Positions 1 to 64,000 of a stretch of 64,000 nucleotides of DNA are shown one piece after another. The notes under the pieces were generated by a model. The model searched no databases, had not been told where the DNA came from, and saw only the letters and a program-made list of their open reading frames with translations. This stretch comes from an uncultured Selenomonadaceae bacterium. GTDB lineage: Bacteria > Bacillota > Negativicutes > Selenomonadales > Selenomonadaceae. How positions within the stretch are numbered: position 1 is the first letter of the stretch; each line of letters begins with the position of its first letter. The DNA lies in assembly GCA_902778455.1 (NCBI GenBank), contig CACYXR010000004.1, positions 62,001 to 126,000 on the forward strand. Reading direction: 5' to 3'. Both the position numbers and the translations under genes were made by a program.

Positions 1-347
1 ACGTTGACAGCCTTGACCGTCGCATCAGCGTCAGCAAGGATCTCGTTCTGCATCTTCATAGCCTCGAGCATCATCATGTTCTCGCCAGCCTTGACCTGCT
101 GTCCCTCTTTGACGAGGACTTTCAGGATCTTACCAGGCATCGGAGCGTTGATGGCATGCTCGCCAGCGCCAGCGGCCTTCGCAGCCGGAGCGGCCGGAGC
201 CGGGGCCGGAGCCGGAGCCGGGGCCGGAGCAGCAGCCGGAGCAGCAGCGCGCGGAGCAGCAGCTACCGGAGCAGCGGAACCGCCGACTTCCTCAACCTCA
301 ACAGCATAGGAACTTCCATTTACAGTAATGTTAAATTTTTTTGCCAC
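1..347 (-). CDS. mmdC: Biotin carboxyl carrier subunit of methylmalonyl-CoA decarboxylase (partial, 3' end off the left edge)
   Basis: Carries the biotin that shuttles CO2 between carboxyltransferase and the membrane Na+-pumping subunit of the decarboxylase. About 115 residues are visible. They comprise a short N-terminal beta segment, a linker of almost pure Ala and Pro (residues 25-60), then a biotinyl domain with the EAMKM motif; the biotinylated Lys is about residue 98. The start is GTG at 347, chosen because GGAGGG lies 7 bases upstream and the first residues (AKKFNITVNG) match the family. The last few residues of the domain lie beyond the window. It is the last visible gene of the propionate operon. 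The function is clear; the symbol follows the Veillonella naming and could differ in other schemes. Confidence 0.9.
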   Translation of the reverse strand, partial: MAKKFNITVNGSSYAVEVEEVGGSAAPVAAAPRAAAPAAAPAPAPAPAPAPAAPAAKAAGAGEHAINAPMPGKILKVLVKEGQQVKAGENMMMLEAMKMQNEILADADATVKAVN

Positions 348-391
348 TTGGATTCCCTCCAAAATTGTTATTTTTTATTTGAACGCGGGCA

Positions 392-417
392 CTGACCGCG
401 CCTTGCGGCACGGTCAG
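392..417 (-). other. Hairpin in the mmdA-mmdC gap
   Basis: CTGACCG and CGGTCAG form a 7-bp stem in the 128-bp gap between mmdA and the biotin carrier gene. No T-run follows in the direction of transcription, so it is not an obvious terminator. It could adjust stability or relative yield of the two cistrons. No small delta-subunit gene fits in this gap. Confidence 0.4.
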
Positions 418-475
418 GCCGCATCGTCCACAGAGATACACTGCTCTTCCGCTTTCGGCGGAAAAAGCTCGCCGA

Positions 476-2005
476 TTAAAGCGGAATGTTGCCGTGCTTC
501 TTCGCCGGACCGACTTCGCGCTTCGTAGCCAGCATGTTCAGGGACTGGATGATGCGCGGACGAGTCTCTTTCGGCTCGATGACATAGTCGACATAGCCGC
601 GCTCCGCAGCCTTGTACGGAGTAGCAAACTCGGCGACATAGTCCGCAGTCTTCTGATCCTTGTCCGGATCCTTGCGGAAGATGATGTTCGCAGCACCCGC
701 CGGGCCCATAACCGCGATCTCGGAAGACGGCCAGGCGATAACCTGATCCGCGCCAACTTCGCGGGAGCACATAGCGATGTAGGATCCGCCGTAAGACTTG
801 CGGAGGATAACCGTGATCTTGGGAACCGTAGCTTCGGAATACGCATAGAGCATCTTCGCGCCGTGGCGGATAATGCCCTTGTACTCCTGATCCGTGCCCG
901 GCAGGAAGCCCGGGACGTCGACGAGGTTCAGCAGAGGAATGTTGAACGCGTCGCAGAAACGGATGAAGCGCGAGCTCTTGTCGGAAGCGTCGACGTCGAG
1001 GCAGCCGGCCATGACGTTCGGCTGGTTCGCGATGATGCCGACCGTGCGGCCATCAAAGCGAGCGAAGCAGGTGATGATGTTCTTCGCGAAATGCTCATGC
1101 ACTTCGTAGAACTCGCCGTTGTCGGCGATCATCTTGATGACGTCCTTCATGTTGTACGGAGCATTCGGGTTGTCCGGAATGATCGTGTTCAGGCCTTCGT
1201 CCATACGGAGCGGGCTGTCGCCGGTCTCAACAAGCGGGGTCTCCTCCATGTTGTTGCTCGGCAGGAAGGAAAGCAGGTAACGGATCTGCTTGATGCAGTC
1301 CTCGTCGTTCTCAGCCGCGAAGTGCGCAACGCCGGAAACCGTGTTGTGCGTCATAGCGCCGCCGAGCTGCTCAGCCGTGATCTCCTCGCCGGTAACCGTC
1401 TTGATAACGGCCGGGCCGGTGATGAACATCTGGCTCGTGTTCTTGACCATGTAAATGAAGTCGGTGATAGCCGGGGAATAAACCGCGCCGCCGGCAGACG
1501 GACCCATGATTGCGGAAATCTGCGGAACAACGCCCGAAGCGGCCGTGTTGCGGAAGAAGATTCCGCCGTAGCCGGACAACGCGTCAACAGCTTCCTGGAT
1601 GCGGGCTCCGCCGGAGTCGTTCAGACCGACGCACGGAGCGCCCATCTTCATGGCGAGATCCTGGACTTTCCAGATCTTGTGCGCATGCTTCTCACCGAGG
1701 GAACCGCCCTCAACGGTGAAGTCCTGCGCGAACGCGTAAACGAGACGGCCGTCGACCGTGCCGTAGCCGCAGACAACGCCTTCGCCCGGGAGCTCTTTCT
1801 TGTCCTGGCCGAAGTTCACGCAGCGGTGGTGAACGAGAGCGTCGAGCTCGACGAAGGTGCCTTCGTCAAACAGGAGATCCAGACGCTCGTGGGCAGTCAG
1901 CTTGCCTTTGCTGTGCTGCTTCTCGATGGCTTTCTCTCCGCCGCCCATGCGGACGTGCTCGATTTTCTCCTTCGCCTGTTTGATTCTTTCCTGAACAGTA
2001 GCCAT
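476..2005 (-). CDS. mmdA: Methylmalonyl-CoA decarboxylase alpha subunit (carboxyltransferase)
   Basis: Transfers the carboxyl group of (S)-methylmalonyl-CoA to biotin on the carrier subunit, giving propionyl-CoA; the membrane subunit then decarboxylates carboxybiotin and pumps Na+. The 509 residues make a full-length acyl-CoA carboxyltransferase with two crotonase-like halves. The N-terminal half has the acyl-CoA-binding GGARIQEA segment; the C-terminal half has the VDVPGFLPG and GGSYIAM segments typical of biotin-dependent carboxyltransferases. The start is ATG with AGGAGG about 8 bases upstream (near 2015). The gene lies between the epimerase and the biotin carrier. The gene order and the absence of a separate biotin carboxylase favour decarboxylase over propionyl-CoA carboxylase. 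Confidence 0.92.
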   Translation of the reverse strand: MATVQERIKQAKEKIEHVRMGGGEKAIEKQHSKGKLTAHERLDLLFDEGTFVELDALVHHRCVNFGQDKKELPGEGVVCGYGTVDGRLVYAFAQDFTVEGGSLGEKHAHKIWKVQDLAMKMGAPCVGLNDSGGARIQEAVDALSGYGGIFFRNTAASGVVPQISAIMGPSAGGAVYSPAITDFIYMVKNTSQMFITGPAVIKTVTGEEITAEQLGGAMTHNTVSGVAHFAAENDEDCIKQIRYLLSFLPSNNMEETPLVETGDSPLRMDEGLNTIIPDNPNAPYNMKDVIKMIADNGEFYEVHEHFAKNIITCFARFDGRTVGIIANQPNVMAGCLDVDASDKSSRFIRFCDAFNIPLLNLVDVPGFLPGTDQEYKGIIRHGAKMLYAYSEATVPKITVILRKSYGGSYIAMCSREVGADQVIAWPSSEIAVMGPAGAANIIFRKDPDKDQKTADYVAEFATPYKAAERGYVDYVIEPKETRPRIIQSLNMLATKREVGPAKKHGNIPL

Positions 2006-2148
2006 ATTCTACCTCCTAAAGGGTATTATATTTTGGTAAAGATTACCCAAGCTCTATTTTGCACGATAATCAAATTTTTTGCAAGCTTTTTCTGAAAAAT
2101 ATTTGAAAAAACCTTGAAAAAACTTCCGAAAAAAATGAATTCCAAGAA

Positions 2149-2191
2149 CCAATCATACCCCATAGCCGTCTTCCGGTATGGGGCATGATGG
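2149..2191 (-). other. Intra-operon hairpin between epimerase and mmdA
   Basis: Two 15-16-base arms pair with one bulge. One pair is a G-U wobble only in the minus-strand RNA, so the fold favours the operon transcript. The run of T nearest downstream on that strand is about 15 bases away, so efficient termination is doubtful. Partial attenuation or RNA processing ahead of mmdA is possible. The rest of the 270-bp gap is AT-rich and shows no gene. Confidence 0.45.
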
Positions 2192-2277
2192 TTTTTATTC
2201 AGTTTTCCCAACGATTTTCGCTTCCCGAAGCGCACCTATTGCTTGCAGCACGGCACATCTTCTTTTGGCGATGAATC

Positions 2278-2718
2278 TCAGTAAGCCTCGCGCTTGTCGC
2301 GGAGCTCGCAGATTTCGAGCAGGATGCCGCCCGTGGATTTCGGGTGGATGAACGCAATGTCCGCTCCGCCAGCACCGCGGCGAGCCTTCTTGTCAATCAT
2401 CTTGACGCCCTTCTCCTGGAGTTCCTCAATAGCTGCATCGATGTTGTCAACGCGCAGCGCGACGTGCTGAATGCCGCCCTTGCCGCCGTTGCCTTCCATC
2501 CACTTCGCAATCGGGCTGTCCGGAGCCGTCGCGACCAGAAGCTCAACCTGGCTGCCATTCCACATCGGATGGAACACCGTCGTAACCTTCTGCTCGGCAA
2601 CCGTCTCTTTGCCGCTGCAGGGAACGCCCATGCACTCCGCCCAGAACTTGCTGCCCTCATCGAGATCGGCACAGGCCACGCCAAGATGGTCTACGCCCAG
2701 AACGTGAAACTTACTCAT
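2278..2718 (-). CDS. mce: Methylmalonyl-CoA epimerase
   Basis: Interconverts (R)- and (S)-methylmalonyl-CoA, linking the mutase product to the decarboxylase. It has 146 residues in the glyoxalase/VOC fold with two beta-alpha-beta-beta-beta repeats. Expected metal ligands are visible: His in VDHLGVAC near residue 10, His in GGIQHVALRV near residue 86, and Glu in GILLEICE near the C-terminus. The frame is open 87 bases further upstream, but the start at 2718 is preferred: it has GGAGG 7 bases upstream and begins MSKFHVLG like other family members. The gene sits between meaB and mmdA in the operon. Confidence 0.93.
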   Translation of the reverse strand: MSKFHVLGVDHLGVACADLDEGSKFWAECMGVPCSGKETVAEQKVTTVFHPMWNGSQVELLVATAPDSPIAKWMEGNGGKGGIQHVALRVDNIDAAIEELQEKGVKMIDKKARRGAGGADIAFIHPKSTGGILLEICELRDKREAY

Positions 2719-2801
2719 GTGAAAACCTCCCATTTTATTTTTATTTTTGGAACAGCCATCAGCATTAGGCTGTATGGCCATTTTCCATCCACGGTGTTTT
2801 C

Positions 2802-3743
2802 TCATTTCAGCATACTCTCCATAACACCATTGACTACCGTATACGGATCGGTCTTGCGCGATTTGATTTCCTCAACGTATCCGTCGATTTTCCCGCTGTC
2901 CACGAGTTTATGGCGCACATACTGGCCGATCTTAGCGTCAAGAAGATCCAACATCTCATTCTTCGCCCGCTCGGTACGCCTTACAGTCAACTGCCCGTTT
3001 TCCTCGATATGTGTCCGATGCTTGTGGAACGTATCGACAACTTCCGTTATGCCGATGTTCTGGTTCGCAACCGCTTTCAGGATCGGCGGCCGCCAATCCT
3101 TCATCACGCCGTCCAGATCGAGCATCATATTTAGCTCGGTCTGGAGCTTGTCAGCTCCGTCGTGGTCGGCCTTGTTGATCGTGAAAATATCGCCGATCTC
3201 CAAAATACCGGCCTTGATCGCCTGAATATCGTCGCCCATGCCGGGGATCAGGACAACCATCGTCGTGTCCGCCGCTTTCACGATGTCGACTTCGGACTGG
3301 CCTACGCCGACCGTTTCAACAAAAATGACGTCCACGCCGAAAGCATCCATGACCTTGACGGCGTCCGCTGTCTTGTGCGAGAGTCCTCCGAGGCTGCCGC
3401 GTGTTCCCATGCTGCGGATGAATACGCCTTCATCCATCGCAAGGTCGTTCATGCGGATACGGTCACCGAGAATCGCGCCGCCAGAGAACGGGCTTGTCGG
3501 GTCAATTGCTATGATGCCAACTGTTTTTCCGCGCGAGCGGAACTCTTTTGCAAGTTTGTCGGTAAGCGTGCTCTTTCCCGCGCCTGGTGGGCCCGTGATG
3601 CCGAGGACATACGCGTTGCCTGTATGCGGGTAAAGCTGCTTCATAATATCAGTCGCGTTCTCACGCTCGTTTTCAATAGCCGTGATAGCCTTCGCCAGCG
3701 CAAGACGGTTACCCTTCAGGACTTCATCAGCTATGTTCTCCAT
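2802..3743 (-). CDS. meaB: Methylmalonyl-CoA mutase-associated G-protein chaperone
   Basis: A SIMIBI-class GTPase that protects and reloads the B12 cofactor of methylmalonyl-CoA mutase. It has 313 residues with Walker A GPPGAGKST near residue 52, an aspartate-rich Mg site (IAIDPTSPFSGGA) and a nucleotide-specificity NKAD motif. A TTG codon at 3764 is in frame, but ATG at 3743 has AAGGTGG 8 bases upstream and is preferred. It follows the mutase small subunit directly, as expected for its client. Function is firm from motifs and context. Confidence 0.93.
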   Translation of the reverse strand: MENIADEVLKGNRLALAKAITAIENERENATDIMKQLYPHTGNAYVLGITGPPGAGKSTLTDKLAKEFRSRGKTVGIIAIDPTSPFSGGAILGDRIRMNDLAMDEGVFIRSMGTRGSLGGLSHKTADAVKVMDAFGVDVIFVETVGVGQSEVDIVKAADTTMVVLIPGMGDDIQAIKAGILEIGDIFTINKADHDGADKLQTELNMMLDLDGVMKDWRPPILKAVANQNIGITEVVDTFHKHRTHIEENGQLTVRRTERAKNEMLDLLDAKIGQYVRHKLVDSGKIDGYVEEIKSRKTDPYTVVNGVMESMLK

Positions 3744-3823
3744 AATCTGCACCACCTTTAACAATATAAAGGTTTGCCCTCAATGAAATGAATTCAAAGA
3801 GGGCAAATCCTTACTGCTGCAAA

Positions 3824-4216
3824 TTATTTCTTCACGTTCTCGTTAATGAACTTAACGATGTCGCCAGTCGGGGTACCCGGAGTGAATACCTCAGCGATGC
3901 CGGCCTCTTTCAGAGCCGGGATATCGCCGTCAGGAATGACGCCGCCGCCGATGATCAGGGTGTCTTTCATGCCCTTCTCACGGACGAGGTTAACAACTTT
4001 CGGGAAGAGGTGCGGATGCGCACCGGAAAGGATGCTCATCGCAACAACATTGACGTCCTCATCGGCAGCAGCCTGAGCGATCTGCTCCGGCGTCTGACGG
4101 AGACCCGTGTAGATAACCTCAAAACCGGCATCGCGCAGAGCGCGAGCGACAACCTTGGCGCCACGATCATGACCATCCAGACCAGGCTTAGCAACTAAAA
4201 CTCTGATTTTATCCAT
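3824..4216 (-). CDS. Methylmalonyl-CoA mutase, cobalamin-binding small subunit
   Basis: A stand-alone B12-binding domain of 130 residues that pairs with the large subunit encoded upstream to isomerise succinyl-CoA and methylmalonyl-CoA. The base-on B12 signature is complete: DGHDRG (DxHxxG) near residue 14, then SxL in AMSILSG and the glycine pair in IIGGGVIP. The start ATG is preceded by GGAGGG. The domain is usually the C-terminal part of a single chain in proteobacteria. Here it is a separate gene about 95 bp after the large subunit. Confidence 0.95.
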
Positions 4217-4311
4217 TATTTTATTCCCTCCAACTTAGATTCAGCTTCGTGCGCGTACGTTCCGCGCACTAGGCATTTGCAAAAACTCGAGTTGAGAAAC
4301 CGGGCCTGAAA

Positions 4312-5991
4312 TTACAGGCTGACATGAGCCTCATAGAGACCGAAGACTTCGCGCATGACGTTGCAGATTTCGCCGAGCGTAGCATACGTCTTGACAGCCT
4401 TCAGGATATGCGGCATGAGGTTCTCGCTCTCGTCCTTCTTGCAAGCTTCCTTCAATTCCGCAAGAGCAGCCTTGACAGCCTCGTTGTCGCGGCCCTTGGT
4501 CATCTTGTTGATCGGCTTGCCGGCCTTCAGGTCAGCCAGCTTCTTGCACTGCTCAACGCCGACGGAAGCATCAACCTTCAGGAGGCCCTTAGGCGGCTCT
4601 TCTTCCTGAGTGTACTCGTTGACGCCGACGATGATGCGGCGCTTGTTCTCGACGTCCATCTGCCACTTGTAAGCCGAATCCTGGATTTCCTTCTGGATGT
4701 AGCCCTTCTCGATAGCAGCAACGGCGCCGCCGAGCTCGTCGATCTTCTTGATGTAATCCCAAGCTTCCTTCTCGATGCGGTCGGTCATAGCCTCTACATA
4801 GTAGGAGCCAGCCAGCGGATCGATGACGTCGGCCAGGCCGCTCTCGTTCGCGACAATCTGCTGCGTGCGAAGAGCGATGGTAACGGACTCGGTCGTCGGC
4901 AGAGCCAGCGCCTCATCCTTGGAGTTCGTGTGGAGGGACTGCGTGCCGCCCATGACAGCTGCTGCCGTCTGGAGAGCAACGCGGACGATGTTGTTGTTCG
5001 GCTGCTGCGCCGTCAGCATCGAGCCAGCCGTCTGGGTGTGAACGCGGAGCATCATGGATTTCGGCTTCTGCGCACCGAAGCGCTCCTTCATGACTTTCGC
5101 CCAGACGCGGCGGGAAGCACGGAACTTCGCGACCTCTTCGAGAACGTTGTTGTGAGCGTTCCAGAAGAAGGACAGACGGCCCGCGAAATCGTCGACGTTC
5201 ATGCCAGCCTTGATAGCGGCGTCGACGTAAGCGATACCATCGGCGATCGTGAAAGCGATTTCCTGCGAAGCGGTGGAACCAGCCTCACGGATATGATAAC
5301 CGGAGATCGAGATCGTGTTCCACTTCGGAACGTTCTTCGAGCAATACTCGAAGATGTTCGTGATGATACGCATGGACGGCTTCGGCGGGAAGATGTACGT
5401 GCCGCGGGCAGCATACTCTTTCAGGATATCATTCTGGATCGTGCCGCGCAGCTGGTCAGCCGGAACGCCCTGCTCCTCAGCAACAGCGATGTACATGCAG
5501 AGGAGGACGGACGCCGGAGCGTTGATCGTCATCGAAGTCGAAACCTTGCCAAGATCGATCTGGTCGAACAGGACTTCCATATCGGCCAGGGAGTCGATGG
5601 CAACGCCGACCTTGCCGACCTCGCCCTCGGAGATCGGATCATCGGAGTCATAACCAATCTGCGTCGGAAGATCGAAAGCGCAGGAAAGGCCCGTGCCGCC
5701 GTTCGCGATCAGATAACGATAACGCTCGTTGGAAGCCTTAGCCGTCGAGAAGCCGGCATACATACGCATGGTCCAGAAACGGCCGCGATACATGGTCGGC
5801 TGAACGCCGCGCGTGAACGGATACTGACCGGGGAAGCCGATCTTTTCATTGTACTCGTCTGCGCCCGCAACATCCAGCGGCGTGTAGAGACGCTGCTCCG
5901 GCAGATGCTTGCGCTCCGGAGTCTTCTCGATAGCTTTCGCTACGGCAGCTTCGTACTTTTCGAGTTCAGCTTTGATCTTTTCATTGCTCAT
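4312..5991 (-). CDS. Methylmalonyl-CoA mutase, large (substrate-binding) subunit
   Basis: The TIM-barrel half of adenosylcobalamin-dependent methylmalonyl-CoA mutase, 559 residues. It converts succinyl-CoA to (R)-methylmalonyl-CoA in propionate formation. Visible family segments are [20 protein letters not shown] near residue 57, the [17 protein letters not shown] stretch, and the [16 protein letters not shown] segment, which includes a conserved active-site His. It ends before any B12-binding motif, which is supplied by the next gene. ATG start with GGAGGG 10 bases upstream. The gene lies between the CoA transferase and the small subunit. Confidence 0.95.
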
Positions 5992-6062
5992 AATGGGTTT
6001 ACCCTCCTATTTTTATTTGTTCGCCAATAACAACTGATGAATTATCTACGAGTTTGTGACTC

Positions 6063-7592
6063 TTATTTAACCTTCATCGAGCCGGTCTCGGCGAGCCTTA
6101 CATGGAACGACAGGGCTTCCTTGAGGATGTGCGGCGTATGCGCAACGCCTTTCTCCATGGTCGCCTTGAGAGCGCGATCATAGTAGTCCTGCAGAAGCGG
6201 ACGATACTCGGGGTTCGCGCAGTTGTTGATGATGAGTTTCGCGCGCTCGCGCGGGCAAACGCCGCGGAGATCCGCAACGCCCTGCTCGGTGACGATGGCA
6301 TCGACAACCTGCTGGCCGTGATCGACGTGCGAAACCATCGGGACAATCGAGGAGATGTCGCCGTTCTTCGCCGTGGACTGGGTCAGGAAGATGGTCAGAT
6401 AACCGTTGCGGGCAAAGTCGCCCGAACCGCCGATACCGTTCATCATACGGGTACCGTTGACAAGAGTCGAGTTGATGTTGCCGTAAATGTCGGCCTCGAT
6501 CGCCGTGTTCATCGCGATGACGCCAAGGCGGCGAACGACTTCCGGGTTGTTGGAGATTTCCTCCGGACGAAGCATGATCTTCTTCTTGTACTTCTCGATG
6601 TTCTCGTAGAAGCGCTTCTGTCCTTCCGGCGACGGGGTCAGGGAAGTGCCGGACGCGAAGTCGAGCTTGCCGGCGTCGATCATGTCGAAGATGCCGTCCT
6701 GGATAACCTCGGTGTAAACCGTCAGGTGCTCATACTTCGAATTGACGAAACCGGAGAGAGCCGCGTTCGCGACGTTGCCGACGCCGGACTGGAGCGGCAG
6801 CAGGTTCTGAGGCATACGGCCTGCCTTGACCTCGCCATCCAGGAAGTCGATGAGGTTGCCCGCCATCTTCTTCGCGACGTCGTCCACCGCTGCCAGCGGA
6901 CGAACCTTATCGGTCACATCCGACGGAACGATGTACTTGATTTTCGCCGGATCGCACGGAATGAACGGCGTGCCGATGCGAGTGTCGGGCCGGACAACCG
7001 GGATCGGGAGACGGTACGGAGGATCGAGAGGAACGTAGATATCGTGCATTCCCTCGAGAGCCAACGGCTGGGAGGTATTGACCTCAACGATGACAACATC
7101 CGCAGTCTGGACATAGGACGGAGCATTGCCGACGGAAGTCGTCGGAATGATGTTGCCCTCTTCCGTGATCGCGGCGGCCTCGACGATGGCAACGTCAATC
7201 TTGTTGCCTTTCATGAAGCCATAGCGGGCCATCTGCGCCGAGGCGCTCAAATCGAGATCGCAGTACGAAATCTCGCCCGTGTTGATTGCCTTCTGTATGT
7301 CCTTGTTCGTCTGGTAAGGCATACGGAAATCGATGCCCTTGACCGCTGCCAATTCGCCGTCAAGCTCAGGGCCTACAGAAGCGCCGGTCCAAAGATTGAT
7401 TTTGAACGGTGTCTTCTTCATGCGCTCAGCCAAAGCGTGCGGGACAGCCTTCGGATATCCGGACGGCGTAAAGCCGCTCGTACCGATGCTCATTCCCGGC
7501 TTGATAAACTCGGCGGCCTCTTCAGCCGTTACGATCTTATCCTGCAGAGCTTTGTTCCGAACGCGATCAAGAATGTCGTTCTTTCCAACCAT
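6063..7592 (-). CDS. Succinyl-CoA:acetate/propionate CoA transferase (acetyl-CoA hydrolase/transferase family)
   Basis: Moves CoA between propionyl-CoA (or acetyl-CoA) and succinate, closing the propionate cycle without spending ATP. It has 509 residues and both halves of a class I CoA transferase of the acetyl-CoA hydrolase type. The likely catalytic Glu is in YTEVIQDG, and the glycine-rich NGIGGSGDFARNG segment is typical of succinate-using members. First gene of the propionate operon, 150 bp downstream of a consensus-like promoter. Whether acetate or propionate is the main acceptor cannot be read from the sequence; the operon points to propionate. Confidence 0.9.
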   Translation of the reverse strand: MVGKNDILDRVRNKALQDKIVTAEEAAEFIKPGMSIGTSGFTPSGYPKAVPHALAERMKKTPFKINLWTGASVGPELDGELAAVKGIDFRMPYQTNKDIQKAINTGEISYCDLDLSASAQMARYGFMKGNKIDVAIVEAAAITEEGNIIPTTSVGNAPSYVQTADVVIVEVNTSQPLALEGMHDIYVPLDPPYRLPIPVVRPDTRIGTPFIPCDPAKIKYIVPSDVTDKVRPLAAVDDVAKKMAGNLIDFLDGEVKAGRMPQNLLPLQSGVGNVANAALSGFVNSKYEHLTVYTEVIQDGIFDMIDAGKLDFASGTSLTPSPEGQKRFYENIEKYKKKIMLRPEEISNNPEVVRRLGVIAMNTAIEADIYGNINSTLVNGTRMMNGIGGSGDFARNGYLTIFLTQSTAKNGDISSIVPMVSHVDHGQQVVDAIVTEQGVADLRGVCPRERAKLIINNCANPEYRPLLQDYYDRALKATMEKGVAHTPHILKEALSFHVRLAETGSMKVK

Positions 7593-7745
7593 TAAAAAAC
7601 CTCCTTTAATTTACGACCGTGAAGGCCGTTATTTTGACGCCTGATATGCCGCCTTCCCTTCCGGCTGTCCGATTACTCGCATCTGTCGGAACCCCGAAAA
7701 AGAAGCTTCAGCAACACATTCGTGCGTCAATTTCTTCCGGCTATT

Positions 7746-7774
7746 AGTGTACCACTTTGGGCGCTCATAGTCAA
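7746..7774 (-). promoter_or_regulatory. Sigma-70-type promoter of the propionate operon
   Basis: On the minus strand, TTGACT (7769-7774) and TACACT (7746-7751) are 17 bp apart. This leaves a leader of about 145 bases to the CoA transferase. The leader is too short for a cobalamin riboswitch and shows no conserved B12-box that I can recognise, although the operon depends on B12. Confidence 0.75.
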
Positions 7775-7904
7775 GTAATTCGACCTACTTTCCTTCGTGT
7801 TTTTCGACAATTCCCGCAAAACGGACACTTGTTTTTCTCAAGCAGCCCGTCCGCCATATATGGACATTTTGAGGAGTTCCATACACAAAAAATCACAATA
7901 TATC

Positions 7905-7952
7905 GTTTTTAGAGAAAATGGAGAAACTGCTTGGAAATTGCAGTTTCTCCAT
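7905..7952 (-). terminator. Rho-independent terminator of the folC/O-antigen ligase unit
   Basis: A perfect 13-bp stem (7918-7930 with 7940-7952) around a 9-base loop is followed on the minus strand by TTTTCTC. It lies 37 bp after the O-antigen ligase stop codon. The 396-bp gap 7593-7988 otherwise holds only the promoter and leader of the propionate operon. Confidence 0.8.
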
Positions 7953-7988
7953 CGTTTTCAGAAGCTTTATGCAGCAGCGGTTAGGTCT

Positions 7989-9266
7989 TTACTCCTGCGT
8001 TTTTGCGGTTTGATTTTCTGTTCCTGCGCCGCGCGCTGCCATAGCAAGCGCGCAGCCCATCCAGAGCAACATAGAAGTCGGGATATTGAACACCACATCG
8101 TCCGTCAGGCCGCCCAAGGCAACGGAAACGAGCGCCAACGCAGCGCCAAGCTCGAACTTTTGCACGAACAGGCTCTCCTCTTTCCCCGCCGACAAAAACG
8201 CGGTGAGCATCGTGCCGAAAAAGAACCAGAAATACGCGGCGGCGCCGATGACGCCGATTTCCGCCGCGTAGTTCAGGTACATGTTGTGCGCGTGATAAAT
8301 GATTACCGCAGGATCATTGATATAGAAATCATATTCCGGATACACGAACCGGAACGCGCCCCACCCGATGCCCAGGATCGGATGATCGAGAATCATCGCG
8401 GCCGAACTTTCCCAAATCGCCAGCCGCATCTCCGAGGACGTGTCAATCTTCGTGAACACGGAAAGCAGACGTTCCGCCAGCATCGGATCGACAAGCAGCG
8501 TAACGCCCCCGAGCGCCACGCATCCCAACAACACGCGCCGATCCTTCACCAAGCCATACCCCGCCAGTGTCAGCATCACCGCAAAACACGCGCCGCGCGC
8601 ATACGTCATGACCAGGCACGTAGCAAGGGCCGCTATCGCAACGCCCAAGCGCAGCCGCTTATTTTCATTCTCTGCACGGATAAAAAACGCAAACGTCATC
8701 GCAATCGCTTCGCCCAGATATCCGGCAAAGATATTCGGGTTTTCCCAAGTCGAGAATACGCGCTTTTTCAGTTCGGGAAAAGCTTCGGCGTCCACCCATT
8801 TCATATCGGCGATGTCGATGCCGAACGAGAACTGGTAAAAACCGTAAATAACGGCAAGAGCCGCCGACCATGCCATTGCCTTCAGTACACCCCGAAGCTG
8901 TTCTTCCGTCCTGAGCGTCTGTCCCGCCAGAAAATAAGTGAACGCATAGGAGCCGACCAGCACGCGGTAATTGTAAACGCTGAAGGCCGGGTCGGGAGAG
9001 ACTGCGATAGAAGCCGCCCCAAACAGGATAAAAATAAAGATTGGCACATCATAGGGCAGCCTGCGGAAATGGAAATCCGGATCGCAGATCCAGCGCCGAA
9101 TCCACAAGACAACGCCGATAATCAATGCGATAATTGCCAGATTCGGCGATATCGAGATCAGGAACGCCTCCGCACAGAGCGCGTAGTAGCATTGCTTTTC
9201 CATGGAGCGCTGACGGCTTTGCAGTTTTTTCTGCTCAATGATGCTCATCGTTTCCGATTCCTGCAT
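7989..9266 (-). CDS. O-antigen ligase family membrane protein
   Basis: A polytopic inner-membrane protein of 425 residues with about ten hydrophobic segments and a larger loop in the last third. That loop contains HNMYLNYAAEIG, the Wzy_C/O-antigen ligase signature region. Family members join O-antigen or other glycans to lipid A-core, or polymerise them, in the periplasm. The reading frame opens at 9293, but ATG at 9266 has AGGAGG 9 bases upstream. It overlaps the end of folC by 32 bp, suggesting translational coupling. Ligase and polymerase cannot be told apart by sequence alone. Its presence supports an LPS-bearing diderm cell. Confidence 0.8.
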   Translation of the reverse strand: MQESETMSIIEQKKLQSRQRSMEKQCYYALCAEAFLISISPNLAIIALIIGVVLWIRRWICDPDFHFRRLPYDVPIFIFILFGAASIAVSPDPAFSVYNYRVLVGSYAFTYFLAGQTLRTEEQLRGVLKAMAWSAALAVIYGFYQFSFGIDIADMKWVDAEAFPELKKRVFSTWENPNIFAGYLGEAIAMTFAFFIRAENENKRLRLGVAIAALATCLVMTYARGACFAVMLTLAGYGLVKDRRVLLGCVALGGVTLLVDPMLAERLLSVFTKIDTSSEMRLAIWESSAAMILDHPILGIGWGAFRFVYPEYDFYINDPAVIIYHAHNMYLNYAAEIGVIGAAAYFWFFFGTMLTAFLSAGKEESLFVQKFELGAALALVSVALGGLTDDVVFNIPTSMLLWMGCALAMAARGAGTENQTAKTQE

Positions 9267-10575
9267 CCCCTGCTTCCTCCTTCCTTGCCACAATCCGCTC
9301 GCGCAAATCGCCGATCAGGTAAAGCGAGCCCGTGCAGCAAAGGATTTTTCCCTTCGCCGCCGCAAGCGCGCATTCAAGAGCACGCCCACGATCCGGTTCC
9401 GCCTTCGCCTGCCGTACTCTTTTCCGCACCGACTGCAAAAGCCGTTCCGGCAGTTCCGCCCGCTCCGAGTCCGGCTGCGTCACGAGGACGACATCCTCCG
9501 GACGCAGCAATATATCGAGCATTTCGTCAACCGCTTTATCATGCAGGATGCCGAGAAGGAACACACGCGGCGCCGTCGGGAAGACCGAGTCAAGCGCTTC
9601 CCGGAACGCCTTCGCGCCCGCCGGATTGTGCGCGCCGTCCACAACGATTTTTTGCTCTCCGATATCCATCCGCTCAAAACGGCCGGGCCACGTTGCCCGC
9701 CGGAACACTTCCAGCGCCTCCGGCATCGATATCCGTGCATCCCGCTGCGCGAGAACCGCAAGCAGCATCACCGCAACGGCGCTGTTTTCCGCCTGATACG
9801 GCGCAGCGAAGGGAAGCTCATATCGCCAATCCGAAAGCGACAATTCCGGAGCTTCGAGGGAGAGCCTTTGTCCCTCCGCCCCCCGCGAACGTTCCCGCAG
9901 TTCAAAATCCTCGCCCATCACATAGAGCGGCGCATGATTTTCCTTTGCCGCACGGCGAATCACTTTTAGCGGCATGCCCTTCGCCGCCGTCACGACGGGA
10001 ACGCCTTCCTTTATAATCCCCGCCTTGTGCTCGGCGACGCCCTCCAATGTGCCGCCGCACATATCGGCGTGCTCCAAAGTGACATTCGTGATTACCGAAA
10101 CGACCGGCGCAATGATATTTGTCGAGTCGAGCAACCCGCCCAGCCCGACCTCGATGACCGCATAATCCACCTTTTGCTCGGCGAAATAAAGGAACGCCGC
10201 CGCCGTCAAAACCTCGAACTGCGTAGGACTTTCCCCACCCCCGGCGATCATTTTTTCCGCCGCTTCCTGCGTCCGCGACAGCATACGAGCAAAGTCTTCA
10301 TCGGAAATATCCGCGCCGTCCACTCGCATTCTTTCATTATATTTAGAAAGGTGAGGCGATGTAAAAAGTCCCGTTTGAAGCCCGGAGGCCGTGAGCGCCG
10401 CCGCTGTCAGCGCGGAGACCGAGCCTTTGCCGTTGGTGCCCGTGACATGAATCGTTCGGTATTTTTCCTGTGGATTCCCCAAAATCTCCGTCAGCCGCAG
10501 GATCCGGGATAATCCCAGCCGCATGCCGAAAGTGTTCAGCGACGCCAGATAATCCAATGCCTGTTGATATGTCAT
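9235..10575 (-). CDS. folC: Bifunctional folylpolyglutamate synthase/dihydrofolate synthase
   Basis: Adds glutamate to dihydropteroate and to reduced folates, using ATP, in the cytoplasm. It has 446 residues of the Mur-ligase-like family. The P-loop GTNGKGSVSA is near residue 46, the active-site loop SPHLSKYNERMRV near residue 73, and VDGAHNPAG marks the start of the C-terminal glutamate-ligase domain near residue 312. It is downstream of valS, with a 47-bp gap, and overlaps the next gene. The valS-folC order is common in Firmicutes. Confidence 0.95.
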   Translation of the reverse strand: MTYQQALDYLASLNTFGMRLGLSRILRLTEILGNPQEKYRTIHVTGTNGKGSVSALTAAALTASGLQTGLFTSPHLSKYNERMRVDGADISDEDFARMLSRTQEAAEKMIAGGGESPTQFEVLTAAAFLYFAEQKVDYAVIEVGLGGLLDSTNIIAPVVSVITNVTLEHADMCGGTLEGVAEHKAGIIKEGVPVVTAAKGMPLKVIRRAAKENHAPLYVMGEDFELRERSRGAEGQRLSLEAPELSLSDWRYELPFAAPYQAENSAVAVMLLAVLAQRDARISMPEALEVFRRATWPGRFERMDIGEQKIVVDGAHNPAGAKAFREALDSVFPTAPRVFLLGILHDKAVDEMLDILLRPEDVVLVTQPDSERAELPERLLQSVRKRVRQAKAEPDRGRALECALAAAKGKILCCTGSLYLIGDLRERIVARKEEAGDAGIGNDEHH

Positions 10576-10622
10576 GAAAAACCTCTTATTCGGATTCCCA
10601 TTGAAAATTTTGTTCGCGTGAT

Positions 10623-13283
10623 TTACAACGCAGCCAAATGCCGCAAACGGTCGGCCATGACCGCTCGCTTTTCCTCATAATCTTTCTGCTTTGCGCGCTC
10701 CTTCTCCACGACATCGGCCGGCGCTTTCGCGGTAAAGTTCTCGTTCGAGAGCTTCTTCTTCGCACGCTCGATTTCCCGATCGAGATTTTCCAGTTCCTTC
10801 GTCAGACGCTGGGTCTCTTTTTCAACGTCGATCAGGCCCTTCAGCGGCAGATAAACGCCGACGCCGCCCACAGCCGCCGTCATGGCGTTTTCCGGTTTCT
10901 CTGCGTCCGCGCCGCAGAGCGTGAGCGGTTCCGTGTCCGCAAGCCCCTTGAGATATCCTTCGTTCGCCGCGAACACCTCGCGCAGTCCGTCTTCCGCTAT
11001 ATGGAGAATCGCCTCGCTTTTTTTGCCCGGCTGCGCCCCAGCCTCGGCGCGCATATTGCGGATGGCCTTGATCGTCTCCATGATAGCCGTCATCGCGGTC
11101 TCGGCATTCTCGTCAATCTTGCCTTCCTCGTCCGTCGGCCACGCCGTAACCATCACGCTCTTGCCCTCATGCGGCACGCGCTGCCAGATTTCCTCGGTGA
11201 TGAACGGCATGAACGGGTGCAGCAGACGAAGCGTGTGCTCCAGCACATAGCCCAGCACATACTGCGCCGTCCGCCGCGGACGCTCGTTTTCCTTGTCGTA
11301 GAGGCGCGGCTTCGCCATCTCGATATACCAATCGCAAAGCTCGCTCCAGATGAATTCGTAAATCGCGCGGGCCGCCTCGCCGAGCTCGAATTTTTCGAGA
11401 TTCTCGGTGACGCCCGCAGCCGTCTTCGCATAACGTGAAAGGATCCAACGGTCGGCCAGCTCGAAATCAGCTTTTTCGGGCACAAAGCTCTTGTCGAAGC
11501 CTTCGAGATTCATCAGCATGAAGCGCGACGCGTTCCAGAGCTTGTTCGCGAAGTTCCGCGCCGATTCCACGCGCTCCCAATAGAAACGCATGTCGTTGCC
11601 CGGCGTGTTGCCCGTCACCAGCATGAAGCGCAGTGTGTCCGCGCCGTACTTGTCGATGACCTCCACCGGATCGATGCCGTTGCCCAGCGACTTCGACATC
11701 TTGCGCCCCTGGCTGTCGCGTACGAGGCCGTGGATGAACACATGGCGGAACGGGATATCCTTGCCGAATTTCAACCCCTGCATCACCATGCGGGCGACCC
11801 AGAAGAAAATGATATCGTAACCCGTCACCAGCACGCTGGTCGGATAGAAATGACGAAGCTCCTCGGTGTCCTCGGGCCAGCCCATCGTCTCAAAGGGCCA
11901 AAGACCGGAACTGAACCAGGTGTCCAGAACGTCCTCGTCCTGACGGATATTCTTGCTGCCGCACTTCGGGCAGACCGTGAGATCCTCGCGGGAAGCCGAC
12001 GCCTCGCCGCAGTCGTCGCAGTACCAAACCGGAATGCGATGGCCCCACCAGAGCTGGCGGGAAATGCACCAATCGCGGATATTCTCGAGCCAGCCCGTGT
12101 AAATTTTCGCGAAGCGCTCCGGCACGAACTTGATGCGTCCGTCCTTCACAGCTTCGATGGCGGGTTTCGCCAGCGACTCCATTTTCACGAACCACTGCTT
12201 CGACACCAACGGCTCCACCGTCGTATGGCAGCGCGAGCAATGGCCCACTGCGTGCTCGTGCTTCTCGGTCCTGACCAGTACGCCCGTCTCTTCCAGTTCC
12301 TTGACGAGACGCTTGCGGCACTCGTACCGATCGAGCCCCGCGTATTTGCCCGCGCCCTCGCCCATCGTGCCGTCGTTCTCGATGACTTTGACCTGCTCCA
12401 GATTGTGGCGGTTGCCCATCTCGAAGTCGTTCGGGTCGTGAGCCGGCGTCACCTTCACCGCGCCGGTGCCGAACTTCGGATCGACGTACTCATCGGCGAA
12501 CAGCGGAATCCGACGCCCGACCACAGGCAGGATCAGCGTCTTGCCGATCAGATGCTTGTATCGCTCGTCGTCGGGATGCACCGCAACGCCCGTATCGCCG
12601 AACATCGTCTCCGGACGCGTCGTAGCGATCTCGACCTTCTCGTCCGAGCCTGCCACCGGATAGACGAGATGCCAGAGATGGCCCTGCTCCGTCTCGTGCT
12701 CAACTTCGAGATCGGACAGCGCCGTATTGCAGCGCGGGCACCAATTCGTGATGCGCATGCCCTGATAGATCAGCCCCTCTTCATAGAGGCTGACAAACAC
12801 CTCGCGTACCGCCCGCGAGCATCCCTCGTCCATCGTGAACCGCTCCCGCGCCCAGTCGCAGGACGAGCCGAGGGAACGGAGCTGCGACATGATGCGGCTG
12901 CCGTATTTTTCCTTCCAGGCCCAGACGCGTTCCAGGAATTTCTCGCGCCCAAGATCGTACCGGGAGAGTCCCTCCTCGCGCAGCGACTCCTCCACCTTCG
13001 CCTGCGTCGCGATGCCCGCGTGGTCGCAGCCCGGCATCCAGAGCGTATTGTATCCCTGCATCCTGCGCCAGCGGATCAGGATATCCTGCAGCGCATTGTC
13101 CATCGCGTGCCCCATATGGAGCTGCCCCGTCACGTTCGGCGGCGGGATCACGATGGAAAACGGCTTCTTGTCCTTCTCCACCTCCGCGTGGAAAAGCCCG
13201 CTCGTCTCCCAAAAATCATACCATTTCTTCTCAAACAATTTCGGATCGTACACCTTCGGAATCATGTTCCCCGTCTCCGGCAT
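10623..13283 (-). CDS. valS: Valyl-tRNA synthetase
   Basis: Class I aminoacyl-tRNA synthetase charging tRNA-Val, 886 residues, normal length. The HIGH motif appears as [15 protein letters not shown] near residue 48 and the KMSKS loop as KMSKSLGNG near residue 530. The editing (CP1) domain lies between them, and the C-terminal 70 residues form a charged coiled-coil tRNA arm. Paired Cys of zinc-binding type are present (for example WCPRC near residue 180 and CPKCGSKN near residue 440). ATG start; the Shine-Dalgarno-like AGGAGG lies about 7 bases upstream. It is controlled by the T-box leader just upstream. Confidence 0.97.
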
Positions 13284-13316
13284 CTGAAAAACCTCCTAAA
13301 CAAATTAAAAACAAAT

Positions 13317-13560
13317 AAAAAGCTCTTTCATCCCGAAGGACGAAAGAGCAATCTTCCGTGGTACCACCTATCTTCCCGCGCCGCAAACATGCGAGCACGG
13401 CTCAAAACATAACGCCGTTTCCGCGTCCTCAATTACAAGGAACAGCTCCGAAGCGACCTTCCCCGGCACGACGCAAGGTTCTCCCAGCCACGGAACCTCT
13501 CTCTATACCGCCGCCCGCCGCGTACTCCTCTTCCTCATCGCCGACAGTCTCTATAAATAT
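13317..13560 (-). promoter_or_regulatory. T-box riboswitch leader of valS
   Basis: The leader contains the conserved T-box core AGGTGGTACCACGG (13356-13369), whose UGG pairs with the uncharged tRNA CCA end. It is followed by a competing terminator: a stem from 13322 to 13349 whose arms begin GCTCTTTC and end GAAAGAGC, then a run of T. Upstream, stem I features (AGAGAG...GAGAACCT apical region) are visible. GTC, a valine codon at 13455-13457 in GAAGGTCGC, is the best specifier candidate. Uncharged tRNA-Val should favour the antiterminator and turn valS on. The exact stem I fold was not computed. Confidence 0.92.
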
Positions 13561-13567
13561 GTAGCGT

Positions 13568-13596
13568 ATTGTAACACAGCCCGAAGAAAAATGCAA
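13568..13596 (-). promoter_or_regulatory. Promoter of the valS T-box transcript
   Basis: TTGCAT (13591-13596) and TACAAT (13568-13573) are separated by 17 bp on the minus strand. This places transcription start near 13561, right at the 5' end of the T-box leader. Confidence 0.75.
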
Positions 13597-13639
13597 CAAG
13601 CACACGCAAGACATATTTTTATCTATGTTTCATATGCAC

Positions 13640-13665
13640 AAAAAATCCCCGCTGTTTAGCGGGGA
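13640..13665 (-). terminator. Rho-independent terminator after the tRNA cluster
   Basis: TCCCCGCT and AGCGGGGA form an 8-bp stem with a 4-base loop (13646-13665), followed on the minus strand by six T. It lies 11 bp past the tRNA-Met CCA end. Confidence 0.9.
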
Positions 13666-13675
13666 CGCACTTTCC

Positions 13676-13752
13676 TGGTGGCGGAAGGGAGATTTGAACT
13701 CTCGACACTGCGGGTATGAACCGCATGCTCTAGCCAACTGAGCTATTCCGCC
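13676..13752 (-). tRNA. tRNA-Met (CAT), elongator type
   Basis: 77 bases including encoded CCA. The acceptor stem GGCGGAA pairs with TTCCGCC. The anticodon loop TTCATAC gives CAT and the T loop is TTCAAAT. G1-C72 is paired, so this is the elongator and not the initiator form; a CAT-anticodon Ile tRNA is less likely by similarity to bacterial elongator Met. Last gene of the tRNA unit. Confidence 0.93.
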
Positions 13753-13768
13753 ATATTCATAATATAAA

Positions 13769-13844
13769 TGGAGCTGATGACCGGGATTGAACCGGTGACC
13801 TTATCCTTACCAAGGATACGCTCTGCCGACTGAGCTACATCAGC
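13769..13844 (-). tRNA. tRNA-Thr (GGT)
   Basis: 76 bases with encoded CCA. The acceptor stem GCTGATG pairs with CATCAGC. The anticodon stem TATCC/GGATA holds the loop TTGGTAA, giving anticodon GGT. Confidence 0.95.
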
Positions 13845-13853
13845 ACTATTCTC

Positions 13854-13929
<76 letters not shown>

Positions 13930-13935
13930 ATATGA

Positions 13936-14021
13936 TGGTGGGCAGGGTTGGATTCGAACCAACGTAGCCGTTAAGCGACAGATTTACAGTCTGTTCCCTT
14001 TAACCACTCGGGCACCTACCC
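13936..14021 (-). tRNA. tRNA-Tyr (GTA)
   Basis: 86 bases with encoded CCA and a long variable arm (type II). The anticodon stem CAGAC/GTCTG-like arms hold the loop CTGTAAA, giving GTA. The acceptor stem GGGTAGG pairs with CCTGCCC through one G-U pair. Confidence 0.95.
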
Positions 14022-14026
14022 ATATT

Positions 14027-14102
<76 letters not shown>

Positions 14103-14111
14103 ATATATCCG

Positions 14112-14133
14112 CAAAAAGCCGAAACCATCGGCT
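14112..14133 (-). terminator. Hairpin with T-run between coaBC and the tRNA cluster
   Basis: AGCCGA and TCGGCT pair around a 5-base loop (14117-14133), followed by TTTTT on the minus strand. It probably ends coaBC transcription. It lies downstream of the promoter-like sequence at 14145-14173, so tRNA transcripts from that promoter would have to pass it. Confidence 0.6.
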
Positions 14134-14144
14134 GACAGATAAAA

Positions 14145-14173
14145 ATATTACCATAAAAAGAAAGGTTTGTAAA
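14145..14173 (-). promoter_or_regulatory. Candidate promoter for the tRNA cluster
   Basis: TTTACA (14168-14173) and TAATAT (14145-14150) lie 17 bp apart on the minus strand, about 40 bp before the first tRNA. Its position upstream of a terminator-like hairpin is odd, so it is held at moderate confidence. Confidence 0.55.
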
Positions 14174-14185
14174 GGGGGGATTCTC

Positions 14186-15391
14186 CTATTTTTTCAGCCC
14201 GTCGGACAAAACACGGTCGAATATCCGCTTTGCGACTTCCCGCTTGTCCATCAGCGGCAGTTCCTCGATCTCCCCGCCCCTCGAAATGATTTTAACGAGG
14301 TTTGTCGCGGTATTAAATCCCGCCCCCGGCTTCGTCACGTCGTTGGCGACGATGAAGTCGAGGTTTTTCTTCTCGATTTTTTCCTTCGCGTACTGCAAAA
14401 GGTTCTGCGTCTCCGCCGCGAAGCCGACGAGGATTTGCCCTTCACGCTTTTTCTGTCCCAGCTCTTTCAAGATATCGGGGTTCTTTTCCAACAGAATGGA
14501 AAGTTCCTCATCGTTCTTTTTGATTTTGTGCTCGGCGACCGTTTTCGGATGGTAGTCGGCAACAGCAGCCGCCTTGATGACAATGCGGCTGGTCTCCGCC
14601 TCGCGCAGCACCGCCTCGCGCATTTCCTTTGCCGTTTCGACGGAAATGAATGTCTTCAATCCCTTCGGAGGCGTCAGCGCCGACGGCCCCGACACCAGCA
14701 CGACTTCCGCGCCCCGCGCCACGGCTTCCTCGGCCAGCGCGTAGCCCATTTTCCCGCTAGAACGGTTGCCGATATAGCGCACCGGATCAATCGGCTCAAT
14801 GGTGCCCGCCGCCGTCACAAGAACCTTGACGCCGGAAAGCTGCGCGCCCTCGACGAAAAAATTCTCCAGCGCCGCGACGATATCCACCGGTTCAGCCAGC
14901 CGTCCCGGTCCTTCCGCGCCGCAGGCCAGCTTTCCCGTCCCCGGAGCGATGAAATGCGCGCCGCGGGCCGCCAGCTTTTCGATATTTTCCCTCACCGCCG
15001 GATGGGCGTACATATTGCTGTTCATCGCGGGCGCGAAAAATATCGGCGCCGTGACCGCAAGCATCGTCGTCGTCAGCATATCGTCGGCAACGCCCAGCGC
15101 GGCCTTTGCGAGAATGTTCGCGGTAGCAGGGGCAACAAGCACGAGGTCCGCCCAGTCGGCCAGCGCGATATGCGCGACGTTCCAATGCTGCACCGGCGCC
15201 CACATATCGACGGTGACAGGGTTGCCGCTGATCTCGCGGAAGGTCAGCTCGGTGACGAATTCCGTCGCTTCCTTCGTCATGACGACGCGCACCTCCGCCC
15301 CCGCCTTGCGGAGACGGCTGACGACTTCCACCGCCTTGTAAGCGGCAATGCCGCCCGTGACGCCCAATAATATTTTCTTTCCTTGAAGCAT
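14186..15391 (-). CDS. coaBC: Phosphopantothenoylcysteine decarboxylase / phosphopantothenate-cysteine ligase
   Basis: Bifunctional coenzyme A biosynthesis enzyme, 401 residues. The N-terminal flavoprotein (CoaC) domain shows GVTGGIAAYKA at residues 9-19, the catalytic-His region around VQHWNVAHI near residue 69, and the PAMNSNMY motif near residue 116. The C-terminal CoaB domain begins near residue 187 and has the NRSSGKMG motif and KKND segment of the ligase. Last protein gene of the dapF-yicC-remA-gmk-rpoZ-coaBC operon, 13 bp after rpoZ. Confidence 0.96.
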   Translation of the reverse strand: MLQGKKILLGVTGGIAAYKAVEVVSRLRKAGAEVRVVMTKEATEFVTELTFREISGNPVTVDMWAPVQHWNVAHIALADWADLVLVAPATANILAKAALGVADDMLTTTMLAVTAPIFFAPAMNSNMYAHPAVRENIEKLAARGAHFIAPGTGKLACGAEGPGRLAEPVDIVAALENFFVEGAQLSGVKVLVTAAGTIEPIDPVRYIGNRSSGKMGYALAEEAVARGAEVVLVSGPSALTPPKGLKTFISVETAKEMREAVLREAETSRIVIKAAAVADYHPKTVAEHKIKKNDEELSILLEKNPDILKELGQKKREGQILVGFAAETQNLLQYAKEKIEKKNLDFIVANDVTKPGAGFNTATNLVKIISRGGEIEELPLMDKREVAKRIFDRVLSDGLKK

Positions 15392-15404
15392 TATTATGTT
15401 TCCT

Positions 15405-15626
15405 TTACTTTATGCAAAGCTTCGTGCGCTCGTAACCGATCTTGTCTTCCGCAACCTCGGCCAGCGCCCGCGTCACATTCTTGTTGGACGGCACCTTCAC
15501 CTTGACCTCCGCGCCGTCCTGGAGCTGCCTTGCCCGCTTCGCCGCCAGCACCGCCAACGTGTAGCGGCTGTCCACCTTCGTCAAAAGCTCTTTCATCGGC
15601 GGATGCACGATATCCATCTGCTTCAT
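15405..15626 (-). CDS. rpoZ: RNA polymerase omega subunit
   Basis: 73-residue omega subunit that helps assemble beta-prime into core RNA polymerase. The conserved SRYTLAVLAAKRARQL helix (residues 20-35) and NKNVTRALAEVAEDKIGY are clear. It lies 5 bp after gmk and before coaBC, the usual Firmicute order. Confidence 0.94.
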   Translation of the reverse strand: MKQMDIVHPPMKELLTKVDSRYTLAVLAAKRARQLQDGAEVKVKVPSNKNVTRALAEVAEDKIGYERTKLCIK

Positions 15627-15631
15627 ATTCT

Positions 15632-16243
15632 TTACGCTTCCTTCCTTAAAAGTTCTTCTATTTTATATAGATTGGCAGCCGTGCGCGCGTGTTCAGCCGT
15701 CACAATGGCTGCAATCGTCTGCACGGCATTTTCCACTTTGTCATTCACGACTGTATAGGCGTATTCCTTCGCGACGGCGATTTCCCCTGCCGCAGCCGCC
15801 ATACGGCGCGCCACGACTTCATCGGAGTCCGTGCCGCGCCCCCGCAGCCGTTTTTCCAGTTCTTCCAGCGACGGCGGCAGAATAAAGATGTAAATCCCAT
15901 GCGGGAATTTCTTCATGACGTTCAACGCGCCCTGTGTGTCGATCTCGAGCAGAATATCCGTGCCATCAGCCAGCTTTTCCTCGATTTTCTTCAGCGGCGT
16001 CCCGTAGTAATTCCCGTAAACCTCCGCCCATTCCAAAAGCTCGCCGTCCGCAATCATGCGCTCGAAGGCGGCGCGGTCGAGGAAATAATAATTGACGCCG
16101 TCCCGCTCCCCTTCACGCGGCGTACGTGTCGTCGCCGAAATCGAGTAGGCCACTTCGGGACAGGCGCGCAAAAATTCGCTGCAAACCGTGCCTTTTCCCG
16201 CCCCCGACGGACCGGATATCACAATCAGGCAGCCTGTTCTCAT
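15632..16243 (-). CDS. gmk: Guanylate kinase
   Basis: Phosphorylates GMP to GDP with ATP; 203 residues. P-loop [10 protein letters not shown] at residues 9-18 and the GMP-binding [19 protein letters not shown] segment near residue 37 are intact. The start ATG overlaps the stop of the remA-like gene by 4 bp (ATGA), indicating translational coupling. Confidence 0.97.
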
Positions 16244-16518
16244 GACTCATCCTCCTCCGTCCGAGCCGACGCGTCCTCCTTGCCCGCGATACGCCCCACA
16301 ATGGTCTCCGGCTGCACGGCGGACAGAATCACATGGTCGCTGTCCGCGATCAGCACCGATCGCGTGCGCCGCCCGTAAGTCGCGTCAATCAGGCGTCCGG
16401 CCTCCCGCGCCTCCTGCACGATACGCTTGATCGGCGCCGACTCCGGCGCGACGATGGAAATGAGCCTGTGCGCCGAAACCACGTTGCCGAACCCGATATT
16501 GATAAATTTCATTTCCAT
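16240..16518 (-). CDS. remA: RemA-like DNA-binding regulator (DUF370)
   Basis: 92 residues. Family members are small DNA-binding proteins that control matrix and osmoprotection genes in Bacillus. Diagnostic segments are [17 protein letters not shown] (residues 7-23), the PIKR segment, and [13 protein letters not shown] near residue 45. The last dozen residues are a charged extension. It lies between yicC and gmk, a widely conserved Firmicute position. The role in a diderm Negativicute is unknown. Confidence 0.88.
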
Positions 16519-16530
16519 AAATATTATCCT

Positions 16531-17412
16531 CTATTCAATGTTCTGCACTTGTTCGCGCAGCTTCTCGATCTCGCTCTTCATTTCTACGGCAATCTTCGCC
16601 GCGCAGACGTTATTCGCCTTCGACGCCGTCGTGTTGACTTCGCGGTTCATTTCCTGAATCAGGAAGTCCAGCTTTCGCCCGACAGGAGCTTCCGCGTTTT
16701 CGAGGATATTGCGGAACTGCTCGAAATGGCTGCGAAGCCGTACGATTTCCTCGGTGAAATTCACCCGATCCGAATAGATTGCCACTTCCTGGATAATCCG
16801 CGCCTCGTCGATTTCCGCCCCCTCAAGCGCCTCTTTTACCGTAGCCTCCAAACGCTCGCGATACTGCCTGACGATTTCCGGCCCCAGCGCCGCCACTTCC
16901 TCCACCTGTGAGGAAAGCAGGTCGACGCGCTTCAAAAAATCCGCTTTGAGGTTTTCACCCTCTTTTTCGCGCATCTCGGTAAACTGCACCATTGCCTGCT
17001 CCAACGCGGAAAGCAATACCTCGTCGGCGCCTTCGAGGCCGTCCTGCGTTTCCATCGCCGTCAATACACCCGGATAGGCCGAAATCGCCTGCACATCATC
17101 GGGACGCGGCAAATGCAGCAAATCGCTGATCTCGTTCAAAGCCTTATGGTAAGCAATCGCCAACGGTTTGTCAAGGCGTATTTCCCGTACGTGCTCGCGC
17201 TTGTCGAAAAACTGCACGCTGACCGTCAGCTTGCCTCGGGACGCATATTCCTTCACTTTGTTTTTCATAAGCTCCAGAAACGGGTCGAGGACGTGCGGCA
17301 TACGGACGTCAAGATCGAGATACCTCTGATTGACTGCTTTGACCTCAATGGCGGCGCGGAAGTCCTCGGTCTCCGCAAGCCCCGCGCCGAACCCGGTCAT
17401 GCTTTTCAGCAA
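16531..17412 (-). CDS. yicC: YicC/YloC family endoribonuclease
   Basis: A 293-residue YicC-family protein, a stress-linked endoribonuclease family. It starts LKSMTGFG and ends with the conserved FLIQEMNREVNTTASKAN helix, both family signatures. The start is TTG at 17412, chosen because AGGAGG lies 7 bases upstream and the first residues match homologues (M-x-x-SMTGFG); the next ATG (17400) has no well-placed ribosome site. It overlaps the dapF stop by 7 bp. Confidence 0.92.
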   Translation of the reverse strand: MLKSMTGFGAGLAETEDFRAAIEVKAVNQRYLDLDVRMPHVLDPFLELMKNKVKEYASRGKLTVSVQFFDKREHVREIRLDKPLAIAYHKALNEISDLLHLPRPDDVQAISAYPGVLTAMETQDGLEGADEVLLSALEQAMVQFTEMREKEGENLKADFLKRVDLLSSQVEEVAALGPEIVRQYRERLEATVKEALEGAEIDEARIIQEVAIYSDRVNFTEEIVRLRSHFEQFRNILENAEAPVGRKLDFLIQEMNREVNTTASKANNVCAAKIAVEMKSEIEKLREQVQNIE

Positions 17413-18260
17413 TTTTCTCCCTCCTCATACACGCCCGAAAAAACTTTTTCCGCCGGGCCTGTCATATAAATATGATTGTCTTCCGCCCATTCGATAATCA
17501 GCCGCCCGCCGTCCAGCTCAACTTCCGCTTTCCGTTCCGCGCGGCCGTTCAGCACTGCCGCCACCAGCGACGCACAGGCCCCCGTCCCGCAGGCCAGCGT
17601 CACCGCCGCACCACGTTCCCAGACACGCATCCGCAAATGCTCGCGGTCCCGGACTACGACGAACTCGGTGTTCGTCCGGTGCGGGAACCATTTATGGCGC
17701 TCAAATGCGGGACCGACCGTTTCCATAGCCACGTCATTCACATCGCCGACAAAAACGACGCAATGCGGATTCCCCATCGAAACGCAGGTGGCCTTGTACT
17801 GCTTGCCAAGCACTTCGATATTTTCCGCGACCATACGTTTTTCGCCGAACCCCTGCACCGGAATCTGCGCCGCTTCCAGCACCGGCTCGCCCATATTGAC
17901 CTCAATGCCTGTAATTTTCCCGTTTTCCTTCACAACGCGCGGAGTCAAGATGCCCGCGCCCGTCTCCACCGTAAAGGCATCCTTGTCCGTCATGCCTTCC
18001 TCGTAGACAAGCCGCGCAAAGCAGCGAATGCCGTTTCCGCACATCTCCGCCTCGCTGCCGTCCGCATTGAAAATCCGCATACAAAAATCCGCCTTGTCCG
18101 ACGTCAGGACGAAAATCAGTCCGTCCGCGCCAATCCCGTAATGGCGGTCGCAGACGTACCGCGAAAGCTTCGCCGCGTCCGACGGCAGCCCTGAAGCCCG
18201 CCCGTCGACCAGCACGAAATCGTTGCCGCACCCCTGCCATTTCGTAAAAGCCAATGCCAT
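17406..18260 (-). CDS. dapF: Diaminopimelate epimerase
   Basis: Converts LL- to meso-diaminopimelate for lysine and peptidoglycan; 284 residues. Both catalytic Cys are present, in EMCGNGIRC near residue 73 and in LACGTGACAS near residue 220. The frame is open further upstream, but ATG at 18260 begins ALAFTKWQGCGNDF, as in homologues. First gene of the operon that continues through coaBC. Confidence 0.95.
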   Translation of the reverse strand: MALAFTKWQGCGNDFVLVDGRASGLPSDAAKLSRYVCDRHYGIGADGLIFVLTSDKADFCMRIFNADGSEAEMCGNGIRCFARLVYEEGMTDKDAFTVETGAGILTPRVVKENGKITGIEVNMGEPVLEAAQIPVQGFGEKRMVAENIEVLGKQYKATCVSMGNPHCVVFVGDVNDVAMETVGPAFERHKWFPHRTNTEFVVVRDREHLRMRVWERGAAVTLACGTGACASLVAAVLNGRAERKAEVELDGGRLIIEWAEDNHIYMTGPAEKVFSGVYEEGENC

Positions 18261-18288
18261 ACTTCCACGCCCTTTCCATAATAATATT

Positions 18289-18317
18289 ATTTTATATGTT
18301 TGATGCAAAAACTGCAA
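18289..18317 (-). promoter_or_regulatory. Promoter of the dapF operon
   Basis: TTGCAG (18312-18317) and TAAAAT (18289-18294) are 17 bp apart on the minus strand, about 30 bp before the dapF start. Confidence 0.65.
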
Positions 18318-18337
18318 CGGAAAAATCTTGTCTTCTA

Positions 18338-18366
18338 TTGAATCTTTACGAAAGAACATTTATAAT
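18338..18366 (+). promoter_or_regulatory. Promoter of uppP
   Basis: TTGAAT (18338-18343) and TATAAT (18361-18366) are 17 bp apart, 35 bp before the uppP start. It is divergent from the dapF promoter. Confidence 0.72.
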
Positions 18367-18400
18367 GAAACGACATTTTATTTTGGGGGAATAAGTTTAC

Positions 18401-19252
18401 ATGGACTTGAATTTTGCGGAACTTATCAAAGCAATCATCATCGGCGTCGTCGAGGGCGTCACCGAATGGCTGCCCATCAGCAGCACCGGCCATATGATCC
18501 TCGTGGACGAATTCATCCAGCTGGATGTGTCGAAAGCATTCATGGATATGTTTCTCGTCGTAATCCAGCTCGGCGCGATCTTGTCCGTCGTCGTGCTGAA
18601 CTTCGACCGTCTCAATCCCTTTTCCTCATGGAAAACACGGGCGGAAAAACGGGAAACCGTCGAACTCTGGAAAAAAGTCGTCGTCTCCTGCGTGCCCGCG
18701 GGCGTCATCGGCCTCGCCTTCAATAAATACATGGAGCAGCATTTCATGACGGCGCTGGTGGTCGCATCCACGCTGATCATCTATGGTATTCTGTTCATCG
18801 TCGTCGAGAACACCAACGCGAAGCGTACGCCCCGCATCAAAACTCTCGCGCAGCTCGATTACAAGACGGCGTTCATTATCGGCTGTTTCCAGGTGTTGTC
18901 CCTCGTGCCCGGCACCTCGCGCTCCGGCGCGACCATTCTTGGAGGCATCCTGTTCGGCACCTCCCGCTTCGTCGCGACGGAATTCACCTTCTTCCTGGCG
19001 ATTCCGGTCATGTTCGGCGCAAGTTTACTGAAGCTGGTGAAATTCGGCTGGCACTACACCGGCGGCGAAATCCTGATTCTCTCTGTCGGCATGGCGACAG
19101 CCTTCATCGTCTCGGTAATCTCAATCAAACTGCTCCTGCGCTATATCAAGAAAAACGACTTCAAAGCTTTCGGCTGGTACCGAATCGCCCTCGGCCTCAT
19201 AGTGCTGGCCTACCTGTTCCTCGTCGGCGACCCGGTAGAGATGGAAGCATAA
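18401..19252 (+). CDS. uppP: Undecaprenyl-diphosphatase (BacA family)
   Basis: Inner-membrane enzyme that recycles undecaprenyl diphosphate to the monophosphate lipid carrier and gives intrinsic bacitracin tolerance. It has 283 residues with about eight membrane segments. Both active-site motifs are present: GVTEWLPISSTGH near residue 20 and PGTSRSGAT near residue 168. A GGGGGA ribosome site precedes the ATG. Stands alone between divergent promoters and a strong palindromic terminator. Confidence 0.96.
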   Translation: MDLNFAELIKAIIIGVVEGVTEWLPISSTGHMILVDEFIQLDVSKAFMDMFLVVIQLGAILSVVVLNFDRLNPFSSWKTRAEKRETVELWKKVVVSCVPAGVIGLAFNKYMEQHFMTALVVASTLIIYGILFIVVENTNAKRTPRIKTLAQLDYKTAFIIGCFQVLSLVPGTSRSGATILGGILFGTSRFVATEFTFFLAIPVMFGASLLKLVKFGWHYTGGEILILSVGMATAFIVSVISIKLLLRYIKKNDFKAFGWYRIALGLIVLAYLFLVGDPVEMEA

Positions 19253-19297
19253 CAATAAAAATGAACCCGATGCATGCATCGGGTTCATTTTTATTGT
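19252..19297. terminator. Bidirectional terminator, perfect 46-bp palindrome
   Basis: Two 23-base arms are perfectly complementary with no spacer. A GC core is flanked by AAAAAT/ATTTTT, so a T-run follows the hairpin on both strands. It begins at the last base of the uppP stop and serves the converging gene at 19303 as well. Confidence 0.9.
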
Positions 19298-19302
19298 CGG
19301 AT

Positions 19303-20055
19303 TCACTTGTCTTTCTTATCCTTCTTGTCCACATTCTGTCCGTTCTGCATCTTGGTCGGCCATTCCTGGAAAGTCAAAACGCCGAACTGGTAAAGAGCGA
19401 TTCCGTCCCTCGTCAGCTCCGGATTTTCCATCAGGCTGACGCCGAAGCGTCCGCCGTACGCGCCGCGGAAAAAGGTCTGAACCATTTGCGATTCCGCCCG
19501 CATGACCTCATCAAATTTACCGTCGCCGTTCGTGTCAACCTCGATCTCCTTGGCCGTGACCGCGTAAACGCCAGCGCGCCCGTCCACCTCGGTCAGGCGT
19601 ATGAACTCATAAGGCGAGCTTTTCATGAATTTGTCAAGATATTCCTTTTGGTTTGCCTCCGGCTGCTTCGTGATATCCTCCGGAATCACAGATTCGTCAA
19701 ACGCATCGGGACGAATCACCCAAGCGTAATTGATCATAGTATTTTCGCCCGTACCCGTGCTCTTGAAGATCAGCACGTCCCCCTTCTCGTGCTCGTCAAG
19801 CAGCATACTGGCGGGGACAACCGACGGTTTCTTCGGACAAACGATGGAATAACCGTATCGCTGGCTCGTGTATTTGTAGCCGCTGTCGATATAGGCCTGC
19901 AACATTTCTTCCTCTGTCATCTGCTGCTGCTCGCCTTCGGAGGGAGCCTCCGGAACAATCGCCGGCTCTTCCGCCGCGAACGCCTGCGGCATGGCCAGCG
20001 AAAACGCCGCTGCCAACGCCGCAAAAGTCATTTTCATCATTTTTTTCCAATCCAT
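19303..20055 (-). CDS. Secreted protein of unknown function
   Basis: 250 residues. A Sec signal peptide is visible: KK near the start, a hydrophobic stretch, and an AFA-AEE cleavage region near residue 24. The mature part has a Glu/Gln-rich linker (EGEQQQMTEEEML), then a globular region with RYGYSIVCPKKP, resembling small periplasmic lipid- or stress-associated proteins only in general form. It ends in a Lys/Asp-rich tail. The start at 20055 has AGGAGG 9 bases upstream; an upstream open stretch is repeat DNA. I do not recognise the family. Confidence 0.7.
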   Translation of the reverse strand: MDWKKMMKMTFAALAAAFSLAMPQAFAAEEPAIVPEAPSEGEQQQMTEEEMLQAYIDSGYKYTSQRYGYSIVCPKKPSVVPASMLLDEHEKGDVLIFKSTGTGENTMINYAWVIRPDAFDESVIPEDITKQPEANQKEYLDKFMKSSPYEFIRLTEVDGRAGVYAVTAKEIEVDTNGDGKFDEVMRAESQMVQTFFRGAYGGRFGVSLMENPELTRDGIALYQFGVLTFQEWPTKMQNGQNVDKKDKKDK

Positions 20056-20079
20056 TAAAATAGTCCTCCTTTTCAATAC

Positions 20080-20214
20080 AAGCTCTCCCCTTGGGACACT
20101 TCGCGCGGGTTCCAACTCCCCGGACAGGGGCCGCGACAGCAGGGTGAGGTCTTCAACCATGCCGAAAGCCCTCATCCCTCGCAAACCGCGCGCCACCTTC
20201 CCCGGAGGGGAAGG
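20080..20214. repeat. Candidate dispersed intergenic repeat
   Basis: A GC-rich non-coding block between the secreted-protein gene and cinA. It begins with AGCTCTCCCCTTGGG and ends with a hairpin CCTTCCCC-GGAGGGGAAGG (20196-20214) 3 bp from the cinA stop. The form (terminal CCTTCCCC-type hairpin plus a CCTCATCCCTCGC segment) resembles repeats common in Negativicutes and Clostridia. A related hairpin lies at 63955-63974. The 3' hairpin may also end cinA transcripts. Confidence 0.5.
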
Positions 20215-20217
20215 ATA

Positions 20218-21456
20218 TTATGTCCGTATATATCTACGCAGGAGTACAAGAACTGCCTGCGATGCACGAAATTTGACCTGTTCGCGTGTACCTGTGAAGC
20301 TGTGCTTTTCCGCCACGGTTCCTTTCGGTCCCGATGCCGCAATAAAAACAGTGCCGACAGGCGTTTTTTCGGTGCCGCCGCCCGGCCCCGCAAGCCCCGT
20401 GGTGCTGACCGCGACGTCCGCGTCGAGAACCTTTCGCGCTCCCTCCGCCATGGCCCGCGCCGTCGGTTCGGAGACCGCACCGTGCTCGGCAAGAAGTTCA
20501 CGGGAAACGCCAAGGACATTTGCCTTGATCTCGTCGGTGTAGGAAACAATTCCGCCCTTGACGTATTCACTGCTTCCGGCCACGTCGGTCAAACGGCTCG
20601 CCACAAGACCGCCGGTGCAGGACTCCGCCGTCGCCACGGTAAGTCCCATCGCTTTCAGCTCCCTGCCGACGATTTCTTCCATTTTTTCTTCGTCCACACC
20701 GTAGACGAAACTGCCGAGCCGATTCCGGATCTCATTTTCCACCGGCGCAATCAGCTTTTCCGCCGCCGCCTCGTTTTCCGCCTTCGCGGTAATGCGGATA
20801 ATCACGCCCGTCGGGCGGACGAGAAGCGCCAGCGTTGGATTTTTCTGCGCGAGGATCAGGTCGTCGATTTTTGTTTCCAACATGGACTCGCCGATTCCGT
20901 TCGTGTGCAGCACCCTCGAAAAAATGATCGAGGAAATGCCGTATTTTTCCACCAGATACGGCGCAAGGCTCCGCCGGAACATATCCTTCATTTCCGAAGG
21001 CGGCCCGGGCAGATTCACGAGCAGCTTGCCGTCCTTTTCCATCGCGACACCCGGCGCGGTGCCCGCGTGATTGACGAAAATATGCGCGCCTTTGGGAATC
21101 ATGGCCTGCCGCAGATTGTTTTCGGTCATTTCACGCCCGACGCGGGCGAAATGCGCTTTGAGCCGCGCCACGCATTCCTCGTTTTGCGCCATCGTCAGCC
21201 CCATGACCTCCGCCGAGACTTCCTTCGTGATGTCGCCCCGTGTCGGACCAAGCCCTCCGGAAGTGATTACAATATCGGCGCGTGTCAATGCGTGGGTGAG
21301 GACTTCCTTCATGCGGGCGCGGTTGTCTCCCACCGTCGTCTGGAAGCATACGTCTACGCCCATCCGGTTCAGCTCCCGCGCCATATACGCGGCGTTCGTG
21401 TTGACGATCTGCCCGAGGAGCAGCTCGCTCCCCGTAGTCACAAGCTCCGCAATCAT
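20218..21456 (-). CDS. cinA: CinA family protein / nicotinamide-nucleotide amidase
   Basis: 412 residues with an N-terminal MoCF-like domain (TSGGLGPTRGDITKE near residue 64). The C-terminal PncC amidase domain has the VATAESCTGGLVASRLTD motif near residue 272. PncC domains deamidate nicotinamide mononucleotide; the N-terminal half is a pyrophosphatase in studied homologues. It is downstream of rimO with a 100-bp gap and may be cotranscribed with it. Confidence 0.93.
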   Translation of the reverse strand: MIAELVTTGSELLLGQIVNTNAAYMARELNRMGVDVCFQTTVGDNRARMKEVLTHALTRADIVITSGGLGPTRGDITKEVSAEVMGLTMAQNEECVARLKAHFARVGREMTENNLRQAMIPKGAHIFVNHAGTAPGVAMEKDGKLLVNLPGPPSEMKDMFRRSLAPYLVEKYGISSIIFSRVLHTNGIGESMLETKIDDLILAQKNPTLALLVRPTGVIIRITAKAENEAAAEKLIAPVENEIRNRLGSFVYGVDEEKMEEIVGRELKAMGLTVATAESCTGGLVASRLTDVAGSSEYVKGGIVSYTDEIKANVLGVSRELLAEHGAVSEPTARAMAEGARKVLDADVAVSTTGLAGPGGGTEKTPVGTVFIAASGPKGTVAEKHSFTGTREQVKFRASQAVLVLLRRYIRT

Positions 21457-21556
21457 ATTCTTCCTTCTCTCTGAAAAACCCGTGAAGCAGCGGTGTTTTT
21501 AAGGATATTTTAAAAAAACTCCCTCCGTCAAGTTGCTCTTCTCTCTTTGCGGGAGG

Positions 21557-22885
21557 TTAATTCAACGGTTCGCATACGATGTCGTAGGTGAAGCCCTGCG
21601 CCACGCGAGCCCTCACGATTTCTCCCGGCTGCGCCTTTTCCAGTCCCTCAACGAAAACCTGACCGTCCACTTCCGGTGCTTCCCGATAGGAACGCCCGTA
21701 AGCCACGTTTTCCTGTTCCTCGTCGCTGCCCTCGATCAGCACATCCAGTTCCTTTCCTTCCAACGATTGGTTGATTTCCTCCGAAATCTTACATTGCAGG
21801 CTCATCAGCTCGTGATACCGCTCCTGCATGACATCTTCGGAAATTTCCCCCGGCAGCTCCGCAGCCGCTGTGCCCTCCTCCGCTGAGTAGGTAAAGACCC
21901 CGGCCTTGTCGAAGCGCTGCTCCTCCAAAAACGAATAGAGCGCCGAGAACTGCTCGTCGGTCTCCCCCGGAAACCCGACGATGAACGTGGAACGAACCGC
22001 GACACCGGGAATCCTGTCGCGAATCTTTCGGAGCAACGCCTCCATCGACGCCCTTGTATCGGCGCGGCGCATCTGACGGAGCAATTCATCGTCGGCATGC
22101 TGGAGCGGAAGGTCAACATATTTGACCAGCTTTTCCTCCGACGCGATCAAATCTATCAATTCATCTGTGAAAAAACGAGGATACGAATACAGCGTTCGGA
22201 TCCAGCGGACATCCTCGATTTTCACCAATTCCCGCAAAAGCCGCGTCAGCGACGGTTCCCCATAAAGATCACGTCCATAAGCCGTCGTATCCTGCGCAAT
22301 CAGGTTCAACTCCTTGACGCCGCCCGCCGCAAGACGCTTCGCTTCCTCGACAATATCCTCCACCCTGCGGCTGCGGTAACGCCCGCGGATCATCGGAATC
22401 GCGCAAAACGAACAGCGATTGTCGCACCCCTCGGCGATTTTCAGATAGGCAGTGTAGCCGGGCGTTGTCAGAATGCGCGGCGTTTTCGCATCATAAATCG
22501 TCTCGTTTTCACCGATAAGAATGACTCGTTTTCCTTTCAGGGTTTCCTGCACCGCCTCCATAATCCGGTGCCATGCGCCGGTTCCGATAATGGCGTCGGC
22601 CTCCGGCATCTCGTCGAGAAGCGTCTGCCCGTACCGCTGGCCAAGGCAGCCGGCGACGATCAATGCGCGGCATTTCCCCATTGTCTTGTATTCAGCCATA
22701 TTCAGCACCGTCGTGATGGATTCCTTTTTCGCCGTCTCGATAAAGGCACAGGTATTGACAATCAGGATATCCGCCTCGCGCGGTTTTTTCGTCAGCTCGA
22801 TGCCGCTTTTCCGCAGCAGTCCCAGCATTACCTCGGTATCGACAAGGTTCTTCGCACAGCCAAGGCTGATAATACCGGCTTTCAC
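21557..22885 (-). CDS. rimO: Ribosomal protein S12 methylthiotransferase
   Basis: Radical SAM enzyme that methylthiolates an Asp of ribosomal protein S12; 442 residues. An N-terminal UPF0004 domain carries a 4Fe-4S cluster (Cys in SLGCAKN near residue 10, NTCAFIE near residue 46, and GCLGQRY near residue 80). The radical SAM motif CDNRCSFCAIP is near residue 150, with a C-terminal TRAM domain. The start is GTG at 22885 with GGAGGG upstream, matching the family N-terminus. A much longer open frame upstream is only the antisense of the deacetylase gene. Confidence 0.95.
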   Translation of the reverse strand: MKAGIISLGCAKNLVDTEVMLGLLRKSGIELTKKPREADILIVNTCAFIETAKKESITTVLNMAEYKTMGKCRALIVAGCLGQRYGQTLLDEMPEADAIIGTGAWHRIMEAVQETLKGKRVILIGENETIYDAKTPRILTTPGYTAYLKIAEGCDNRCSFCAIPMIRGRYRSRRVEDIVEEAKRLAAGGVKELNLIAQDTTAYGRDLYGEPSLTRLLRELVKIEDVRWIRTLYSYPRFFTDELIDLIASEEKLVKYVDLPLQHADDELLRQMRRADTRASMEALLRKIRDRIPGVAVRSTFIVGFPGETDEQFSALYSFLEEQRFDKAGVFTYSAEEGTAAAELPGEISEDVMQERYHELMSLQCKISEEINQSLEGKELDVLIEGSDEEQENVAYGRSYREAPEVDGQVFVEGLEKAQPGEIVRARVAQGFTYDIVCEPLN

Positions 22886-23021
22886 TGGTTTTCCCTCCAA
22901 ATCAAAAATCCAAATAAAACTACATATAGAAGTATAGCAAAAAACAACCACAAAATAAAGGAAATGCGATAAAAAAGCTTTTGTTGTATTGTCCTCGGTT
23001 GTTTGCAGGATAGTTTTCCCC

Positions 23022-23049
23022 TTGCAAAATGCGTGGTTCCGTATAAAAT
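23022..23049 (+). promoter_or_regulatory. Candidate promoter of the polysaccharide deacetylase gene
   Basis: TTGCAA (23022-23027) and TAAAAT (23044-23049) are 16 bp apart, about 95 bp before the start codon. The rest of the 258-bp gap from rimO is AT-rich and shows no gene. Confidence 0.5.
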
Positions 23050-23143
23050 AAACAAGGATATCAAAAAAACGGAAGCGCCGGTCAAATCCCTCGGCAAATG
23101 CACGAACGGACTTAATCGGCGATTCACCAAAGGAGTCTTTTTT

Positions 23144-24103
23144 ATGACCGTTCGCCATCTCGGCAAAAAAACAATCTTCCTCTCCCTCGCTTGCTTGTGG
23201 CTCCTCATAGGCGGCTGCGGTTCCCAAGTGAGCAGCAGCGTCCCGCCCGGTCCGAAACAGGATACCGCCGTATCGGAAGCGAAACCCGCCGCGCCGAAAG
23301 CAGAAAATGCCTCCGCGTCGGAAGCGAACCCTCCCGCGCCGAAGGTGGAAAATGCCTCCGACTCCGCTTACATCACGGCGTCGGACGATTTCGGCAATCT
23401 TGCGCTGAACAATCCCTCCCTGCCCGTGTATGACCGCTATACGTTGGGGGAACGGCGAGCCAAGGGGCTGCCCGTCGCCCTGCCCGCAGTCGCTCCCTAC
23501 GAGAAACAGAAGACGGCCTATCTCACCTTTGACGACGGCCCCGACGAAAAGAACACGGACGCCATACTGGACATCTTGAAACAGGAAGGCGTCAAGGCCA
23601 CCTTCTATGTCGTAGGTAGGAACGTCAAAGCCTATCCTGAAACCGCGAAGCGGATTTTTGAAGAAGGCCACGCGCTGGGCAATCACAGCTACGATCACGA
23701 TTACGACCGCCTCTATGCCTCCGTCGATAATTATCTGGAGGAAATGGAAGAGGCGGACGAAGCCATCTACAGCTTGATCGGGAGACGCCCGCTGATCACC
23801 CGCGCCCCCGGCGGCCGCATGAGCCATTTCACCGAAGCGTACGACGCCGTGACTGCCGAAAACGGTTATGTGGAGCACGACTGGAACGTGAGCTCGGCCG
23901 ACTCCGACCCCAACGGCCCCGTCGCGCAGGATTTCATCGACAACATCGCCGGCCAGGCGACAATGGACAGCGCCATCATCCTGATGCACAGCTCGGCGGG
24001 GCACGAAGAGACCGTCAAGGCACTGCCGGAAATCATCCGCGTCTTGCGGGAGAAAGGCTACGCCTTCGGCGTTGTGACGCCGATGACGCCTCAGCCTTGG
24101 TAA
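23144..24103 (+). CDS. Polysaccharide deacetylase lipoprotein
   Basis: 319 residues, exported and lipidated (lipobox LIGGC, Cys near residue 24). A low-complexity spacer of repeated Ala/Pro/Glu/Lys units covers residues 35-75 and contains a near-duplicated PKxENASxSEA module. A NodB-type carbohydrate esterase 4 domain follows. The catalytic base and metal-binding segment TFDDGPDEKNT is near residue 127, and the HxxxH zinc pair is in GNHSYDHDY near residue 181. The probable substrate is peptidoglycan N-acetylglucosamine or another envelope glycan. AAAGGAG precedes the ATG. Confidence 0.88.
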   Translation: MTVRHLGKKTIFLSLACLWLLIGGCGSQVSSSVPPGPKQDTAVSEAKPAAPKAENASASEANPPAPKVENASDSAYITASDDFGNLALNNPSLPVYDRYTLGERRAKGLPVALPAVAPYEKQKTAYLTFDDGPDEKNTDAILDILKQEGVKATFYVVGRNVKAYPETAKRIFEEGHALGNHSYDHDYDRLYASVDNYLEEMEEADEAIYSLIGRRPLITRAPGGRMSHFTEAYDAVTAENGYVEHDWNVSSADSDPNGPVAQDFIDNIAGQATMDSAIILMHSSAGHEETVKALPEIIRVLREKGYAFGVVTPMTPQPW

Positions 24104-24256
24104 AGGTAACGCTTTTTCCCCGTCGCAGCGGTTCGTGACTTTGCCGAAGGAGGCCCCGTTTTGTTCCAATCTGTTTTATTCGTGTTTCTTCTGCTGACGC
24201 TCCTGCTCAACTATAATCCCTTCTGCAGAAACCGACAGTTTCGCAAAAAACTTGAA

Positions 24257-24291
24257 GGCGCCGAAACAAATTGTTTCGGCGCCCATTTTTT
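24257..24291. terminator. Bidirectional terminator between deacetylase and FIST-GGDEF genes
   Basis: A 13-bp stem (GGCGCC core, 24257-24269 with 24271-24283) is followed by ATTTTTTG on the plus strand. A T-run occurs after a short interval on the minus strand. The upstream stretch 24104-24256 holds a short hydrophobic reading frame that runs through this hairpin and is not called a gene. Confidence 0.8.
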
Positions 24292-24297
24292 GTTGGT

Positions 24298-26049
24298 TCA
24301 TTTTGACGGAGCGCGGGCGATTTGGACGCAATTTTTCCCGCTGTACTTGGCTCGGTAAAGCGCACCGTCCACGCGCTGATAAAATTCGTCGAAGGTTTCG
24401 CCGGGGGCGACGCAGGCGACGCCGAAGCTCGCGGTGAAAACTTTGCCGTCCGGCAGGACACGCAGAGACTCGATGTCTTTCCGGATGTGCTCGGCCGTGC
24501 GGGCAGCCTTTTTTTCATCGGTGTTCGGCAGGATCAGCAAAAACTCTTCGCCGCCCCAGCGTCCCACCGTTTCACCTTGCAAGGCGTGGGCGCGGAGCGC
24601 TTTCGAGGTTTCCGCCAAGACGAGATCGCCGATATTGTGGCCGTAAGTGTCGTTGATTTGCTTGAAATTGTCCACATCGAGCATCAGTGCGGAAATGCGC
24701 GGGCCTCCCTCCGCCGCGAGGGCGACTTCTTTTTTCAGCACCGCCTCCACCTCACCGCGGTTTGCGATTTGCGTCAGCCGATCTGTCCGGGCCATGCGTT
24801 TCAGCTCCGCGTTCGCGCTTTCCAGCTCCGCCGTCGTCGCGCTGACAAAATGGACGAGACGCGCCACGAGAAGCAGCGAATCCTTGAACCGCGTCAGCGT
24901 CTTTCTTTGCGAAGGAAGCGGCTTTGATGGCTTTTCTCCTTCGCGGAAGCCCACGGTCAGCAGCATCATATTGTGGATGCTGACGCTGCCCGCGAAGCGG
25001 AAAATTTCGCCGTAAGTGTAAAAGCCCAGGGACGGCGCAATACGCCGCGCGGGCGCCAGCTCGAATTTTACGTCGCCATGCAGGAACATACGGTGTGCGT
25101 AACAGCTCATGATGACAAGCGATTCCGGGCGAAATTCCGCCATGTCCGCATATCCTGCCTCCGCGTCCCTGATCATTTCGCCGGGATCACCGTACGCGAG
25201 ACGGATAGTCTCGCCCTCATAAAGATCGGCGATGAAAAGGAGCGAACCGTTTGGCCCGCAGCCGACAGTATGTCGCGCGATATAGCTGTCGCCGCGCCGT
25301 ACGAATACGGGAAAAGCGAGCGTGTCCCGCGAGAAAAGATGATCGGGCCTGATACCGAGATATTGCTCGTAAATCTTGGCGGCGGGTTGATGGTCGATTT
25401 CCTCCACGACGTGGGAGCCCGCCATTTTCGTGATGACAAACTCGCGGCCCAAAGGCTTCCAGCCAAAGTTCAGGCTGGCGTGGAGGTGAAGATCCTTGCC
25501 CGCGTGAATGATGACCACAAGCCCCTCCTCCATGACCTCGTCTTTTGTGAAAACACAAGCAGGGGCGTTCTTAATGGTATTTGCCCCGCCGCCAAAAATG
25601 ACGACACGCTCGTCGAGGGAAGACAGCCCATCCAAAAACGGCTGGATGTCAAGGGCGTGCAGAGTGCCGAAAATACTGACACCCGCAAGATGATTGACGT
25701 GTTTCAGCCGGTCGCAGAATTTTTTGCCGTCCTCGGCGAGCGTTTCGGGATTGTCGAAGTAATCTACCCAGACCTCGCTCCGGTCGAATATGGAAAAAGA
25801 GACGACGGCGGCGTTGACATTGATGCCGCCGTTGCGGATCATGTCGGTCGTCGTGCAGCCCGCGATGGCGGCGGCCGGAAACTCGTTCCCCAGCCGGCTC
25901 GTCAATCGCAGGATTTGGGCGTGATCCACAGAAGTCGTGAAAATCGTGATCAACAGGCTTTTGCCGGCCGTAGGCGCAGCCGCCCGGAAACGGCGGACGC
26001 AGGCCGTGATGTCATCCGCGCGGCGGACGACATAGGATAATTGCCGCAT
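24298..26049 (-). CDS. FIST-domain sensor diguanylate cyclase
   Basis: 583 residues. Residues 1-390 form FIST_N plus FIST_C, a cytoplasmic sensory module thought to bind small ligands such as amino acids. It includes the AGCTTTDMI segment near residue 63. A short helical linker leads into a GGDEF domain with the active GGEEF motif at residues 499-503, so cyclic di-GMP synthesis is expected. The RxxD inhibitory site that normally precedes this motif is absent (GETVGRW instead), suggesting no product inhibition. No membrane segment. It shares its sensory architecture with the kinase at 27944-31066. Confidence 0.88.
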   Translation of the reverse strand: MRQLSYVVRRADDITACVRRFRAAAPTAGKSLLITIFTTSVDHAQILRLTSRLGNEFPAAAIAGCTTTDMIRNGGINVNAAVVSFSIFDRSEVWVDYFDNPETLAEDGKKFCDRLKHVNHLAGVSIFGTLHALDIQPFLDGLSSLDERVVIFGGGANTIKNAPACVFTKDEVMEEGLVVIIHAGKDLHLHASLNFGWKPLGREFVITKMAGSHVVEEIDHQPAAKIYEQYLGIRPDHLFSRDTLAFPVFVRRGDSYIARHTVGCGPNGSLLFIADLYEGETIRLAYGDPGEMIRDAEAGYADMAEFRPESLVIMSCYAHRMFLHGDVKFELAPARRIAPSLGFYTYGEIFRFAGSVSIHNMMLLTVGFREGEKPSKPLPSQRKTLTRFKDSLLLVARLVHFVSATTAELESANAELKRMARTDRLTQIANRGEVEAVLKKEVALAAEGGPRISALMLDVDNFKQINDTYGHNIGDLVLAETSKALRAHALQGETVGRWGGEEFLLILPNTDEKKAARTAEHIRKDIESLRVLPDGKVFTASFGVACVAPGETFDEFYQRVDGALYRAKYSGKNCVQIARAPSK

Positions 26050-26224
26050 GGAAAGCCCCCCTTGCGCGGCGAATTAGTATATGTTATTTGTATTATACTC
26101 TATTCAAGAAATTTATACACGAATTCTTTGTGAATTAGGACATATTATCCGCGCAGGAAAGAATCACCGATTATTTTGTGTGGGAGGCGACGAAGCGGCT
26201 CCGGGCGAGGACGCTTTTTTATGC

Positions 26225-26253
26225 TTGTGCGGGAAGTCGCCTTATGCGATAAT
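26225..26253 (+). promoter_or_regulatory. Promoter upstream of the broken ATP-grasp gene
   Basis: TTGTGC (26225-26230) and GATAAT (26248-26253) are 17 bp apart, 28 bp before the ATG. The -10 region TATGCGATAATAC is nearly identical to the promoter at 37163-37191. The remaining gap 26050-26224 is AT-rich with nothing further recognised. Confidence 0.55.
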
Positions 26254-26281
26254 ACGGACGAAGCAGAAACGGAGGGCGAAC

Positions 26282-26803
26282 ATGAAAAAGATATTGTATC
26301 TGACCGACTTGTATTATGAAGCCAAGGGCAGGCGATACTATGAGGAAGATTTATACATCACCGAACAGCTCAAGGAACATTTCGACATAGCGATCTGCCA
26401 CCCTAAAAATTCCGCAGCCTTTGAACCGGCGGCCGACCTGGTGGTATTTCGGAATACCGGGGCGGTCAGCGGCTTCAAGGAGGTTTACGCATCCTTCGTG
26501 CAACGGGTGCGGAAAAACAAGCTCAAGACATTTAACGATTTTACGGGAAAGGCCGATATGCGCGGCAAGCAATACCTGATCGACCTGACACTGGCAGGGT
26601 ATCCTGTAATTCCGACGATAGACTCGATAGAGAACATAGGCAGCCTGCCGGATACGGAGACTTACGTCATAAAGCCGAAGGACGGCGCGGATTCCATCTG
26701 CCTCGAATTTTTGAAGGGCGACGAACTCCGAAAAAAGAACCTGGGCGTCGGGAAATACCTGATGCAGCCCGCGATTCAAAACCGGAGGCCGAGAAGAAAG
26801 TGA
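26282..26803 (+). pseudogene. ATP-grasp-like protein, 3'-truncated and fused to flavodoxin remnant
   Basis: Starts well (GGAGGGCGAAC then ATG) and encodes about 167 residues of what looks like the N-terminal and central part of an ATP-grasp ligase (KILYLTDLYY start; YVIKPKDGADSICLE resembles the ATP-binding lysine region). After LMQPAIQN the frame enters RRPRRK and stops. From about 26785 the DNA instead matches the middle of the flavodoxin lipoprotein genes. The catalytic C-terminal half is missing. The family call is tentative; truncation is well supported by the junction. Confidence 0.6.
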
Positions 26804-26990
26804 AGGCCGAGAACGCTCTCCGGAGGTTGCCGGCACGATGTCGGACGATTCTGGCTGCGATGTGATTGCCCTCGATTACCCGAACTGGCGGAGCGACCTG
26901 CCGATAATCTGCTATACTTTCTTTGTCAAGGTGAAACTCGAAGAAAGACCGCAGCGCCTTTCTGCCCCCACGAGGGCAGCAGCCTTTCGT
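26785..26990 (+). pseudogene. Flavodoxin lipoprotein gene fragment
   Basis: Aligns by eye to the central part of the intact flavodoxin lipoprotein genes (32155-32778 and 59401-60081). In one frame DVIALDYPNWRSDLP and CYTFFVKVKLEE match DVIFFGYPIWWHDLP and CYTFFDKVKLEG. The part before the GTM segment is in another frame. It lacks the signal peptide, FMN phosphate loop and C-terminus, so it cannot be functional. Confidence 0.8.
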
Positions 26991-27023
26991 GCGCCGGCCT
27001 CTTTATCGGCGGCGCGGGCGGGA

Positions 27024-27051
27024 TTGCTTTTTTGCCTATATTTGATAAAAT
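27024..27051 (+). promoter_or_regulatory. Candidate promoter of the response regulator gene
   Basis: TTGCTT (27024-27029) and TAAAAT (27046-27051) with a 16-bp spacer, 75 bp before the ATG at 27127. Confidence 0.5.
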
Positions 27052-27126
27052 AAGATAGAGACAGACTGCGGGCAGCAGTGTTCTTCGGGAAAAGAACGGA
27101 TTGCCCCGGCGGGGAGGGAGCCGGAT

Positions 27127-27909
27127 ATGGAAAAGAAAGCGATGATGATCCGAAGCGGCACGTCGTTCATGGTGAACGCCATCCAGAAGAATCTGGAGGA
27201 AGCCGGATACACGATTTTACCGGTGGACGCGACGGTGGCCGCTGTAAACGCGAAGCACAGGGACGCTGATCTCTTGATTTTTTATCTTGGGGACTTCGTC
27301 TCGGAGGCTTCCGATCTGCTCGTCTACCTGAAAGACCTCTGCACCGAGGAGGACAAGCTCTTGATCCTGCTCGGCAATCCGGCGGAGCTGGCGACGGTGG
27401 AGGAAACGATTCCCCCCGCGCTGGCAGCGGCCCGCTTCGAGCGCCCGCTGGACGTCAAGAAGCTGATCGACGAGATGGATCGTCTCGTGCAGGTCAATGA
27501 CGAGAACGCGCGCCGAAAAAGCATTTTGCTGGTGGACGACGACAACGCGTTTTTGAAAATGGTAACGGGCTGGCTTTCCGGCACATACCGGGTGACCCCC
27601 GTCACCTCCGGTGCGCAGGCGATGATGTACATCGCGGACAATAAACCGGATTTGATCCTCCTGGATTACGAAATGCCCGTGACCAGCGGTCCGCAAGTGC
27701 TGGAAATGATTCGCAGCGAGACGAAGGTGGACTCAATCCCGGTCATCTTCCTGACGGGCAAGGGCGACCGGGAAAGCGTAATAAAGGTCCTCGCGCTGAA
27801 GCCGGACGGCTACCTCCTGAAATCAACGGACAAGGCCACGCTCCTGAAATCCTTGGAGGAGTTCTTTGAGAAAAAGAAATACGAGCAGCTGCACGAAATG
27901 CAGAAATAA
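27127..27909 (+). CDS. Response regulator with two receiver domains, no output domain
   Basis: 260 residues. Residues 1-115 look like a degenerate receiver: alternating strands and helices, but the phospho-acceptor position in LLIFYLGDF lacks the usual Asp-centred motif. Residues 130-250 are a canonical receiver with acidic cluster VDDDN, phospho-acceptor D180 in LLDYEMP, Thr in FLTGKGD and Lys in YLLKSTD. No DNA-binding or enzyme output follows. It lies tail-to-tail with the FIST hybrid kinase, and is a plausible partner for its phosphorelay or for cyclic di-GMP control by the FIST-GGDEF protein. Confidence 0.85.
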   Translation: MEKKAMMIRSGTSFMVNAIQKNLEEAGYTILPVDATVAAVNAKHRDADLLIFYLGDFVSEASDLLVYLKDLCTEEDKLLILLGNPAELATVEETIPPALAAARFERPLDVKKLIDEMDRLVQVNDENARRKSILLVDDDNAFLKMVTGWLSGTYRVTPVTSGAQAMMYIADNKPDLILLDYEMPVTSGPQVLEMIRSETKVDSIPVIFLTGKGDRESVIKVLALKPDGYLLKSTDKATLLKSLEEFFEKKKYEQLHEMQK

Positions 27910-27947
27910 AGAGAGGGGACGGATTTCAATCCGTCCCCTCTCTTTAT
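27906..27947. terminator. Bidirectional terminator, 20-bp perfect stem
   Basis: Arms 27906-27925 and 27928-27947 are perfectly complementary with only two unpaired bases. AAAGAGAGG and CCTCTCTTT ends give a short T-run on each strand. The stop codons of both converging genes lie inside the stem: TAA of the regulator on one side and TAA of the kinase on the other. Confidence 0.85.
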
Positions 27948-30900
27948 GCTTCTTCCAAAATCTTTTTCAACCCGTCCCAATCCAGCTTTTTCGCCGCTTC
28001 CACGAGGCGGGCGTGGCGTTCCGCCGCTTCCTTCGGCACGCGGCTTTTGGCGAGGTCGTCCAGTACGAACTGGATGCTCTTGTAATCGAAAGACGACGCC
28101 ATTTCACGAATGGCCGCGTAGGCTTCGCGAAGGGACGCCATGTCGATTTCCGGCAGGCTCTCATCGTTTTGTTTTGGCTCTTTCAGCGGAGCCAGGGCTT
28201 CGCCGCTGGCGCGATAGAGCGCAAGGAGCAGCGGCGTGTCTGCCGCGATTTCCTCCACATAGAGCCGATTGCCTGCGTCTTCCAATCGTGCCGCCCGGTC
28301 GGACAACTCGGCGGCGCCGATGACGCGCGCCGAGCTTTTCAGCGCGTGGACCTTCGTCGTATAATTTTTCCAGTCCTTCGCCTCGAAAAGCCGTTGGATT
28401 TCGTCGGCGTTTTCCGCCGCCGATTCCTGGAACACGCGCAGCACGGCCAGATAGTCCTCCGCCGAGCCGCAGAATAGCAGCCCCGCCTTGACGTCGAGCA
28501 CGTTGCCCAGCGCTTCGGAGGAAAGCAGCCACGCCGGGAGCGCGCCATCGCTTTCGTCCTTGGATGCGCCGGCGTCGGACGTCGTCACTCGCTCCGGCGG
28601 CAGATATTTGAGCAGCATCGCTTCGAGCTGCTCGCCTCTGACCGGCTTCGTCAGGTAGTCGTTGAAGCCGCGCTCAAGATACCATTCCCGCGCGCCGGAA
28701 ACGGCATTCGCCGTCAGGCAGACGACGGGTGTGTCGCTGTTTTTCCCGTGCAGCTGCATCCGAAGGGAGACCAGCGTCTCCACGCCGTCCATGCCCGGCA
28801 TCCGATGGTCAAGGAAAATAACGTCGTATTTCTTTTTTTCCGTCAGCGCCAGCGCTTCCTGTCCGCTTTCCGCCTCGTCGAGCTGCACCTTCGTGGCTTT
28901 GAGCAGGCCGCGCATGACAGTCAGGTTCATTTTCGTGTCGTCCACGATCAGCACCTGGGCTTCCGGCGCGGTAAAGCTCTCGCGATACACCTGCTGCCGG
29001 ACTGCCATTCGGCGGTAGGCCTCCTCGAAATTCCCGATGGGCGACCAGTTCACGACCCGCTGCTCCACCGAGAAGGAGAAGGTCGAGCCTTCGCCGTAGA
29101 CGCTCTCGACTTCGAGACGACTGCCCATCAGCTCCAGCAGCCGCTTCGTGATATTCATGCCGAGACCGGTTCCCTCGATGGTGCGGTTCCTCGCTTCCTC
29201 GATGCGCTCGAAGGCGTTGTAAAGTTTGTCGAGGTCCTCGGGCTTGATGCCGATGCCCGTGTCCCGGACGGCAAATCGCAGGCGGATATTCTGCCCGCCC
29301 GCTTTCTCAAAAGATACGCGGAGCGTTACGCTGCCTTTTTCCGTGTATTTGACCGCGTTCGTCAGGATATTCGTCGCTACCTGCTTGATGCGGATTTCGT
29401 CGCCGAACAGCAGCGTGGGCAGCTCCGGCGACGCTTCGACGTGGAGCTCCAGACCTTTTTTCTCCGCCCGTGCCCTGACCATGTTCACCAGGTCGTTCAG
29501 CACAGAGCTGATTTCGTACTCCACGGGCAGGATTTCCATTTTGCCCGCCTCGATTTTCGAGAAGTCGAGAATGTCGTTGACGAGGCCCAAAAGGGTTTCA
29601 CTGGCAGAGCGGATATTCTCGACGTATTCGCGGATCGATGGATGGATCGCCTCCCGCAAAATCATTTCGTTCATGCCCATGATGGCATTGATAGGCGTGC
29701 GGATTTCATGGGACATGCTCGACAGGAAGCGGGACTTGGCGACATTCGCGGCTTTCGCTTTTTTCGTTTCCTCCGCCAGTTCCTGTGAAGCCACGTCCAC
29801 GAAAGCTGCCAGCCGGTCGGAGAGCGGCACGAAATGCGCTTCCTCCGCCAACGCCTGCATCGGGCAATCCGAGGGCGGCGCGACCTTCGCCTCGCCCTCG
29901 CGCATACCGACGGCGATCAGCGTACTGTTCAGCACGCCGCCGTAACCTTTGAAGCGGTAAAGCTCGGCGCCGCCGCCAAAGACCACGGGCGCAAGGTAGC
30001 GGCTGTACATGTCCGCCTCGTAATGCGCCTGCTCCTTTAAAAACAGCGTGCGGTTCGCGCAGGGAATCAGCTGGATGTACTCCGGCCCGAACAGGCGCAT
30101 ATCCTCGCTGGCCTGCCATGTGTTGAACAGGATGTCGGCTGAATTGCCGTAAGTCAGCCGCAGCCGGTCGCCCACACGGACGCGCCCCATGAAATACAGG
30201 CGGTGCTGCTCGTCGTGCATCGGCGGCACACGGGGCAGCAGCCGGTCACCCCGTTTCTGCACCAACGGGAATTCGCAGATGTTGAACAGGAAATACTCGT
30301 CGGGCATGACCTGCAAATATTTACGGTAGATTTCCGTTGCGGGCATATCGTTGATCCGGGCAGCGATAAACTCGTCCTCCGCCTCGGTCACGACCAGCTC
30401 GCGGCCCAGCGTTTTCCAACCGAAGACCGCGTCCGCCTTGATGTGGAGATTGTCGCCCGTGTAGAACGCCAGCACCAGTCCGACCTTCCGCACGGTCTCT
30501 CCCATGATGAAAAGCTCCCCCACGACGCCCTCGGCCATTTCCTTGAAGAAATTGCGGCAAGCGCGTTCGTCGTATTTCGCGAAATCCGTCGTCTGCATTT
30601 CCGAGCCGAAAAACGGGACGTCCTCATGGCCTTTCGTCGCCGCCATGAGAAAATCCTCGACGGCGATGGAGCTGCCGCCGTGGTAAATCTCGACGCCCTT
30701 GATCTCGGGACGGGCGGAAAGCTCCGCCGCGATTTTCGCGCCCAGCGCCGTGAGATCGCCATCCGCGTCATACTCGCGCACTTCCACCTTCGACCGCTCG
30801 AAATAGCATACAGAAAGCCGCACGTTTTTCAGCGTTTCATCTGCCCGCTCGCGGAACTTGTTGACGGAAAGCCCCAGGGTCTTCGCGCGGGGCAGCGCGG

Positions 30901-31066
30901 CGCGGACCTTCGCCAGCACTTCCGCCGCCCGCACCTGCGGCAAAAGATCCGAAAGCACATGGACGAGCACGTCCGACGCCTCGCGGTATTCGCTCGACGC
31001 CGCGATTTCCGCCAGTGCCGCCGATAGGTCTTCCATTGTACTTGCGCAGTATGTTTTCTGTTTCAT
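27944..31066 (-). CDS. FIST-domain hybrid histidine kinase with receiver and Hpt domains
   Basis: 1040 residues, no membrane segments. FIST_N/FIST_C sensory region spans about residues 1-400. The HisKA box with phospho-acceptor H453 is in SSMSHEIRTP, and the HATPase has NAVKYTEKG, DTGIGI and GTGLGMNI boxes. A receiver has D753 in FLDHRMPGMDG, and an Hpt domain has H907 in VHALKSSARVIGA. A final helical stretch may be a second, His-less Hpt-like bundle. The full set allows an internal His-Asp-His relay ending on H907. The natural next acceptor is a receiver such as the regulator at 27127. Cytoplasmic ligand sensing is inferred from the FIST family. Confidence 0.93.
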   Translation of the reverse strand: MKQKTYCASTMEDLSAALAEIAASSEYREASDVLVHVLSDLLPQVRAAEVLAKVRAALPRAKTLGLSVNKFRERADETLKNVRLSVCYFERSKVEVREYDADGDLTALGAKIAAELSARPEIKGVEIYHGGSSIAVEDFLMAATKGHEDVPFFGSEMQTTDFAKYDERACRNFFKEMAEGVVGELFIMGETVRKVGLVLAFYTGDNLHIKADAVFGWKTLGRELVVTEAEDEFIAARINDMPATEIYRKYLQVMPDEYFLFNICEFPLVQKRGDRLLPRVPPMHDEQHRLYFMGRVRVGDRLRLTYGNSADILFNTWQASEDMRLFGPEYIQLIPCANRTLFLKEQAHYEADMYSRYLAPVVFGGGAELYRFKGYGGVLNSTLIAVGMREGEAKVAPPSDCPMQALAEEAHFVPLSDRLAAFVDVASQELAEETKKAKAANVAKSRFLSSMSHEIRTPINAIMGMNEMILREAIHPSIREYVENIRSASETLLGLVNDILDFSKIEAGKMEILPVEYEISSVLNDLVNMVRARAEKKGLELHVEASPELPTLLFGDEIRIKQVATNILTNAVKYTEKGSVTLRVSFEKAGGQNIRLRFAVRDTGIGIKPEDLDKLYNAFERIEEARNRTIEGTGLGMNITKRLLELMGSRLEVESVYGEGSTFSFSVEQRVVNWSPIGNFEEAYRRMAVRQQVYRESFTAPEAQVLIVDDTKMNLTVMRGLLKATKVQLDEAESGQEALALTEKKKYDVIFLDHRMPGMDGVETLVSLRMQLHGKNSDTPVVCLTANAVSGAREWYLERGFNDYLTKPVRGEQLEAMLLKYLPPERVTTSDAGASKDESDGALPAWLLSSEALGNVLDVKAGLLFCGSAEDYLAVLRVFQESAAENADEIQRLFEAKDWKNYTTKVHALKSSARVIGAAELSDRAARLEDAGNRLYVEEIAADTPLLLALYRASGEALAPLKEPKQNDESLPEIDMASLREAYAAIREMASSFDYKSIQFVLDDLAKSRVPKEAAERHARLVEAAKKLDWDGLKKILEEA

Positions 31067-31154
31067 GATTCCGCCTCCCGCGATTTCCTGATATCCTTGA
31101 ACTTCCTGTTGTTTATCGATATATCCTTTTTCCCACGCTGCGCGGGAAAATTAT

Positions 31155-31487
31155 TCATTGCGGCCTGTGCTTGTCTCCCCATTCGCACATGCCGTCGAGC
31201 AGGGGAATCAGCGACTTGCCGCGCCCGGTCAGTGAGTATTCGACCTTCGGCGGAATCTGCGGGTACTCCTCACGGTGCACCAGCCCGTCGGCTTCCAGCT
31301 CTTTGAGGTTCGCGGAGAGCGTCTTATACGAGATGCCGCCGATATAGCGCTGTATCTCGTTGAAGCGCACGACGCCGAACTCCATCAGCGTGTAAAGGAT
31401 TGTCATTTTGTATTTGCCGCTGATCAGCGACAGCGTGTAGCTGAATCCCGTGCTGCCAAGGCTTTCGTCCGCGATGCAGCGCGCCAT
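31155..31487 (-). CDS. HxlR-family transcriptional regulator
   Basis: 110 residues, a winged-helix protein of the HxlR/MarR-like type. Family features are SLISGKYKMTILYTLM near residue 21, FNEIQRYIGGISYKTLSANLKELEADGLV (recognition helix and turn) and the wing PPKVEYSLTGRG. The frame extends to 31517, but ATG at 31487 has GGGAAG 7 bases upstream and leaves the operator-like repeat outside the gene. The lone Cys near residue 4 is typical of redox-responsive HxlR regulators. Divergent from an FMN reductase gene, its probable target. Confidence 0.88.
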   Translation of the reverse strand: MARCIADESLGSTGFSYTLSLISGKYKMTILYTLMEFGVVRFNEIQRYIGGISYKTLSANLKELEADGLVHREEYPQIPPKVEYSLTGRGKSLIPLLDGMCEWGDKHRPQ

Positions 31488-31507
31488 AGGAACACTTCCC
31501 TTCGGGT

Positions 31508-31534
31508 AAGTACCCATACTGAATGTGCGTACTT
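31508..31534. promoter_or_regulatory. Operator-like inverted repeat between hxlR-type and FMN reductase genes
   Basis: AAGTAC (31508-31513) and GTACTT (31529-31534) form an inverted repeat with a 15-base spacer in the 118-bp divergent gap. GTAC-containing dyads are the known binding pattern for several HxlR regulators. No clean -35/-10 pair could be assigned on the plus strand. Confidence 0.5.
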
Positions 31535-31605
31535 GTGAAAAATATAATTCTTGATATGATTATACAGAGAAAGGATTATTCAATCAAGAAAAGGAGCGAA
31601 TTGTC

Positions 31606-32151
31606 ATGGAAAAAAAGATTGTCGTCATCACGGGAAGCCCGCGCAAGAACGGGAACAGCTTCAAGATGACCGAGGCGTTCATCCGGAAGGCGGAGGCTCT
31701 CGGTCATACGGTCACGCGGTTTGACGCGGCCTTCAAGAAGTTAGGCGGCTGCCACGCCTGTGAGACCTGCTATTCAAAGGGGCGGCCCTGCTCTTTCGAC
31801 GACGATTTCAACATGATTGCCCCGGCAATCCTTGAGGCGGATGTGGTGGTGTTTTCCACGCCGGTCTATTGGTATTCGATTCCGGCACAGATCAAATGCG
31901 TGATCGACAGGATGTTCTGCTTCGTCATTGGCGGTAAGGACATCGCGGACAAGAGCTACGCTGTCATCACCTGCTGCGAGGAGGACGACGACAAGGTGCT
32001 GGACGGAGTGACCATGCCGCTGAAACGCTCCGCCGACCTCATCAAGTGGAACCTCGTCGGCGAGGTGCGCGTCACCGGCGTCCTGAAGGTCGGCGATATT
32101 GACAGGACGGACGGCTGCAAGCAGGCGGAAGCATTGGCGGAGAAGATTTGA
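31606..32151 (+). CDS. Flavodoxin-fold NAD(P)H-dependent FMN reductase (iron-sulfur flavoprotein-like)
   Basis: 181 residues. The FMN phosphate loop TGSPRKNGNS is near residue 9, the CHACETCYSKG cysteine cluster near residue 48, and the STPVYWYSIPAQIKCVIDR segment near residue 84, all typical of the NADPH-dependent FMN reductase family with a compact Cys motif. Cytoplasmic. Starts 118 bp from the divergent HxlR gene and is followed after 3 bp by a flavodoxin lipoprotein, probably in one transcript. Confidence 0.87.
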   Translation: MEKKIVVITGSPRKNGNSFKMTEAFIRKAEALGHTVTRFDAAFKKLGGCHACETCYSKGRPCSFDDDFNMIAPAILEADVVVFSTPVYWYSIPAQIKCVIDRMFCFVIGGKDIADKSYAVITCCEEDDDKVLDGVTMPLKRSADLIKWNLVGEVRVTGVLKVGDIDRTDGCKQAEALAEKI

Positions 32152-32154
32152 GAT

Positions 32155-32778
32155 ATGAAAAAATATTTGACGCTCTTGATACTCACCTTTTGTGCGCTTG
32201 CACTGACGGCCTGCGGGGGCGGCGCGCCGGAGAAAAAGGCTGCCGTGCCCGTGAAGGGACGTGCCCTCGTCGTTTATTATTCGCGCGCCGATGAAAATTC
32301 CGGCGTCGGTCATATCGAGAAGGGCAACACGAAGATTCTTGCGGAGTTCATTGCCAAGGCCACAGGCGCGGACATGTTTGAGATCGTGCCCGCCAAGCCC
32401 TACCCGAAGCAGTACAAAGCCGCGACGGAGGTGGCAAAGAAGGAGAAGGAAGAAAACGCCCGCCCGGAAATCGTCGGCACGATGCCGGACGTCTCGAAGT
32501 ACGACGTAATCTTCTTCGGCTATCCGATTTGGTGGCACGACCTTCCGATGGTGTGCTACACCTTCTTTGACAAGGTGAAGCTCGAAGGCAAGACCGTCGC
32601 GCCCTTCTGTACCCACGAGGGAAGCGGTCTTTCCGACACCGACCGCTTTATCGCAAAAACGACGGGCGCAACCGTGACCGAAGCTTTCGAAATGTACGGC
32701 ACGAAAGCGCAGAACTGGAAGGACGAGGCGAAGCAGGAAACCCTGGCGTGGCTGAAAAAGATCGGGTATGAGAAATAA
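32155..32778 (+). CDS. Flavodoxin-domain lipoprotein, copy 1
   Basis: 207 residues with a lipoprotein signal (hydrophobic core, then LTACGGG with the lipidated Cys near residue 20) followed by a flavodoxin domain. The domain has VVYYSRADEN at the phosphate-binding loop, GYPIWWHDLP over the isoalloxazine site and THEGSGLSDTD. Being anchored outside the cytoplasm, it would need FMN there, so it is likely to act in extracytoplasmic electron transfer. Close paralogue of 59401-60081 and source-like relative of the fragment at 26785. Start is 3 bp after the reductase stop. Confidence 0.87.
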   Translation: MKKYLTLLILTFCALALTACGGGAPEKKAAVPVKGRALVVYYSRADENSGVGHIEKGNTKILAEFIAKATGADMFEIVPAKPYPKQYKAATEVAKKEKEENARPEIVGTMPDVSKYDVIFFGYPIWWHDLPMVCYTFFDKVKLEGKTVAPFCTHEGSGLSDTDRFIAKTTGATVTEAFEMYGTKAQNWKDEAKQETLAWLKKIGYEK

Positions 32779-32781
32779 AAC

Positions 32782-32816
32782 AAAAGGAGCGGCCCCCGAG
32801 TGAGCCGTTCCTTTTT
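32782..32816 (+). terminator. Terminator after flavodoxin lipoprotein copy 1
   Basis: AGGAGCGGC pairs with GCCGTTCCT (one G-U), followed by TTTTC on the plus strand. A-run on the 5' side makes it usable on the minus strand for the converging ATPase gene. Confidence 0.75.
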
Positions 32817-32826
32817 CGCATAGAGC

Positions 32827-34008
32827 CTACAAGTCGTCCATCATCAAAAAGTCCTTGAGCTTGTAGTGGTAAACCGTGCTGGTGGAATAATCGACGCCGT
32901 CGTTGGTGATGAGGATTTTCTTCATGGAATTGTCCATTTCCCTGAATGCGGCAAATTCCCGCGCATACGCTTTGTCCTCCGCAACGCTGTACGCGACCTG
33001 CACCATGTAGACTTTGCCGCCTTTCACGGCGCGGAAGTCGATTTCTTTGCCTTTATGGCTGTACGCGGAAATCTCATACCCCATATAGAGCAGTTCGTTC
33101 AGCACGACATTTTCCAAATTGTGGGTCAGGTCGTAGCGTTCCCCCACGCGCCGGATGCTGTTCAGGGAAACGTCCTCGTCGTAGAGCTTGCTGTAATAAT
33201 CCAGCTTCGCTTTTGCCTTCGGGGAATACAGGGGTAAGTCCTGAATGACATAGGCCTCTTTCAGGTAACCGAGGTACTTGATGACCGTGGGGACGGACAC
33301 GGAAACGTTCTGCCCTTTCATATAGTCCGCAATGGAGCTGGCGCTGAATATTCGGGCGTTGGAAACGAGCACATAATCCACTAAGCGCTCGAATATGTCC
33401 TTTTTTCGGATGGCATAGCGGTTTTCGAGGTCGTTGTAAATAATCGTGGCGTTGAGGTCGTTCAGGTATCGCTTCATAGAGTCCTCGTCCGGCTGCTCCA
33501 GCGCCGCAGGGAATCCGCCCCAAACCAGATAATCGTCGATCCCGAAGCGTCGCCCCAACTGGTCGGCGTATGCTTTTGCTTCCCGGTAGACGAAAGGGCG
33601 CGCCCGAAAGGAAACATAGCGCCCGGACAGCTCTTTCGTGAACTCTTTGGACAAGAGCCGGGAATTGCTGCCGGTGATGAATACGGACACATTGGAAAGG
33701 CGGAGCGTCCGGCAGGCCTCGCTCCAGCCCTCCACATTCTGCACTTCGTCCAGAAACAGATAGAGTTTTTCTTCTCCGAGATATCCGTTCACATGGGCAA
33801 GGAGCGCGTCGGCGTTCGGAATCCGGGTGCGGAGCGGACGCAAATCGAAATCCAGGAACAGACACTTTTTCCCTGCGGCTTCCAGCTCCGACTGAACCTG
33901 TTTCAAAATCACGGACTTTCCGCATCGTCGGACGCCCGTGATGATCTTGACGAGGTCGCTTTCGTAGAAAGGCCGGATTTGAGACAGGTAGTGTTCACGG
34001 ATAATCAT
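32827..34008 (-). CDS. AAA+ ATPase with C-terminal DUF4143
   Basis: 393 residues. Walker A GVRRCGKS near residue 26, Walker B YLFLDEVQN near residue 82, and sensor region VFITGSNSRLLSKE near residue 108. A winged-helix stretch (ASSIADYMKGQNVSVSVPTV) is near residue 225 and a nuclease-like C-terminal domain contains EIDF and VYMVQVAY segments (PD-(D/E)XK-like). This family is widespread, highly paralogous and of unclear function. AAAGGAGGG precedes the ATG. The promoter is embedded in repeated motifs, suggesting autoregulation. Confidence 0.85.
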   Translation of the reverse strand: MIIREHYLSQIRPFYESDLVKIITGVRRCGKSVILKQVQSELEAAGKKCLFLDFDLRPLRTRIPNADALLAHVNGYLGEEKLYLFLDEVQNVEGWSEACRTLRLSNVSVFITGSNSRLLSKEFTKELSGRYVSFRARPFVYREAKAYADQLGRRFGIDDYLVWGGFPAALEQPDEDSMKRYLNDLNATIIYNDLENRYAIRKKDIFERLVDYVLVSNARIFSASSIADYMKGQNVSVSVPTVIKYLGYLKEAYVIQDLPLYSPKAKAKLDYYSKLYDEDVSLNSIRRVGERYDLTHNLENVVLNELLYMGYEISAYSHKGKEIDFRAVKGGKVYMVQVAYSVAEDKAYAREFAAFREMDNSMKKILITNDGVDYSTSTVYHYKLKDFLMMDDL

Positions 34009-34030
34009 TTGTGTCCCTCCTTTACCTGAT

Positions 34031-34059
34031 ATTCTACTTTAAGATTTTACACCGGTCAA
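34031..34059 (-). promoter_or_regulatory. Promoter of the DUF4143 ATPase gene
   Basis: TTGACC (34054-34059) and TAGAAT (34031-34036) are 17 bp apart on the minus strand. The spacer and -10 are covered by one copy of the repeated CTACTTTAAGATTTT motif. Confidence 0.75.
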
Positions 34060-34115
34060 CAAAATCTTAAAGTAGTATTTTAAGATTTTACTCATATTAA
34101 AAAATCTTAAAGTAG
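34034..34115. repeat. Four copies of a 15-bp motif in alternating orientation (operator-like array)
   Basis: CTACTTTAAGATTTT occurs at 34034-34048 and, with two changes, near 34077-34089; its inverse occurs at 34061-34075 and 34101-34115. The copies form two inverted pairs that bracket the ATPase promoter. The arrangement fits an operator set for a dimeric or oligomeric regulator. The winged-helix segment inside the ATPase makes it a candidate binder. Confidence 0.8.
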
Positions 34116-34121
34116 GCATAA

Positions 34122-34162
34122 AAAGCAAAAGGAACGGCCTCCGCAGGGAAGCCGCTCCTTTT
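34122..34162 (-). terminator. Terminator after the MFS gene at 34195
   Basis: AAAAGGAGCGGC pairs with GCCGTTCCTTTT on the minus strand, followed by GCTTTTTA. The core resembles the hairpin at 32782-32816 (AGGAGCGGC with GCCGTTCC), so the two terminators flanking the ATPase gene are related in sequence. Confidence 0.8.
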
Positions 34163-34194
34163 GCCGCTGCATCCGGCGGCGCAGCTCGACAATA

Positions 34195-35352
34195 TTATTC
34201 CTTTGGCTCTTTCAGCGTGAAGGAAGCGGCCGCTCCGAGGGCGCCGACAATCCAGAGGATTTGGAGCGCGGCGGCGAGGCCCCAGCGGTCGGCGGCCCAG
34301 CCGACGGCGGGCGCGAAGACGCCTCCGATGGTCGTCGTCAGGCCGAGGGTGACGCCCGAAGCGAAGCCCGCGTTCTTGCCCAGATATTTCTGTCCCAGCA
34401 CGACGACCGGACTGTACGGCAAAAAGAGCGCGATTGCCGCCGGCACGAGCAGGAGCGAGGCGAACAGGACGGTTTCGCTGTTCACGAGGAAAAACATGGC
34501 CGGAACCATCAGCACAAACGCGCCGCGCAGGACGGGCACGAACCCGACGCGGTCGGCGAGCAGGCCGCCGCAATAGGTGAACAGGGCGCCCATGGTGAAG
34601 AGCAGGGAGAGCGCCATCGTTCCCTGCTTCGGCGTGGCGCCGAGGACGCTGACCCAGAAAATCGGGATAAAGGTATTGGAAAGCGTGAAGCCGAGGGAAC
34701 GGGCGAAGATGGTCACGGACAGCCGTCCGAAGGACGCCCAGTCGTTTTTCCGCTGCCCGGACGATCCCCGCGAGGTCTGCGGGCTCGCAGCTTCGGCGGA
34801 CTTCGTCATGCGGGGAAGCAGCCGGGCGATGGCAAAGGCCGCCGAAGCGTTCACGACGCCGAACAACGCCAGCGAATGAATGCCAATCGTGTAGGCGCAG
34901 AAGCCCGCGACGATCGGCCCGACCGCGAATCCGGCGTTGCCGCCGACGGAAAAGGTGGACATCGCCTGCCCCTTGTGCGCCCCGGCAATCCGCCCCGCGA
35001 AAAGCGCCGCCTCCGGATGGAACAGCGCGCTGCCGAGGCCGCAGACCATCGCGGCGGCGAAAATCATCCAATAGGACGAGGAAAAACCGATGAGCGTGAT
35101 GCTGAGTCCGCAGAAAAGCGGTCCCAGCGGGATAAACCAGGGCAGGGAAATCTTGTCGGAGTAATAGCCGAAAAGAGGCTGGAGCACTGAGGAAAGCAGC
35201 ACGTTCGCGAAGACCAGCGAAGCCGCCTCCCGGTACGAAAGCCCGTAGTTCGCGATGAAGTACGGCAAAAGCGCGGGAATCGCGCTCTGCGCCCAATCGA
35301 CGCAGGCGTGCCCCAGCGCGAAATAGTAGATGGATTTGTCCAGGTTTTTCAT
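34195..35352 (-). CDS. MFS transporter, fosmidomycin-resistance-like
   Basis: 385 residues, twelve hydrophobic segments. N-terminus FALGHACVDWAQSAIPALLP and the GLGSALFHPEA segment near residue 107 resemble the Fsr/YfnC-type drug exporters of the major facilitator superfamily. Substrate cannot be read from sequence. Transcribed alone, away from the PAS-like gene at 35575. The 222-bp gap on its upstream side has AT-rich stretches on both strands but no promoter I would assign with confidence. Confidence 0.82.
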   Translation of the reverse strand: MKNLDKSIYYFALGHACVDWAQSAIPALLPYFIANYGLSYREAASLVFANVLLSSVLQPLFGYYSDKISLPWFIPLGPLFCGLSITLIGFSSSYWMIFAAAMVCGLGSALFHPEAALFAGRIAGAHKGQAMSTFSVGGNAGFAVGPIVAGFCAYTIGIHSLALFGVVNASAAFAIARLLPRMTKSAEAASPQTSRGSSGQRKNDWASFGRLSVTIFARSLGFTLSNTFIPIFWVSVLGATPKQGTMALSLLFTMGALFTYCGGLLADRVGFVPVLRGAFVLMVPAMFFLVNSETVLFASLLLVPAAIALFLPYSPVVVLGQKYLGKNAGFASGVTLGLTTTIGGVFAPAVGWAADRWGLAAALQILWIVGALGAAASFTLKEPKE

Positions 35353-35574
35353 ACGTTTCCTTCTTCCCGCCGCAAAGAAGCGGTTTCTTTTGCCTGTATT
35401 TTATCTGTATTTTATAATGAAAGTTTTCCTTTGGGAAGAACCGGATTCATGATACGGCTATCGTTTTTTCATATATAGAAAACAGATACCACCATATATA
35501 TTATTTGCTTTCCCTTTCGGGTTATTCGTTGTAAAATAAGAACAATCGAAATGATTTTACGGGAGGGTACCGCA

Positions 35575-35904
35575 ATGGAAGAAAAGGATTACACGGAACT
35601 GATCGAGGCGTTTCACAAGACTAGGGAGCTGTTCCCAGGGCAGGCACGGCTCATCGACCGGAAGCATCGGGTCATTGCCGTCAACGCATTTGCGGCGAAC
35701 AACGGGCGGAAGCCGGGAGAAATTTGTGCGCAGTTCGGCACGCCGGAAAGCCATCGCGGCTGCCGGAAAATGGCGGCGCTGGATACGGGCATCGGTCAGC
35801 TTGATCGTCCGTTCGCGGAGCGGGTGCGCGGTTGGGTGCCGTTGGAAGGATACCCGGACGTGGTCGTGCATTTCTCGCTGGCGGTGCCCGAGGTCAATGA
35901 TTGA
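35575..35904 (+). CDS. Small PAS-like protein, copy 1
   Basis: 109 residues. The sequence reads like a single PAS fold: LIDRKHRVIAVNAFAANNG (residues 26-44) is the central PAS strand-helix, followed by GEICAQFGTPESHRGCRKM with two Cys, then strands VRGWVPLEGYPDVVVHFSL. No output domain, so it probably binds a cofactor or partner. Start at 35575 has GGGAGGG 8 bases upstream. Paralogue of 38952-39326. Both copies are followed by a LysR gene. Assignment to PAS is by pattern only. Confidence 0.62.
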   Translation: MEEKDYTELIEAFHKTRELFPGQARLIDRKHRVIAVNAFAANNGRKPGEICAQFGTPESHRGCRKMAALDTGIGQLDRPFAERVRGWVPLEGYPDVVVHFSLAVPEVND

Positions 35905-35929
35905 CTATAAAGGAAAGGGGAGCTTATCT

Positions 35930-36136
35930 ATGCCGTATGTCAACATCAGGATCACGAAAGAAGGAGAAGTGACCGCCGACCAGAAGCGGCAGCTCATCGA
36001 AGGCGCGACGAATCTTCTGCACGACGTGCTCGGCAAGAACAAAAAGACGACGGTCGTTACCATTGACGAGGTGGACACCGACAACTGGGGCATCGGCGGC
36101 GTACCAGTCACGGAAATCCGCAAGCGCCAGAAATGA
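35930..36136 (+). CDS. 4-oxalocrotonate tautomerase family protein
   Basis: 68 residues. Begins M-P, so that after methionine removal the catalytic N-terminal Pro is exposed (PYVNIRITKEG). Typical beta-alpha-beta fold with EGATNLLHDVLGKNKKTT and a GIGGVPVTE turn near residue 53. AGGAAAGGGG ribosome site upstream. Cytoplasmic; substrate unknown. Sits between the PAS-like gene and a LysR gene. Confidence 0.9.
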   Translation: MPYVNIRITKEGEVTADQKRQLIEGATNLLHDVLGKNKKTTVVTIDEVDTDNWGIGGVPVTEIRKRQK

Positions 36137-36170
36137 TTTTTCCCGTTTTCTTGGCGTGGGGTGAATAAGT

Positions 36171-37046
36171 ATGGATTTGCAGGCGCTTCGGTACTTTCGG
36201 ATTGTGGCGCGGGAGGGCAGCTTTTCCCAGGCGGCGCAAAAGCTGAATTACGCGCAGTCGAATCTTTCCACAAAAATCCGTCAGCTGGAGGGGGAACTGG
36301 AAACGCCGCTGTTTCGCCGTCACGCGCATGGCGTAACGCTGACGGAAAAAGGCGAATCGCTTTTGGCCTACGCTGATCGGCTGGTTCATCTTTTGGAGGA
36401 AGCAGAAAGCGTCGTCCGGGACGACGGCACGGCAAAGGGAAGCCTCTCTGTCGGCTCGATGGAGTCAGCGGCCATCACATTCATTCCCGTGCTTTTGGCC
36501 GAATATCACCGCCGATGCCCGGGCGTGTCCCTGACGGTGAAAACCGGCGTTTCGCAGGCGTCGATGAGGAGCGTGCTGGACGGCACGCTGGACGGAGCTT
36601 TCGTGGCCGGCGCGACGGTACACGCGGAGCTTTCGTCCGTTCCGGTGCGCCGCGAGCGGCTGGCTCTTTTCTCGGCGACGGGAACGGAAACAACCCCCGT
36701 CGCCAATCTGTTGGCGGGGCCGCTCCTGGTATTGCCTCACGGCTGCTCCTACCGACAAAGCCTGGAGGAATGGCTTGACGCGGAACGAATTTTCCCGGAG
36801 CGCGCCGTGGAGTTCGATTCCATCGGGGCGCTCCTCGCGAGCGTCAGCGCCGGACTGGGCGCGGCACTGTTCCCGGAAAGCCTTGCCTCCGTCTATACCG
36901 CCGCGAAGGGGCTGATTTGCCACGCGGTTCCCGAGCCTTACGCATGGGCGGACATTTCCTTCGTCTGGCGGCGCGACCGCTTTATGGACAGCACGTTTCG
37001 GAGCTTTTTAGGGCTTCTGCGCGAGAAAAGCAAAGCGGGGAAATAG
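36171..37046 (+). CDS. LysR-family transcriptional regulator
   Basis: 291 residues. N-terminal winged helix-turn-helix (LRYFRIVAREGSFSQAAQKL, residues 5-24) and a periplasmic-binding-like effector domain from residue 90. Same strand and close behind the PAS-like and tautomerase genes (34 bp), so possibly one transcript. A terminator follows. Confidence 0.93.
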   Translation: MDLQALRYFRIVAREGSFSQAAQKLNYAQSNLSTKIRQLEGELETPLFRRHAHGVTLTEKGESLLAYADRLVHLLEEAESVVRDDGTAKGSLSVGSMESAAITFIPVLLAEYHRRCPGVSLTVKTGVSQASMRSVLDGTLDGAFVAGATVHAELSSVPVRRERLALFSATGTETTPVANLLAGPLLVLPHGCSYRQSLEEWLDAERIFPERAVEFDSIGALLASVSAGLGAALFPESLASVYTAAKGLICHAVPEPYAWADISFVWRRDRFMDSTFRSFLGLLREKSKAGK

Positions 37047-37069
37047 GCGATATAGCGCATATAAAAAAA

Positions 37070-37110
37070 TGCGGTAAGAAATTCCAACTTTCTTACCGCA
37101 AAATTTTTTG
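37070..37110 (+). terminator. Rho-independent terminator after the LysR gene
   Basis: A 12-bp perfect stem (37070-37081 with 37089-37100) with a 7-base loop is followed by AAATTTTTTG. The rest of the 211-bp gap to the next gene holds the promoter at 37163. Confidence 0.88.
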
Positions 37111-37162
37111 TGATTGACGACGGGCGGTTCCGGGATGGGATCGCTTTTATTTTTGTTTATCG

Positions 37163-37191
37163 TTGTGAAATGTTCCATAATATGCGATAAT
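37163..37191 (+). promoter_or_regulatory. Promoter of the FMN reductase gene at 37258
   Basis: TTGTGA (37163-37168) and GATAAT (37186-37191), 17-bp spacer. The -10 surroundings TATGCGATAATAC match the promoter at 26225-26253. Confidence 0.65.
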
Positions 37192-37257
37192 ACAGGTATG
37201 GAATATCGTGCCCGCGTACCGGACGCGGGCGCGGAGCAAAGCAACGGGGGGACGGAT

Positions 37258-37902
37258 ATGAAGAAAATCATCGCGATCAACGGCAGCCCACGGCGGAACG
37301 GCAACACGGCGGAGCTCCTGCAGCACGCGCTTCGCGGCGCGTCGGACGCGGGGGCGGAGACGGAGCTGGTCCATCTTTACAGCCTGAAATTCACGGGCTG
37401 CCTTAGCTGCTTCTACTGCAAGCGGAAGGACGTCGCGCACGGCGTCTGCGCAGTGAAGGACGATCTCGCGCCGGTTTTAGAGCGCGTGAAGCAGGCGGAT
37501 GCGCTGATCATGGGCGCGCCGATCTATTTCATGAATATGTCCGCAGGGATGCTCGCCTTCATCGAACGGCTTTTCTTCTCGAACTACATTTACAGCGAGG
37601 AGATTCCCACAGTGTTCCCGAAGTCCCTGCCCCACGCCTTCATTTACACGATGAACATGACGGAGGCTCATGTGGAGCAATTCAATATGCGGGAGCGGCT
37701 GGGGATTTACGAGGGCTCCGCGGCGCGGATACTGAAGGCGGAGACGAAAACCCTCTGGGCCTACAACACCTATCAATTCAGCGACTACTCGAAATACGAG
37801 TCCTCGATCTTCAACGAGCCGGAAAAGGCGGCCTACCGCAAAGAGGTCTTCCCGAAGCAGTGCGAGGAAGCGTATGAAATCGGCAAGGCGCTTGTCTCCT
37901 GA
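37258..37902 (+). CDS. Flavodoxin-family NAD(P)H-dependent oxidoreductase
   Basis: 214 residues. FMN phosphate loop NGSPRRNGNTAE near residue 8, Cys motif GCLSCFYCKRK near residue 45, and MGAPIYFMNMSAGM near residue 82. The C-terminal part ends with a conserved FPKQCEEAYEIGKAL helix. Intact paralogue of the frameshifted gene at 51447-52087. GGGGG-type ribosome site before the ATG. Cytoplasmic flavin or quinone reductase; substrate unknown. Confidence 0.87.
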   Translation: MKKIIAINGSPRRNGNTAELLQHALRGASDAGAETELVHLYSLKFTGCLSCFYCKRKDVAHGVCAVKDDLAPVLERVKQADALIMGAPIYFMNMSAGMLAFIERLFFSNYIYSEEIPTVFPKSLPHAFIYTMNMTEAHVEQFNMRERLGIYEGSAARILKAETKTLWAYNTYQFSDYSKYESSIFNEPEKAAYRKEVFPKQCEEAYEIGKALVS

Positions 37903-37938
37903 CGCGGAGTGTAGTATGCGAAAGGAATTGACAAACGA

Positions 37939-37966
37939 TTGAAAGTCGATAGGAAAATGATAAAAT
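37939..37966 (+). promoter_or_regulatory. Promoter of the rubrerythrin operon
   Basis: TTGAAA (37939-37944) and TAAAAT (37961-37966), 16-bp spacer, 44 bp before the rubrerythrin start. Confidence 0.6.
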
Positions 37967-38010
37967 GAATATAGTATGAGGTTTTTTCTTTGACGAAAGG
38001 AGAGAAAGAA

Positions 38011-38556
38011 ATGAGTTTGCACGGATTGACAAAGGGAACCCCGTTGGAGCCGATTTCGGAGATGATGGCGAAGGCCGAGGCGAACGGCACGATGATGTAC
38101 TATGCGCTGGCCCGTCTCGCGAAGGAGCAGGGACTGGAGGATGTGTCGAAGACATTTATCGAGGCGGCGAATCAGGAGGCGGTACACGCGGGATTCTACG
38201 CGACGCTGAACGCCAAAGTGCCGCAGGACTTCTGGATGCTGGTGCGCGGCGTGATGGCCGCCGAGTATCGCGGCGATACGACCGTCAAGGAAATGGCGGA
38301 CAAATATCGCGCGGCGGGGCTGACCGAGGCCGCCGACGAGATGGAAATCTTCGCGAAGCAGGAAGGCCATCACGGCGAGATGCTGGAAGGCCTCCTGAAA
38401 AAGTACAAGCCGGAAGCGCTGGACGTAGCGGGGAAAAAGGTTTACGTCTGCGCCGTTTGCGGCTTCGAGTACATCGGCGACCTCGACGCGGAGCCGGAGG
38501 ACTTCGTTTGCCCGATCTGCGGCATGCAGAAAAAGGTGTTCAAGCTGAAAGCGTAA
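38011..38556 (+). CDS. Rubrerythrin-type ferritin-like protein with C-terminal rubredoxin domain
   Basis: 181 residues. A ferritin-like four-helix bundle with Glu/His iron ligands (EANGTMMYY near residue 23, QEAVHAGF near residue 53, EGHHGEM near residue 121) is followed by a rubredoxin-like knuckle pair CAVCG and CPICG (residues 150-172). Such proteins reduce hydrogen peroxide in anaerobes using rubredoxin or flavoprotein electrons. GAAAGGAG precedes the ATG. First of three tightly spaced genes ending in a PAS-like protein. Confidence 0.92.
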   Translation: MSLHGLTKGTPLEPISEMMAKAEANGTMMYYALARLAKEQGLEDVSKTFIEAANQEAVHAGFYATLNAKVPQDFWMLVRGVMAAEYRGDTTVKEMADKYRAAGLTEAADEMEIFAKQEGHHGEMLEGLLKKYKPEALDVAGKKVYVCAVCGFEYIGDLDAEPEDFVCPICGMQKKVFKLKA

Positions 38557-38577
38557 TCGTTTATAAAAGTGGGGGAC

Positions 38578-38931
38578 ATGAAAATGACAAAAGCGGAAAT
38601 CGTCGAAAAAGTGAAAGACCTGATCAACGCGTCGAGCTGCTACGCGCCGCTCAAGGAATTGGCGGAGGCGTGGCTGAAGGCGCAGGGCACGGCGGAGGAA
38701 AAGGAAATGAGCAGGAAGCTCGTCGCCGAGCTGGAAGCGGACGTGCAGACCGCCGAGGATTCCTTGCATTTCTTTGAATCGGAGACCGGTCAGAAGATTT
38801 TCGGCGCGGAAACAGCGGCGCAGATGGCGGCGCATTTCAGGGAGCTGATCGCCTCCGGCGGCAAATGGTGCGACTGCCCCGCCTGTGCGCCCGGCCGGGC
38901 AATCCTGGACAACAAAGAAGTTATTTTGTAA
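38578..38931 (+). CDS. Small conserved-looking protein with Cys-rich C-terminus
   Basis: 117 residues, mostly helical by composition (EIVEKVKDLINASSCYAPLKELAEAWL...) with a C-terminal KWCDCPACAPG motif holding three Cys in a C-x-C-x2-C pattern that could bind metal. GTGGGGGA precedes the ATG; a second ATG two codons on is also possible. 21 bp after rubrerythrin and 20 bp before the PAS-like gene, so part of the same oxidative-stress unit. Family not recognised. Confidence 0.68.
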   Translation: MKMTKAEIVEKVKDLINASSCYAPLKELAEAWLKAQGTAEEKEMSRKLVAELEADVQTAEDSLHFFESETGQKIFGAETAAQMAAHFRELIASGGKWCDCPACAPGRAILDNKEVIL

Positions 38932-38951
38932 AAAAGGCAAAGTGTTACATC

Positions 38952-39326
38952 ATGACGGTAGAAGAAATCATCCGCGCATTCCATTTGATGTGGGACGGTT
39001 TTCCCGAGCCAATCATGCTGATCAGGAAGAGCCGGGAAATCGTTGCCGCGAACAAGAAGGCAGAGGCCTTCGGCATCAAAGTGGGCTCGAAATGCTCGTC
39101 CTACGGCAAGCCGGAGCAGCACAAGGGCTGCCGCTGCAACGAGGCGGCGGATGAAAAGAAAACCATCGCCGTCACCTACAAGGGGCCCTTCGGCAAAGAC
39201 GCCTACGGCTATTGGATTCCGCTGCCGGAGCAGCCGGAGTATATACTCCATTTCAGCGTCGGCATCACGATGGAATACGAGGAAGCGAAGAACGTGAATG
39301 TTACGAAGGATGTACTGAGCAAATAA
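38952..39326 (+). CDS. Small PAS-like protein, copy 2
   Basis: 124 residues. Shares with the gene at 35575 the order helix-FPEP-LIRKSREIVAANKKAEAFG (PAS core, residues 22-41), then GSKCSSYGKPEQHKGCRCNEA with three Cys, then YWIPLPEQPEYILHFSVGI. The Cys pair after the core could bind heme or an iron-sulfur cluster, or sense redox; this is inference. Ribosome site weak. Downstream lies a LysR gene after 36 bp, the same neighbour as copy 1. Confidence 0.64.
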   Translation: MTVEEIIRAFHLMWDGFPEPIMLIRKSREIVAANKKAEAFGIKVGSKCSSYGKPEQHKGCRCNEAADEKKTIAVTYKGPFGKDAYGYWIPLPEQPEYILHFSVGITMEYEEAKNVNVTKDVLSK

Positions 39327-39362
39327 GGAAAAGCGTGGAGGCGTCTGCGAAGGAGTGGTTGA

Positions 39363-40256
39363 ATGGAGCTTCGTGTGCTCAAATATTTTCTTGCCGTCGC
39401 GCGTCATGAGAATATCAGCCGGGCGGCGGAGGAACTGAACCTGACGCAGCCGACGCTTTCCCGGCAGCTCGCCGAGCTGGAAGAGGAACTGGGGGCGGCG
39501 CTTTTCGTGCGCGGCAAACGGAAAACGCAGCTGACGGAAGCCGGGATGTTCCTGAAGATGCGGGCCGAGGAAATCACCGCTCTCGCCAGCAAGACCCTGG
39601 AGCAGTTCGCCCACGCGGACGAGATGGTTGAGGGGGACGTTTATATCGGCTGCGGCGAGACGGAAGGGATGCGGGAGATTATTCGCGCCGTCGCGCCTCT
39701 GCACACCTCCTATCCCCGGATTCGCCTCCATCTGACCAGCGGCAACGAGGAAATTGTGACCGACCGACTGCAAAAGGGACTTTTGGATTTCGGGCTGCTG
39801 TGCTGCGCTGCGCCGCCGGTGGAGTACGCCTATCGGCAGCTTTCCCATGAGGACGTCTGGGGGCTGTACCTGCGCCGGTCGAATCCGCTGGCGGCACAGA
39901 GAGGGATCCGCGCCGAAGAATTGACGCGGGAGCCGTTGATCGTGTCGCGGCAGGCAATGGAGGCAAAGGAGTTTGACCATTGGCTGGGGCGCCGTGCGGA
40001 GGAACTGAACGTCGTGGGCACTTATAATTTGGTATACAATGCGCGCTTCATGGCCGAGCAGGGCTTCGGCAGCATCCTGAGCTTCTCGGGGCTGCTTTCG
40101 ACGGACGAGGATGACGGGGAAGGTCTCGTGTTCCGTCCGCTCATGCCGGAGCTTCGTTCCCGCAATTATCTGATATGGAAGAAAGGACAGGTCTTTTCCC
40201 GTGCGGGGCGCCTGGTCATGGCGTGTTTCGAGGCCTCGTTTACGGATAGTAAATGA
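39363..40256 (+). CDS. LysR-family transcriptional regulator
   Basis: 297 residues with N-terminal helix-turn-helix (LKYFLAVARHENISRAAEEL, residues 5-24, then QPTLSRQLAELEEELG) and a substrate-binding effector domain. Follows the second PAS-like gene and precedes, on the same strand, an exported hydrolase with its own promoter. Confidence 0.93.
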   Translation: MELRVLKYFLAVARHENISRAAEELNLTQPTLSRQLAELEEELGAALFVRGKRKTQLTEAGMFLKMRAEEITALASKTLEQFAHADEMVEGDVYIGCGETEGMREIIRAVAPLHTSYPRIRLHLTSGNEEIVTDRLQKGLLDFGLLCCAAPPVEYAYRQLSHEDVWGLYLRRSNPLAAQRGIRAEELTREPLIVSRQAMEAKEFDHWLGRRAEELNVVGTYNLVYNARFMAEQGFGSILSFSGLLSTDEDDGEGLVFRPLMPELRSRNYLIWKKGQVFSRAGRLVMACFEASFTDSK

Positions 40257-40293
40257 TGCTTTTTAAGCATGATAGATGATAGAAACTAAGTAT

Positions 40294-40322
40294 TTGTAAT
40301 ATGATTCCCCTTATCCTATAAT
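40294..40322 (+). promoter_or_regulatory. Promoter of the alpha/beta hydrolase gene
   Basis: TTGTAA (40294-40299) and TATAAT (40317-40322), 17-bp spacer, 56 bp before the ATG. Confidence 0.75.
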
Positions 40323-40377
40323 GAACTCATCAAAGAGATAAAATGTTGATGAGCTTACGGAAAGGGGAATTTTTATT

Positions 40378-41535
40378 ATGAAAATGTCGAAGAAAAAATC
40401 CATGCTCGTTTTGGCCGCCATGATGATCGGGACGTTTGCTTTCGGAAGCGCGGGCGCGGTTCATGCCGCGACGCCGACCCGGTCGTTGGTCGCTGCCTCG
40501 CAAATGAAAGAGGCCTCCATCCGCGATCTGGACAACGATACCCGCGTGTTTCGCGTGGACAAGTCCATCGAAGCGAAGAATGTGCGCTTCCAAAATCGCT
40601 ACGGCTTCGAGGTCGCCGGGCATCTCTATCTGCCGCAGGGGTTTGACGTCAAGAAACAATACAAGGCCGTTGTTGTCACGGGACCCTTCGGCGCCGTCAA
40701 GGAGCAGGCCTCCGGCCTCTACGCGCAGGAAATGGCAAAGCACGGATATGTGGCCGTGGCTTTCGATCCTTCCATGACCGGCGAGAGCGGTGGCACGCGG
40801 CGCAATATGGGCTCGCCGGAAATCTTCACCGAGGATTACCACGCGGCGGTGGATTTCGTGACAAACCTGAAATTCGTCAATCCGGAGCAAGTGGGCGCCA
40901 TCGGCATCTGCGGGCTGTCCGGCATGGCCATCACGGCGGCGGGCAGCGACAGCCGCATCAAGGCGGTGGCGACCTCGGCCATGTACGATATGAGCGAGAG
41001 CATCAGCGACCATTACAACGGCGCCTATTACACACCGGAGCAGCGCGAGCTGGTGAAAAAGCACCTGGCGAAAATGCGCGACGAGGAGGCCAAGACAGGC
41101 AAGTCCATCCGCGGCGCCCATGAATTGGAAGTGGACGCGAACGGCAATGTCCTGACCTTCGACACGATGTTCCCCGACAAACTGCCGGCGGACGCGAACC
41201 CGGTCATCCAGGATTTTTACGGCTACTATGTGGGCCGCGCCTACCATCCGAGAGCCATCAACTCGAACACGCTGGCCTGGGATTCCACGACGCCTTACGG
41301 CTTCTTCGATTTCCGCCTCATGGACAACCTCGATGAGCTCGGCGAAACGCCCGTCCTTTTGATCACCGGAGATGCGGCCCATTCCAAGTATTTCTCGGAC
41401 AACGTCTACGAAAAGATTGCGGGGCCGAAGGAAGAAATCGTCGTGCCCGGCGCGACCCATGTGGACCTCTACGACCAGATGGACAAGATTCCGTTCGACC
41501 GTTTGCTTGCGTTCTTTGACGAGAACCTGAAATAA
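40378..41535 (+). CDS. Exported alpha/beta hydrolase
   Basis: 385 residues. Sec signal peptide (KMSKKKSMLVLAAMMIG..., cleavage near VHA-ATP at residue 31). The hydrolase core has VVVTGPFG (oxyanion strand), FDPSMTGESGG and the nucleophile-elbow region IGICGLSGMA near residue 180. This is a Cys/Ser-containing variant seen in YcjY/dienelactone-hydrolase-like proteins, not the plain G-x-S-x-G motif. Acid and base are likely in LITGDAAHS and GATHVDLYD. Periplasmic; substrate unknown. Confidence 0.85.
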   Translation: MKMSKKKSMLVLAAMMIGTFAFGSAGAVHAATPTRSLVAASQMKEASIRDLDNDTRVFRVDKSIEAKNVRFQNRYGFEVAGHLYLPQGFDVKKQYKAVVVTGPFGAVKEQASGLYAQEMAKHGYVAVAFDPSMTGESGGTRRNMGSPEIFTEDYHAAVDFVTNLKFVNPEQVGAIGICGLSGMAITAAGSDSRIKAVATSAMYDMSESISDHYNGAYYTPEQRELVKKHLAKMRDEEAKTGKSIRGAHELEVDANGNVLTFDTMFPDKLPADANPVIQDFYGYYVGRAYHPRAINSNTLAWDSTTPYGFFDFRLMDNLDELGETPVLLITGDAAHSKYFSDNVYEKIAGPKEEIVVPGATHVDLYDQMDKIPFDRLLAFFDENLK

Positions 41536-41551
41536 CCGGAGAGGGAGGAAC

Positions 41552-41582
41552 GGCTTGCTTACCGACGAAGCAGGCCCTTTCT
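41552..41582 (+). terminator. Weak terminator or attenuator between hydrolase and MFS genes
   Basis: A 9-bp stem (41552-41560 with 41568-41576, one G-U pair) followed by CCTTTCTT. The MFS gene starts 20 bp later. Confidence 0.45.
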
Positions 41583-41601
41583 TATAATAAAGGTGGTACG
41601 C

Positions 41602-42786
41602 ATGAACAACAAAAATCTGCTTATATTTATCCTGATGACGGGCGTGTTCGGGATTCTCAACACGGAAATGGGCTTTATCGGCATCCTGCCCTATATCGCG
41701 GAGCGGTACGGCGTGACGGTGGTGCACGCGGGGCTTTTGATCAGCCTGTTCGCGCTGGGGGTGGCGATTGCCGGGCCGACCATGCCGCTGTTTTTCTCCC
41801 GGTTCAACCGGAAATCGGTCATGCTGCTGGTGCTGGGGCTTTTCACGGTCTGCAACGTGATCTCGGTCTTTGCCGGGGATTTCAATTTGCTGCTGGCGGT
41901 GCGCGTGCTGCCCGCATTCTTCCATCCGGTCTATTGCTCCATGGCCTTTACCGTGGCGGCCATGATCGCGGGGGAGAAAGACGCGCCGAAAGCCGTGGCG
42001 AAAATCAATATCGGAGTTTCGGCGGGCATGGTGGCGGGCGTTCCCGTCAGCAATTTTCTTGCGGAAAACATTTCCCTTTCCGCGTCTATGGCGTTTTTCG
42101 CCGTCGTGACTTTCCTGGTTTTCCTGGCGACATGGTTTTTCGTGCCTTCCATGCCGCCCACGGAGCACATGACTTACGGCAGCCAGCTTCGCGTCCTGAA
42201 AAAGCCCATGCTCTGGGCCTCCATCGTCGCCGTCATTTTCCTGAACGGCTCCGTCTTCGGCGTATTCAACTATATGGCGGAGTATCTGGGGAGCGTCGCG
42301 GGGCTGGCCCCGGCGCTGGTCAGCACCACGCTGTTCGTCTATGGCGTCTGCAATATTTTCGGCAGCATGATCGCGGGGCGGCTCCTGACGCAAAATCCCC
42401 TCGGCACGGTGAAGTTCTTTCCCTTTGCCGTAGGGTTGGTGTATCTGCCCTTCCTTTCGGGCGGCCACGCGCCGGCGATGACGGCGCTGCTCGTCGTGCT
42501 TTGGGGGCTTCTCGGCGGCGTCAACGCCAACATCAACCAATTCTGGATTTTTCGCGCCGCGCCGGAAGCGCCGGATTTCGCCAACGGCCTTTTCCTGACG
42601 GCGGCGAATCTCGGCTGCATGGCCGGTACCGCGTTCAGCGGCGTCTTTATCGAAGCGATGGGAACGCAATACGTTTTCCTGGGCGGCCTCGCTTTCGCCG
42701 CTCTCGCCGCCGCCACCGTCTGGGGGCAAAGCTGTCGCCCGGCCATGAACCCGCTGGGCGGCGCCGCGGCAGGCGTGAACGGGTAA
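41602..42786 (+). CDS. MFS transporter, DHA1/AraJ-like
   Basis: 394 residues, twelve hydrophobic segments. The N-terminus GVFGILNTEMGFIGILP and the RVLPAFFHPVYCS segment fit sugar- or drug-efflux permeases of the DHA1 group. AAAGGTGG lies 6 bases before ATG at 41602. Followed after 15 bp by a lipoprotein gene, suggesting cotranscription. Confidence 0.83.
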   Translation: MNNKNLLIFILMTGVFGILNTEMGFIGILPYIAERYGVTVVHAGLLISLFALGVAIAGPTMPLFFSRFNRKSVMLLVLGLFTVCNVISVFAGDFNLLLAVRVLPAFFHPVYCSMAFTVAAMIAGEKDAPKAVAKINIGVSAGMVAGVPVSNFLAENISLSASMAFFAVVTFLVFLATWFFVPSMPPTEHMTYGSQLRVLKKPMLWASIVAVIFLNGSVFGVFNYMAEYLGSVAGLAPALVSTTLFVYGVCNIFGSMIAGRLLTQNPLGTVKFFPFAVGLVYLPFLSGGHAPAMTALLVVLWGLLGGVNANINQFWIFRAAPEAPDFANGLFLTAANLGCMAGTAFSGVFIEAMGTQYVFLGGLAFAALAAATVWGQSCRPAMNPLGGAAAGVNG

Positions 42787-42801
42787 TCGGAGGGACAGCG
42801 G

Positions 42802-43284
42802 ATGCAAAAACTACTTATGGTCTGCCTGCTTTTCGCTGCGCTTTGCGTTTCCATGGGCTGCGGAAAAGTCGCCCCGCCGACGGACGCGTCGACGTCTTCA
42901 TCGCAGGAAAAGGAGCAAAACACCTTGAAACAGAAAAAATTCGTGGAAATCCGCGCAGGCGGAAAGACATTTTTGGCCGTACCGGAAGACAATGATGCCG
43001 CGCGGGCGTTTTCCGCGAAGCTGCCTCTGACGGTCACGATGACGGAATTGAACGAAAACGAGAAGTATTATAGGCTGCCGGAACGATTGCCTTCTTCCGA
43101 TCAAAACGTCGGAACCATTCACACCGGCGATTTGATGCTGTATAATGGAAACTGCATCGTTCTGTTTTATCGGGATTTTTCCACGAGCTATTCCTATACG
43201 AGACTGGGGCGCGTGGAGAATCCGGCGGGGCTGGCGGAAGCGCTGGGACCGGGAGACGTCCCTGTAGTTTTTGACTGGCATTGA
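42802..43284 (+). CDS. Cyclophilin-like-fold lipoprotein
   Basis: 160 residues. Lipoprotein signal with VSMGC (lipidated Cys near residue 20), a Ser/Gln-rich spacer, then a small beta-rich domain whose pattern (TVTMTELNENEKYYRLP, GDLMLYNGNCIVLFY, YTRLGRVENPAGL) matches the bacterial cyclophilin-like domain that is often next to flavodoxins and aldo/keto reductases. Envelope-anchored. Role unknown. Confidence 0.8.
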   Translation: MQKLLMVCLLFAALCVSMGCGKVAPPTDASTSSSQEKEQNTLKQKKFVEIRAGGKTFLAVPEDNDAARAFSAKLPLTVTMTELNENEKYYRLPERLPSSDQNVGTIHTGDLMLYNGNCIVLFYRDFSTSYSYTRLGRVENPAGLAEALGPGDVPVVFDWH

Positions 43285-43328
43285 GCTTATCTGTATTGGT
43301 GTGGCAAAACGTGGAAAGGACGGGTAAA

Positions 43329-44413
43329 ATGAAGTATCGGGAATTGGGAAATACCGGACTGATGGTCAGCGAGATCGGCATGGGCTGCGAGGGCTTTGCC
43401 GAGGACGGCTGCAAAATGACGAAGACGCTGTTCGACCTGGCCGAGGCCCGCGGGGTCAATTATTTCGACCTCTACACGTCGAATCCCGGCGTGCGCCGCG
43501 CCGTCGGCGACGCGCTTGCCGGGCGGCGGGAAAAGTTTTATATCCAGTCCCATATCTGCTCGATCTGGCAGGATGGGCAGTACAAGCGCACGCGGGACGT
43601 GGCGGAATCGCGGGCCGGATTTGACGAGATGATGAAGCTCCTGCGGACGGATTATCTCGACGTTGGCATGATCCACTACTGCGACGCCCTTTCCGATTGG
43701 GAGGAAATCGAAAAGGGCGGCATCCTGGACTACGCGAAGGAACTGAAAGCCGCGGGGCGCGTCCGGCATATCGGCCTTTCGAGCCACAATCCCGAGGTCG
43801 CGCTGAAGGCCGTGGAAAGCGGCGCCATCGAGGTGCTGATGTTCAGCGTCAATCCCGCGAGCTGACGAATATGGACCCCGAGCGTCAGCGGCTCTACGAA
43901 ACCTGTCAGCGGCTGGGCGTGGGAATCACCGTGATGAAATGCTTCGGCGGCGGCGACCTGCTCGACGCGAAGCTCTCCCCCGCAGGCGCGGCGCTGACGG
44001 TGAACCAGTGCATCCATTACGCGCTTACCCGTCCGGCGGTGGCGACGGTATTGGCGGGCGCCCACTCGGCGGAACAATTCCTGACAAGCCTGGCCTATGA
44101 GGACGCAGGCGACGCGGAACGGGACTACGCAGCGGCCTTCGCATCCTTCCCGCGCATCCGCTGGCAGGGGCATTGCATGTATTGCAGCCATTGCGCCCCT
44201 TGCCCGCAAAAAATCAGCGTTGCCGACGTCACGAAGTTCCTGCATTTGGCGGAAGCGCAGAAAGGCGTCCCGGAAACGGTGCGCGAGCATTACGCCCTCC
44301 TCCCCCACCACGCGGGGGAATGCGTGCAGTGCGGTGTCTGCGAAACCCGCTGTCCCTTCGGCGTCGACGTGCGGGCGAATATGCGGAAGGCAAAAGAAGT
44401 TTTCGGGTATTGA
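43329..44413 (+). pseudogene. Aldo/keto reductase with C-terminal 4Fe-4S domain, broken by deletion and frameshift
   Basis: The first frame (43329-43865) gives a normal N-terminus (YRELGNTGLMVSEIGMG) through EVLMFSVNPAS and then stops. The second frame continues with MDPERQRLYETC to KEVFGY at 44413. It includes a ferredoxin-like tail with CMYCSHCAPCP and CVQCGVCETRCPF. Compared with relatives, the residues usually found between the SVNPA strand and DPERQ are missing. A short deletion that also shifted the frame is the simplest reading. Two separate partial proteins are possible but unlikely to be active. Confidence 0.82.
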
Positions 44414-44420
44414 TGCTATT

Positions 44421-44457
44421 GGAAAAGCCGCGAAAAATAATTTCGCGGCTTTTCCTT
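44421..44457 (+). terminator. Rho-independent terminator
   Basis: GGAAAAGCCGCGAAA pairs perfectly with TTTCGCGGCTTTTCC around AATAA, 7 bp after the aldo/keto reductase remnant. Symmetrical, so usable on either strand. Confidence 0.85.
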
Positions 44458-44600
44458 TGCGCGCTTTTTCGGCGGTTCCCGGCACGTGACGCGATACATG
44501 ATAAACGATGAAAAAAAGAGCTTGACCGTTAACCGCTGCCGGGTGGTACAATTGTGTCATGAATGCTTTGGGATTTGTTTCAAGAAATGGGGGAAACCGT

Positions 44601-44956
44601 ATGAAAAAACTTCCGAGACGCGATTTCATAAAGAAGGGGACATGACAGCCCTCGGAATGAGCTTTGCGGGACTTTCCGGCCTCGCGGCGGGCTGCGGCGG
44701 GGCGAAGGCCGCCGACGGCAAGATTGCAGCCGCGGCAAAGTCCGCGGAGCCGTTGATTCCCGACCTCTGCATGATGGCATCGACGGACATCCTCTCCATC
44801 GACAAGGCATTCGCCGATATGGTCTACAACTTCGGCGACGCGCGCAAGAACGACCTGATCGAGCACATCAAGAGCCGCAAGGGGCTCCGCGAGCTCTCGG
44901 CCATGAAGGAACGCAAGATGGGCAGCGATCAGTATGAATTAATTGCAATCAGCTGA
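44601..44956 (+). pseudogene. DUF362 lipoprotein gene with large internal deletion
   Basis: Starts MKKLPRRDFIKKG, then loses frame after about 13 codons. The following DNA encodes the same Tat/lipoprotein signal remainder (FAGLSGLAAGCGG) and AAKSAEP, and then jumps directly to the C-terminal IPDLCMMASTDIL... to ELIAIS. The intact copy at 55942 has about 220 more residues at this join. So both an N-terminal frameshift and a large deletion are present. It cannot make a working protein. Confidence 0.88.
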
Positions 44957-45027
44957 AAGAATATCCTGACGCACGCATCCCCGGAAGGAACCGTATCCCG
45001 ACATCTACAGAACGGAAGTGGCTATTC

Positions 45028-47559
45028 ATGAATGCACGGGACGTCAGGCCCGAAAAGGAAAAGAAAACCGCGCCGCGGCATATCACGGTGCGCGGCGCGC
45101 GGGCGCACAATCTGAAAAATATCGACGTGGAAATCCCGCTGGGGAAGATGACGGCCATTGCGGGGGTATCCGGTTCCGGCAAATCGTCGCTGGCCCTCGG
45201 CACGCTCTATGCCGAAGGCTCGCGCCGCTACATGGAAGCGCTTTCCACTTACACGCGGCGGCGCATTTCCCAGGCGGGGAAAGCGGACGTGGACGAAGTG
45301 CGCCATGTGCCCGCCGCCCTGGCCCTGCGGCAGCGCCCGGGCGTTCCGGGCGTGCGCAGTACCTTCGGCACAGCCTCGGAGCTGTTGAACAGTCTGCGGC
45401 TGCTTTTCTCCCGTCTCGGCAGCCACCCCTGCCCCAACGGCCATCTGGCGAAGCCGAGCATGGCGGTGGCACTGATGCAGCCGACGCGCTGCGAGGTCTG
45501 CGGCGAGGAATTTTACGGCCCCGGCGCCGAGGCGATGGCTTTCAATTCCGACGGCGCCTGCCCCACCTGCGGAGGTACGGGCGTCCATCGCGTCGTGGAC
45601 GAGTCCACGCTGGTGCCGGACGAATCCCTCTCCATCGACGAGGGGGCGGTGCTGCCCTGGCAGACCCTGATGTGGTCGCTGATGAAGGACATCGCCCGGG
45701 AGCTCGGCGTGCGTACCGACGTACCCTTTCGCGAGTTGACGAAGAAGGAACGCGAGATTGTGTTCCACGGCCCCGCGGTCAAGCATCACATGGTGTATCA
45801 GATTCAGAAGACGGGCGCGGCAGGGGAAATGGACTTCACTTATTTCAACGCCATTTATACGGTGGAAAACGCCCTTTCCCACGTCAAGGACGAGAAAGGC
45901 ATGAAGCGGGTGGAAAAATTCCTTCGTGTCGGCGTCTGTCCGGACTGTCACGGCACGCGGCTCTCGGAGACAGTGCGGAAATCTGTATTGGCGGGGAAAA
46001 ATCTCGCCGAGGCTACGGCCATGACGCTCGACGCACTGATCCCTTGGGTGAAGTCCGTGCCGGAAACGCTGCCGGAGGAGCTTCGCCCGATGGCGGATAA
46101 TATCATCCAATCGTTTTTAGATAACGCGAAGCGGCTGAAAGACCTCGGCCTCGGCTATCTGTCCCTCGACCGGGCGAGCAGCACCCTTTCCAACGGGGAA
46201 CGTCAGCGGGTGCAGCTGGCGCGGGCGGTGCGAAATGAGACGACGGGCGTGCTCTATGTGCTGGACGAGCCCAGCATCGGCCTGCACCCGTCGAACCTCG
46301 AAGGGTTGATGAACGTGATGGACAGCCTGATCGCCGACGGCAACACGGTGGTACTGGTGGATCACGACGTGCAGGTCCTGAAGCACGCGGACTACATGAT
46401 CGAGATGGGGCCGCTGGCGGGCAGCGAGGGCGGCACAGTCATCGCCCGGGGCAGCGTCGCGGAAATCGAAAAAAACAAGGCGTCGAAGATTGCGCCGTTT
46501 CTCACAGGCAAGGCGAAAATCCTGCGCAAACGCGTCGGCAAAAAGGAACTCTTCGCCAACGGGCGGATTCGGCTGGAAACGTCGCCCCTCCACACCGTGC
46601 GCGGCCTTTCCGTGGAAATCCCGAAGAGTCGGCTGACCGCCGTGACGGGCGTGTCCGGCTCCGGCAAGACCACGATGGTGCTGGAAAGTCTGATTCCCGC
46701 CCTGCAAGCGCAAATCGAAGGGAAGAAGCTGCCGCCGCATATTGTGTCGGTGGAGGCGGAGGGGATTTCCCGCGCAAATCTCATCGACGCAACGCCCATC
46801 GGCGTCAATATCCGGTCCACGCTGGCGACATACAGCGGCGTACTGGACGACCTCCGAAAGCTGTTCGCCGCGACGAAGGAAGCAAAAGCGCAAAAGCTCG
46901 GCGCGGGGGCATTTTCGTACAACACGGGGAAGCTGCGCTGCCCGACCTGCGACGGCACGGGGCAGATTTCTCTCGACGTGCAGTTCCTGCCGGACGTGAC
47001 GATTTCCTGCCCGGACTGCCGCGGCTCGCGCTACGGCAAAGACGCGGAAAAGATTCGCTGGACGCCGAAAAAATCAGAGACGTCCTACACGCTCCCCGAA
47101 CTCCTGCAAATGACTGTCCGGGAGGCGATGCCCCTTTTCGCCGCCTCGAAAAAGATATACAACAAGCTCGCCGTACTGGACGGGCTGGGGCTCGGCTATC
47201 TGACCCTCGGCGAGGATACGCCCGCGCTTTCCGGCGGCGAGGCGCAGCGGCTGAAGCTGGCTGCCGAGATGGGGAAGACGCAGCAGGACGCGGTCTTCGT
47301 CTTCGACGAGCCGACCATCGGCCTTCACCCGCTCGACGTTCAGGTACTTCTCGAAGTATTTCACAAGCTGGTGAAGGCCGGCGCTACGGTCATCGTCATC
47401 GAGCACGATCTGGACGTCATAAAAAACAGCGACTATATCATCGACATGGGACCGGGCGGCGGAGAAGCGGGCGGACGGATCGTCGCCTGCGGCACGCCGG
47501 AAGAAATCGCCGCCGCAAAAGGCAGCGTGACCGGAAAATATCTGCGCGGGTCCAAGTAA
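45028..47559 (+). CDS. UvrA paralogue (UvrA2-type ABC ATPase)
   Basis: 843 residues with two ABC nucleotide-binding domains. Walker A sites GVSGSGKSS (near residue 46) and GVSGSGKTT (near residue 545), ABC signatures TLSNGERQR and ALSGGEAQR, and Walker B VLDEPSIGLHP and VFDEPTIGLHP. Zinc knuckles are CEVCGEEF with CPTCGGTG, and CPTCDGTG with CPDCRGSR. It is about 100 residues shorter than housekeeping UvrA because the segment after the first Walker A is compressed, where the UvrB-interaction domain normally sits. This fits class II UvrA, linked to drug or DNA-damage tolerance. Confidence 0.9.
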   Translation: MNARDVRPEKEKKTAPRHITVRGARAHNLKNIDVEIPLGKMTAIAGVSGSGKSSLALGTLYAEGSRRYMEALSTYTRRRISQAGKADVDEVRHVPAALALRQRPGVPGVRSTFGTASELLNSLRLLFSRLGSHPCPNGHLAKPSMAVALMQPTRCEVCGEEFYGPGAEAMAFNSDGACPTCGGTGVHRVVDESTLVPDESLSIDEGAVLPWQTLMWSLMKDIARELGVRTDVPFRELTKKEREIVFHGPAVKHHMVYQIQKTGAAGEMDFTYFNAIYTVENALSHVKDEKGMKRVEKFLRVGVCPDCHGTRLSETVRKSVLAGKNLAEATAMTLDALIPWVKSVPETLPEELRPMADNIIQSFLDNAKRLKDLGLGYLSLDRASSTLSNGERQRVQLARAVRNETTGVLYVLDEPSIGLHPSNLEGLMNVMDSLIADGNTVVLVDHDVQVLKHADYMIEMGPLAGSEGGTVIARGSVAEIEKNKASKIAPFLTGKAKILRKRVGKKELFANGRIRLETSPLHTVRGLSVEIPKSRLTAVTGVSGSGKTTMVLESLIPALQAQIEGKKLPPHIVSVEAEGISRANLIDATPIGVNIRSTLATYSGVLDDLRKLFAATKEAKAQKLGAGAFSYNTGKLRCPTCDGTGQISLDVQFLPDVTISCPDCRGSRYGKDAEKIRWTPKKSETSYTLPELLQMTVREAMPLFAASKKIYNKLAVLDGLGLGYLTLGEDTPALSGGEAQRLKLAAEMGKTQQDAVFVFDEPTIGLHPLDVQVLLEVFHKLVKAGATVIVIEHDLDVIKNSDYIIDMGPGGGEAGGRIVACGTPEEIAAAKGSVTGKYLRGSK

Positions 47560-47609
47560 CATGCAAATAAATGCCCCCCGGCTATGCCGGAGGGCATTTA
47601 TTTGCATGT
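47559..47609. terminator. Bidirectional terminator between UvrA2 and merR
   Basis: ACATGCAAATAAATGCCC and GGGCATTTATTTGCATGT are perfect arms (47559-47576 with 47592-47609) with extra pairing in the loop (CCGGC/GCCGG). It includes the last base of both converging stop codons. Confidence 0.82.
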
Positions 47610-48007
47610 CACTCTTCCGCCGAAACCAGGTCGCTATGGTATTCCTGCTTGCCCGACAATATATCGTCGTACAGCCGCTGCTTCCAGTCGATGTAATCCA
47701 CCGCCTCCTGCAGCAGCTTGATTTTTTCCCGCAGTTCCTCCTGCTTTTTTGCCAGCATCACCTTCCGCACGGGAATCGAAGACGGCCCTTCAAGGCAATA
47801 GGCGAGGTATTGCTGCATCTCGGCGATGCTCATTTCGCAGTTTTTCAGGCAGGAAAGGCTTTTTACCCAGCGCATGGCGTGCTCGTCAAAGACGCGTCGG
47901 TTGTTCTTGTCCCGTTTGACGTTCGGGACCAATCCCTGATTGCAGTAGAATTTCAGCCCTTCATAGGTCATGCCGGTTTCCCTGCAGACCTCCTTCATCG
48001 TGTACAT
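47609..48007 (-). CDS. MerR-family transcriptional regulator (intact copy)
   Basis: 132 residues. N-terminal MerR winged helix (MYTMKEVCRETGMTYEGLKFY, then CNQGLVPNVKRDKNNRRVF), a linker, and a C-terminal coiled coil (AKKQEELREKIKLLQEAVDYID, residues 89-110). Two Cys near CLKNCEMS could sense a thiol-reactive signal. The frame is open to 48106, but ATG at 48007 has GGAGG 7 bases upstream. It faces a MerR-type promoter whose natural target has been deleted. The truncated copy at 55683-55829 shares its first 33 residues with few changes. Confidence 0.9.
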   Translation of the reverse strand: MYTMKEVCRETGMTYEGLKFYCNQGLVPNVKRDKNNRRVFDEHAMRWVKSLSCLKNCEMSIAEMQQYLAYCLEGPSSIPVRKVMLAKKQEELREKIKLLQEAVDYIDWKQRLYDDILSGKQEYHSDLVSAEE

Positions 48008-48040
48008 CGTGAATCCTCCAAAAAAATTTTCAAAAAACGC

Positions 48041-48071
48041 TTGACCGGTAGATGCCATTGCCTGACAGAAT
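48041..48071 (+). promoter_or_regulatory. Orphan MerR-type promoter, 19-bp spacer
   Basis: TTGACC (48041-48046) and CAGAAT (48066-48071) are 19 bp apart, the long spacer that MerR proteins untwist. The flanks (TTTTCAAAAAACGC before, GGTAG after) match the promoter at 55863-55893. Downstream, 48088-48132 is almost identical to the terminator tail and leader before the MBL gene at 57010-57065, then the similarity ends. No gene follows on this strand until 49151. Confidence 0.75.
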
Positions 48072-48175
48072 ACTGGCATACCATAGTTTTTGCCGATTCT
48101 TATCATGAATTTCAGGAGCGAAGAACGTTTTTGGTTTAAGATTTTGTAGCTTAAAGCAAATGCTTAAAATACTGC

Positions 48176-49039
48176 TCAAAGAAGACTTTTGGATATTTCC
48201 CGTATCATCCGCGCAAATTCTCCGGCGACCGGCGTCAGATCATCCAGCTCGCAGGCGATTAACCCAATCTGCGTTCCGATGGCCGGAATGACCGGGCAGA
48301 TTCGTAAACGGTGAGGAATCGGTGAAAGGGTGAATCGGGAGATGAGGCCGACGCCGTTGCCTTCCTCCACCATGCGAACTACGGTTTGGGCGTCCTGCAC
48401 CAGCAGGCTGCGGGCGAAATCCTCCTTGTATCGGGAGGGCAGCTTTTCCATCGCCGTTTCCAATCCGGCGCGGCAGAGCACCAATCGCCCCGCGTCTTTT
48501 TTCAGGTCGACGGTTTCCTCCGGGGAATCCGTCGGAAGGAGTCCCACCATTTCGTCCTCGATGAGCACCTCGGTCGCCAGATTGCCGAAGGGCGCGTAGG
48601 TGACGGCGAAATCCACGGCGTGTTCCTCCACCATCTTCTTGACGGCTGCGGGCGTCCCTTCCTTGATCTCTACGGATACGGAGGGATACTTCTCGCGGTA
48701 TCGTCGGAGCGCTTTGGACAGCAGGACGGCAGTGGTGACGGGAACGGAGGCGACGCGAAGCCTACCGCCGATAAAATGGTTCTCGCGAAACGCCGTCTGA
48801 CGGATCCGGTTCTCCAAATCCTCCATCTGCCTCGCAAGCAGGAGGATCTTTTGCCCCGCGTCGGTGGTAATCATGCCGCTTTTCTTGTCACGATGGAAAA
48901 GTTTCAAACTCAGTTCTTTTTCCAACGACTGAATGGCCTTGCTGACAGCGGGTTGGGAGATGTAGCGGGCATTGGCTGTCTCGGTGATGCTCTGTCGATT
49001 GGCCACCTCAAGGAATATTCGCAGATTATGTGTCAACAT
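48176..49039 (-). CDS. LysR-family transcriptional regulator
   Basis: 287 residues with helix-turn-helix (LRIFLEVANRQSITETANARY, then SQPAVSKAIQSLEKEL) and a LysR effector domain. Divergent from the SDR-nitroreductase group, which it probably controls. The 111-bp gap is AT-rich with two TACAAT hexamers on the plus strand but no clear -35. Confidence 0.92.
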   Translation of the reverse strand: MLTHNLRIFLEVANRQSITETANARYISQPAVSKAIQSLEKELSLKLFHRDKKSGMITTDAGQKILLLARQMEDLENRIRQTAFRENHFIGGRLRVASVPVTTAVLLSKALRRYREKYPSVSVEIKEGTPAAVKKMVEEHAVDFAVTYAPFGNLATEVLIEDEMVGLLPTDSPEETVDLKKDAGRLVLCRAGLETAMEKLPSRYKEDFARSLLVQDAQTVVRMVEEGNGVGLISRFTLSPIPHRLRICPVIPAIGTQIGLIACELDDLTPVAGEFARMIREISKSLL

Positions 49040-49150
49040 AACTTTTTAGTTATCCTCCCATAAACAAAAATATATTTTTCTTTATGTGGATTCTACCATA
49101 CAATAGACACAGATACAATCAAGGCACAAAATTGAGAGGAGAAATTTATC

Positions 49151-49801
49151 ATGGAAAAGAAGTTGGCTGTTGTGGTAGGTGCAGGCAAGGGAATGGGCGT
49201 AAACATTGCCAAGGTATTCGGTATGCACGATTTCAAGGTTGCAATGTTGGCGAGAAACCTTGACAAACTTGAGCCTCTGACAGATGAACTGAAAACCCAG
49301 GGGATTGAAGCCTATACCTATGCGGCAGATGCCGCCAGCACCGAGTCCCTGACAGCGGCTTTTCAGAAGATACGGCAGGAGCATGGAAGCGTAGATGTGC
49401 TTATTTACAATGCCGCAATCCTGACGGCGGGATTTCCCACAAAACTCCAAAGCTCCGACCTCATGGAACATTATCAGGTGGATGTGGCCAGCGCACTTCA
49501 TTCGGCAAATCTTGTATTGCCAGAGCAGATTGCCAAGGGAAGCGGGGCTATTCTCTTCACCGGCGGCGGTTTCGCCCTCTATCCCATGGCAGAATACACT
49601 TGCGTTTCCGTGGATAAGGCAGCCCTTCAGGCACTCACATTTGCTCTGTCGCAGGAAGTGAAGGAAAAGGGAGTCTATGTGGGCATCGTCACTATCATGG
49701 GCAGCATTGCACCGGGCACTCATTATGATCCTGCCGACATTGCGGAGAAATACTGGGAGCTTTATGAGAAGCAGGAGGATATCGAGTATGTTTTCAAATG
49801 A
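49151..49801 (+). CDS. SDR-family oxidoreductase
   Basis: 216 residues, Rossmann fold. The cofactor loop is GAGKGMGVNIAK (GxGxGxG-like) near residue 11 and the strand-4 motif NAA is near residue 97. The usual Y-x3-K is replaced by CVSVDKAALQ: Lys is present, but the Tyr position reads Val or Cys, so catalysis may be altered. Base composition is visibly less GC-rich than the flanks. GAGAGGAG precedes ATG. Overlaps the nitroreductase start by 14 bp. Confidence 0.85.
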   Translation: MEKKLAVVVGAGKGMGVNIAKVFGMHDFKVAMLARNLDKLEPLTDELKTQGIEAYTYAADAASTESLTAAFQKIRQEHGSVDVLIYNAAILTAGFPTKLQSSDLMEHYQVDVASALHSANLVLPEQIAKGSGAILFTGGGFALYPMAEYTCVSVDKAALQALTFALSQEVKEKGVYVGIVTIMGSIAPGTHYDPADIAEKYWELYEKQEDIEYVFK

Positions 49802-50342
49802 AGGTCAGGAAAATTCCTTGTATGAATTGGTACGTCACCGCCGTTCTATTCGCCGTTACACGGGAGAGAGAGTTCCGGACGATGTGGTGAAAGAAATCTT
49901 GAAGATTGCCCTTTTAGCTCCCTCATCTTGGGGACGGCATCCCATAGAATTTGTTGTCCTGCGTGACCGGGCGACCATTGAGGCCGTTGCACGTTGCAAG
50001 CGCATGGGTGCAGGGCCGCTTTCCACGGCTGATGCCGCCATCGTGGTCATAGCCGATACGGCAGACTGCGAACTCTGGATTGAGGATGCGGCCATTGCTT
50101 CCACCTACGTTCTGCTGGCTGCTGAGAAGTTTGGTGTGGGGGCTTGCTGGATTCACATGCGGAATCGGCAGGGACAAAGGAAAAGTGCCGATGAGGAAAT
50201 CCGACAAATCCTCGGTGTGCCGGATAATTTCTCTGTACTAAATGTGGTGGCCTTGGGACAAAAAGACGAAACAAAATCCCCTCGTACGGAAAAAGATTTG
50301 GTTTGGCAAAATGTTCATTACGAGAAGTATGGGCAAAAATAA
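49788..50342 (+). CDS. Nitroreductase-family FMN oxidoreductase
   Basis: 184 residues. FMN-binding RHRRSIRRYTGERVPD (residues 15-30), APSSWGRHPIEFVVL near residue 44 and the GVGACWIHMRNR segment near residue 115. ATG at 49788 has AGGAGG 9 bases upstream inside the preceding gene, so translation is coupled to the SDR. Reduces nitro-aromatics, quinones or flavin with NAD(P)H; substrate unknown. Confidence 0.9.
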   Translation: MFSNEGQENSLYELVRHRRSIRRYTGERVPDDVVKEILKIALLAPSSWGRHPIEFVVLRDRATIEAVARCKRMGAGPLSTADAAIVVIADTADCELWIEDAAIASTYVLLAAEKFGVGACWIHMRNRQGQRKSADEEIRQILGVPDNFSVLNVVALGQKDETKSPRTEKDLVWQNVHYEKYGQK

Positions 50343-50394
50343 AATTGCCGAAGACACTGCTGCCATGTATGGCGGCTTTTAGAAGGGCGGCATT

Positions 50395-50691
50395 ATGATG
50401 ATAAGGCATATTTTTATTGCAGCGGTGAAGAAGGGTGTTTCAGAGGAGGTTATCCGTGAAATCGCTAAAAAACTTCGGGGGCTGAAGGAAAAATACCCAA
50501 CCGTGCGTGCGGGCGAAAATCTCGGCTGGTATGCGAATAATACTCACGTAGCGCTGACGGCAGACTTTGCTGACAAGAAAAGCTGGGAAGCTTTCGTCAA
50601 TTCGCCGGAACACGCCGCAATTGCCAAAGACTCGATGAAGTATTATGACCCCGACCTCATTTTTGCCAGTCAGTTTGAGCTAGAGGAATGA
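50395..50691 (+). CDS. Dabb (stress-responsive A/B barrel) domain protein
   Basis: 98 residues, a ferredoxin-like alpha-beta barrel. MIRHIFIAAVKKGVSEE is the typical first strand with conserved His, then GLKEKYPTVRAGENLGW and THVALTADFADKKSWEAFVNSPEH. Dabb proteins act as small cyclases, ligand binders or stress proteins. Lies 52 bp after the nitroreductase and 33 bp before an FMN reductase in the lower-GC block. Confidence 0.87.
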   Translation: MMIRHIFIAAVKKGVSEEVIREIAKKLRGLKEKYPTVRAGENLGWYANNTHVALTADFADKKSWEAFVNSPEHAAIAKDSMKYYDPDLIFASQFELEE

Positions 50692-50724
50692 TGTAGTATC
50701 GTTTTTGAACAGGAGAGATGCGAG

Positions 50725-51336
50725 ATGTCAAAAATTCTTTTAATCAACGGCAGTCCAAATGAAAAAGGCTGCACTTTTACCGCGCTGAAGGAAGTTGCTG
50801 ACAAGCTGGGCGAGCTTAATGTGGAGTCCGAAATCCTCTGGCTTGGCAAGAAGCCAATGCAGGACTGCATTGCCTGCTACAAATGTCAGGAAACGGGAAA
50901 ATGTGTGTTCAATGATCTGGTAAATGAAACAATTGCCAGATGGGATGAATTTGACGGCATGGTTGTTGGCTCGCCGGTTTACTACGGCGGACCGAACGGT
51001 CGGCTCACGAGCTTTCTCGATCGCTTCATGTTCAGTGCAAGCGGACGGTTCGCGGGAAAGATTGCCGCAGCCGTGGTGTCCTGCCGTCGCGGGGGCGCAT
51101 CTGTGGCATTTACGCGGCTCAATATGTATTTTCAGATGACCAATATGGTAGTAGCTACCTCCCAATACTGGAATCAGGTACACGGCTTCACGCCGGAGGA
51201 TGTGGCCAAAGATGCCGAGGGACTTCAAACCATGCGGACACTGGCACAGAATATAGCGTGGCTCCTGAATGGAATCAAAGCCGGAGGCGCATCCCCGGAA
51301 TATGAGAAGATTACGCTCACCCACTTCATACGCTGA
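50725..51336 (+). CDS. Flavodoxin-family NAD(P)H-dependent FMN reductase
   Basis: 203 residues. FMN loop NGSPNEKGCTFT near residue 8, Cys motif CIACYKCQETGKC near residue 50, VVGSPVYYGGPNGRLTSFLDR near residue 77, and the SCRRGG turn. AGGAGA ribosome site. Last gene of the SDR-nitroreductase-Dabb-FMN reductase group. Cytoplasmic. Confidence 0.88.
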   Translation: MSKILLINGSPNEKGCTFTALKEVADKLGELNVESEILWLGKKPMQDCIACYKCQETGKCVFNDLVNETIARWDEFDGMVVGSPVYYGGPNGRLTSFLDRFMFSASGRFAGKIAAAVVSCRRGGASVAFTRLNMYFQMTNMVVATSQYWNQVHGFTPEDVAKDAEGLQTMRTLAQNIAWLLNGIKAGGASPEYEKITLTHFIR

Positions 51337-51446
51337 AAAAGAATGAAATATTCAACGGTTCGTTCGATAGGGGAAAATCATGCTGTCACTTGTCTCATTG
51401 CTACGATACATACCATTTGATGATTTTGGATATAGGGGGAGCGTTT

Positions 51447-52087
51447 ATGAAAAAGATTTACGCCATCAACGGAAGTCCGCGCCGCAACAAGAATACGGCG
51501 ACACTCCTGGACAAAGTGCTGGAGGGCGTCAAAGAAGCCGCGCCCGAGGCCGTGACGGAACGGATCGATCTCTATGGGCTGAAATATACGGGCTGCGTGA
51601 GCTGCTTTGCCTGCAAGCGGAAGGACGGCCCGAGCTACGGCAGGTGCTTCACGACGTGCTCGAAAAGCTGCGGGAGGCTGACGCCGTCGTCTTCGGCTCG
51701 CCGATTTATTACCGCACGATCACGGGACAGCTCCACTCCTTCTATGAGCGGTTCTTCTTCCCGTATATGCAGTACAAGCACGGCTATCCAAATTTAGTAG
51801 AGCGAAAGATTCCGACGGCCTGCGTTTACACGATGAACGTGAAAGAGGACGAAATGATCCGGGACGGCTATCAACAGTACATGGGGCTTTTTGAGGTGTT
51901 CCTTGAAAATTATTTCCAGAAGCCGCTGGTACTGCATTCCTTCAATACCTATCAGTTTGACGACTATGAAAAATATGTCTGCGAGGTGTTCTCGGAGACG
52001 GAAAAAGCTGCGTGGCGCGCCAGGCATTTCCCGGAGGATTGCCGCAAGGCCGTCGAGATGGGCAAAAGGCTTGTCGAAAAGATGTAA
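51447..52087 (+). pseudogene. Flavodoxin-family oxidoreductase, frameshifted
   Basis: Frame 1 begins normally (KKIYAINGSPRRNKNTATLL, then CVSCFACKRKDGPSYGRC) and derails near 51648. The remainder (LHDVLEKLREADAVVFGSPIYY to the end at 52087) is in another frame. Alignment by eye with the intact paralogue at 37258 shows the AVKDD-type residues after the last Cys missing, so a small deletion of non-triplet length is likely. Ribosome site GGGGGAG precedes the ATG. A single sequencing error could give part of this, but missing residues favour a real deletion. Confidence 0.82.
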
Positions 52088-52165
52088 TATTCCGGTTCGA
52101 GGTTTACAAAACCGAGTCGATTGTCGGCGAACAAGCAACGCTTCGATACGAGGTGTGCGGGTCGC

Positions 52166-53053
52166 CTATACGGGGAACTCGGGGCGGCTTTTGTAGATGC
52201 CCTGCAGCAGCTTCACGAAAGCAAGCACTTCCTTCCGGCGCTCCTGCTTGTGGGTGCAGAGCACGCAGGGGACTGTTTCCTCGCAGTCGAAGGGCGTCCA
52301 CGCAAATTCGCCGCTTTGGTCGTTCAGGAAGCCGGGTGCGAGGCAGACGCCCTTCCTGGCGGCGACGTTCGTCAGCGTCGTGTCATGGTTCGCGCTGTTG
52401 AAATAAGAGACGCCCGTCGCCTCAATAACGCGCTGCTGGACGCGGCGAAGCTGCGGCGGGGAGCCGCCGCCCACCATCAGCGTCCGTCCCGCCAAATCTT
52501 CGGTGCGGACGAGATCTTTTTGCGCCAGCGGGTCTGCCGTTTCCGTAATCAGATAGATGCGGCTCTCGAAAAGCGGGTGCAGGACGACGTCGGGGATATG
52601 CTTCACGTCGTGCTCCATCGCGAACAGGATATCTTCCTCGCCTTTCAAAAACGAGGCGGCTTCGGCAAGCGGCAGGAAATGCGGCGTCACCGAGACCGCC
52701 TCGTTTTCCTTTTCAAATATCTCGATGGCCTGCGGCAGAAAATAGATGGCCGAGCGCATCGGAAGTCCGACGGTGATGTCCGTGCGATAGCGCGCGCTGA
52801 AATTCTGCCCCTGCTCCGTCGCCCGTTTCAGTTCGTTCCGGACATTGCGCAGCGTCGTGCAAAACTGCTCTCCTGCCGGAGTCAGCGAAGCCCCGCGTCC
52901 CGAGCGGTCGAACAGTGTGAAACCGATCTCGTCCTCGACGGCTTTGATCTGATAAGTCAGCGTCGGCTGGGAAATGAAAAGGTTTTCCGCCGCCCGGTTG
53001 AAATTCTTTGTCTGCGCCAGCTCCAGCACGCAATCCATCTGTTTTGTGTTCAT
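52166..53053 (-). CDS. LysR-family transcriptional regulator
   Basis: 295 residues. Helix-turn-helix (KQMDCVLELAQTKNFNRAAENL, then SQPTLTYQIKAVEDEIG) plus effector domain with a paired-Cys region near the C-terminus (FDCEETVPCVLC). Divergent from the aldo/keto reductase at 53187, its probable target. Confidence 0.93.
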   Translation of the reverse strand: MNTKQMDCVLELAQTKNFNRAAENLFISQPTLTYQIKAVEDEIGFTLFDRSGRGASLTPAGEQFCTTLRNVRNELKRATEQGQNFSARYRTDITVGLPMRSAIYFLPQAIEIFEKENEAVSVTPHFLPLAEAASFLKGEEDILFAMEHDVKHIPDVVLHPLFESRIYLITETADPLAQKDLVRTEDLAGRTLMVGGGSPPQLRRVQQRVIEATGVSYFNSANHDTTLTNVAARKGVCLAPGFLNDQSGEFAWTPFDCEETVPCVLCTHKQERRKEVLAFVKLLQGIYKSRPEFPV

Positions 53054-53105
53054 TCGCGCAATCCTTTCTTGATAGAAAAATTCTATTGGTTATAAAGTCT
53101 TTGTA

Positions 53106-53135
53106 TTGGATATTTCAATTATAGACGGTTATAAT
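53106..53135 (+). promoter_or_regulatory. Promoter of the aldo/keto reductase operon
   Basis: TTGGAT (53106-53111) and TATAAT (53130-53135), 18-bp spacer, in the 133-bp divergent gap with the LysR gene. The flanking stretch is rich in ATTGG/TATAA repeats that could hold the LysR sites. Confidence 0.55.
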
Positions 53136-53186
53136 CAATTTGCAAGATGAAAATAAACTTGATAGAAGCGAAGGGAGCGACGATTT

Positions 53187-54179
53187 ATGCAGTATGTGAA
53201 ATTCGGCAGCACGGGGATGGACGTTTCGAGGATTTGTCTCGGCATGATGAGCTTCGGGAAACCCGGCAAAGAGAACGGCGTGTTCCCGTGGGCGAAGGAC
53301 TACGAGGACGGCAAGGAGATGTTTAAGAAGGCTGTTGACCTTGGCATCAACTATTTCGACACGGCGAACGTGTATCAGATGGGTACCAGCGAGGAAATCA
53401 CGGGACGGTATATCAAGGACTTCGGACTGAACCGCGACGAGATCGTGGTGGCGACGAAGGTGAATTTCGAGATGCGCCCCGGTCGTCCGAACGGCGGCGG
53501 CACGTCGCGCAAGAACGTGATGGCGGAAATCGACCACAGCCTGCAGCGGCTTGGCCTTGACTATGTGGACCTCTATCAGATTCACCGCCTCGACGCGAAT
53601 ACGCCGATGGAGGAAACGATGGAGGCGCTGCACGACGTGGTGAAAAGCGGTAAGGCGCGGTACATCGGCGCGTCCACGATTTTCGCGTGGCAGCTGGAGC
53701 GGATGCAGAACATCGCCGAGAAATACGGCTGGACGAAGTTCGTTTCCCTCCAGCCGCAGTACAATCTGATTTACCGTGAGGAAGAGCGGGAAATCCTGCC
53801 GCTCTGCGCCGACCGCAAGATGGCCGTCGTGCCGTGGAGCCCGCTGGCGGGCGGTCGCTGCGCGCACCCGTGGGGCACGGTCACGGAGCGGAACAAGGTG
53901 GACGACGTCTCGCCGATGGTCTGGGATGCGACGAACGATGTGGACAAGGCAGTCGTGGACAATCTTGAAAAGGTGGCGAAAGCGTACGGCCGCACGATGG
54001 CGCAGGAGTCTCTGGCCTGGATGCTGTCGAAACCGTACATCACCGCACCCATCGTCGGCGCCACCAGCGTGGAGCACATCGAGGAAGCCGTCGCCGCCCT
54101 CGACATGAAGCTCGACGAGGACGAAATCGCGGCGCTGGAAGCTCCGTATGTGCCGCACATCAAGACCGGGGCGTTTTAA
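53187..54179 (+). CDS. Aldo/keto reductase
   Basis: 330 residues, TIM-barrel NADPH oxidoreductase of the YajO/YghZ-like group. Catalytic tetrad candidates are Asp in YFDTANVYQMG near residue 52, the Tyr in the same motif, Lys in VATKVNF and His in LYQIHRLDANT. NADPH-binding VPWSPLAGGR near residue 213. Starts an operon with an acetyltransferase (16-bp gap) and an SDR gene (36-bp gap). Confidence 0.93.
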   Translation: MQYVKFGSTGMDVSRICLGMMSFGKPGKENGVFPWAKDYEDGKEMFKKAVDLGINYFDTANVYQMGTSEEITGRYIKDFGLNRDEIVVATKVNFEMRPGRPNGGGTSRKNVMAEIDHSLQRLGLDYVDLYQIHRLDANTPMEETMEALHDVVKSGKARYIGASTIFAWQLERMQNIAEKYGWTKFVSLQPQYNLIYREEEREILPLCADRKMAVVPWSPLAGGRCAHPWGTVTERNKVDDVSPMVWDATNDVDKAVVDNLEKVAKAYGRTMAQESLAWMLSKPYITAPIVGATSVEHIEEAVAALDMKLDEDEIAALEAPYVPHIKTGAF

Positions 54180-54195
54180 AGAAGGAGTGAACGAC

Positions 54196-54807
54196 ATGGA
54201 AAAAGACGTATTTCAAATGCTGAAAGACGGCGATCCCGTCGATATGACGCAGCCATATTATCTCGCGGCCATCGAACATCTGAATTTCGGCACACAGATG
54301 AGCCACAAGCTCAATCATGCGTTCCCGACAATGGAAAACCTACGACCGCTTTATGAGGAGATGTTTGAAGGCCGCATCCCGAAAACGGTCAACATCATGA
54401 CGCCGATCCAGATCGACTTCCCGAAACAGGTCACATTCGCGGAAAACGTGTTCATCAATCACAGCCTGACGCTGATGGCAGCGGGCGGCGTCACCATCGA
54501 CGAGGGGTGCGAGATTGGCCCGCAGGTCACGATTGTCACGACGAATCATGATTTTGACGATCACGTCGTGCTGAAATGCAAAGGCGTCCATCTTTGCAGG
54601 AACGTTTGGATCGGAGCGCGGGCGCTGATCCTGCCGGGCGTGACCGTCGGCGAGAATTCCGTCATCGCGGGCGGCGCGGTGGTGACAAAGGACGTTCCGC
54701 CGAATACGGTGGTGGGCGGCAATCCGGCGCGGGTGCTGAAAAATTTGCCGCCCCCGAAGCCGGGGCAAAAACAAAAGAAGCTCTGGGAAGCGGCGGCGAA
54801 GCTGTAA
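54196..54807 (+). CDS. Sugar O-acetyltransferase (maltose/galactoside acetyltransferase family)
   Basis: 203 residues. N-terminal Mac domain helices, then left-handed beta-helix hexapeptide repeats (VFINHSLTLMAAGGVTIDEGCEIGP). The catalytic His is in TTNHDFDDH near residue 117, and C-terminal VIAGGAVVTKDVPPNTVVGGNPARVLK is typical. Start at 54196 with GAAGGAG upstream. Transfers acetyl from acetyl-CoA; natural acceptor unknown. Confidence 0.92.
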   Translation: MEKDVFQMLKDGDPVDMTQPYYLAAIEHLNFGTQMSHKLNHAFPTMENLRPLYEEMFEGRIPKTVNIMTPIQIDFPKQVTFAENVFINHSLTLMAAGGVTIDEGCEIGPQVTIVTTNHDFDDHVVLKCKGVHLCRNVWIGARALILPGVTVGENSVIAGGAVVTKDVPPNTVVGGNPARVLKNLPPPKPGQKQKKLWEAAAKL

Positions 54808-54843
54808 CAGTCAGTTCGCCATGAAATTTAAGGAGATGCGATT

Positions 54844-55686
54844 ATGGAAAAGAAAAAAGAAGTCGTGGTGCTGGTCGGCGCGGGAGCCATCGGACAGGCA
54901 ATCGCGCGGCGGGTCGGCGCCGGACGTCATGTGGTGATCGGCGACCTGAAAAAAGAAAGTGCCGACGCGGCGGCGCAGATTTTGGAGGACGCGGGCTTTG
55001 AGACGAGCACCGTCGCCGTGGATATTTCCTCGCGGGATTCGATTCTCGCGCTCATCGAGCACGCGCAAGACTTCGGTCCGATACTGAACGTCGTCAACGC
55101 AGCGGGCGTCTCCCCCTCGCAGGCGCCGGTGGAAGCGATCCTGAAAGTGGACCTTTACGGCACCGCGGTGCTTCTGGAGGAATTCGGAAAAATCATCGCC
55201 AAGGGCGGCTCCGGCGTCGTGATTTCGTCCCAATCCGGCCACCGTCTCGGCGCGCTTCCCGAGGAGGAAAACACGGCGCTCGCGACGACGCCGACTGAGG
55301 AGCTTTTGGGGCTGCCTATGCTGAAATCCATCACCGACACGCTGAAAGCCTACCAATATTCCAAGCGGTGCAACGTGCTCCGCGTGATGTACGAGGCGAC
55401 GCGCTGGGGCAAACGCGGCGCGACGGTCAATTCCATCAGCCCCGGCATCATCATCACGCCGCTGGCGAATCACGAGCTGAAAGGTCCGCGGGGCGAGGGC
55501 TACCGTACCATGCTGGCGAAGTCTCCTGCGGGCCGCGCCGGAACACCGGACGAGGTGGGCGAGCTGGCCGAGTTCCTGATGTCGAAACGGGGCCGCTTCA
55601 TCTCCGGCAGCGACTTCCTGATGGACGGCGGCACGACGGCCTCCTATTGGTACGGGGATTTACAGTATTTGAAGAAAACTCATTAA
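54844..55686 (+). CDS. SDR-family oxidoreductase
   Basis: 280 residues. Cofactor loop VGAGAIGQAIARRVGAG near residue 12, NAAG near residue 84, an insertion with EEENTALATTPTEELL, and the C-terminal RFISGSDFLMDGGTTASYWYGDL segment. The classical Y-x3-K reads as AYQYSKRCN near residue 170, so a catalytic Tyr/Lys is present. A remnant of a second copy's 3' end lies at 59333-59383. Its stop overlaps the end of the truncated merR on the other strand. Confidence 0.9.
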   Translation: MEKKKEVVVLVGAGAIGQAIARRVGAGRHVVIGDLKKESADAAAQILEDAGFETSTVAVDISSRDSILALIEHAQDFGPILNVVNAAGVSPSQAPVEAILKVDLYGTAVLLEEFGKIIAKGGSGVVISSQSGHRLGALPEEENTALATTPTEELLGLPMLKSITDTLKAYQYSKRCNVLRVMYEATRWGKRGATVNSISPGIIITPLANHELKGPRGEGYRTMLAKSPAGRAGTPDEVGELAEFLMSKRGRFISGSDFLMDGGTTASYWYGDLQYLKKTH

Positions 55687-55829
55687 AGAACCGCCGAATA
55701 AGTCCCGTTCGCCTCTGTCGGGTCTATTCCGTCACGCTTCACGTTCGGGACCAATCCCTGATTGCAATAAAATTTCAGCCATTCATAGGTCATGACGGTT
55801 TCCTTGCTGACCTCCCGCATCGTGTACAT
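55683..55829 (-). pseudogene. Truncated merR (second copy)
   Basis: Begins at ATG 55829 with GGAGG-like GGAGGGTTCACG upstream and encodes MYTMREVSKETVMTYEW... LVPNVKRD, 33 residues closely matching the intact MerR at 47609-48007. It then runs into unrelated IDPTEANGTYSAVL and stops inside the SDR gene end. The wing and the whole coiled-coil/effector part are missing, so it cannot dimerise or bind DNA like a normal MerR. Confidence 0.85.
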
Positions 55830-55862
55830 CGTGAACCCTCCAAAAAATTTTTCAAAAAACGC

Positions 55863-55893
55863 TTGACCGGTAGGCGCTACCGTTTGATAGAAT
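55863..55893 (+). promoter_or_regulatory. MerR-type promoter of the DUF362 operon, with spacer dyad
   Basis: TTGACC (55863-55868) and TAGAAT (55888-55893) have a 19-bp spacer. CGGTAG-GCG-CTACCG (55868-55882) is a perfect dyad inside it, the layout of MerR operators. Flanking DNA on the merR side matches the orphan promoter at 48041-48071. Confidence 0.82.
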
Positions 55894-55941
55894 ATTAGTA
55901 TAACAGCGGTTTTCGCCGATGACAAGAAAGGAGTCCTTTGG

Positions 55942-56973
55942 ATGAGCGGTATTTCGAGACGTGATTTCATGAAAAAGGCGGGGCTGATGCTTGCTGGGGC
56001 AAGCCTTGCGGGGCTTTCCGGCTTCGCGGCGGGCTGCGGCGGGGCGAAGGCTGCCGACGGCAAGACCGCGGCTGCGGCGAAAGCGGCCGCGTCCGGGGCG
56101 GAGTCCGCCGAAAAGGCGAAGGTCTATTTCACCGACAAGATTGACGCCGAGCATCTGATCAAGCTCTACCAAAAGGTGAACGCGGAAATTCAGGGCAAGG
56201 TCGCCGTCAAGCTGCACACAGGAGAGCCTCACGGCCCGAATATCCTGCCACGGGACATGGTGCGGGATTTCATGGCGCAGATTCCCGGCGCGACGATCAT
56301 CGAGGCGAACGTGGCCTACGGCAGTCCCCGCGCTTCCACGGAGGGCCATCGGGAGACGCTGGAGACGAACGGATGGACCTTCTGCCCGGTGGACATCATC
56401 GACGCCGACGGCGACGTCAATCTGCCGGTGAAGAACGGATTTCACCTGAAGGAAGTGGCGATGGGCGCGCATCTCGTCAACTACGATTCGCTGGTTGTCC
56501 TGACCCATTTCAAAGGGCACGCCATGGGCGGCTTCGGCGGCTCGCTGAAGAATATCGCCATCGGCTGCGCCTCGGGCAAGACGGGCAAGCGGCAGGTGCA
56601 CGGCGTCGTCGATTACGGCGAATGGGTGACGGGCGAGCTTTTCATGGAGCTGATGGCGGACAGCGGCAAAGCGACCTGCGACCATTTCGGAAAGCACATC
56701 ACGTTCCTGAACGTCCTGCGCCGCATGAGCGTGGACTGCGACTGCGCCGGTACGGGAGCCGCCGAGCCGGTGATTCCCGACCTCGGCATGATGGCCTCCA
56801 CGGACATCCTCGCCATCGACAAGGCGTCTGTCGATATGGTTTACAACTTCGGCGACACGCGCAAGAACGACCTGATCGAGCGCATCGAGAGCCGCAAGGG
56901 GCTCCGCCAGCTCTCGGCCATGAAGGAACTTAAGATGGGCAGCGATCAGTATGAATTGATTTCAATCAGCTGA
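55942..56973 (+). CDS. DUF362 protein with Tat-type lipoprotein signal
   Basis: 343 residues. The N-terminus SRRDFMKKAG is a twin-arginine motif, followed by a hydrophobic stretch and a lipobox-like FAAGC (Cys near residue 33), so it is probably exported folded and anchored. The DUF362 body includes AVKLHTGEPHG near residue 92 and SLVVLTHFKGHAMGGFGGSLKNIAIG near residue 180. No ferredoxin-type Cys clusters remain in the body; CDCAG near residue 270 has two Cys. Folded export suggests a bound cofactor. First gene after the MerR-type promoter. Confidence 0.87.
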   Translation: MSGISRRDFMKKAGLMLAGASLAGLSGFAAGCGGAKAADGKTAAAAKAAASGAESAEKAKVYFTDKIDAEHLIKLYQKVNAEIQGKVAVKLHTGEPHGPNILPRDMVRDFMAQIPGATIIEANVAYGSPRASTEGHRETLETNGWTFCPVDIIDADGDVNLPVKNGFHLKEVAMGAHLVNYDSLVVLTHFKGHAMGGFGGSLKNIAIGCASGKTGKRQVHGVVDYGEWVTGELFMELMADSGKATCDHFGKHITFLNVLRRMSVDCDCAGTGAAEPVIPDLGMMASTDILAIDKASVDMVYNFGDTRKNDLIERIESRKGLRQLSAMKELKMGSDQYELISIS

Positions 56974-56979
56974 AAGGAA

Positions 56980-57019
56980 GGCAAAAGAGCCTGCCGGACG
57001 AAACGCAGGCTCTTTTGCC
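56980..57019 (+). terminator. Terminator between DUF362 and MBL-fold genes
   Basis: GGCAAAAGAGCCTGC and GCAGGCTCTTTTGCC form a 15-bp stem with a 10-base loop. A shortened version with the same GAGCCTGC/GCAGGCTC core lies at 60086-60122. No clear T-run beyond the arm, so read-through into the MBL gene 30 bp later is possible. Confidence 0.7.
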
Positions 57020-57048
57020 GATTCTTATCATGAATTTCAGGAGCGGAG

Positions 57049-58164
57049 ATGGAGCGAAGAACGTTTCTATTTGGGCTTTTGGGTGCTGTCGGTCTTGCGG
57101 CGGGCGGCGGTGTCTGGTTCACGAGCCAGCCGAAGTTCGGGCGGCTGCCCTCGGGGGCACGGTTGGCGCAGATAAAGGCGTCGCCTCATTTCGTGAACGG
57201 GAAGTTTCAATGCCTGGAACCTGTGGAGGTCATGGCGAAGGACGAAAGCCGCCTCGCCGCCACGATAAAATTCCTGACGCGGGACAGCAACGGGCTGGTG
57301 CCGAAGCAGCCGATGATGTCGAAAAAGACGGAGATTGCGTCGCTTTCCCGCGACGAGGACGTTCTTGTTTGGCTCGGCCATTCGTCGTACTATATGCAGC
57401 TTGGCGGCCTGCGCGTGCTGATCGACCCCGTGTTCTCGGATTACGGATCGCCTGTCTTTTTCGTAAACCGCGCCTTTCCCGGCAGCAATATCTATACGGC
57501 GGAGGATTTCCCCGAGGTTGACGTACTGGCGATCACCCACGACCATTGGGATCATCTCGATTACGCCAGCGTCATGGCGCTGCGCCCGAAAGTACGGCAT
57601 ATCGTCTGCCCGCTGGGGGTCGGCGAATATTTCGAGCAGTGGGGCTTCGACCCGGCGATTTTGCACGAGGAGGATTGGGACGCGGAAATCCCGCTGTCCA
57701 AAGATTTCTCGGTGCATATCCTGCCGTCCCAGCATTTCTCCGGGCGATTCCTGACACAGAACCCTACCGAGTGGTGCGGTTTTGCGTTCACGACGCCGAA
57801 ACGGAAGGTGTTTTTCAGCGGCGACGGCGGTTATGGCGCGCATTTTGCCGCCATCGGGAAACGCTTTGGCGGCTTCGACCTTGCGGTCATGGAGAACGGC
57901 CAGTACAACGAAAGCTGGCACAGGATTCATCTGCTGCCTCCGGAAACGGCGCAGGCGTCGCAGGACGTAGACGCGCGTCAGGTCGTGTCCTCGCACAACG
58001 GAAAATTCGCGTTGGCGCTGCATACGTGGAAGGAACCGTATCTCGAAATGGAGAAGTACAGCGCGGGCAAGCCTTACGAATGGCTGACGCCGATGATCGG
58101 CGAGAAAGTCCGGATCGGAGAAAAGGGACAGACCTTTTCCCGATGGTGGGAAAAGATGCGATAA
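57049..58164 (+). CDS. MBL-fold metallohydrolase with N-terminal signal/anchor (UlaG/NAPE-PLD-like)
   Basis: 371 residues. The N-terminus ERRTFLFGLLGAVGLAAGGG looks like a Tat-type or uncleaved signal. The metal-binding motif THDHWDHLDY is near residue 163, a second His in LPSQHFSGR near residue 228, Asp in FFSGDGGYG near residue 263, and a final His in VSSHNGKF near residue 318. Resembles L-ascorbate-6-phosphate lactonase/NAPE-PLD-like lipid hydrolases; the true substrate is unknown. A scar of another copy is at 60145-60204. Confidence 0.88.
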   Translation: MERRTFLFGLLGAVGLAAGGGVWFTSQPKFGRLPSGARLAQIKASPHFVNGKFQCLEPVEVMAKDESRLAATIKFLTRDSNGLVPKQPMMSKKTEIASLSRDEDVLVWLGHSSYYMQLGGLRVLIDPVFSDYGSPVFFVNRAFPGSNIYTAEDFPEVDVLAITHDHWDHLDYASVMALRPKVRHIVCPLGVGEYFEQWGFDPAILHEEDWDAEIPLSKDFSVHILPSQHFSGRFLTQNPTEWCGFAFTTPKRKVFFSGDGGYGAHFAAIGKRFGGFDLAVMENGQYNESWHRIHLLPPETAQASQDVDARQVVSSHNGKFALALHTWKEPYLEMEKYSAGKPYEWLTPMIGEKVRIGEKGQTFSRWWEKMR

Positions 58165-58199
58165 TGACGCAGATGAATGGAAAAACGGGAGGGAATTTC

Positions 58200-59315
58200 A
58201 TGTACTTGGGTGAGAACATCAAGAAGTTAGGCTTCGGACTGATGCGGCTGCCGCAGAAGGACGGGGCCATCGACGTGGAGCAGGTGAAGGTCATGGTGGA
58301 CAAGTTCCTCGCGGCGGGCTTCACTTACTTTGATACGGCTTGGGCCTATTCGGGCAGCGAGGACGCCATCCGGCAGGCACTCGTGGAGCGCTATCCGCGG
58401 GAGAAATTCCAGCTCGCCACGAAAAACGCGGCCTGGATCAACTGCAAGACGCGGGAAGACGCCGTCGCGCAGTTCGAGACTTCGCTGAAACAGACAGGGG
58501 CGGGCTATTTCGACTTTTACCTGCTGCACAATCTCGGCGAGAGCCGCACGAAGTTCTTCGACGATTTCGATATGTGGTCCTTCGTGCAGGAAAAAAAGAA
58601 AGAAGGCAAGATTCGTCACATCGGCTTCTCGTTTCATTCGACGCCGGAGGAACTGGAGACAATCCTGAAGGCGCATCCGGAAATGGAGTTCGTGCAGCTC
58701 CAGATCAATTACGGCGATTGGGAGAATCCGGCCGTCCAGTCCCGGGCCTGTTACGAAACGGCGCGGAAATACGACAAGCCCGTCATCATCATGGAGCCGG
58801 TCAAGGGCGGTATGCTGGCGAATCCGCCGGAAAGCGTGAAGAAAATCCTGCAGGCGGCGGAGCCGGAATCCTCCTGCGCGTCGTGGGCGGTGCGGTTCGC
58901 CGCGAATCTCGACGGGCTGGTCACGGTGCTTTCCGGCATGTCCGACGTCGAGCAGATGGAGGATAACCTTTCCTATATGAAGGATTTCAAAAAGCTGACG
59001 CAAAAGCAGGAAGAGACCATCGAAAAGGCGCGGGAAGCGCTGGCGGAAATCCCGATCATTCCCTGCACCACCTGCAACTATTGCGCGAAGGTCTGCCCGC
59101 AGAACATCGGCGTCTCCGGCTCGTTCACCGCGATGAATTACCTGACGCTGTACGGCGACAAAGACGCGGCGAAGCATCAGGAAAACTGGCTCGTGAACAT
59201 GCACGGCAGGAAGCCGGCGGCGGACTGCGTGAAATGCGGCGCCTGCGAAAAGGCCTGCCCGCAGCACATCGCGATCCGCGACGAACTGGAAAAGGTCGCA
59301 AAGGCGCTGGCGTGA
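58200..59315 (+). CDS. Aldo/keto reductase with C-terminal 4Fe-4S ferredoxin domain
   Basis: 371 residues. AKR barrel with YFDTAWAYSGSEDAIRQAL near residue 40, ATKNAAW and LLHNLGES, then a bis-[4Fe-4S] ferredoxin tail with CTTCNYCAKVCPQ near residue 285 and CVKCGACEKACPQ near residue 344. Links electron carriers to NAD(P)H-type carbonyl or flavin chemistry. GGAGGG lies 6 bases before ATG at 58200; the frame opens earlier inside the MBL gene. 35 bp after MBL, likely cotranscribed. Confidence 0.91.
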   Translation: MYLGENIKKLGFGLMRLPQKDGAIDVEQVKVMVDKFLAAGFTYFDTAWAYSGSEDAIRQALVERYPREKFQLATKNAAWINCKTREDAVAQFETSLKQTGAGYFDFYLLHNLGESRTKFFDDFDMWSFVQEKKKEGKIRHIGFSFHSTPEELETILKAHPEMEFVQLQINYGDWENPAVQSRACYETARKYDKPVIIMEPVKGGMLANPPESVKKILQAAEPESSCASWAVRFAANLDGLVTVLSGMSDVEQMEDNLSYMKDFKKLTQKQEETIEKAREALAEIPIIPCTTCNYCAKVCPQNIGVSGSFTAMNYLTLYGDKDAAKHQENWLVNMHGRKPAADCVKCGACEKACPQHIAIRDELEKVAKALA

Positions 59316-59332
59316 CAGGAAACGAACCGGCA

Positions 59333-59383
59333 AAGGCAGCTGCCTATTGGTACGGTGACTTGCAGGATCTGAAAACGACACAC
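59333..59383 (+). pseudogene. 3'-end scar of an SDR gene
   Basis: The 17 codons read KAAAYWYGDLQDLKTTH, matching the last residues of the SDR gene at 54844-55686 (TTASYWYGDLQYLKKTH). The rest of that gene is absent. It directly precedes the ribosome site of the flavodoxin lipoprotein, suggesting an SDR gene once stood just upstream of it. Confidence 0.85.
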
Positions 59384-59400
59384 GGAGGAGTTGGTTGCAC

Positions 59401-60081
59401 ATGAAAAAATGGTTCACAATGATGGCTTTGGCGCTTTGTGCGCTGACATTGACGGCCTGCGGTGGCGGCGCGCCCGCGAAAAGTTCAGGCTCGTCCGCAC
59501 CCGCACCGAAGAATGAGACAACGGCGACGGACAAGAAAGCCGCCGACGTGTCTACGGGCAAGCGGGCGCTGGTGGTCTATTTCTCCCGCGCCTATGAGAA
59601 CTACAACGTCGGCTATATCGAGAAGGGCAATACGCGTATCCTCGCAGAAATGATTGCCGAGGCGACGGGCGCGGACACCTTCGAGATCAAACCCGCGAAG
59701 CCGTACCCGAAAGAGTACACTCCGGCGACGGAACTCGCGAAGAAGGAAAAGAACGAAAATGCACGTCCTGAAATCGTCGGTACGATGCCGGACGTCTCGA
59801 AGTATGACGTGATTTTCCTCGGCTATCCGATCTGGTGGGGCGACCTGCCGATGCCGTGCTATACGTTCTTTGACAAGGTGAAGCTTGAAGGCAAGACCGT
59901 AGCGCCGTTCTGCACCCATGAGGGCAGCGGCCTTTCCGGCACCGACCGCTATATCGCCGACACGACGAAGGCGAAAGTGACCGAAGCGCTGGAGATGAAG
60001 GGCGCGACGGCACAGAAGAACCGCGGCGAGGCGAAAAAGGAAGTCATGGATTGGCTGAAAAAACTCGGATATGGGAAATGA
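59401..60081 (+). CDS. Flavodoxin-domain lipoprotein, copy 2
   Basis: 226 residues. Signal peptide ending LTLTACGGG (lipidated Cys near residue 20), a 30-residue Ala/Pro/Ser/Thr spacer, and a flavodoxin domain with VVYFSRAYENYNVGYIEKGNT (phosphate loop), GYPIWWGDLP and THEGSGLSGTD. About three quarters of positions match copy 1 at 32155 by eye in the domain. GGAGGAG before the ATG lies just after the SDR scar. Probably an extracytoplasmic FMN electron carrier in the DUF362/MBL/AKR operon. Confidence 0.88.
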   Translation: MKKWFTMMALALCALTLTACGGGAPAKSSGSSAPAPKNETTATDKKAADVSTGKRALVVYFSRAYENYNVGYIEKGNTRILAEMIAEATGADTFEIKPAKPYPKEYTPATELAKKEKNENARPEIVGTMPDVSKYDVIFLGYPIWWGDLPMPCYTFFDKVKLEGKTVAPFCTHEGSGLSGTDRYIADTTKAKVTEALEMKGATAQKNRGEAKKEVMDWLKKLGYGK

Positions 60082-60085
60082 GAGA

Positions 60086-60122
60086 AAACAGAGCCTGCTT
60101 TTCTGAACGCAGGCTCTGTTTC
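60086..60122 (+). terminator. Terminator after flavodoxin lipoprotein copy 2
   Basis: AAACAGAGCCTGC and GCAGGCTCTGTTT form a 13-bp stem (60086-60098 with 60109-60121). It shares its core with the terminator at 56980-57019. Confidence 0.8.
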
Positions 60123-60144
60123 CGATTCTATTTATGATTTTAAG

Positions 60145-60204
60145 GAGCGAAGAACATTTCTTTGAAAAGGGACTGGGGGCCGTTGGTGGGAAGAGATGCA
60201 GTAA
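60145..60204 (+). pseudogene. Scar of an MBL-fold gene (5' and 3' ends joined)
   Basis: GAGCGAAGAACATTTCT matches the start of the MBL gene at 57049 (codons for ERRTFL). About 12 bases later, AAAGGGAC followed by TGGTGGGAAGAGATGCAGTAA-like sequence matches its last codons (RWWEKMR, stop). More than 1 kb between them is missing. The leader upstream (CCGATTCTATTTATGATTTTAAGG) also matches the intact gene's leader. Confidence 0.85.
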
Positions 60205-60216
60205 ACAACTGTATAT

Positions 60217-60864
60217 TTATTTTTTTGCCCGCACGCAGAGCCAGCGGCCCGCGTCGCCCATAACGGACTTTTGGTCCGTTCGCACCTCCCGAAAGCCCGC
60301 TTTCTCCAACGCGCAAACAAGATTGTCACGAGAGACCAGCTTCATACCATCGATGATGCGCGTCCATTTCTCATCCGCAGGACAGGAGCCGTCGGCTTCG
60401 CAGACGATCAGGAATTCGCCGCCGGGCTTCAAAATGCGGTGAACCCCCGGGAAGGTATTTTCCGGCCAGAAATAAATCGTTTCAAAAGCCGTAGCCGCGT
60501 CAAATGATTCGTCGGGGAACGGGAGCGCGGCCACATTCCCCTCCATGATTCGGCAACGTCCGTCGCGAATTGCGGCGGCGTTTTTCTTTTTTGACTCTGC
60601 CACGCTGACCGGGGAATAGTCAACCCCTGTAACATGCCCTTCGGGACAAGCGTCGAGCATAGCCGACACATTGCTGCCGCCGCCGCACCCCAAGTCGATG
60701 ACTGTCGCGTCCGGAGCCAAGTCTATATGCGAAAGTCCCCACTGGGAAACCGGCCTGTGAGAAGCGTTCATCATGCGCACAATCAATTTCCCGATCCTGC
60801 CTTCCGGCTTCGCGCAGTTTTGGAAAACACGATGCAGGAAGTTTTGAAAGAAATTTCTTTTCAT
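60217..60864 (-). CDS. Class I SAM-dependent methyltransferase
   Basis: 215 residues. SAM-binding motif I VIDLGCGGGSNVS near residue 54, motif II-like GVDYSPVSV, and motif ALPFPDESFDAATAFETIYFW near residue 112. The C-terminal GRWLCVRAKK segment ends the fold. Start at 60864 (AGAAGGGCGGAC upstream). The substrate is not evident; it resembles UbiE-like small-molecule methylases. A Fur-like dyad sits 17 bp before the start. Confidence 0.88.
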   Translation of the reverse strand: MKRNFFQNFLHRVFQNCAKPEGRIGKLIVRMMNASHRPVSQWGLSHIDLAPDATVIDLGCGGGSNVSAMLDACPEGHVTGVDYSPVSVAESKKKNAAAIRDGRCRIMEGNVAALPFPDESFDAATAFETIYFWPENTFPGVHRILKPGGEFLIVCEADGSCPADEKWTRIIDGMKLVSRDNLVCALEKAGFREVRTDQKSVMGDAGRWLCVRAKK

Positions 60865-60880
60865 GTCCGCCCTTCTTTCT

Positions 60881-60895
60881 TGAAAATGATTATCA
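60881..60895. promoter_or_regulatory. Fur-like box upstream of the methyltransferase gene
   Basis: TGAAAATGATTATCA matches the 7-1-7 Fur core (TGATAATNATTATCA) at all but one position. By hand count, 14 of 19 bases fit the classical Fur consensus on the minus strand. Confidence 0.6.
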
Positions 60896-61006
60896 CAAAT
60901 AATAAGCGACATTCCTTTTAATGTCAAGGGAGAAAATTTTTGAAGGGATACTCCGGCCATTCAAAATCGCCATATTGACGCACAGCTCTCCCCTACTACA
61001 CAATTT

Positions 61007-61792
61007 TCAGCCCAGCGCGACGTCAAGAATCATCATGACTGTAAAGCCGACGGCAAAACAGACGACGCCGATATTGGAATGTTCCCCGGCGGACATTTCC
61101 GGAATCAGCTCCTCCACGACCACGTAAATCATGGCGCCTGCAGCGAAGCTGAGGAAATAAGGGAGCGCCGGGACAATCACTCCGGACGCTAAAATCGTGA
61201 GGGCGCCGCCGATAGGTTCCACAACACCGGAGAGAACGCCGCCCAGAAAAGCGCGAAATCTTTTTTCCCCGTCCGCGTAGAGCGGCATGGAAATAATCGT
61301 GCCCTCGGGCAAGTTTTGGATGGCGATGCCGAGGGAAAGCGCCAGCGCCCCGCCGAGGGTGACCTGAAATGCGCCCTCGACCAAGCCTGCAAGCATAACG
61401 CCGACCGCCATTCCTTCGGGGATATTGTGAAGCGTCACAGCCAGCACCATCATGGTCGTCCTGGGCAATCGGGCGGGAAGCCCTTCCGCTTTGTCGGCGT
61501 CCATATGCAAATGAGGAACGACATGGTCGAGTAGCAGAAGGAACAGTGTGCCCGCCCAAAATCCGATCACGGCGGGCAGAAATGCGAGTTTTTCCATGGC
61601 CGCACTCATCTCCATCGCGGGCAGCAGCAAACTCCAAACCGACGCCGCGATCATCACGCCGGACGCGAACCCGGTCAGCGCCTTTTGCATTCCGGTCGGC
61701 AGCTCCCGCCGTGAAAGGAAGACACAGGCCGCGCCGAGGCACGTTCCCAGAAAGGGAATAAAAAGGGATAGGACAATTTCGGGACGAAACAC
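61007..61792 (-). CDS. ZIP-family metal transporter
   Basis: 261 residues, eight hydrophobic segments. Metal-site motifs are HNIPEGMAVG in TM4 near residue 122 and the NLPEGTIIS variant in TM5 near residue 158; a His-containing loop (HVVPHLHMD) is in between. Imports zinc, iron or manganese. GTG start at 61792 with GAGGTG 6 bases upstream. Divergent from the DUF3793-flavodoxin pair, with Fur-like dyads in the shared region. Confidence 0.92.
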   Translation of the reverse strand: MFRPEIVLSLFIPFLGTCLGAACVFLSRRELPTGMQKALTGFASGVMIAASVWSLLLPAMEMSAAMEKLAFLPAVIGFWAGTLFLLLLDHVVPHLHMDADKAEGLPARLPRTTMMVLAVTLHNIPEGMAVGVMLAGLVEGAFQVTLGGALALSLGIAIQNLPEGTIISMPLYADGEKRFRAFLGGVLSGVVEPIGGALTILASGVIVPALPYFLSFAAGAMIYVVVEELIPEMSAGEHSNIGVVCFAVGFTVMMILDVALG

Positions 61793-61824
61793 GAGAACAC
61801 CTCATTTCCGTATCTTATGAACCT

Positions 61825-61888
61825 ATCATAGCACAATTGAAAAATTTTCTCAAAAAGTATTGAAAATTATTTTCGTTTATGTTATGAT
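61825..61888. promoter_or_regulatory. Divergent promoters with two Fur-like dyads
   Basis: Minus strand (ZIP): TTGAGA (61848-61853), 17 bp, TATGAT (61825-61830). Plus strand (DUF3793): TTGAAA (61860-61865), 17 bp, TATGAT (61883-61888). Fur-like 7-1-7 dyads at 61838-61852 (TGAAAAATTTTCTCA) and 61861-61875 (TGAAAATTATTTTCG) overlap the -35/spacer of each, as expected for metal-dependent repression. Confidence 0.65.
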
Positions 61889-61912
61889 ACCTCCATCACA
61901 GGAGGTGAGCCA

Positions 61913-62485
61913 ATGACGACAGCGGATTTTGAGGAACTGCTTGCTCGTCAGTGCGCCCCTACGTTTATCGGCCTGAAGGCGGCAAGTCTTGTCGCTTTTC
62001 AAAAGGATCGATTTGACGATCTCGACGCGCAGCTCGCCAACTATGAACTCTGTTTCGCCTGTCACGGCATTTCGGTGTTCCGGTTGCTGGACGAAGAAGG
62101 CCGCGCGCTGGTGCTCTTTTATCGGGCCGATGCGCTGGACGCTGTTCTTCGCCGGCGGGAAGCGAGGATGCTTCTCCGGCGATACGGGTATCGTCCGTCG
62201 GATTCGCTTGCAGCAATGCTGGAGCGGCTTCGTCAGCGTGTCCAACCAAAGCCGGGCGAAGGCTTTCCGCATGAGATTGGCCTCTTTCTCGGCTACCCCC
62301 CGCATGATGTCAGAGGCTTCATCGAACACAAGGGACGCGGCTTTCTTTGCTGCGGTTTCTGGAAGGTCTACGCCGACGCGGATGCGTCGAGGGCGCTTTT
62401 CAAGCGATACGCCGACTGCACAGCGCGCTTCTGCACACGGCTCGCCAGCGGCGTCCCGATGGCCGAACTTCTCCAAGCCGTTTAA
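61913..62485 (+). CDS. DUF3793 family protein
   Basis: 190 residues. N-terminal CAPTFIGLKAASLVAF, YELCFACHGISVFRLLDEEGRALVLFY, and C-terminal FPHEIGLFLGYPPHDVRGFIEHKG segments are family hallmarks. Family members usually lie next to flavodoxin and iron-uptake genes in anaerobic Firmicutes, but the function is unknown. AGGAGG lies 7 bases before the ATG. Followed after 76 bp by a flavodoxin gene. Likely iron-regulated through the upstream dyad. Confidence 0.9.
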   Translation: MTTADFEELLARQCAPTFIGLKAASLVAFQKDRFDDLDAQLANYELCFACHGISVFRLLDEEGRALVLFYRADALDAVLRRREARMLLRRYGYRPSDSLAAMLERLRQRVQPKPGEGFPHEIGLFLGYPPHDVRGFIEHKGRGFLCCGFWKVYADADASRALFKRYADCTARFCTRLASGVPMAELLQAV

Positions 62486-62561
62486 GTTGCCTTGTTCGTC
62501 ATCCCCCCGACGAACGAGGCGGCCTTATTCGGATAATTACTTCCAAAGAAAGGAGCAATCT

Positions 62562-62993
62562 ATGAAGAAAATCGCGGTAGTCTATTGGAGCGGCGGCGGA
62601 AATACGGAAGCGATGGCGCAGGCCGCTGTCGACGGCGCGAACAAAGCCGGCGGCGAAGCGACGCTGTTCCGTGTGGACGCGTTTTCCGCCCAGGACATGA
62701 AAGACTACGACGGCTTTCTCTTCGGCTGCCCAGCGATGGGCGCCGAGGTTCTCGAGGAAGCGGAGTTCGAGCCGTTTTTTCAGGAGGCCGAGTCCAGGAT
62801 TTCCGGCGTTTCCGTCGGTCTCTTCGGCTCCTACGGCTGGGGCGGCGGCGAGTGGATGCGTCAATGGGTTGCGCGCGTAAAAGATGATGGCGCGAAACTC
62901 ATCGGCAGCCTCGCTGTCGAGAACACCCCCGACGAAAAAGGGCTCGCGGAGTGCGCGGCGCTTGGCGAAAGTCTCGTCAAAGCACTTGCGTGA
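62562..62993 (+). CDS. Flavodoxin (short chain)
   Basis: 143 residues, cytoplasmic. Phosphate loop VVYWSGGGNTEAMAQ near residue 6, FGCPAMGAEVLEEAEFEPFF near residue 54 (isoalloxazine loop) and GSYGWGGGEWM near residue 91. A soluble one- or two-electron FMN carrier likely to replace ferredoxin when iron is scarce, which fits the Fur-like control of its operon. Confidence 0.93.
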   Translation: MKKIAVVYWSGGGNTEAMAQAAVDGANKAGGEATLFRVDAFSAQDMKDYDGFLFGCPAMGAEVLEEAEFEPFFQEAESRISGVSVGLFGSYGWGGGEWMRQWVARVKDDGAKLIGSLAVENTPDEKGLAECAALGESLVKALA

Positions 62994-63037
62994 AGACTTA
63001 TTTGACAACCTCTCATTTTCTCTCCCATAAGCAGCAG

Positions 63038-63082
63038 CTCCCTACAGCTTTGTGATGCAAAGCTGCAGGGAGTTTCTGTTTT
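63038..63082 (+). terminator. Rho-independent terminator after flavodoxin
   Basis: CTCCCTACAGCTTTG pairs with CAAAGCTGCAGGGAG (one G-U type mismatch) around TGATG, followed by TTTCTGTTTT. Confidence 0.88.
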
Positions 63083-63127
63083 CCGTACGGCGTCCAAAAC
63101 TATGATTACGTGCAAGAGAAATTCATC

Positions 63128-63175
63128 TTGACATTGAGTATTATATGCGATATTATAGCTGTAATGATTTTCATT
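63128..63175 (+). promoter_or_regulatory. Promoter with downstream Fur-like dyad
   Basis: TTGACA (63128-63133), 17 bp, TATTAT (63151-63156), then AATGA-TTT-TCATT (63163-63175) at the expected transcription start. By hand, 14 of 19 bases fit the Fur consensus on the minus strand. Confidence 0.65.
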
Positions 63176-63202
63176 TTATAAAATACACAGGGGGAATGAA
63201 GA

Positions 63203-63409
63203 ATGTTTTCGAGAAGCGATTTTTGGATTGGAATGGCTGTGGGCGTTGTCGCCGGGGTTTTCGGCTACCGCTATATGCAGGAGCGTGAGCAGCAGATGCT
63301 GGCGCTGGCGGGCGGAGAGCCTGCGGGACAGGTGCCTCTGGCGGAGCTGGAGCGCCAGAAGGAAGAGCTTGAAGACATGATCGCGGCGCAGAAGGCGCAG
63401 GAAAAATAA
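63203..63409 (+). CDS. Small single-pass membrane protein
   Basis: 68 residues. One N-terminal transmembrane segment (FWIGMAVGVVAGVFGYRYM, residues 7-25), then a charged helical tail (AELERQKEELEDMIAAQKAQ) likely to form a coiled coil. GGGGGAATGAAGA precedes the ATG. Sits before an HMA-like gene, the usual place for accessory proteins of metal P-type ATPases. Family not recognised. Confidence 0.72.
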   Translation: MFSRSDFWIGMAVGVVAGVFGYRYMQEREQQMLALAGGEPAGQVPLAELERQKEELEDMIAAQKAQEK

Positions 63410-63414
63410 GTATT

Positions 63415-63458
63415 CAAAAGAAAGGAGACTGCCTTTTGTCGGACAGTCTCTTCTTTTG
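63415..63458 (+). terminator. Attenuator-like hairpin between the small membrane protein and HMA genes
   Basis: CAAAAGAA-AG-GAGACTG pairs with CAGTCTCTTCTTTTG, a 15-bp stem with a two-base bulge, followed by TTTGCGG. It could end some transcripts after the small gene and lower expression of the HMA gene 18 bp later. Confidence 0.55.
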
Positions 63459-63475
63459 TTTGCGGGGAGTTTTTT

Positions 63476-63949
63476 ATGAAGCAAATGTCACTGGGGCTGC
63501 CGCTGGCGGGGGCGGCGGCGGGAACGCTCCTTTCGTTGGCGCTGCCGTCGAAGCGGGGGCATATTATCTGCGGTCTCGCGTGGGCCGGGCTTTCGGCGAT
63601 CCATGCCTGGCAGTACCGCAAAAAACTCGCGCAAGATTTGAAAAAGAACGGTGGTTTTTTCTCTATGACGGATTTTCCGCAATCGAAGCTTGATTTTTTC
63701 GTCCGCACGGTAGAGGTCGCTTCGTACATTCCGGGCAGGGCGCGGCTTTATGCCCGTCCACTCGTCGGCAATGCAGCGCTGGCGAATCAGGTGGAAAAGG
63801 AGCTGTCCGGCGCGTCGGGCATGAAGAGCGTCCGCACAAACACGACGACCGGCTCGATCCTCATCGAGTACGATCCGGCGACACTTCGAAAGAATCCGGA
63901 GCTGGCGCGGATGGAGGAGTATATCAGAACGCATGTGAAAAGAAAGTGA
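63476..63949 (+). CDS. HMA-like domain membrane protein (metal ATPase accessory)
   Basis: 157 residues. The N-terminal half has one or two hydrophobic helices (SLGLPLAGAAAGTLLSLALP; GHIICGLAWAGLSAIHAWQY). The C-terminal half is a ferredoxin-like fold (SYIPGRARLYARPLVGN, then VRTNTTTGSILIEYDP) of the HMA type without the metal-binding C-x2-C. Such proteins precede heavy-metal P-type ATPases in Negativicutes. ATG with GGGGAG upstream. The next gene, presumably the ATPase, has its ribosome site near 63980 and starts at or beyond the edge. Confidence 0.8.
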   Translation: MKQMSLGLPLAGAAAGTLLSLALPSKRGHIICGLAWAGLSAIHAWQYRKKLAQDLKKNGGFFSMTDFPQSKLDFFVRTVEVASYIPGRARLYARPLVGNAALANQVEKELSGASGMKSVRTNTTTGSILIEYDPATLRKNPELARMEEYIRTHVKRK

Positions 63950-63954
63950 GCCTT

Positions 63955-63974
63955 CCCCCATGGGGAAGGACGAA
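63955..63974. repeat. CCTTCCCC-type hairpin at right edge
   Basis: CCTTCCCC and GGGGAAGG form an 8-bp hairpin with a short loop just after the HMA stop. Same arms as the end of the repeat at 20080-20214, so it may belong to the same dispersed family. Confidence 0.45.
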
Positions 63975-64000
63975 TTTACGGAAAGGGAAGGTGATTATAT

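Follow-up and report, generated by a model that had tools for sequence, protein, structure and literature searches.

Autoregulation through an operator is a known kind of circuit. According to the available passages of the papers cited here, the C proteins of type II restriction-modification (R-M) systems bind an operator at their own promoter, and the specificity of this operator defines incompatibility (PMC3874152). RptR, the repressor of a phage defence island, binds direct repeats overlapping the -10 of its own promoter (PMC12255303); it is a 9-kDa protein with 9-bp repeats, controls an island of several genes and is not an ATPase. IniR, also an ATPase, carries an SSO1545-like domain and binds a promoter, but it is larger (818 aa), its target is another operon, which it activates, and its C-terminal DNA-binding domain is of a different kind (PMC5760070). 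An AAA+ domain followed by a winged helix is also found in archaeal Orc1/Cdc6 proteins and in STAND-type regulators, to which IniR and MalT belong.

Here we describe a repeat array at the promoter of an ATPase gene of the defence candidate family PDC-S01, located in a 64,000-nucleotide stretch (the window) from the genome of an uncultured Selenomonadaceae bacterium. The circuit proposed for this gene resembles that of the C proteins, in that a defence gene would be controlled by a binder of its own promoter. Whereas C proteins act as dedicated helix-turn-helix regulators and are encoded next to R and M genes, the unit here has a single gene, and the candidate regulator is itself the AAA+ effector candidate, an ATPase unlike RptR. 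The ATPase shares the predicted order of AAA+ domain and winged helix with Orc1/Cdc6 and the STAND-type regulators, but Orc1/Cdc6 proteins bind origins and the window array sits at a promoter.

PDC-S01 is thought to be an antiviral family, still unvalidated. In the available passages of PMC12988326 it takes fourth place by frequency among the defences of prokaryotes, with 29494 copies counted in bacteria and 9986 in archaea; these passages describe it as an ATPase fused to a PD-(D/E)XK member, and give validation as pending for most such candidates. In rumen genomes it is the most frequent individual locus, with 10358 copies, according to the available passages of PMC13356809. Regulation of PDC-S01 or upstream repeats were not mentioned in these passages of either paper, nor in the titles and abstracts searched, a body of literature largely without subscription papers and preprints.

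The earlier note on this DNA had claimed that four alternating copies of a 15-bp motif surround the promoter of the DUF4143 ATPase gene, with one copy on the -10 box and spacer, its inverse next to the -35 box and a second inverted pair upstream. A motif scan and shuffles confirmed the copies, and their layout was as claimed (Table 1). The motif, CTACTTTAAGATTTT, is present over the predicted promoter in three exact copies and one with two mismatches, which form two inverted pairs (arms 11-12 nt apart) and have direct-repeat periods of 41 and 40 bp. The promoter is predicted, not mapped, and had the top promoter-like score (10 of 12) within 33950-34250; on this prediction, the sites overlap the promoter of their own gene as those of an autoregulatory operator do. 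With up to three mismatches allowed, the window contained five matches to CTACTTTAAGATTTT against 0.72 expected, the fifth lying at 48131-48145 (three mismatches), and five matches were reached in 0 of 100 shuffles. Within the 122 bp upstream of the ATPase start codon, one 13-mer occurred four times with at most one mismatch, against a maximum of two in 300 dinucleotide shuffles. Since neither the window shuffles nor the shuffles of the 122 bp ever matched the observed copy numbers, a chance origin of the window array is excluded. Genome-wide (2.6 Mb), five sites matched the 14-mer TACTTTAAGATTTT with at most one mismatch, namely the four array copies and a lone site on contig C1. The single occurrence of the array in the genome, on one promoter, spoke against reading it as a replication origin, as iterons or as CRISPR-like, and these readings were dropped.

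Table 1. Coordinates of the ATPase gene, its domains and the upstream array in the window
Feature	Position	Strand	Basis or remark
AAA_14 + DUF4143 ATPase gene, 393 aa, PADLOC PDC-S01	32827-34008	-	Pfam; PADLOC E 5.7e-108
AAA+/STAND-like ATPase domain, residues 1-140; GxRRxGKS and DEVQN conserved	33589-34008	-	Pfam, alignment, AF2 model
Predicted winged-helix region, residues 201-290	33139-33408	-	AF2 model; structural matches to residue 287-291
Predicted C-terminal PD-(D/E)XK-like domain, residues 284-393	32830-33159	-	alignment, AF2 model, structural matches
RBS-like GGAGGG	34015-34020	-	sequence
Predicted sigma-70 promoter TTGACC-17-TAGAAT (-35 box 34059-34054, 17-bp spacer, -10 box 34036-34031)	34031-34059	-	promoter scoring
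Motif copy 1, exact	34034-34048	+	over -10 and spacer of minus-strand promoter
Motif copy 2, exact	34061-34075	-	1 bp upstream of -35
Motif copy 3, 2 mismatches	34075-34089	+	motif scan
Motif copy 4, exact	34101-34115	-	motif scan
Terminator-like hairpin between array and upstream MFS gene	34124-34165	-	hairpin search

The ATPase matched the PADLOC profile PDLC04787 over residues 1-390 of 393, as a full-length member of PDC-S01, and both of its Pfam domains scored above their gathering cut-offs (AAA_14, 97.1 bits with cut-off 27; DUF4143, 50.8 bits with cut-off 28.1). A PDB sequence search with the protein gave no match up to E 1. The AlphaFold2 (AF2) model (mean pLDDT 89.8) was composed of an AAA+ domain, a helical linker, a winged helix at about residues 201-290 and a C-terminal alpha/beta domain. 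Within the modelled winged helix, helices were placed at 203-215, 223-232 and 239-251, the last being the putative recognition helix, with strands after 255. The first 287-291 residues were matched to the archaeal ATPases 2qen (Z 17.0, rmsd 3.3, 258 aligned) and 2fna (Z 17.0, rmsd 3.6, 259 aligned), and the N-terminal part also to NLR and CED-4 proteins (Z about 14.5-15.5) and to the Orc1/Cdc6 structures 1w5t (Z 13.2, rmsd 4.3, 253 aligned), 2qby (Z 13.3, rmsd 10.0, 255 aligned) and 2v1u (Z 12.1, rmsd 8.4, 256 aligned). The winged-helix-like segment already noticed in the sequence is thereby backed by a confident model and by structural matches.

Residues 284-393 modelled alone (pLDDT 89.9) pointed to a PD-(D/E)XK fold at moderate scores, through AF1548 (Z 9.1, rmsd 3.3, 98 aligned), Cdn1 (Z 8.8, rmsd 2.9, 103 aligned), VRR_NUC (Z 8.3, rmsd 3.1, 88 aligned) and Can2 (Z 8.2, rmsd 3.1, 107 aligned). 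Matches at Z 6-9 included Can2, Card1, VRR_NUC, McrC, Hjc and restriction enzymes, with many further nucleases, by title, at Z 6-8; a Z of 8 was reached by 9 of 1000 chains, and the best Foldseek E was 2.2e-3. E299, D324 and Q337 are conserved in this domain. Cleavage activity is doubtful, because the canonical (E/Q)xK catalytic Lys is absent from all 37 aligned sequences, the window protein having Q337-V-A.

The immediate neighbours of the gene are a flavodoxin-family gene and an MFS gene, and the downstream gene is convergent. A type II toxin-antitoxin operon was rejected, given the gene's own promoter, the upstream terminator-like hairpin, the convergent downstream gene and the mostly unrelated neighbours of its relatives, and an R-M controller protein was rejected for a 393-aa ATPase beside flavodoxin-family and MFS genes. 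The window genome carries ten DUF4143 genes, and on its contig C1 two DUF4143 genes lie close together, at 112372-112845 (+) and 113303-113794 (-). Elsewhere in the window, 35551-35904 and 38865-39326 encode small proteins of 117 and 153 aa which have a common GxPExHxGCR-like motif and no Pfam match; a LysR gene lies downstream of each, at 36171-37046 (after a tautomerase gene) and at 39363-40256.

Close relatives of the ATPase were located via six exact peptide patterns. Those of 73-81% identity came from MAGs filed as Selenomonadales, Lachnospiraceae, Spirochaetales, Oscillospiraceae, Acidaminococcaceae and others, and some of these labels may be binning errors. The array at the predicted promoter, well supported in the window and there taken by the earlier note for an operator layout, is kept in the relatives. 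Ten non-redundant relatives with an identity of 68% or more had enough sequence upstream of the gene, and each of them, like the window gene, had a significant array (p ≤ 0.04); in 8 of these 10 the motif was that of the window. Absence of the motif from homologous loci, which had been named as evidence against an operator, is thus contradicted among relatives of at least 68% identity. Worn distal copies, with mainly the promoter-proximal part kept, were seen in L009-L012, L014 and L016, and under an earlier score four of these six members were above 0.05 (L009 and L010, p 0.066; L014, 0.131; L016, 0.148). The exact inverted-pair pattern was present in 6 of 189 Selenomonadaceae genomes, five of which carry an ATPase relative of at least 77% identity; in the sixth (82% complete), a full four-copy array lies about 145 nt before the locus stops, presumably at a contig end. 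Among 398 genomes from across the phylum, a slightly longer inverted-pair pattern was found in one, that of the window, and the exact pattern missed the relative of 68% identity in genome G028. Within the genomes covered by these searches, the array goes with the ATPase gene.

The surroundings of these genes were compared for 21 loci with up to two ORFs on each side. Neighbours were common only to L009/L010, L009/L011 and L015/L018, besides one distant match of 31%, in a comparison where the ORF caller took some antisense ORFs in the window's genus, whose flanks are actually shared. Since the neighbours of the relatives mostly differ, the ATPase is the sole protein common to the compared loci, and near-identical arrays are found in differently classified hosts with mostly unrelated neighbours. 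Of 26 distinct upstream regions belonging to relatives of at least 42% identity, the window included, 21 have the promoter-proximal copy inside the 17-bp spacer of the best-scoring promoter; the promoter picker went elsewhere in the other five, and by eye the array promoter is present in L013, L022 and L102. The predicted 5' UTRs, from -10 to start codon, are similar within L009/L010/L011/L016 (about 77 nt) and within L015/L018 (about 80 nt), and these possibly contain hairpins.

For the family-wide test, every 180-bp upstream region was scored for an 11-mer recurring on either strand and compared with 100 dinucleotide shuffles of itself, P values being floored at 1/101. The Selenomonadaceae sample comprised 30 loci and 75 further ones from the earlier rows among the matches listed, hand-picked for a complete N-terminus, and three loci from another search and three from phage and plasmid records were also taken. 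Start codons were called by a simple rule, and the 204 loci with a called start (some of them repeats of one gene) were reduced to 150 by dropping proteins at least 85% identical, proteins shorter than 100 aa, and upstream regions that were rich in N or shorter than 130 bp. Controls were taken upstream of other ORFs (at least 150 aa) in the same loci and the window; some of these may be spurious, and among the 143 controls 4 resemble PDC-S01 proteins, one of these four being among the eight control hits.

PDC-S01 upstream regions are enriched for repeat arrays: p ≤ 0.01 was reached by 61 of 150 against 8 of 143 controls, and p ≤ 0.05 by 96 of 150 against 10 of 143. For regions with GC below 0.42 the counts were 54/129 and 86/129, respectively, against 4/61 and 5/61 in the controls, and three or more sites at p ≤ 0.01 were present in 57/150 against 5/143. 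The earlier score, with a different control, gave 43/109 against 2/94 (p ≤ 0.02) and 55/109 against 7/94 (p ≤ 0.05). By group, p ≤ 0.05 was reached by 8 of 11 Bacteroidota, 5 of 14 archaeal and 5 of 10 paralogues of the window genome. When one member per 55% cluster was taken, means of 21.6 of 71 (p ≤ 0.01) and 37.6 of 71 (p ≤ 0.05) were obtained, and 11 of 36 broad single-linkage clusters contained any array at p ≤ 0.01, some called arrays (e.g. L115, L146) resembling terminators of the upstream gene. With 54 of 150 upstream regions above p 0.05, including 9 of 14 archaeal ones, the feature is common and not universal, or the score misses single palindromes.

The arrays prefer certain spacings. 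Over 57 arrays, 55 of 109 same-orientation neighbour spacings were 39-42 bp and 23 were 31-34 bp, from 14 and 12 of 71 clusters with differing motifs, although a few motifs in this list resemble terminators of the upstream gene. A motif-free lag test was performed on the cluster-weighted fraction of regions with a near-exact direct repeat (complete linkage at 55%). Lags of 33, 32, 40, 39 and 41 had fractions of 0.172, 0.152, 0.125, 0.073 and 0.066, against control fractions of 0.028, 0.049, 0.021, 0.007 and 0.021; the mean over other lags was 0.0215, with lags 27, 50 and 19 (0.063, 0.060 and 0.059) near lag 41. Under single linkage at 45%, which put 78 of 150 sequences in one cluster, the lags of 40 and 41 bp dropped to 0.066 and 0.009 (controls 0.021 and 0.021), whereas those of 32 and 33 bp stayed at 0.207 and 0.196 (controls 0.049 and 0.028). 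Since its peak falls with broad clusters, the 40-41 bp form belongs, within this sample, mainly to the Selenomonadaceae. Some subfamilies have direct repeats at 23 or 32-33 bp.

The motif itself changes from gene to gene. ACTGAAA-type copies were found at L024 (60% identity), L129 (58%), and L102 and L103 (42-43%), the classes of L024 and L129 being assigned by eye, and L025 (71% over the 134 residues available) has six alternating copies of TAGTTTACGATTTT type with a 41-bp period. The relatives with a changed motif retain TTGxxx-17-TAxxAT with the last copy in the spacer (L102 by eye). Paralogues within one genome have differing motifs. L020 contains two PDC-S01 genes in tandem, the second starting about 125 bp after the first (4150-4330) and preceded by its own palindromic repeat (AAAACTGTAGAATTCTAC-like), unlike that of the first gene. 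Motif similarity had a mean of 11.6 of 15 bases within arrays. Between arrays it was 12.5 of 15 at protein identities of at least 70% (46 pairs, mostly from the window's clade), 8.7 at 50-70% (83 pairs), 8.4 at 40-50%, and 7.9 below 40%, the last being the background level of pairs without detectable similarity; below about 70% protein identity, the similarity of array motifs is near background. The copies of one array change together, which is the footprint expected of a co-evolving binder, and the preferred spacing combined with a gene-specific sequence suggests self-control, every protein reading the sites before its own gene. The initial operator interpretation is supported but was too modest; a change of motif with the layout kept had not been foreseen.

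The covariation of single domains did not single out the winged helix as the motif-setting part. Given the other domains, winged-helix identity had a partial correlation of -0.02 with motif similarity, and 205 of 300 permutations were as high; the corresponding values were 0.084 for the AAA domain (16/300), 0.099 for the linker (4/300) and -0.003 for the C-terminal domain. For 510 closer pairs, values of 0.034 (winged helix), 0.134 (AAA) and 0.166 (recognition helix alone) were obtained. At the start of the putative recognition helix, Pro is present in 16 of 16 window-clade sequences and Asn in L024, L129 and L102-L104; an ACTGAAA-type array was not seen at L104. This Pro/Asn difference follows the clade split and is inseparable from ancestry.

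These domain-level results would also fit an array bound by another host protein, a transcription factor or a nucleoid protein, with the ATPase as merely the regulated gene: winged-helix identity predicts the motif no better than other domains do, and binding by the ATPase is itself what we infer. Such a factor would, however, need one specificity per ATPase gene. The differing motifs of same-genome paralogues and of the L020 neighbours argue against one global host factor, as do near-identical arrays across differently classified hosts, and the window genome has no other array of the CTACTTTAAGATTTT motif, so that we regard binding by a host factor as unlikely. Repeats acting as RNA or DNA hairpins (attenuator, terminator or cruciform) instead of protein sites are very improbable: the array does have two inverted pairs with 11-12 nt between arms and a terminator-like hairpin just upstream, but the predicted -10 puts the transcription start downstream of nearly the whole array, and some subfamilies have direct repeats.

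There is also a slim chance that the array is not an operator but the substrate of the protein, where it lands, cuts or is tethered, for example as part of a one-gene mobile element. The close relatives occur in many contexts, the C-terminal domain is predicted to have a nuclease-like fold, and in the same-genus genome G055 (locus L210) the MFS gene is present while both the ATPase and the array are missing, the junction falling within terminator-like repeats; the left neighbour in G055 differs too, another gene replacing most of the flavodoxin gene, and no clean empty site was found. Against a substrate, the copies are at the promoter end only, with none inside the ATPase gene or beyond its 3' end, the promoter overlap is retained in the 21 of 26 regions given above, and the canonical catalytic Lys is missing throughout the alignment. 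In the window, the ATPase-array unit is bordered on both sides (32780-32825 and 34124-34165) by terminator-like hairpins that have a CAAAAGGA(G/A)CGGC stretch in common, and a sequence of this type also occurs at about 1420-1470 of L210, where the junction lies inside it and the unit is lacking. In viral contigs, two inverted-pair patterns gave 0 matches for an array without the gene, and a peptide-pattern search found no ATPase relative; blastn of the array against plasmids and phages gave partial matches only, the best E among the matches listed being 0.7 and 0.8, with no record covering 80% of the query. A deposited, phage-labelled and unverified fragment carries a 58% ATPase relative with its own array. 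An ATPase relative is encoded in 239 plasmid records, 174 of them from Acinetobacter, and upstream regions were scored for two of the 239 records, L130 and L131.

We consider it probable that the array is a private operator, each ATPase binding its own array via the winged helix and repressing its own promoter while the motif co-diversifies with the protein. Autoregulation by the ATPase itself is suggested by sequence patterns and structural models. ATPase subunits would bind the four motif copies through the winged-helix domain, presumably with a role for ATP. With 40-41 bp from one inverted pair to the next, which is roughly four turns of the helix, an oligomer could line up on one face of the DNA; cooperative binding would then cover the -35 and -10 boxes and presumably repress the gene. 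Through repression, an AAA+/nuclease-fold protein that could be harmful may set its own level and keep it low, and the gene would surge when the ATPase is absent, as on entry into a new host, is drawn off, or is switched by a putative trigger. Across much of PDC-S01, the geometry of about 33 or 40-41 bp would be kept while the motif drifts along with the protein. A tentative and rather doubtful extension is that PDC-S01 ATPases are a large class of self-addressed immune or selfish genes, whose private promoter addresses would diversify in the manner of phage immunity groups or plasmid incompatibility and let many copies coexist in one cell without cross-talk; the array would be the resting place of the protein, and leaving the array-bound state, through titration or a trigger, would free the protein and turn the gene on.

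In conclusion, a private, co-diversifying operator across PDC-S01 appears to be undescribed in the literature searched. PDC-S01 is among the most abundant defence candidates reported, and we found no description of what triggers it or how it acts. For each protein, a private operator would provide a predicted DNA ligand together with a ready-made reporter, and such operators would form a natural set of protein-DNA specificity pairs. The operator would also give a way to ask whether a given PDC-S01 copy is on or off during infection.
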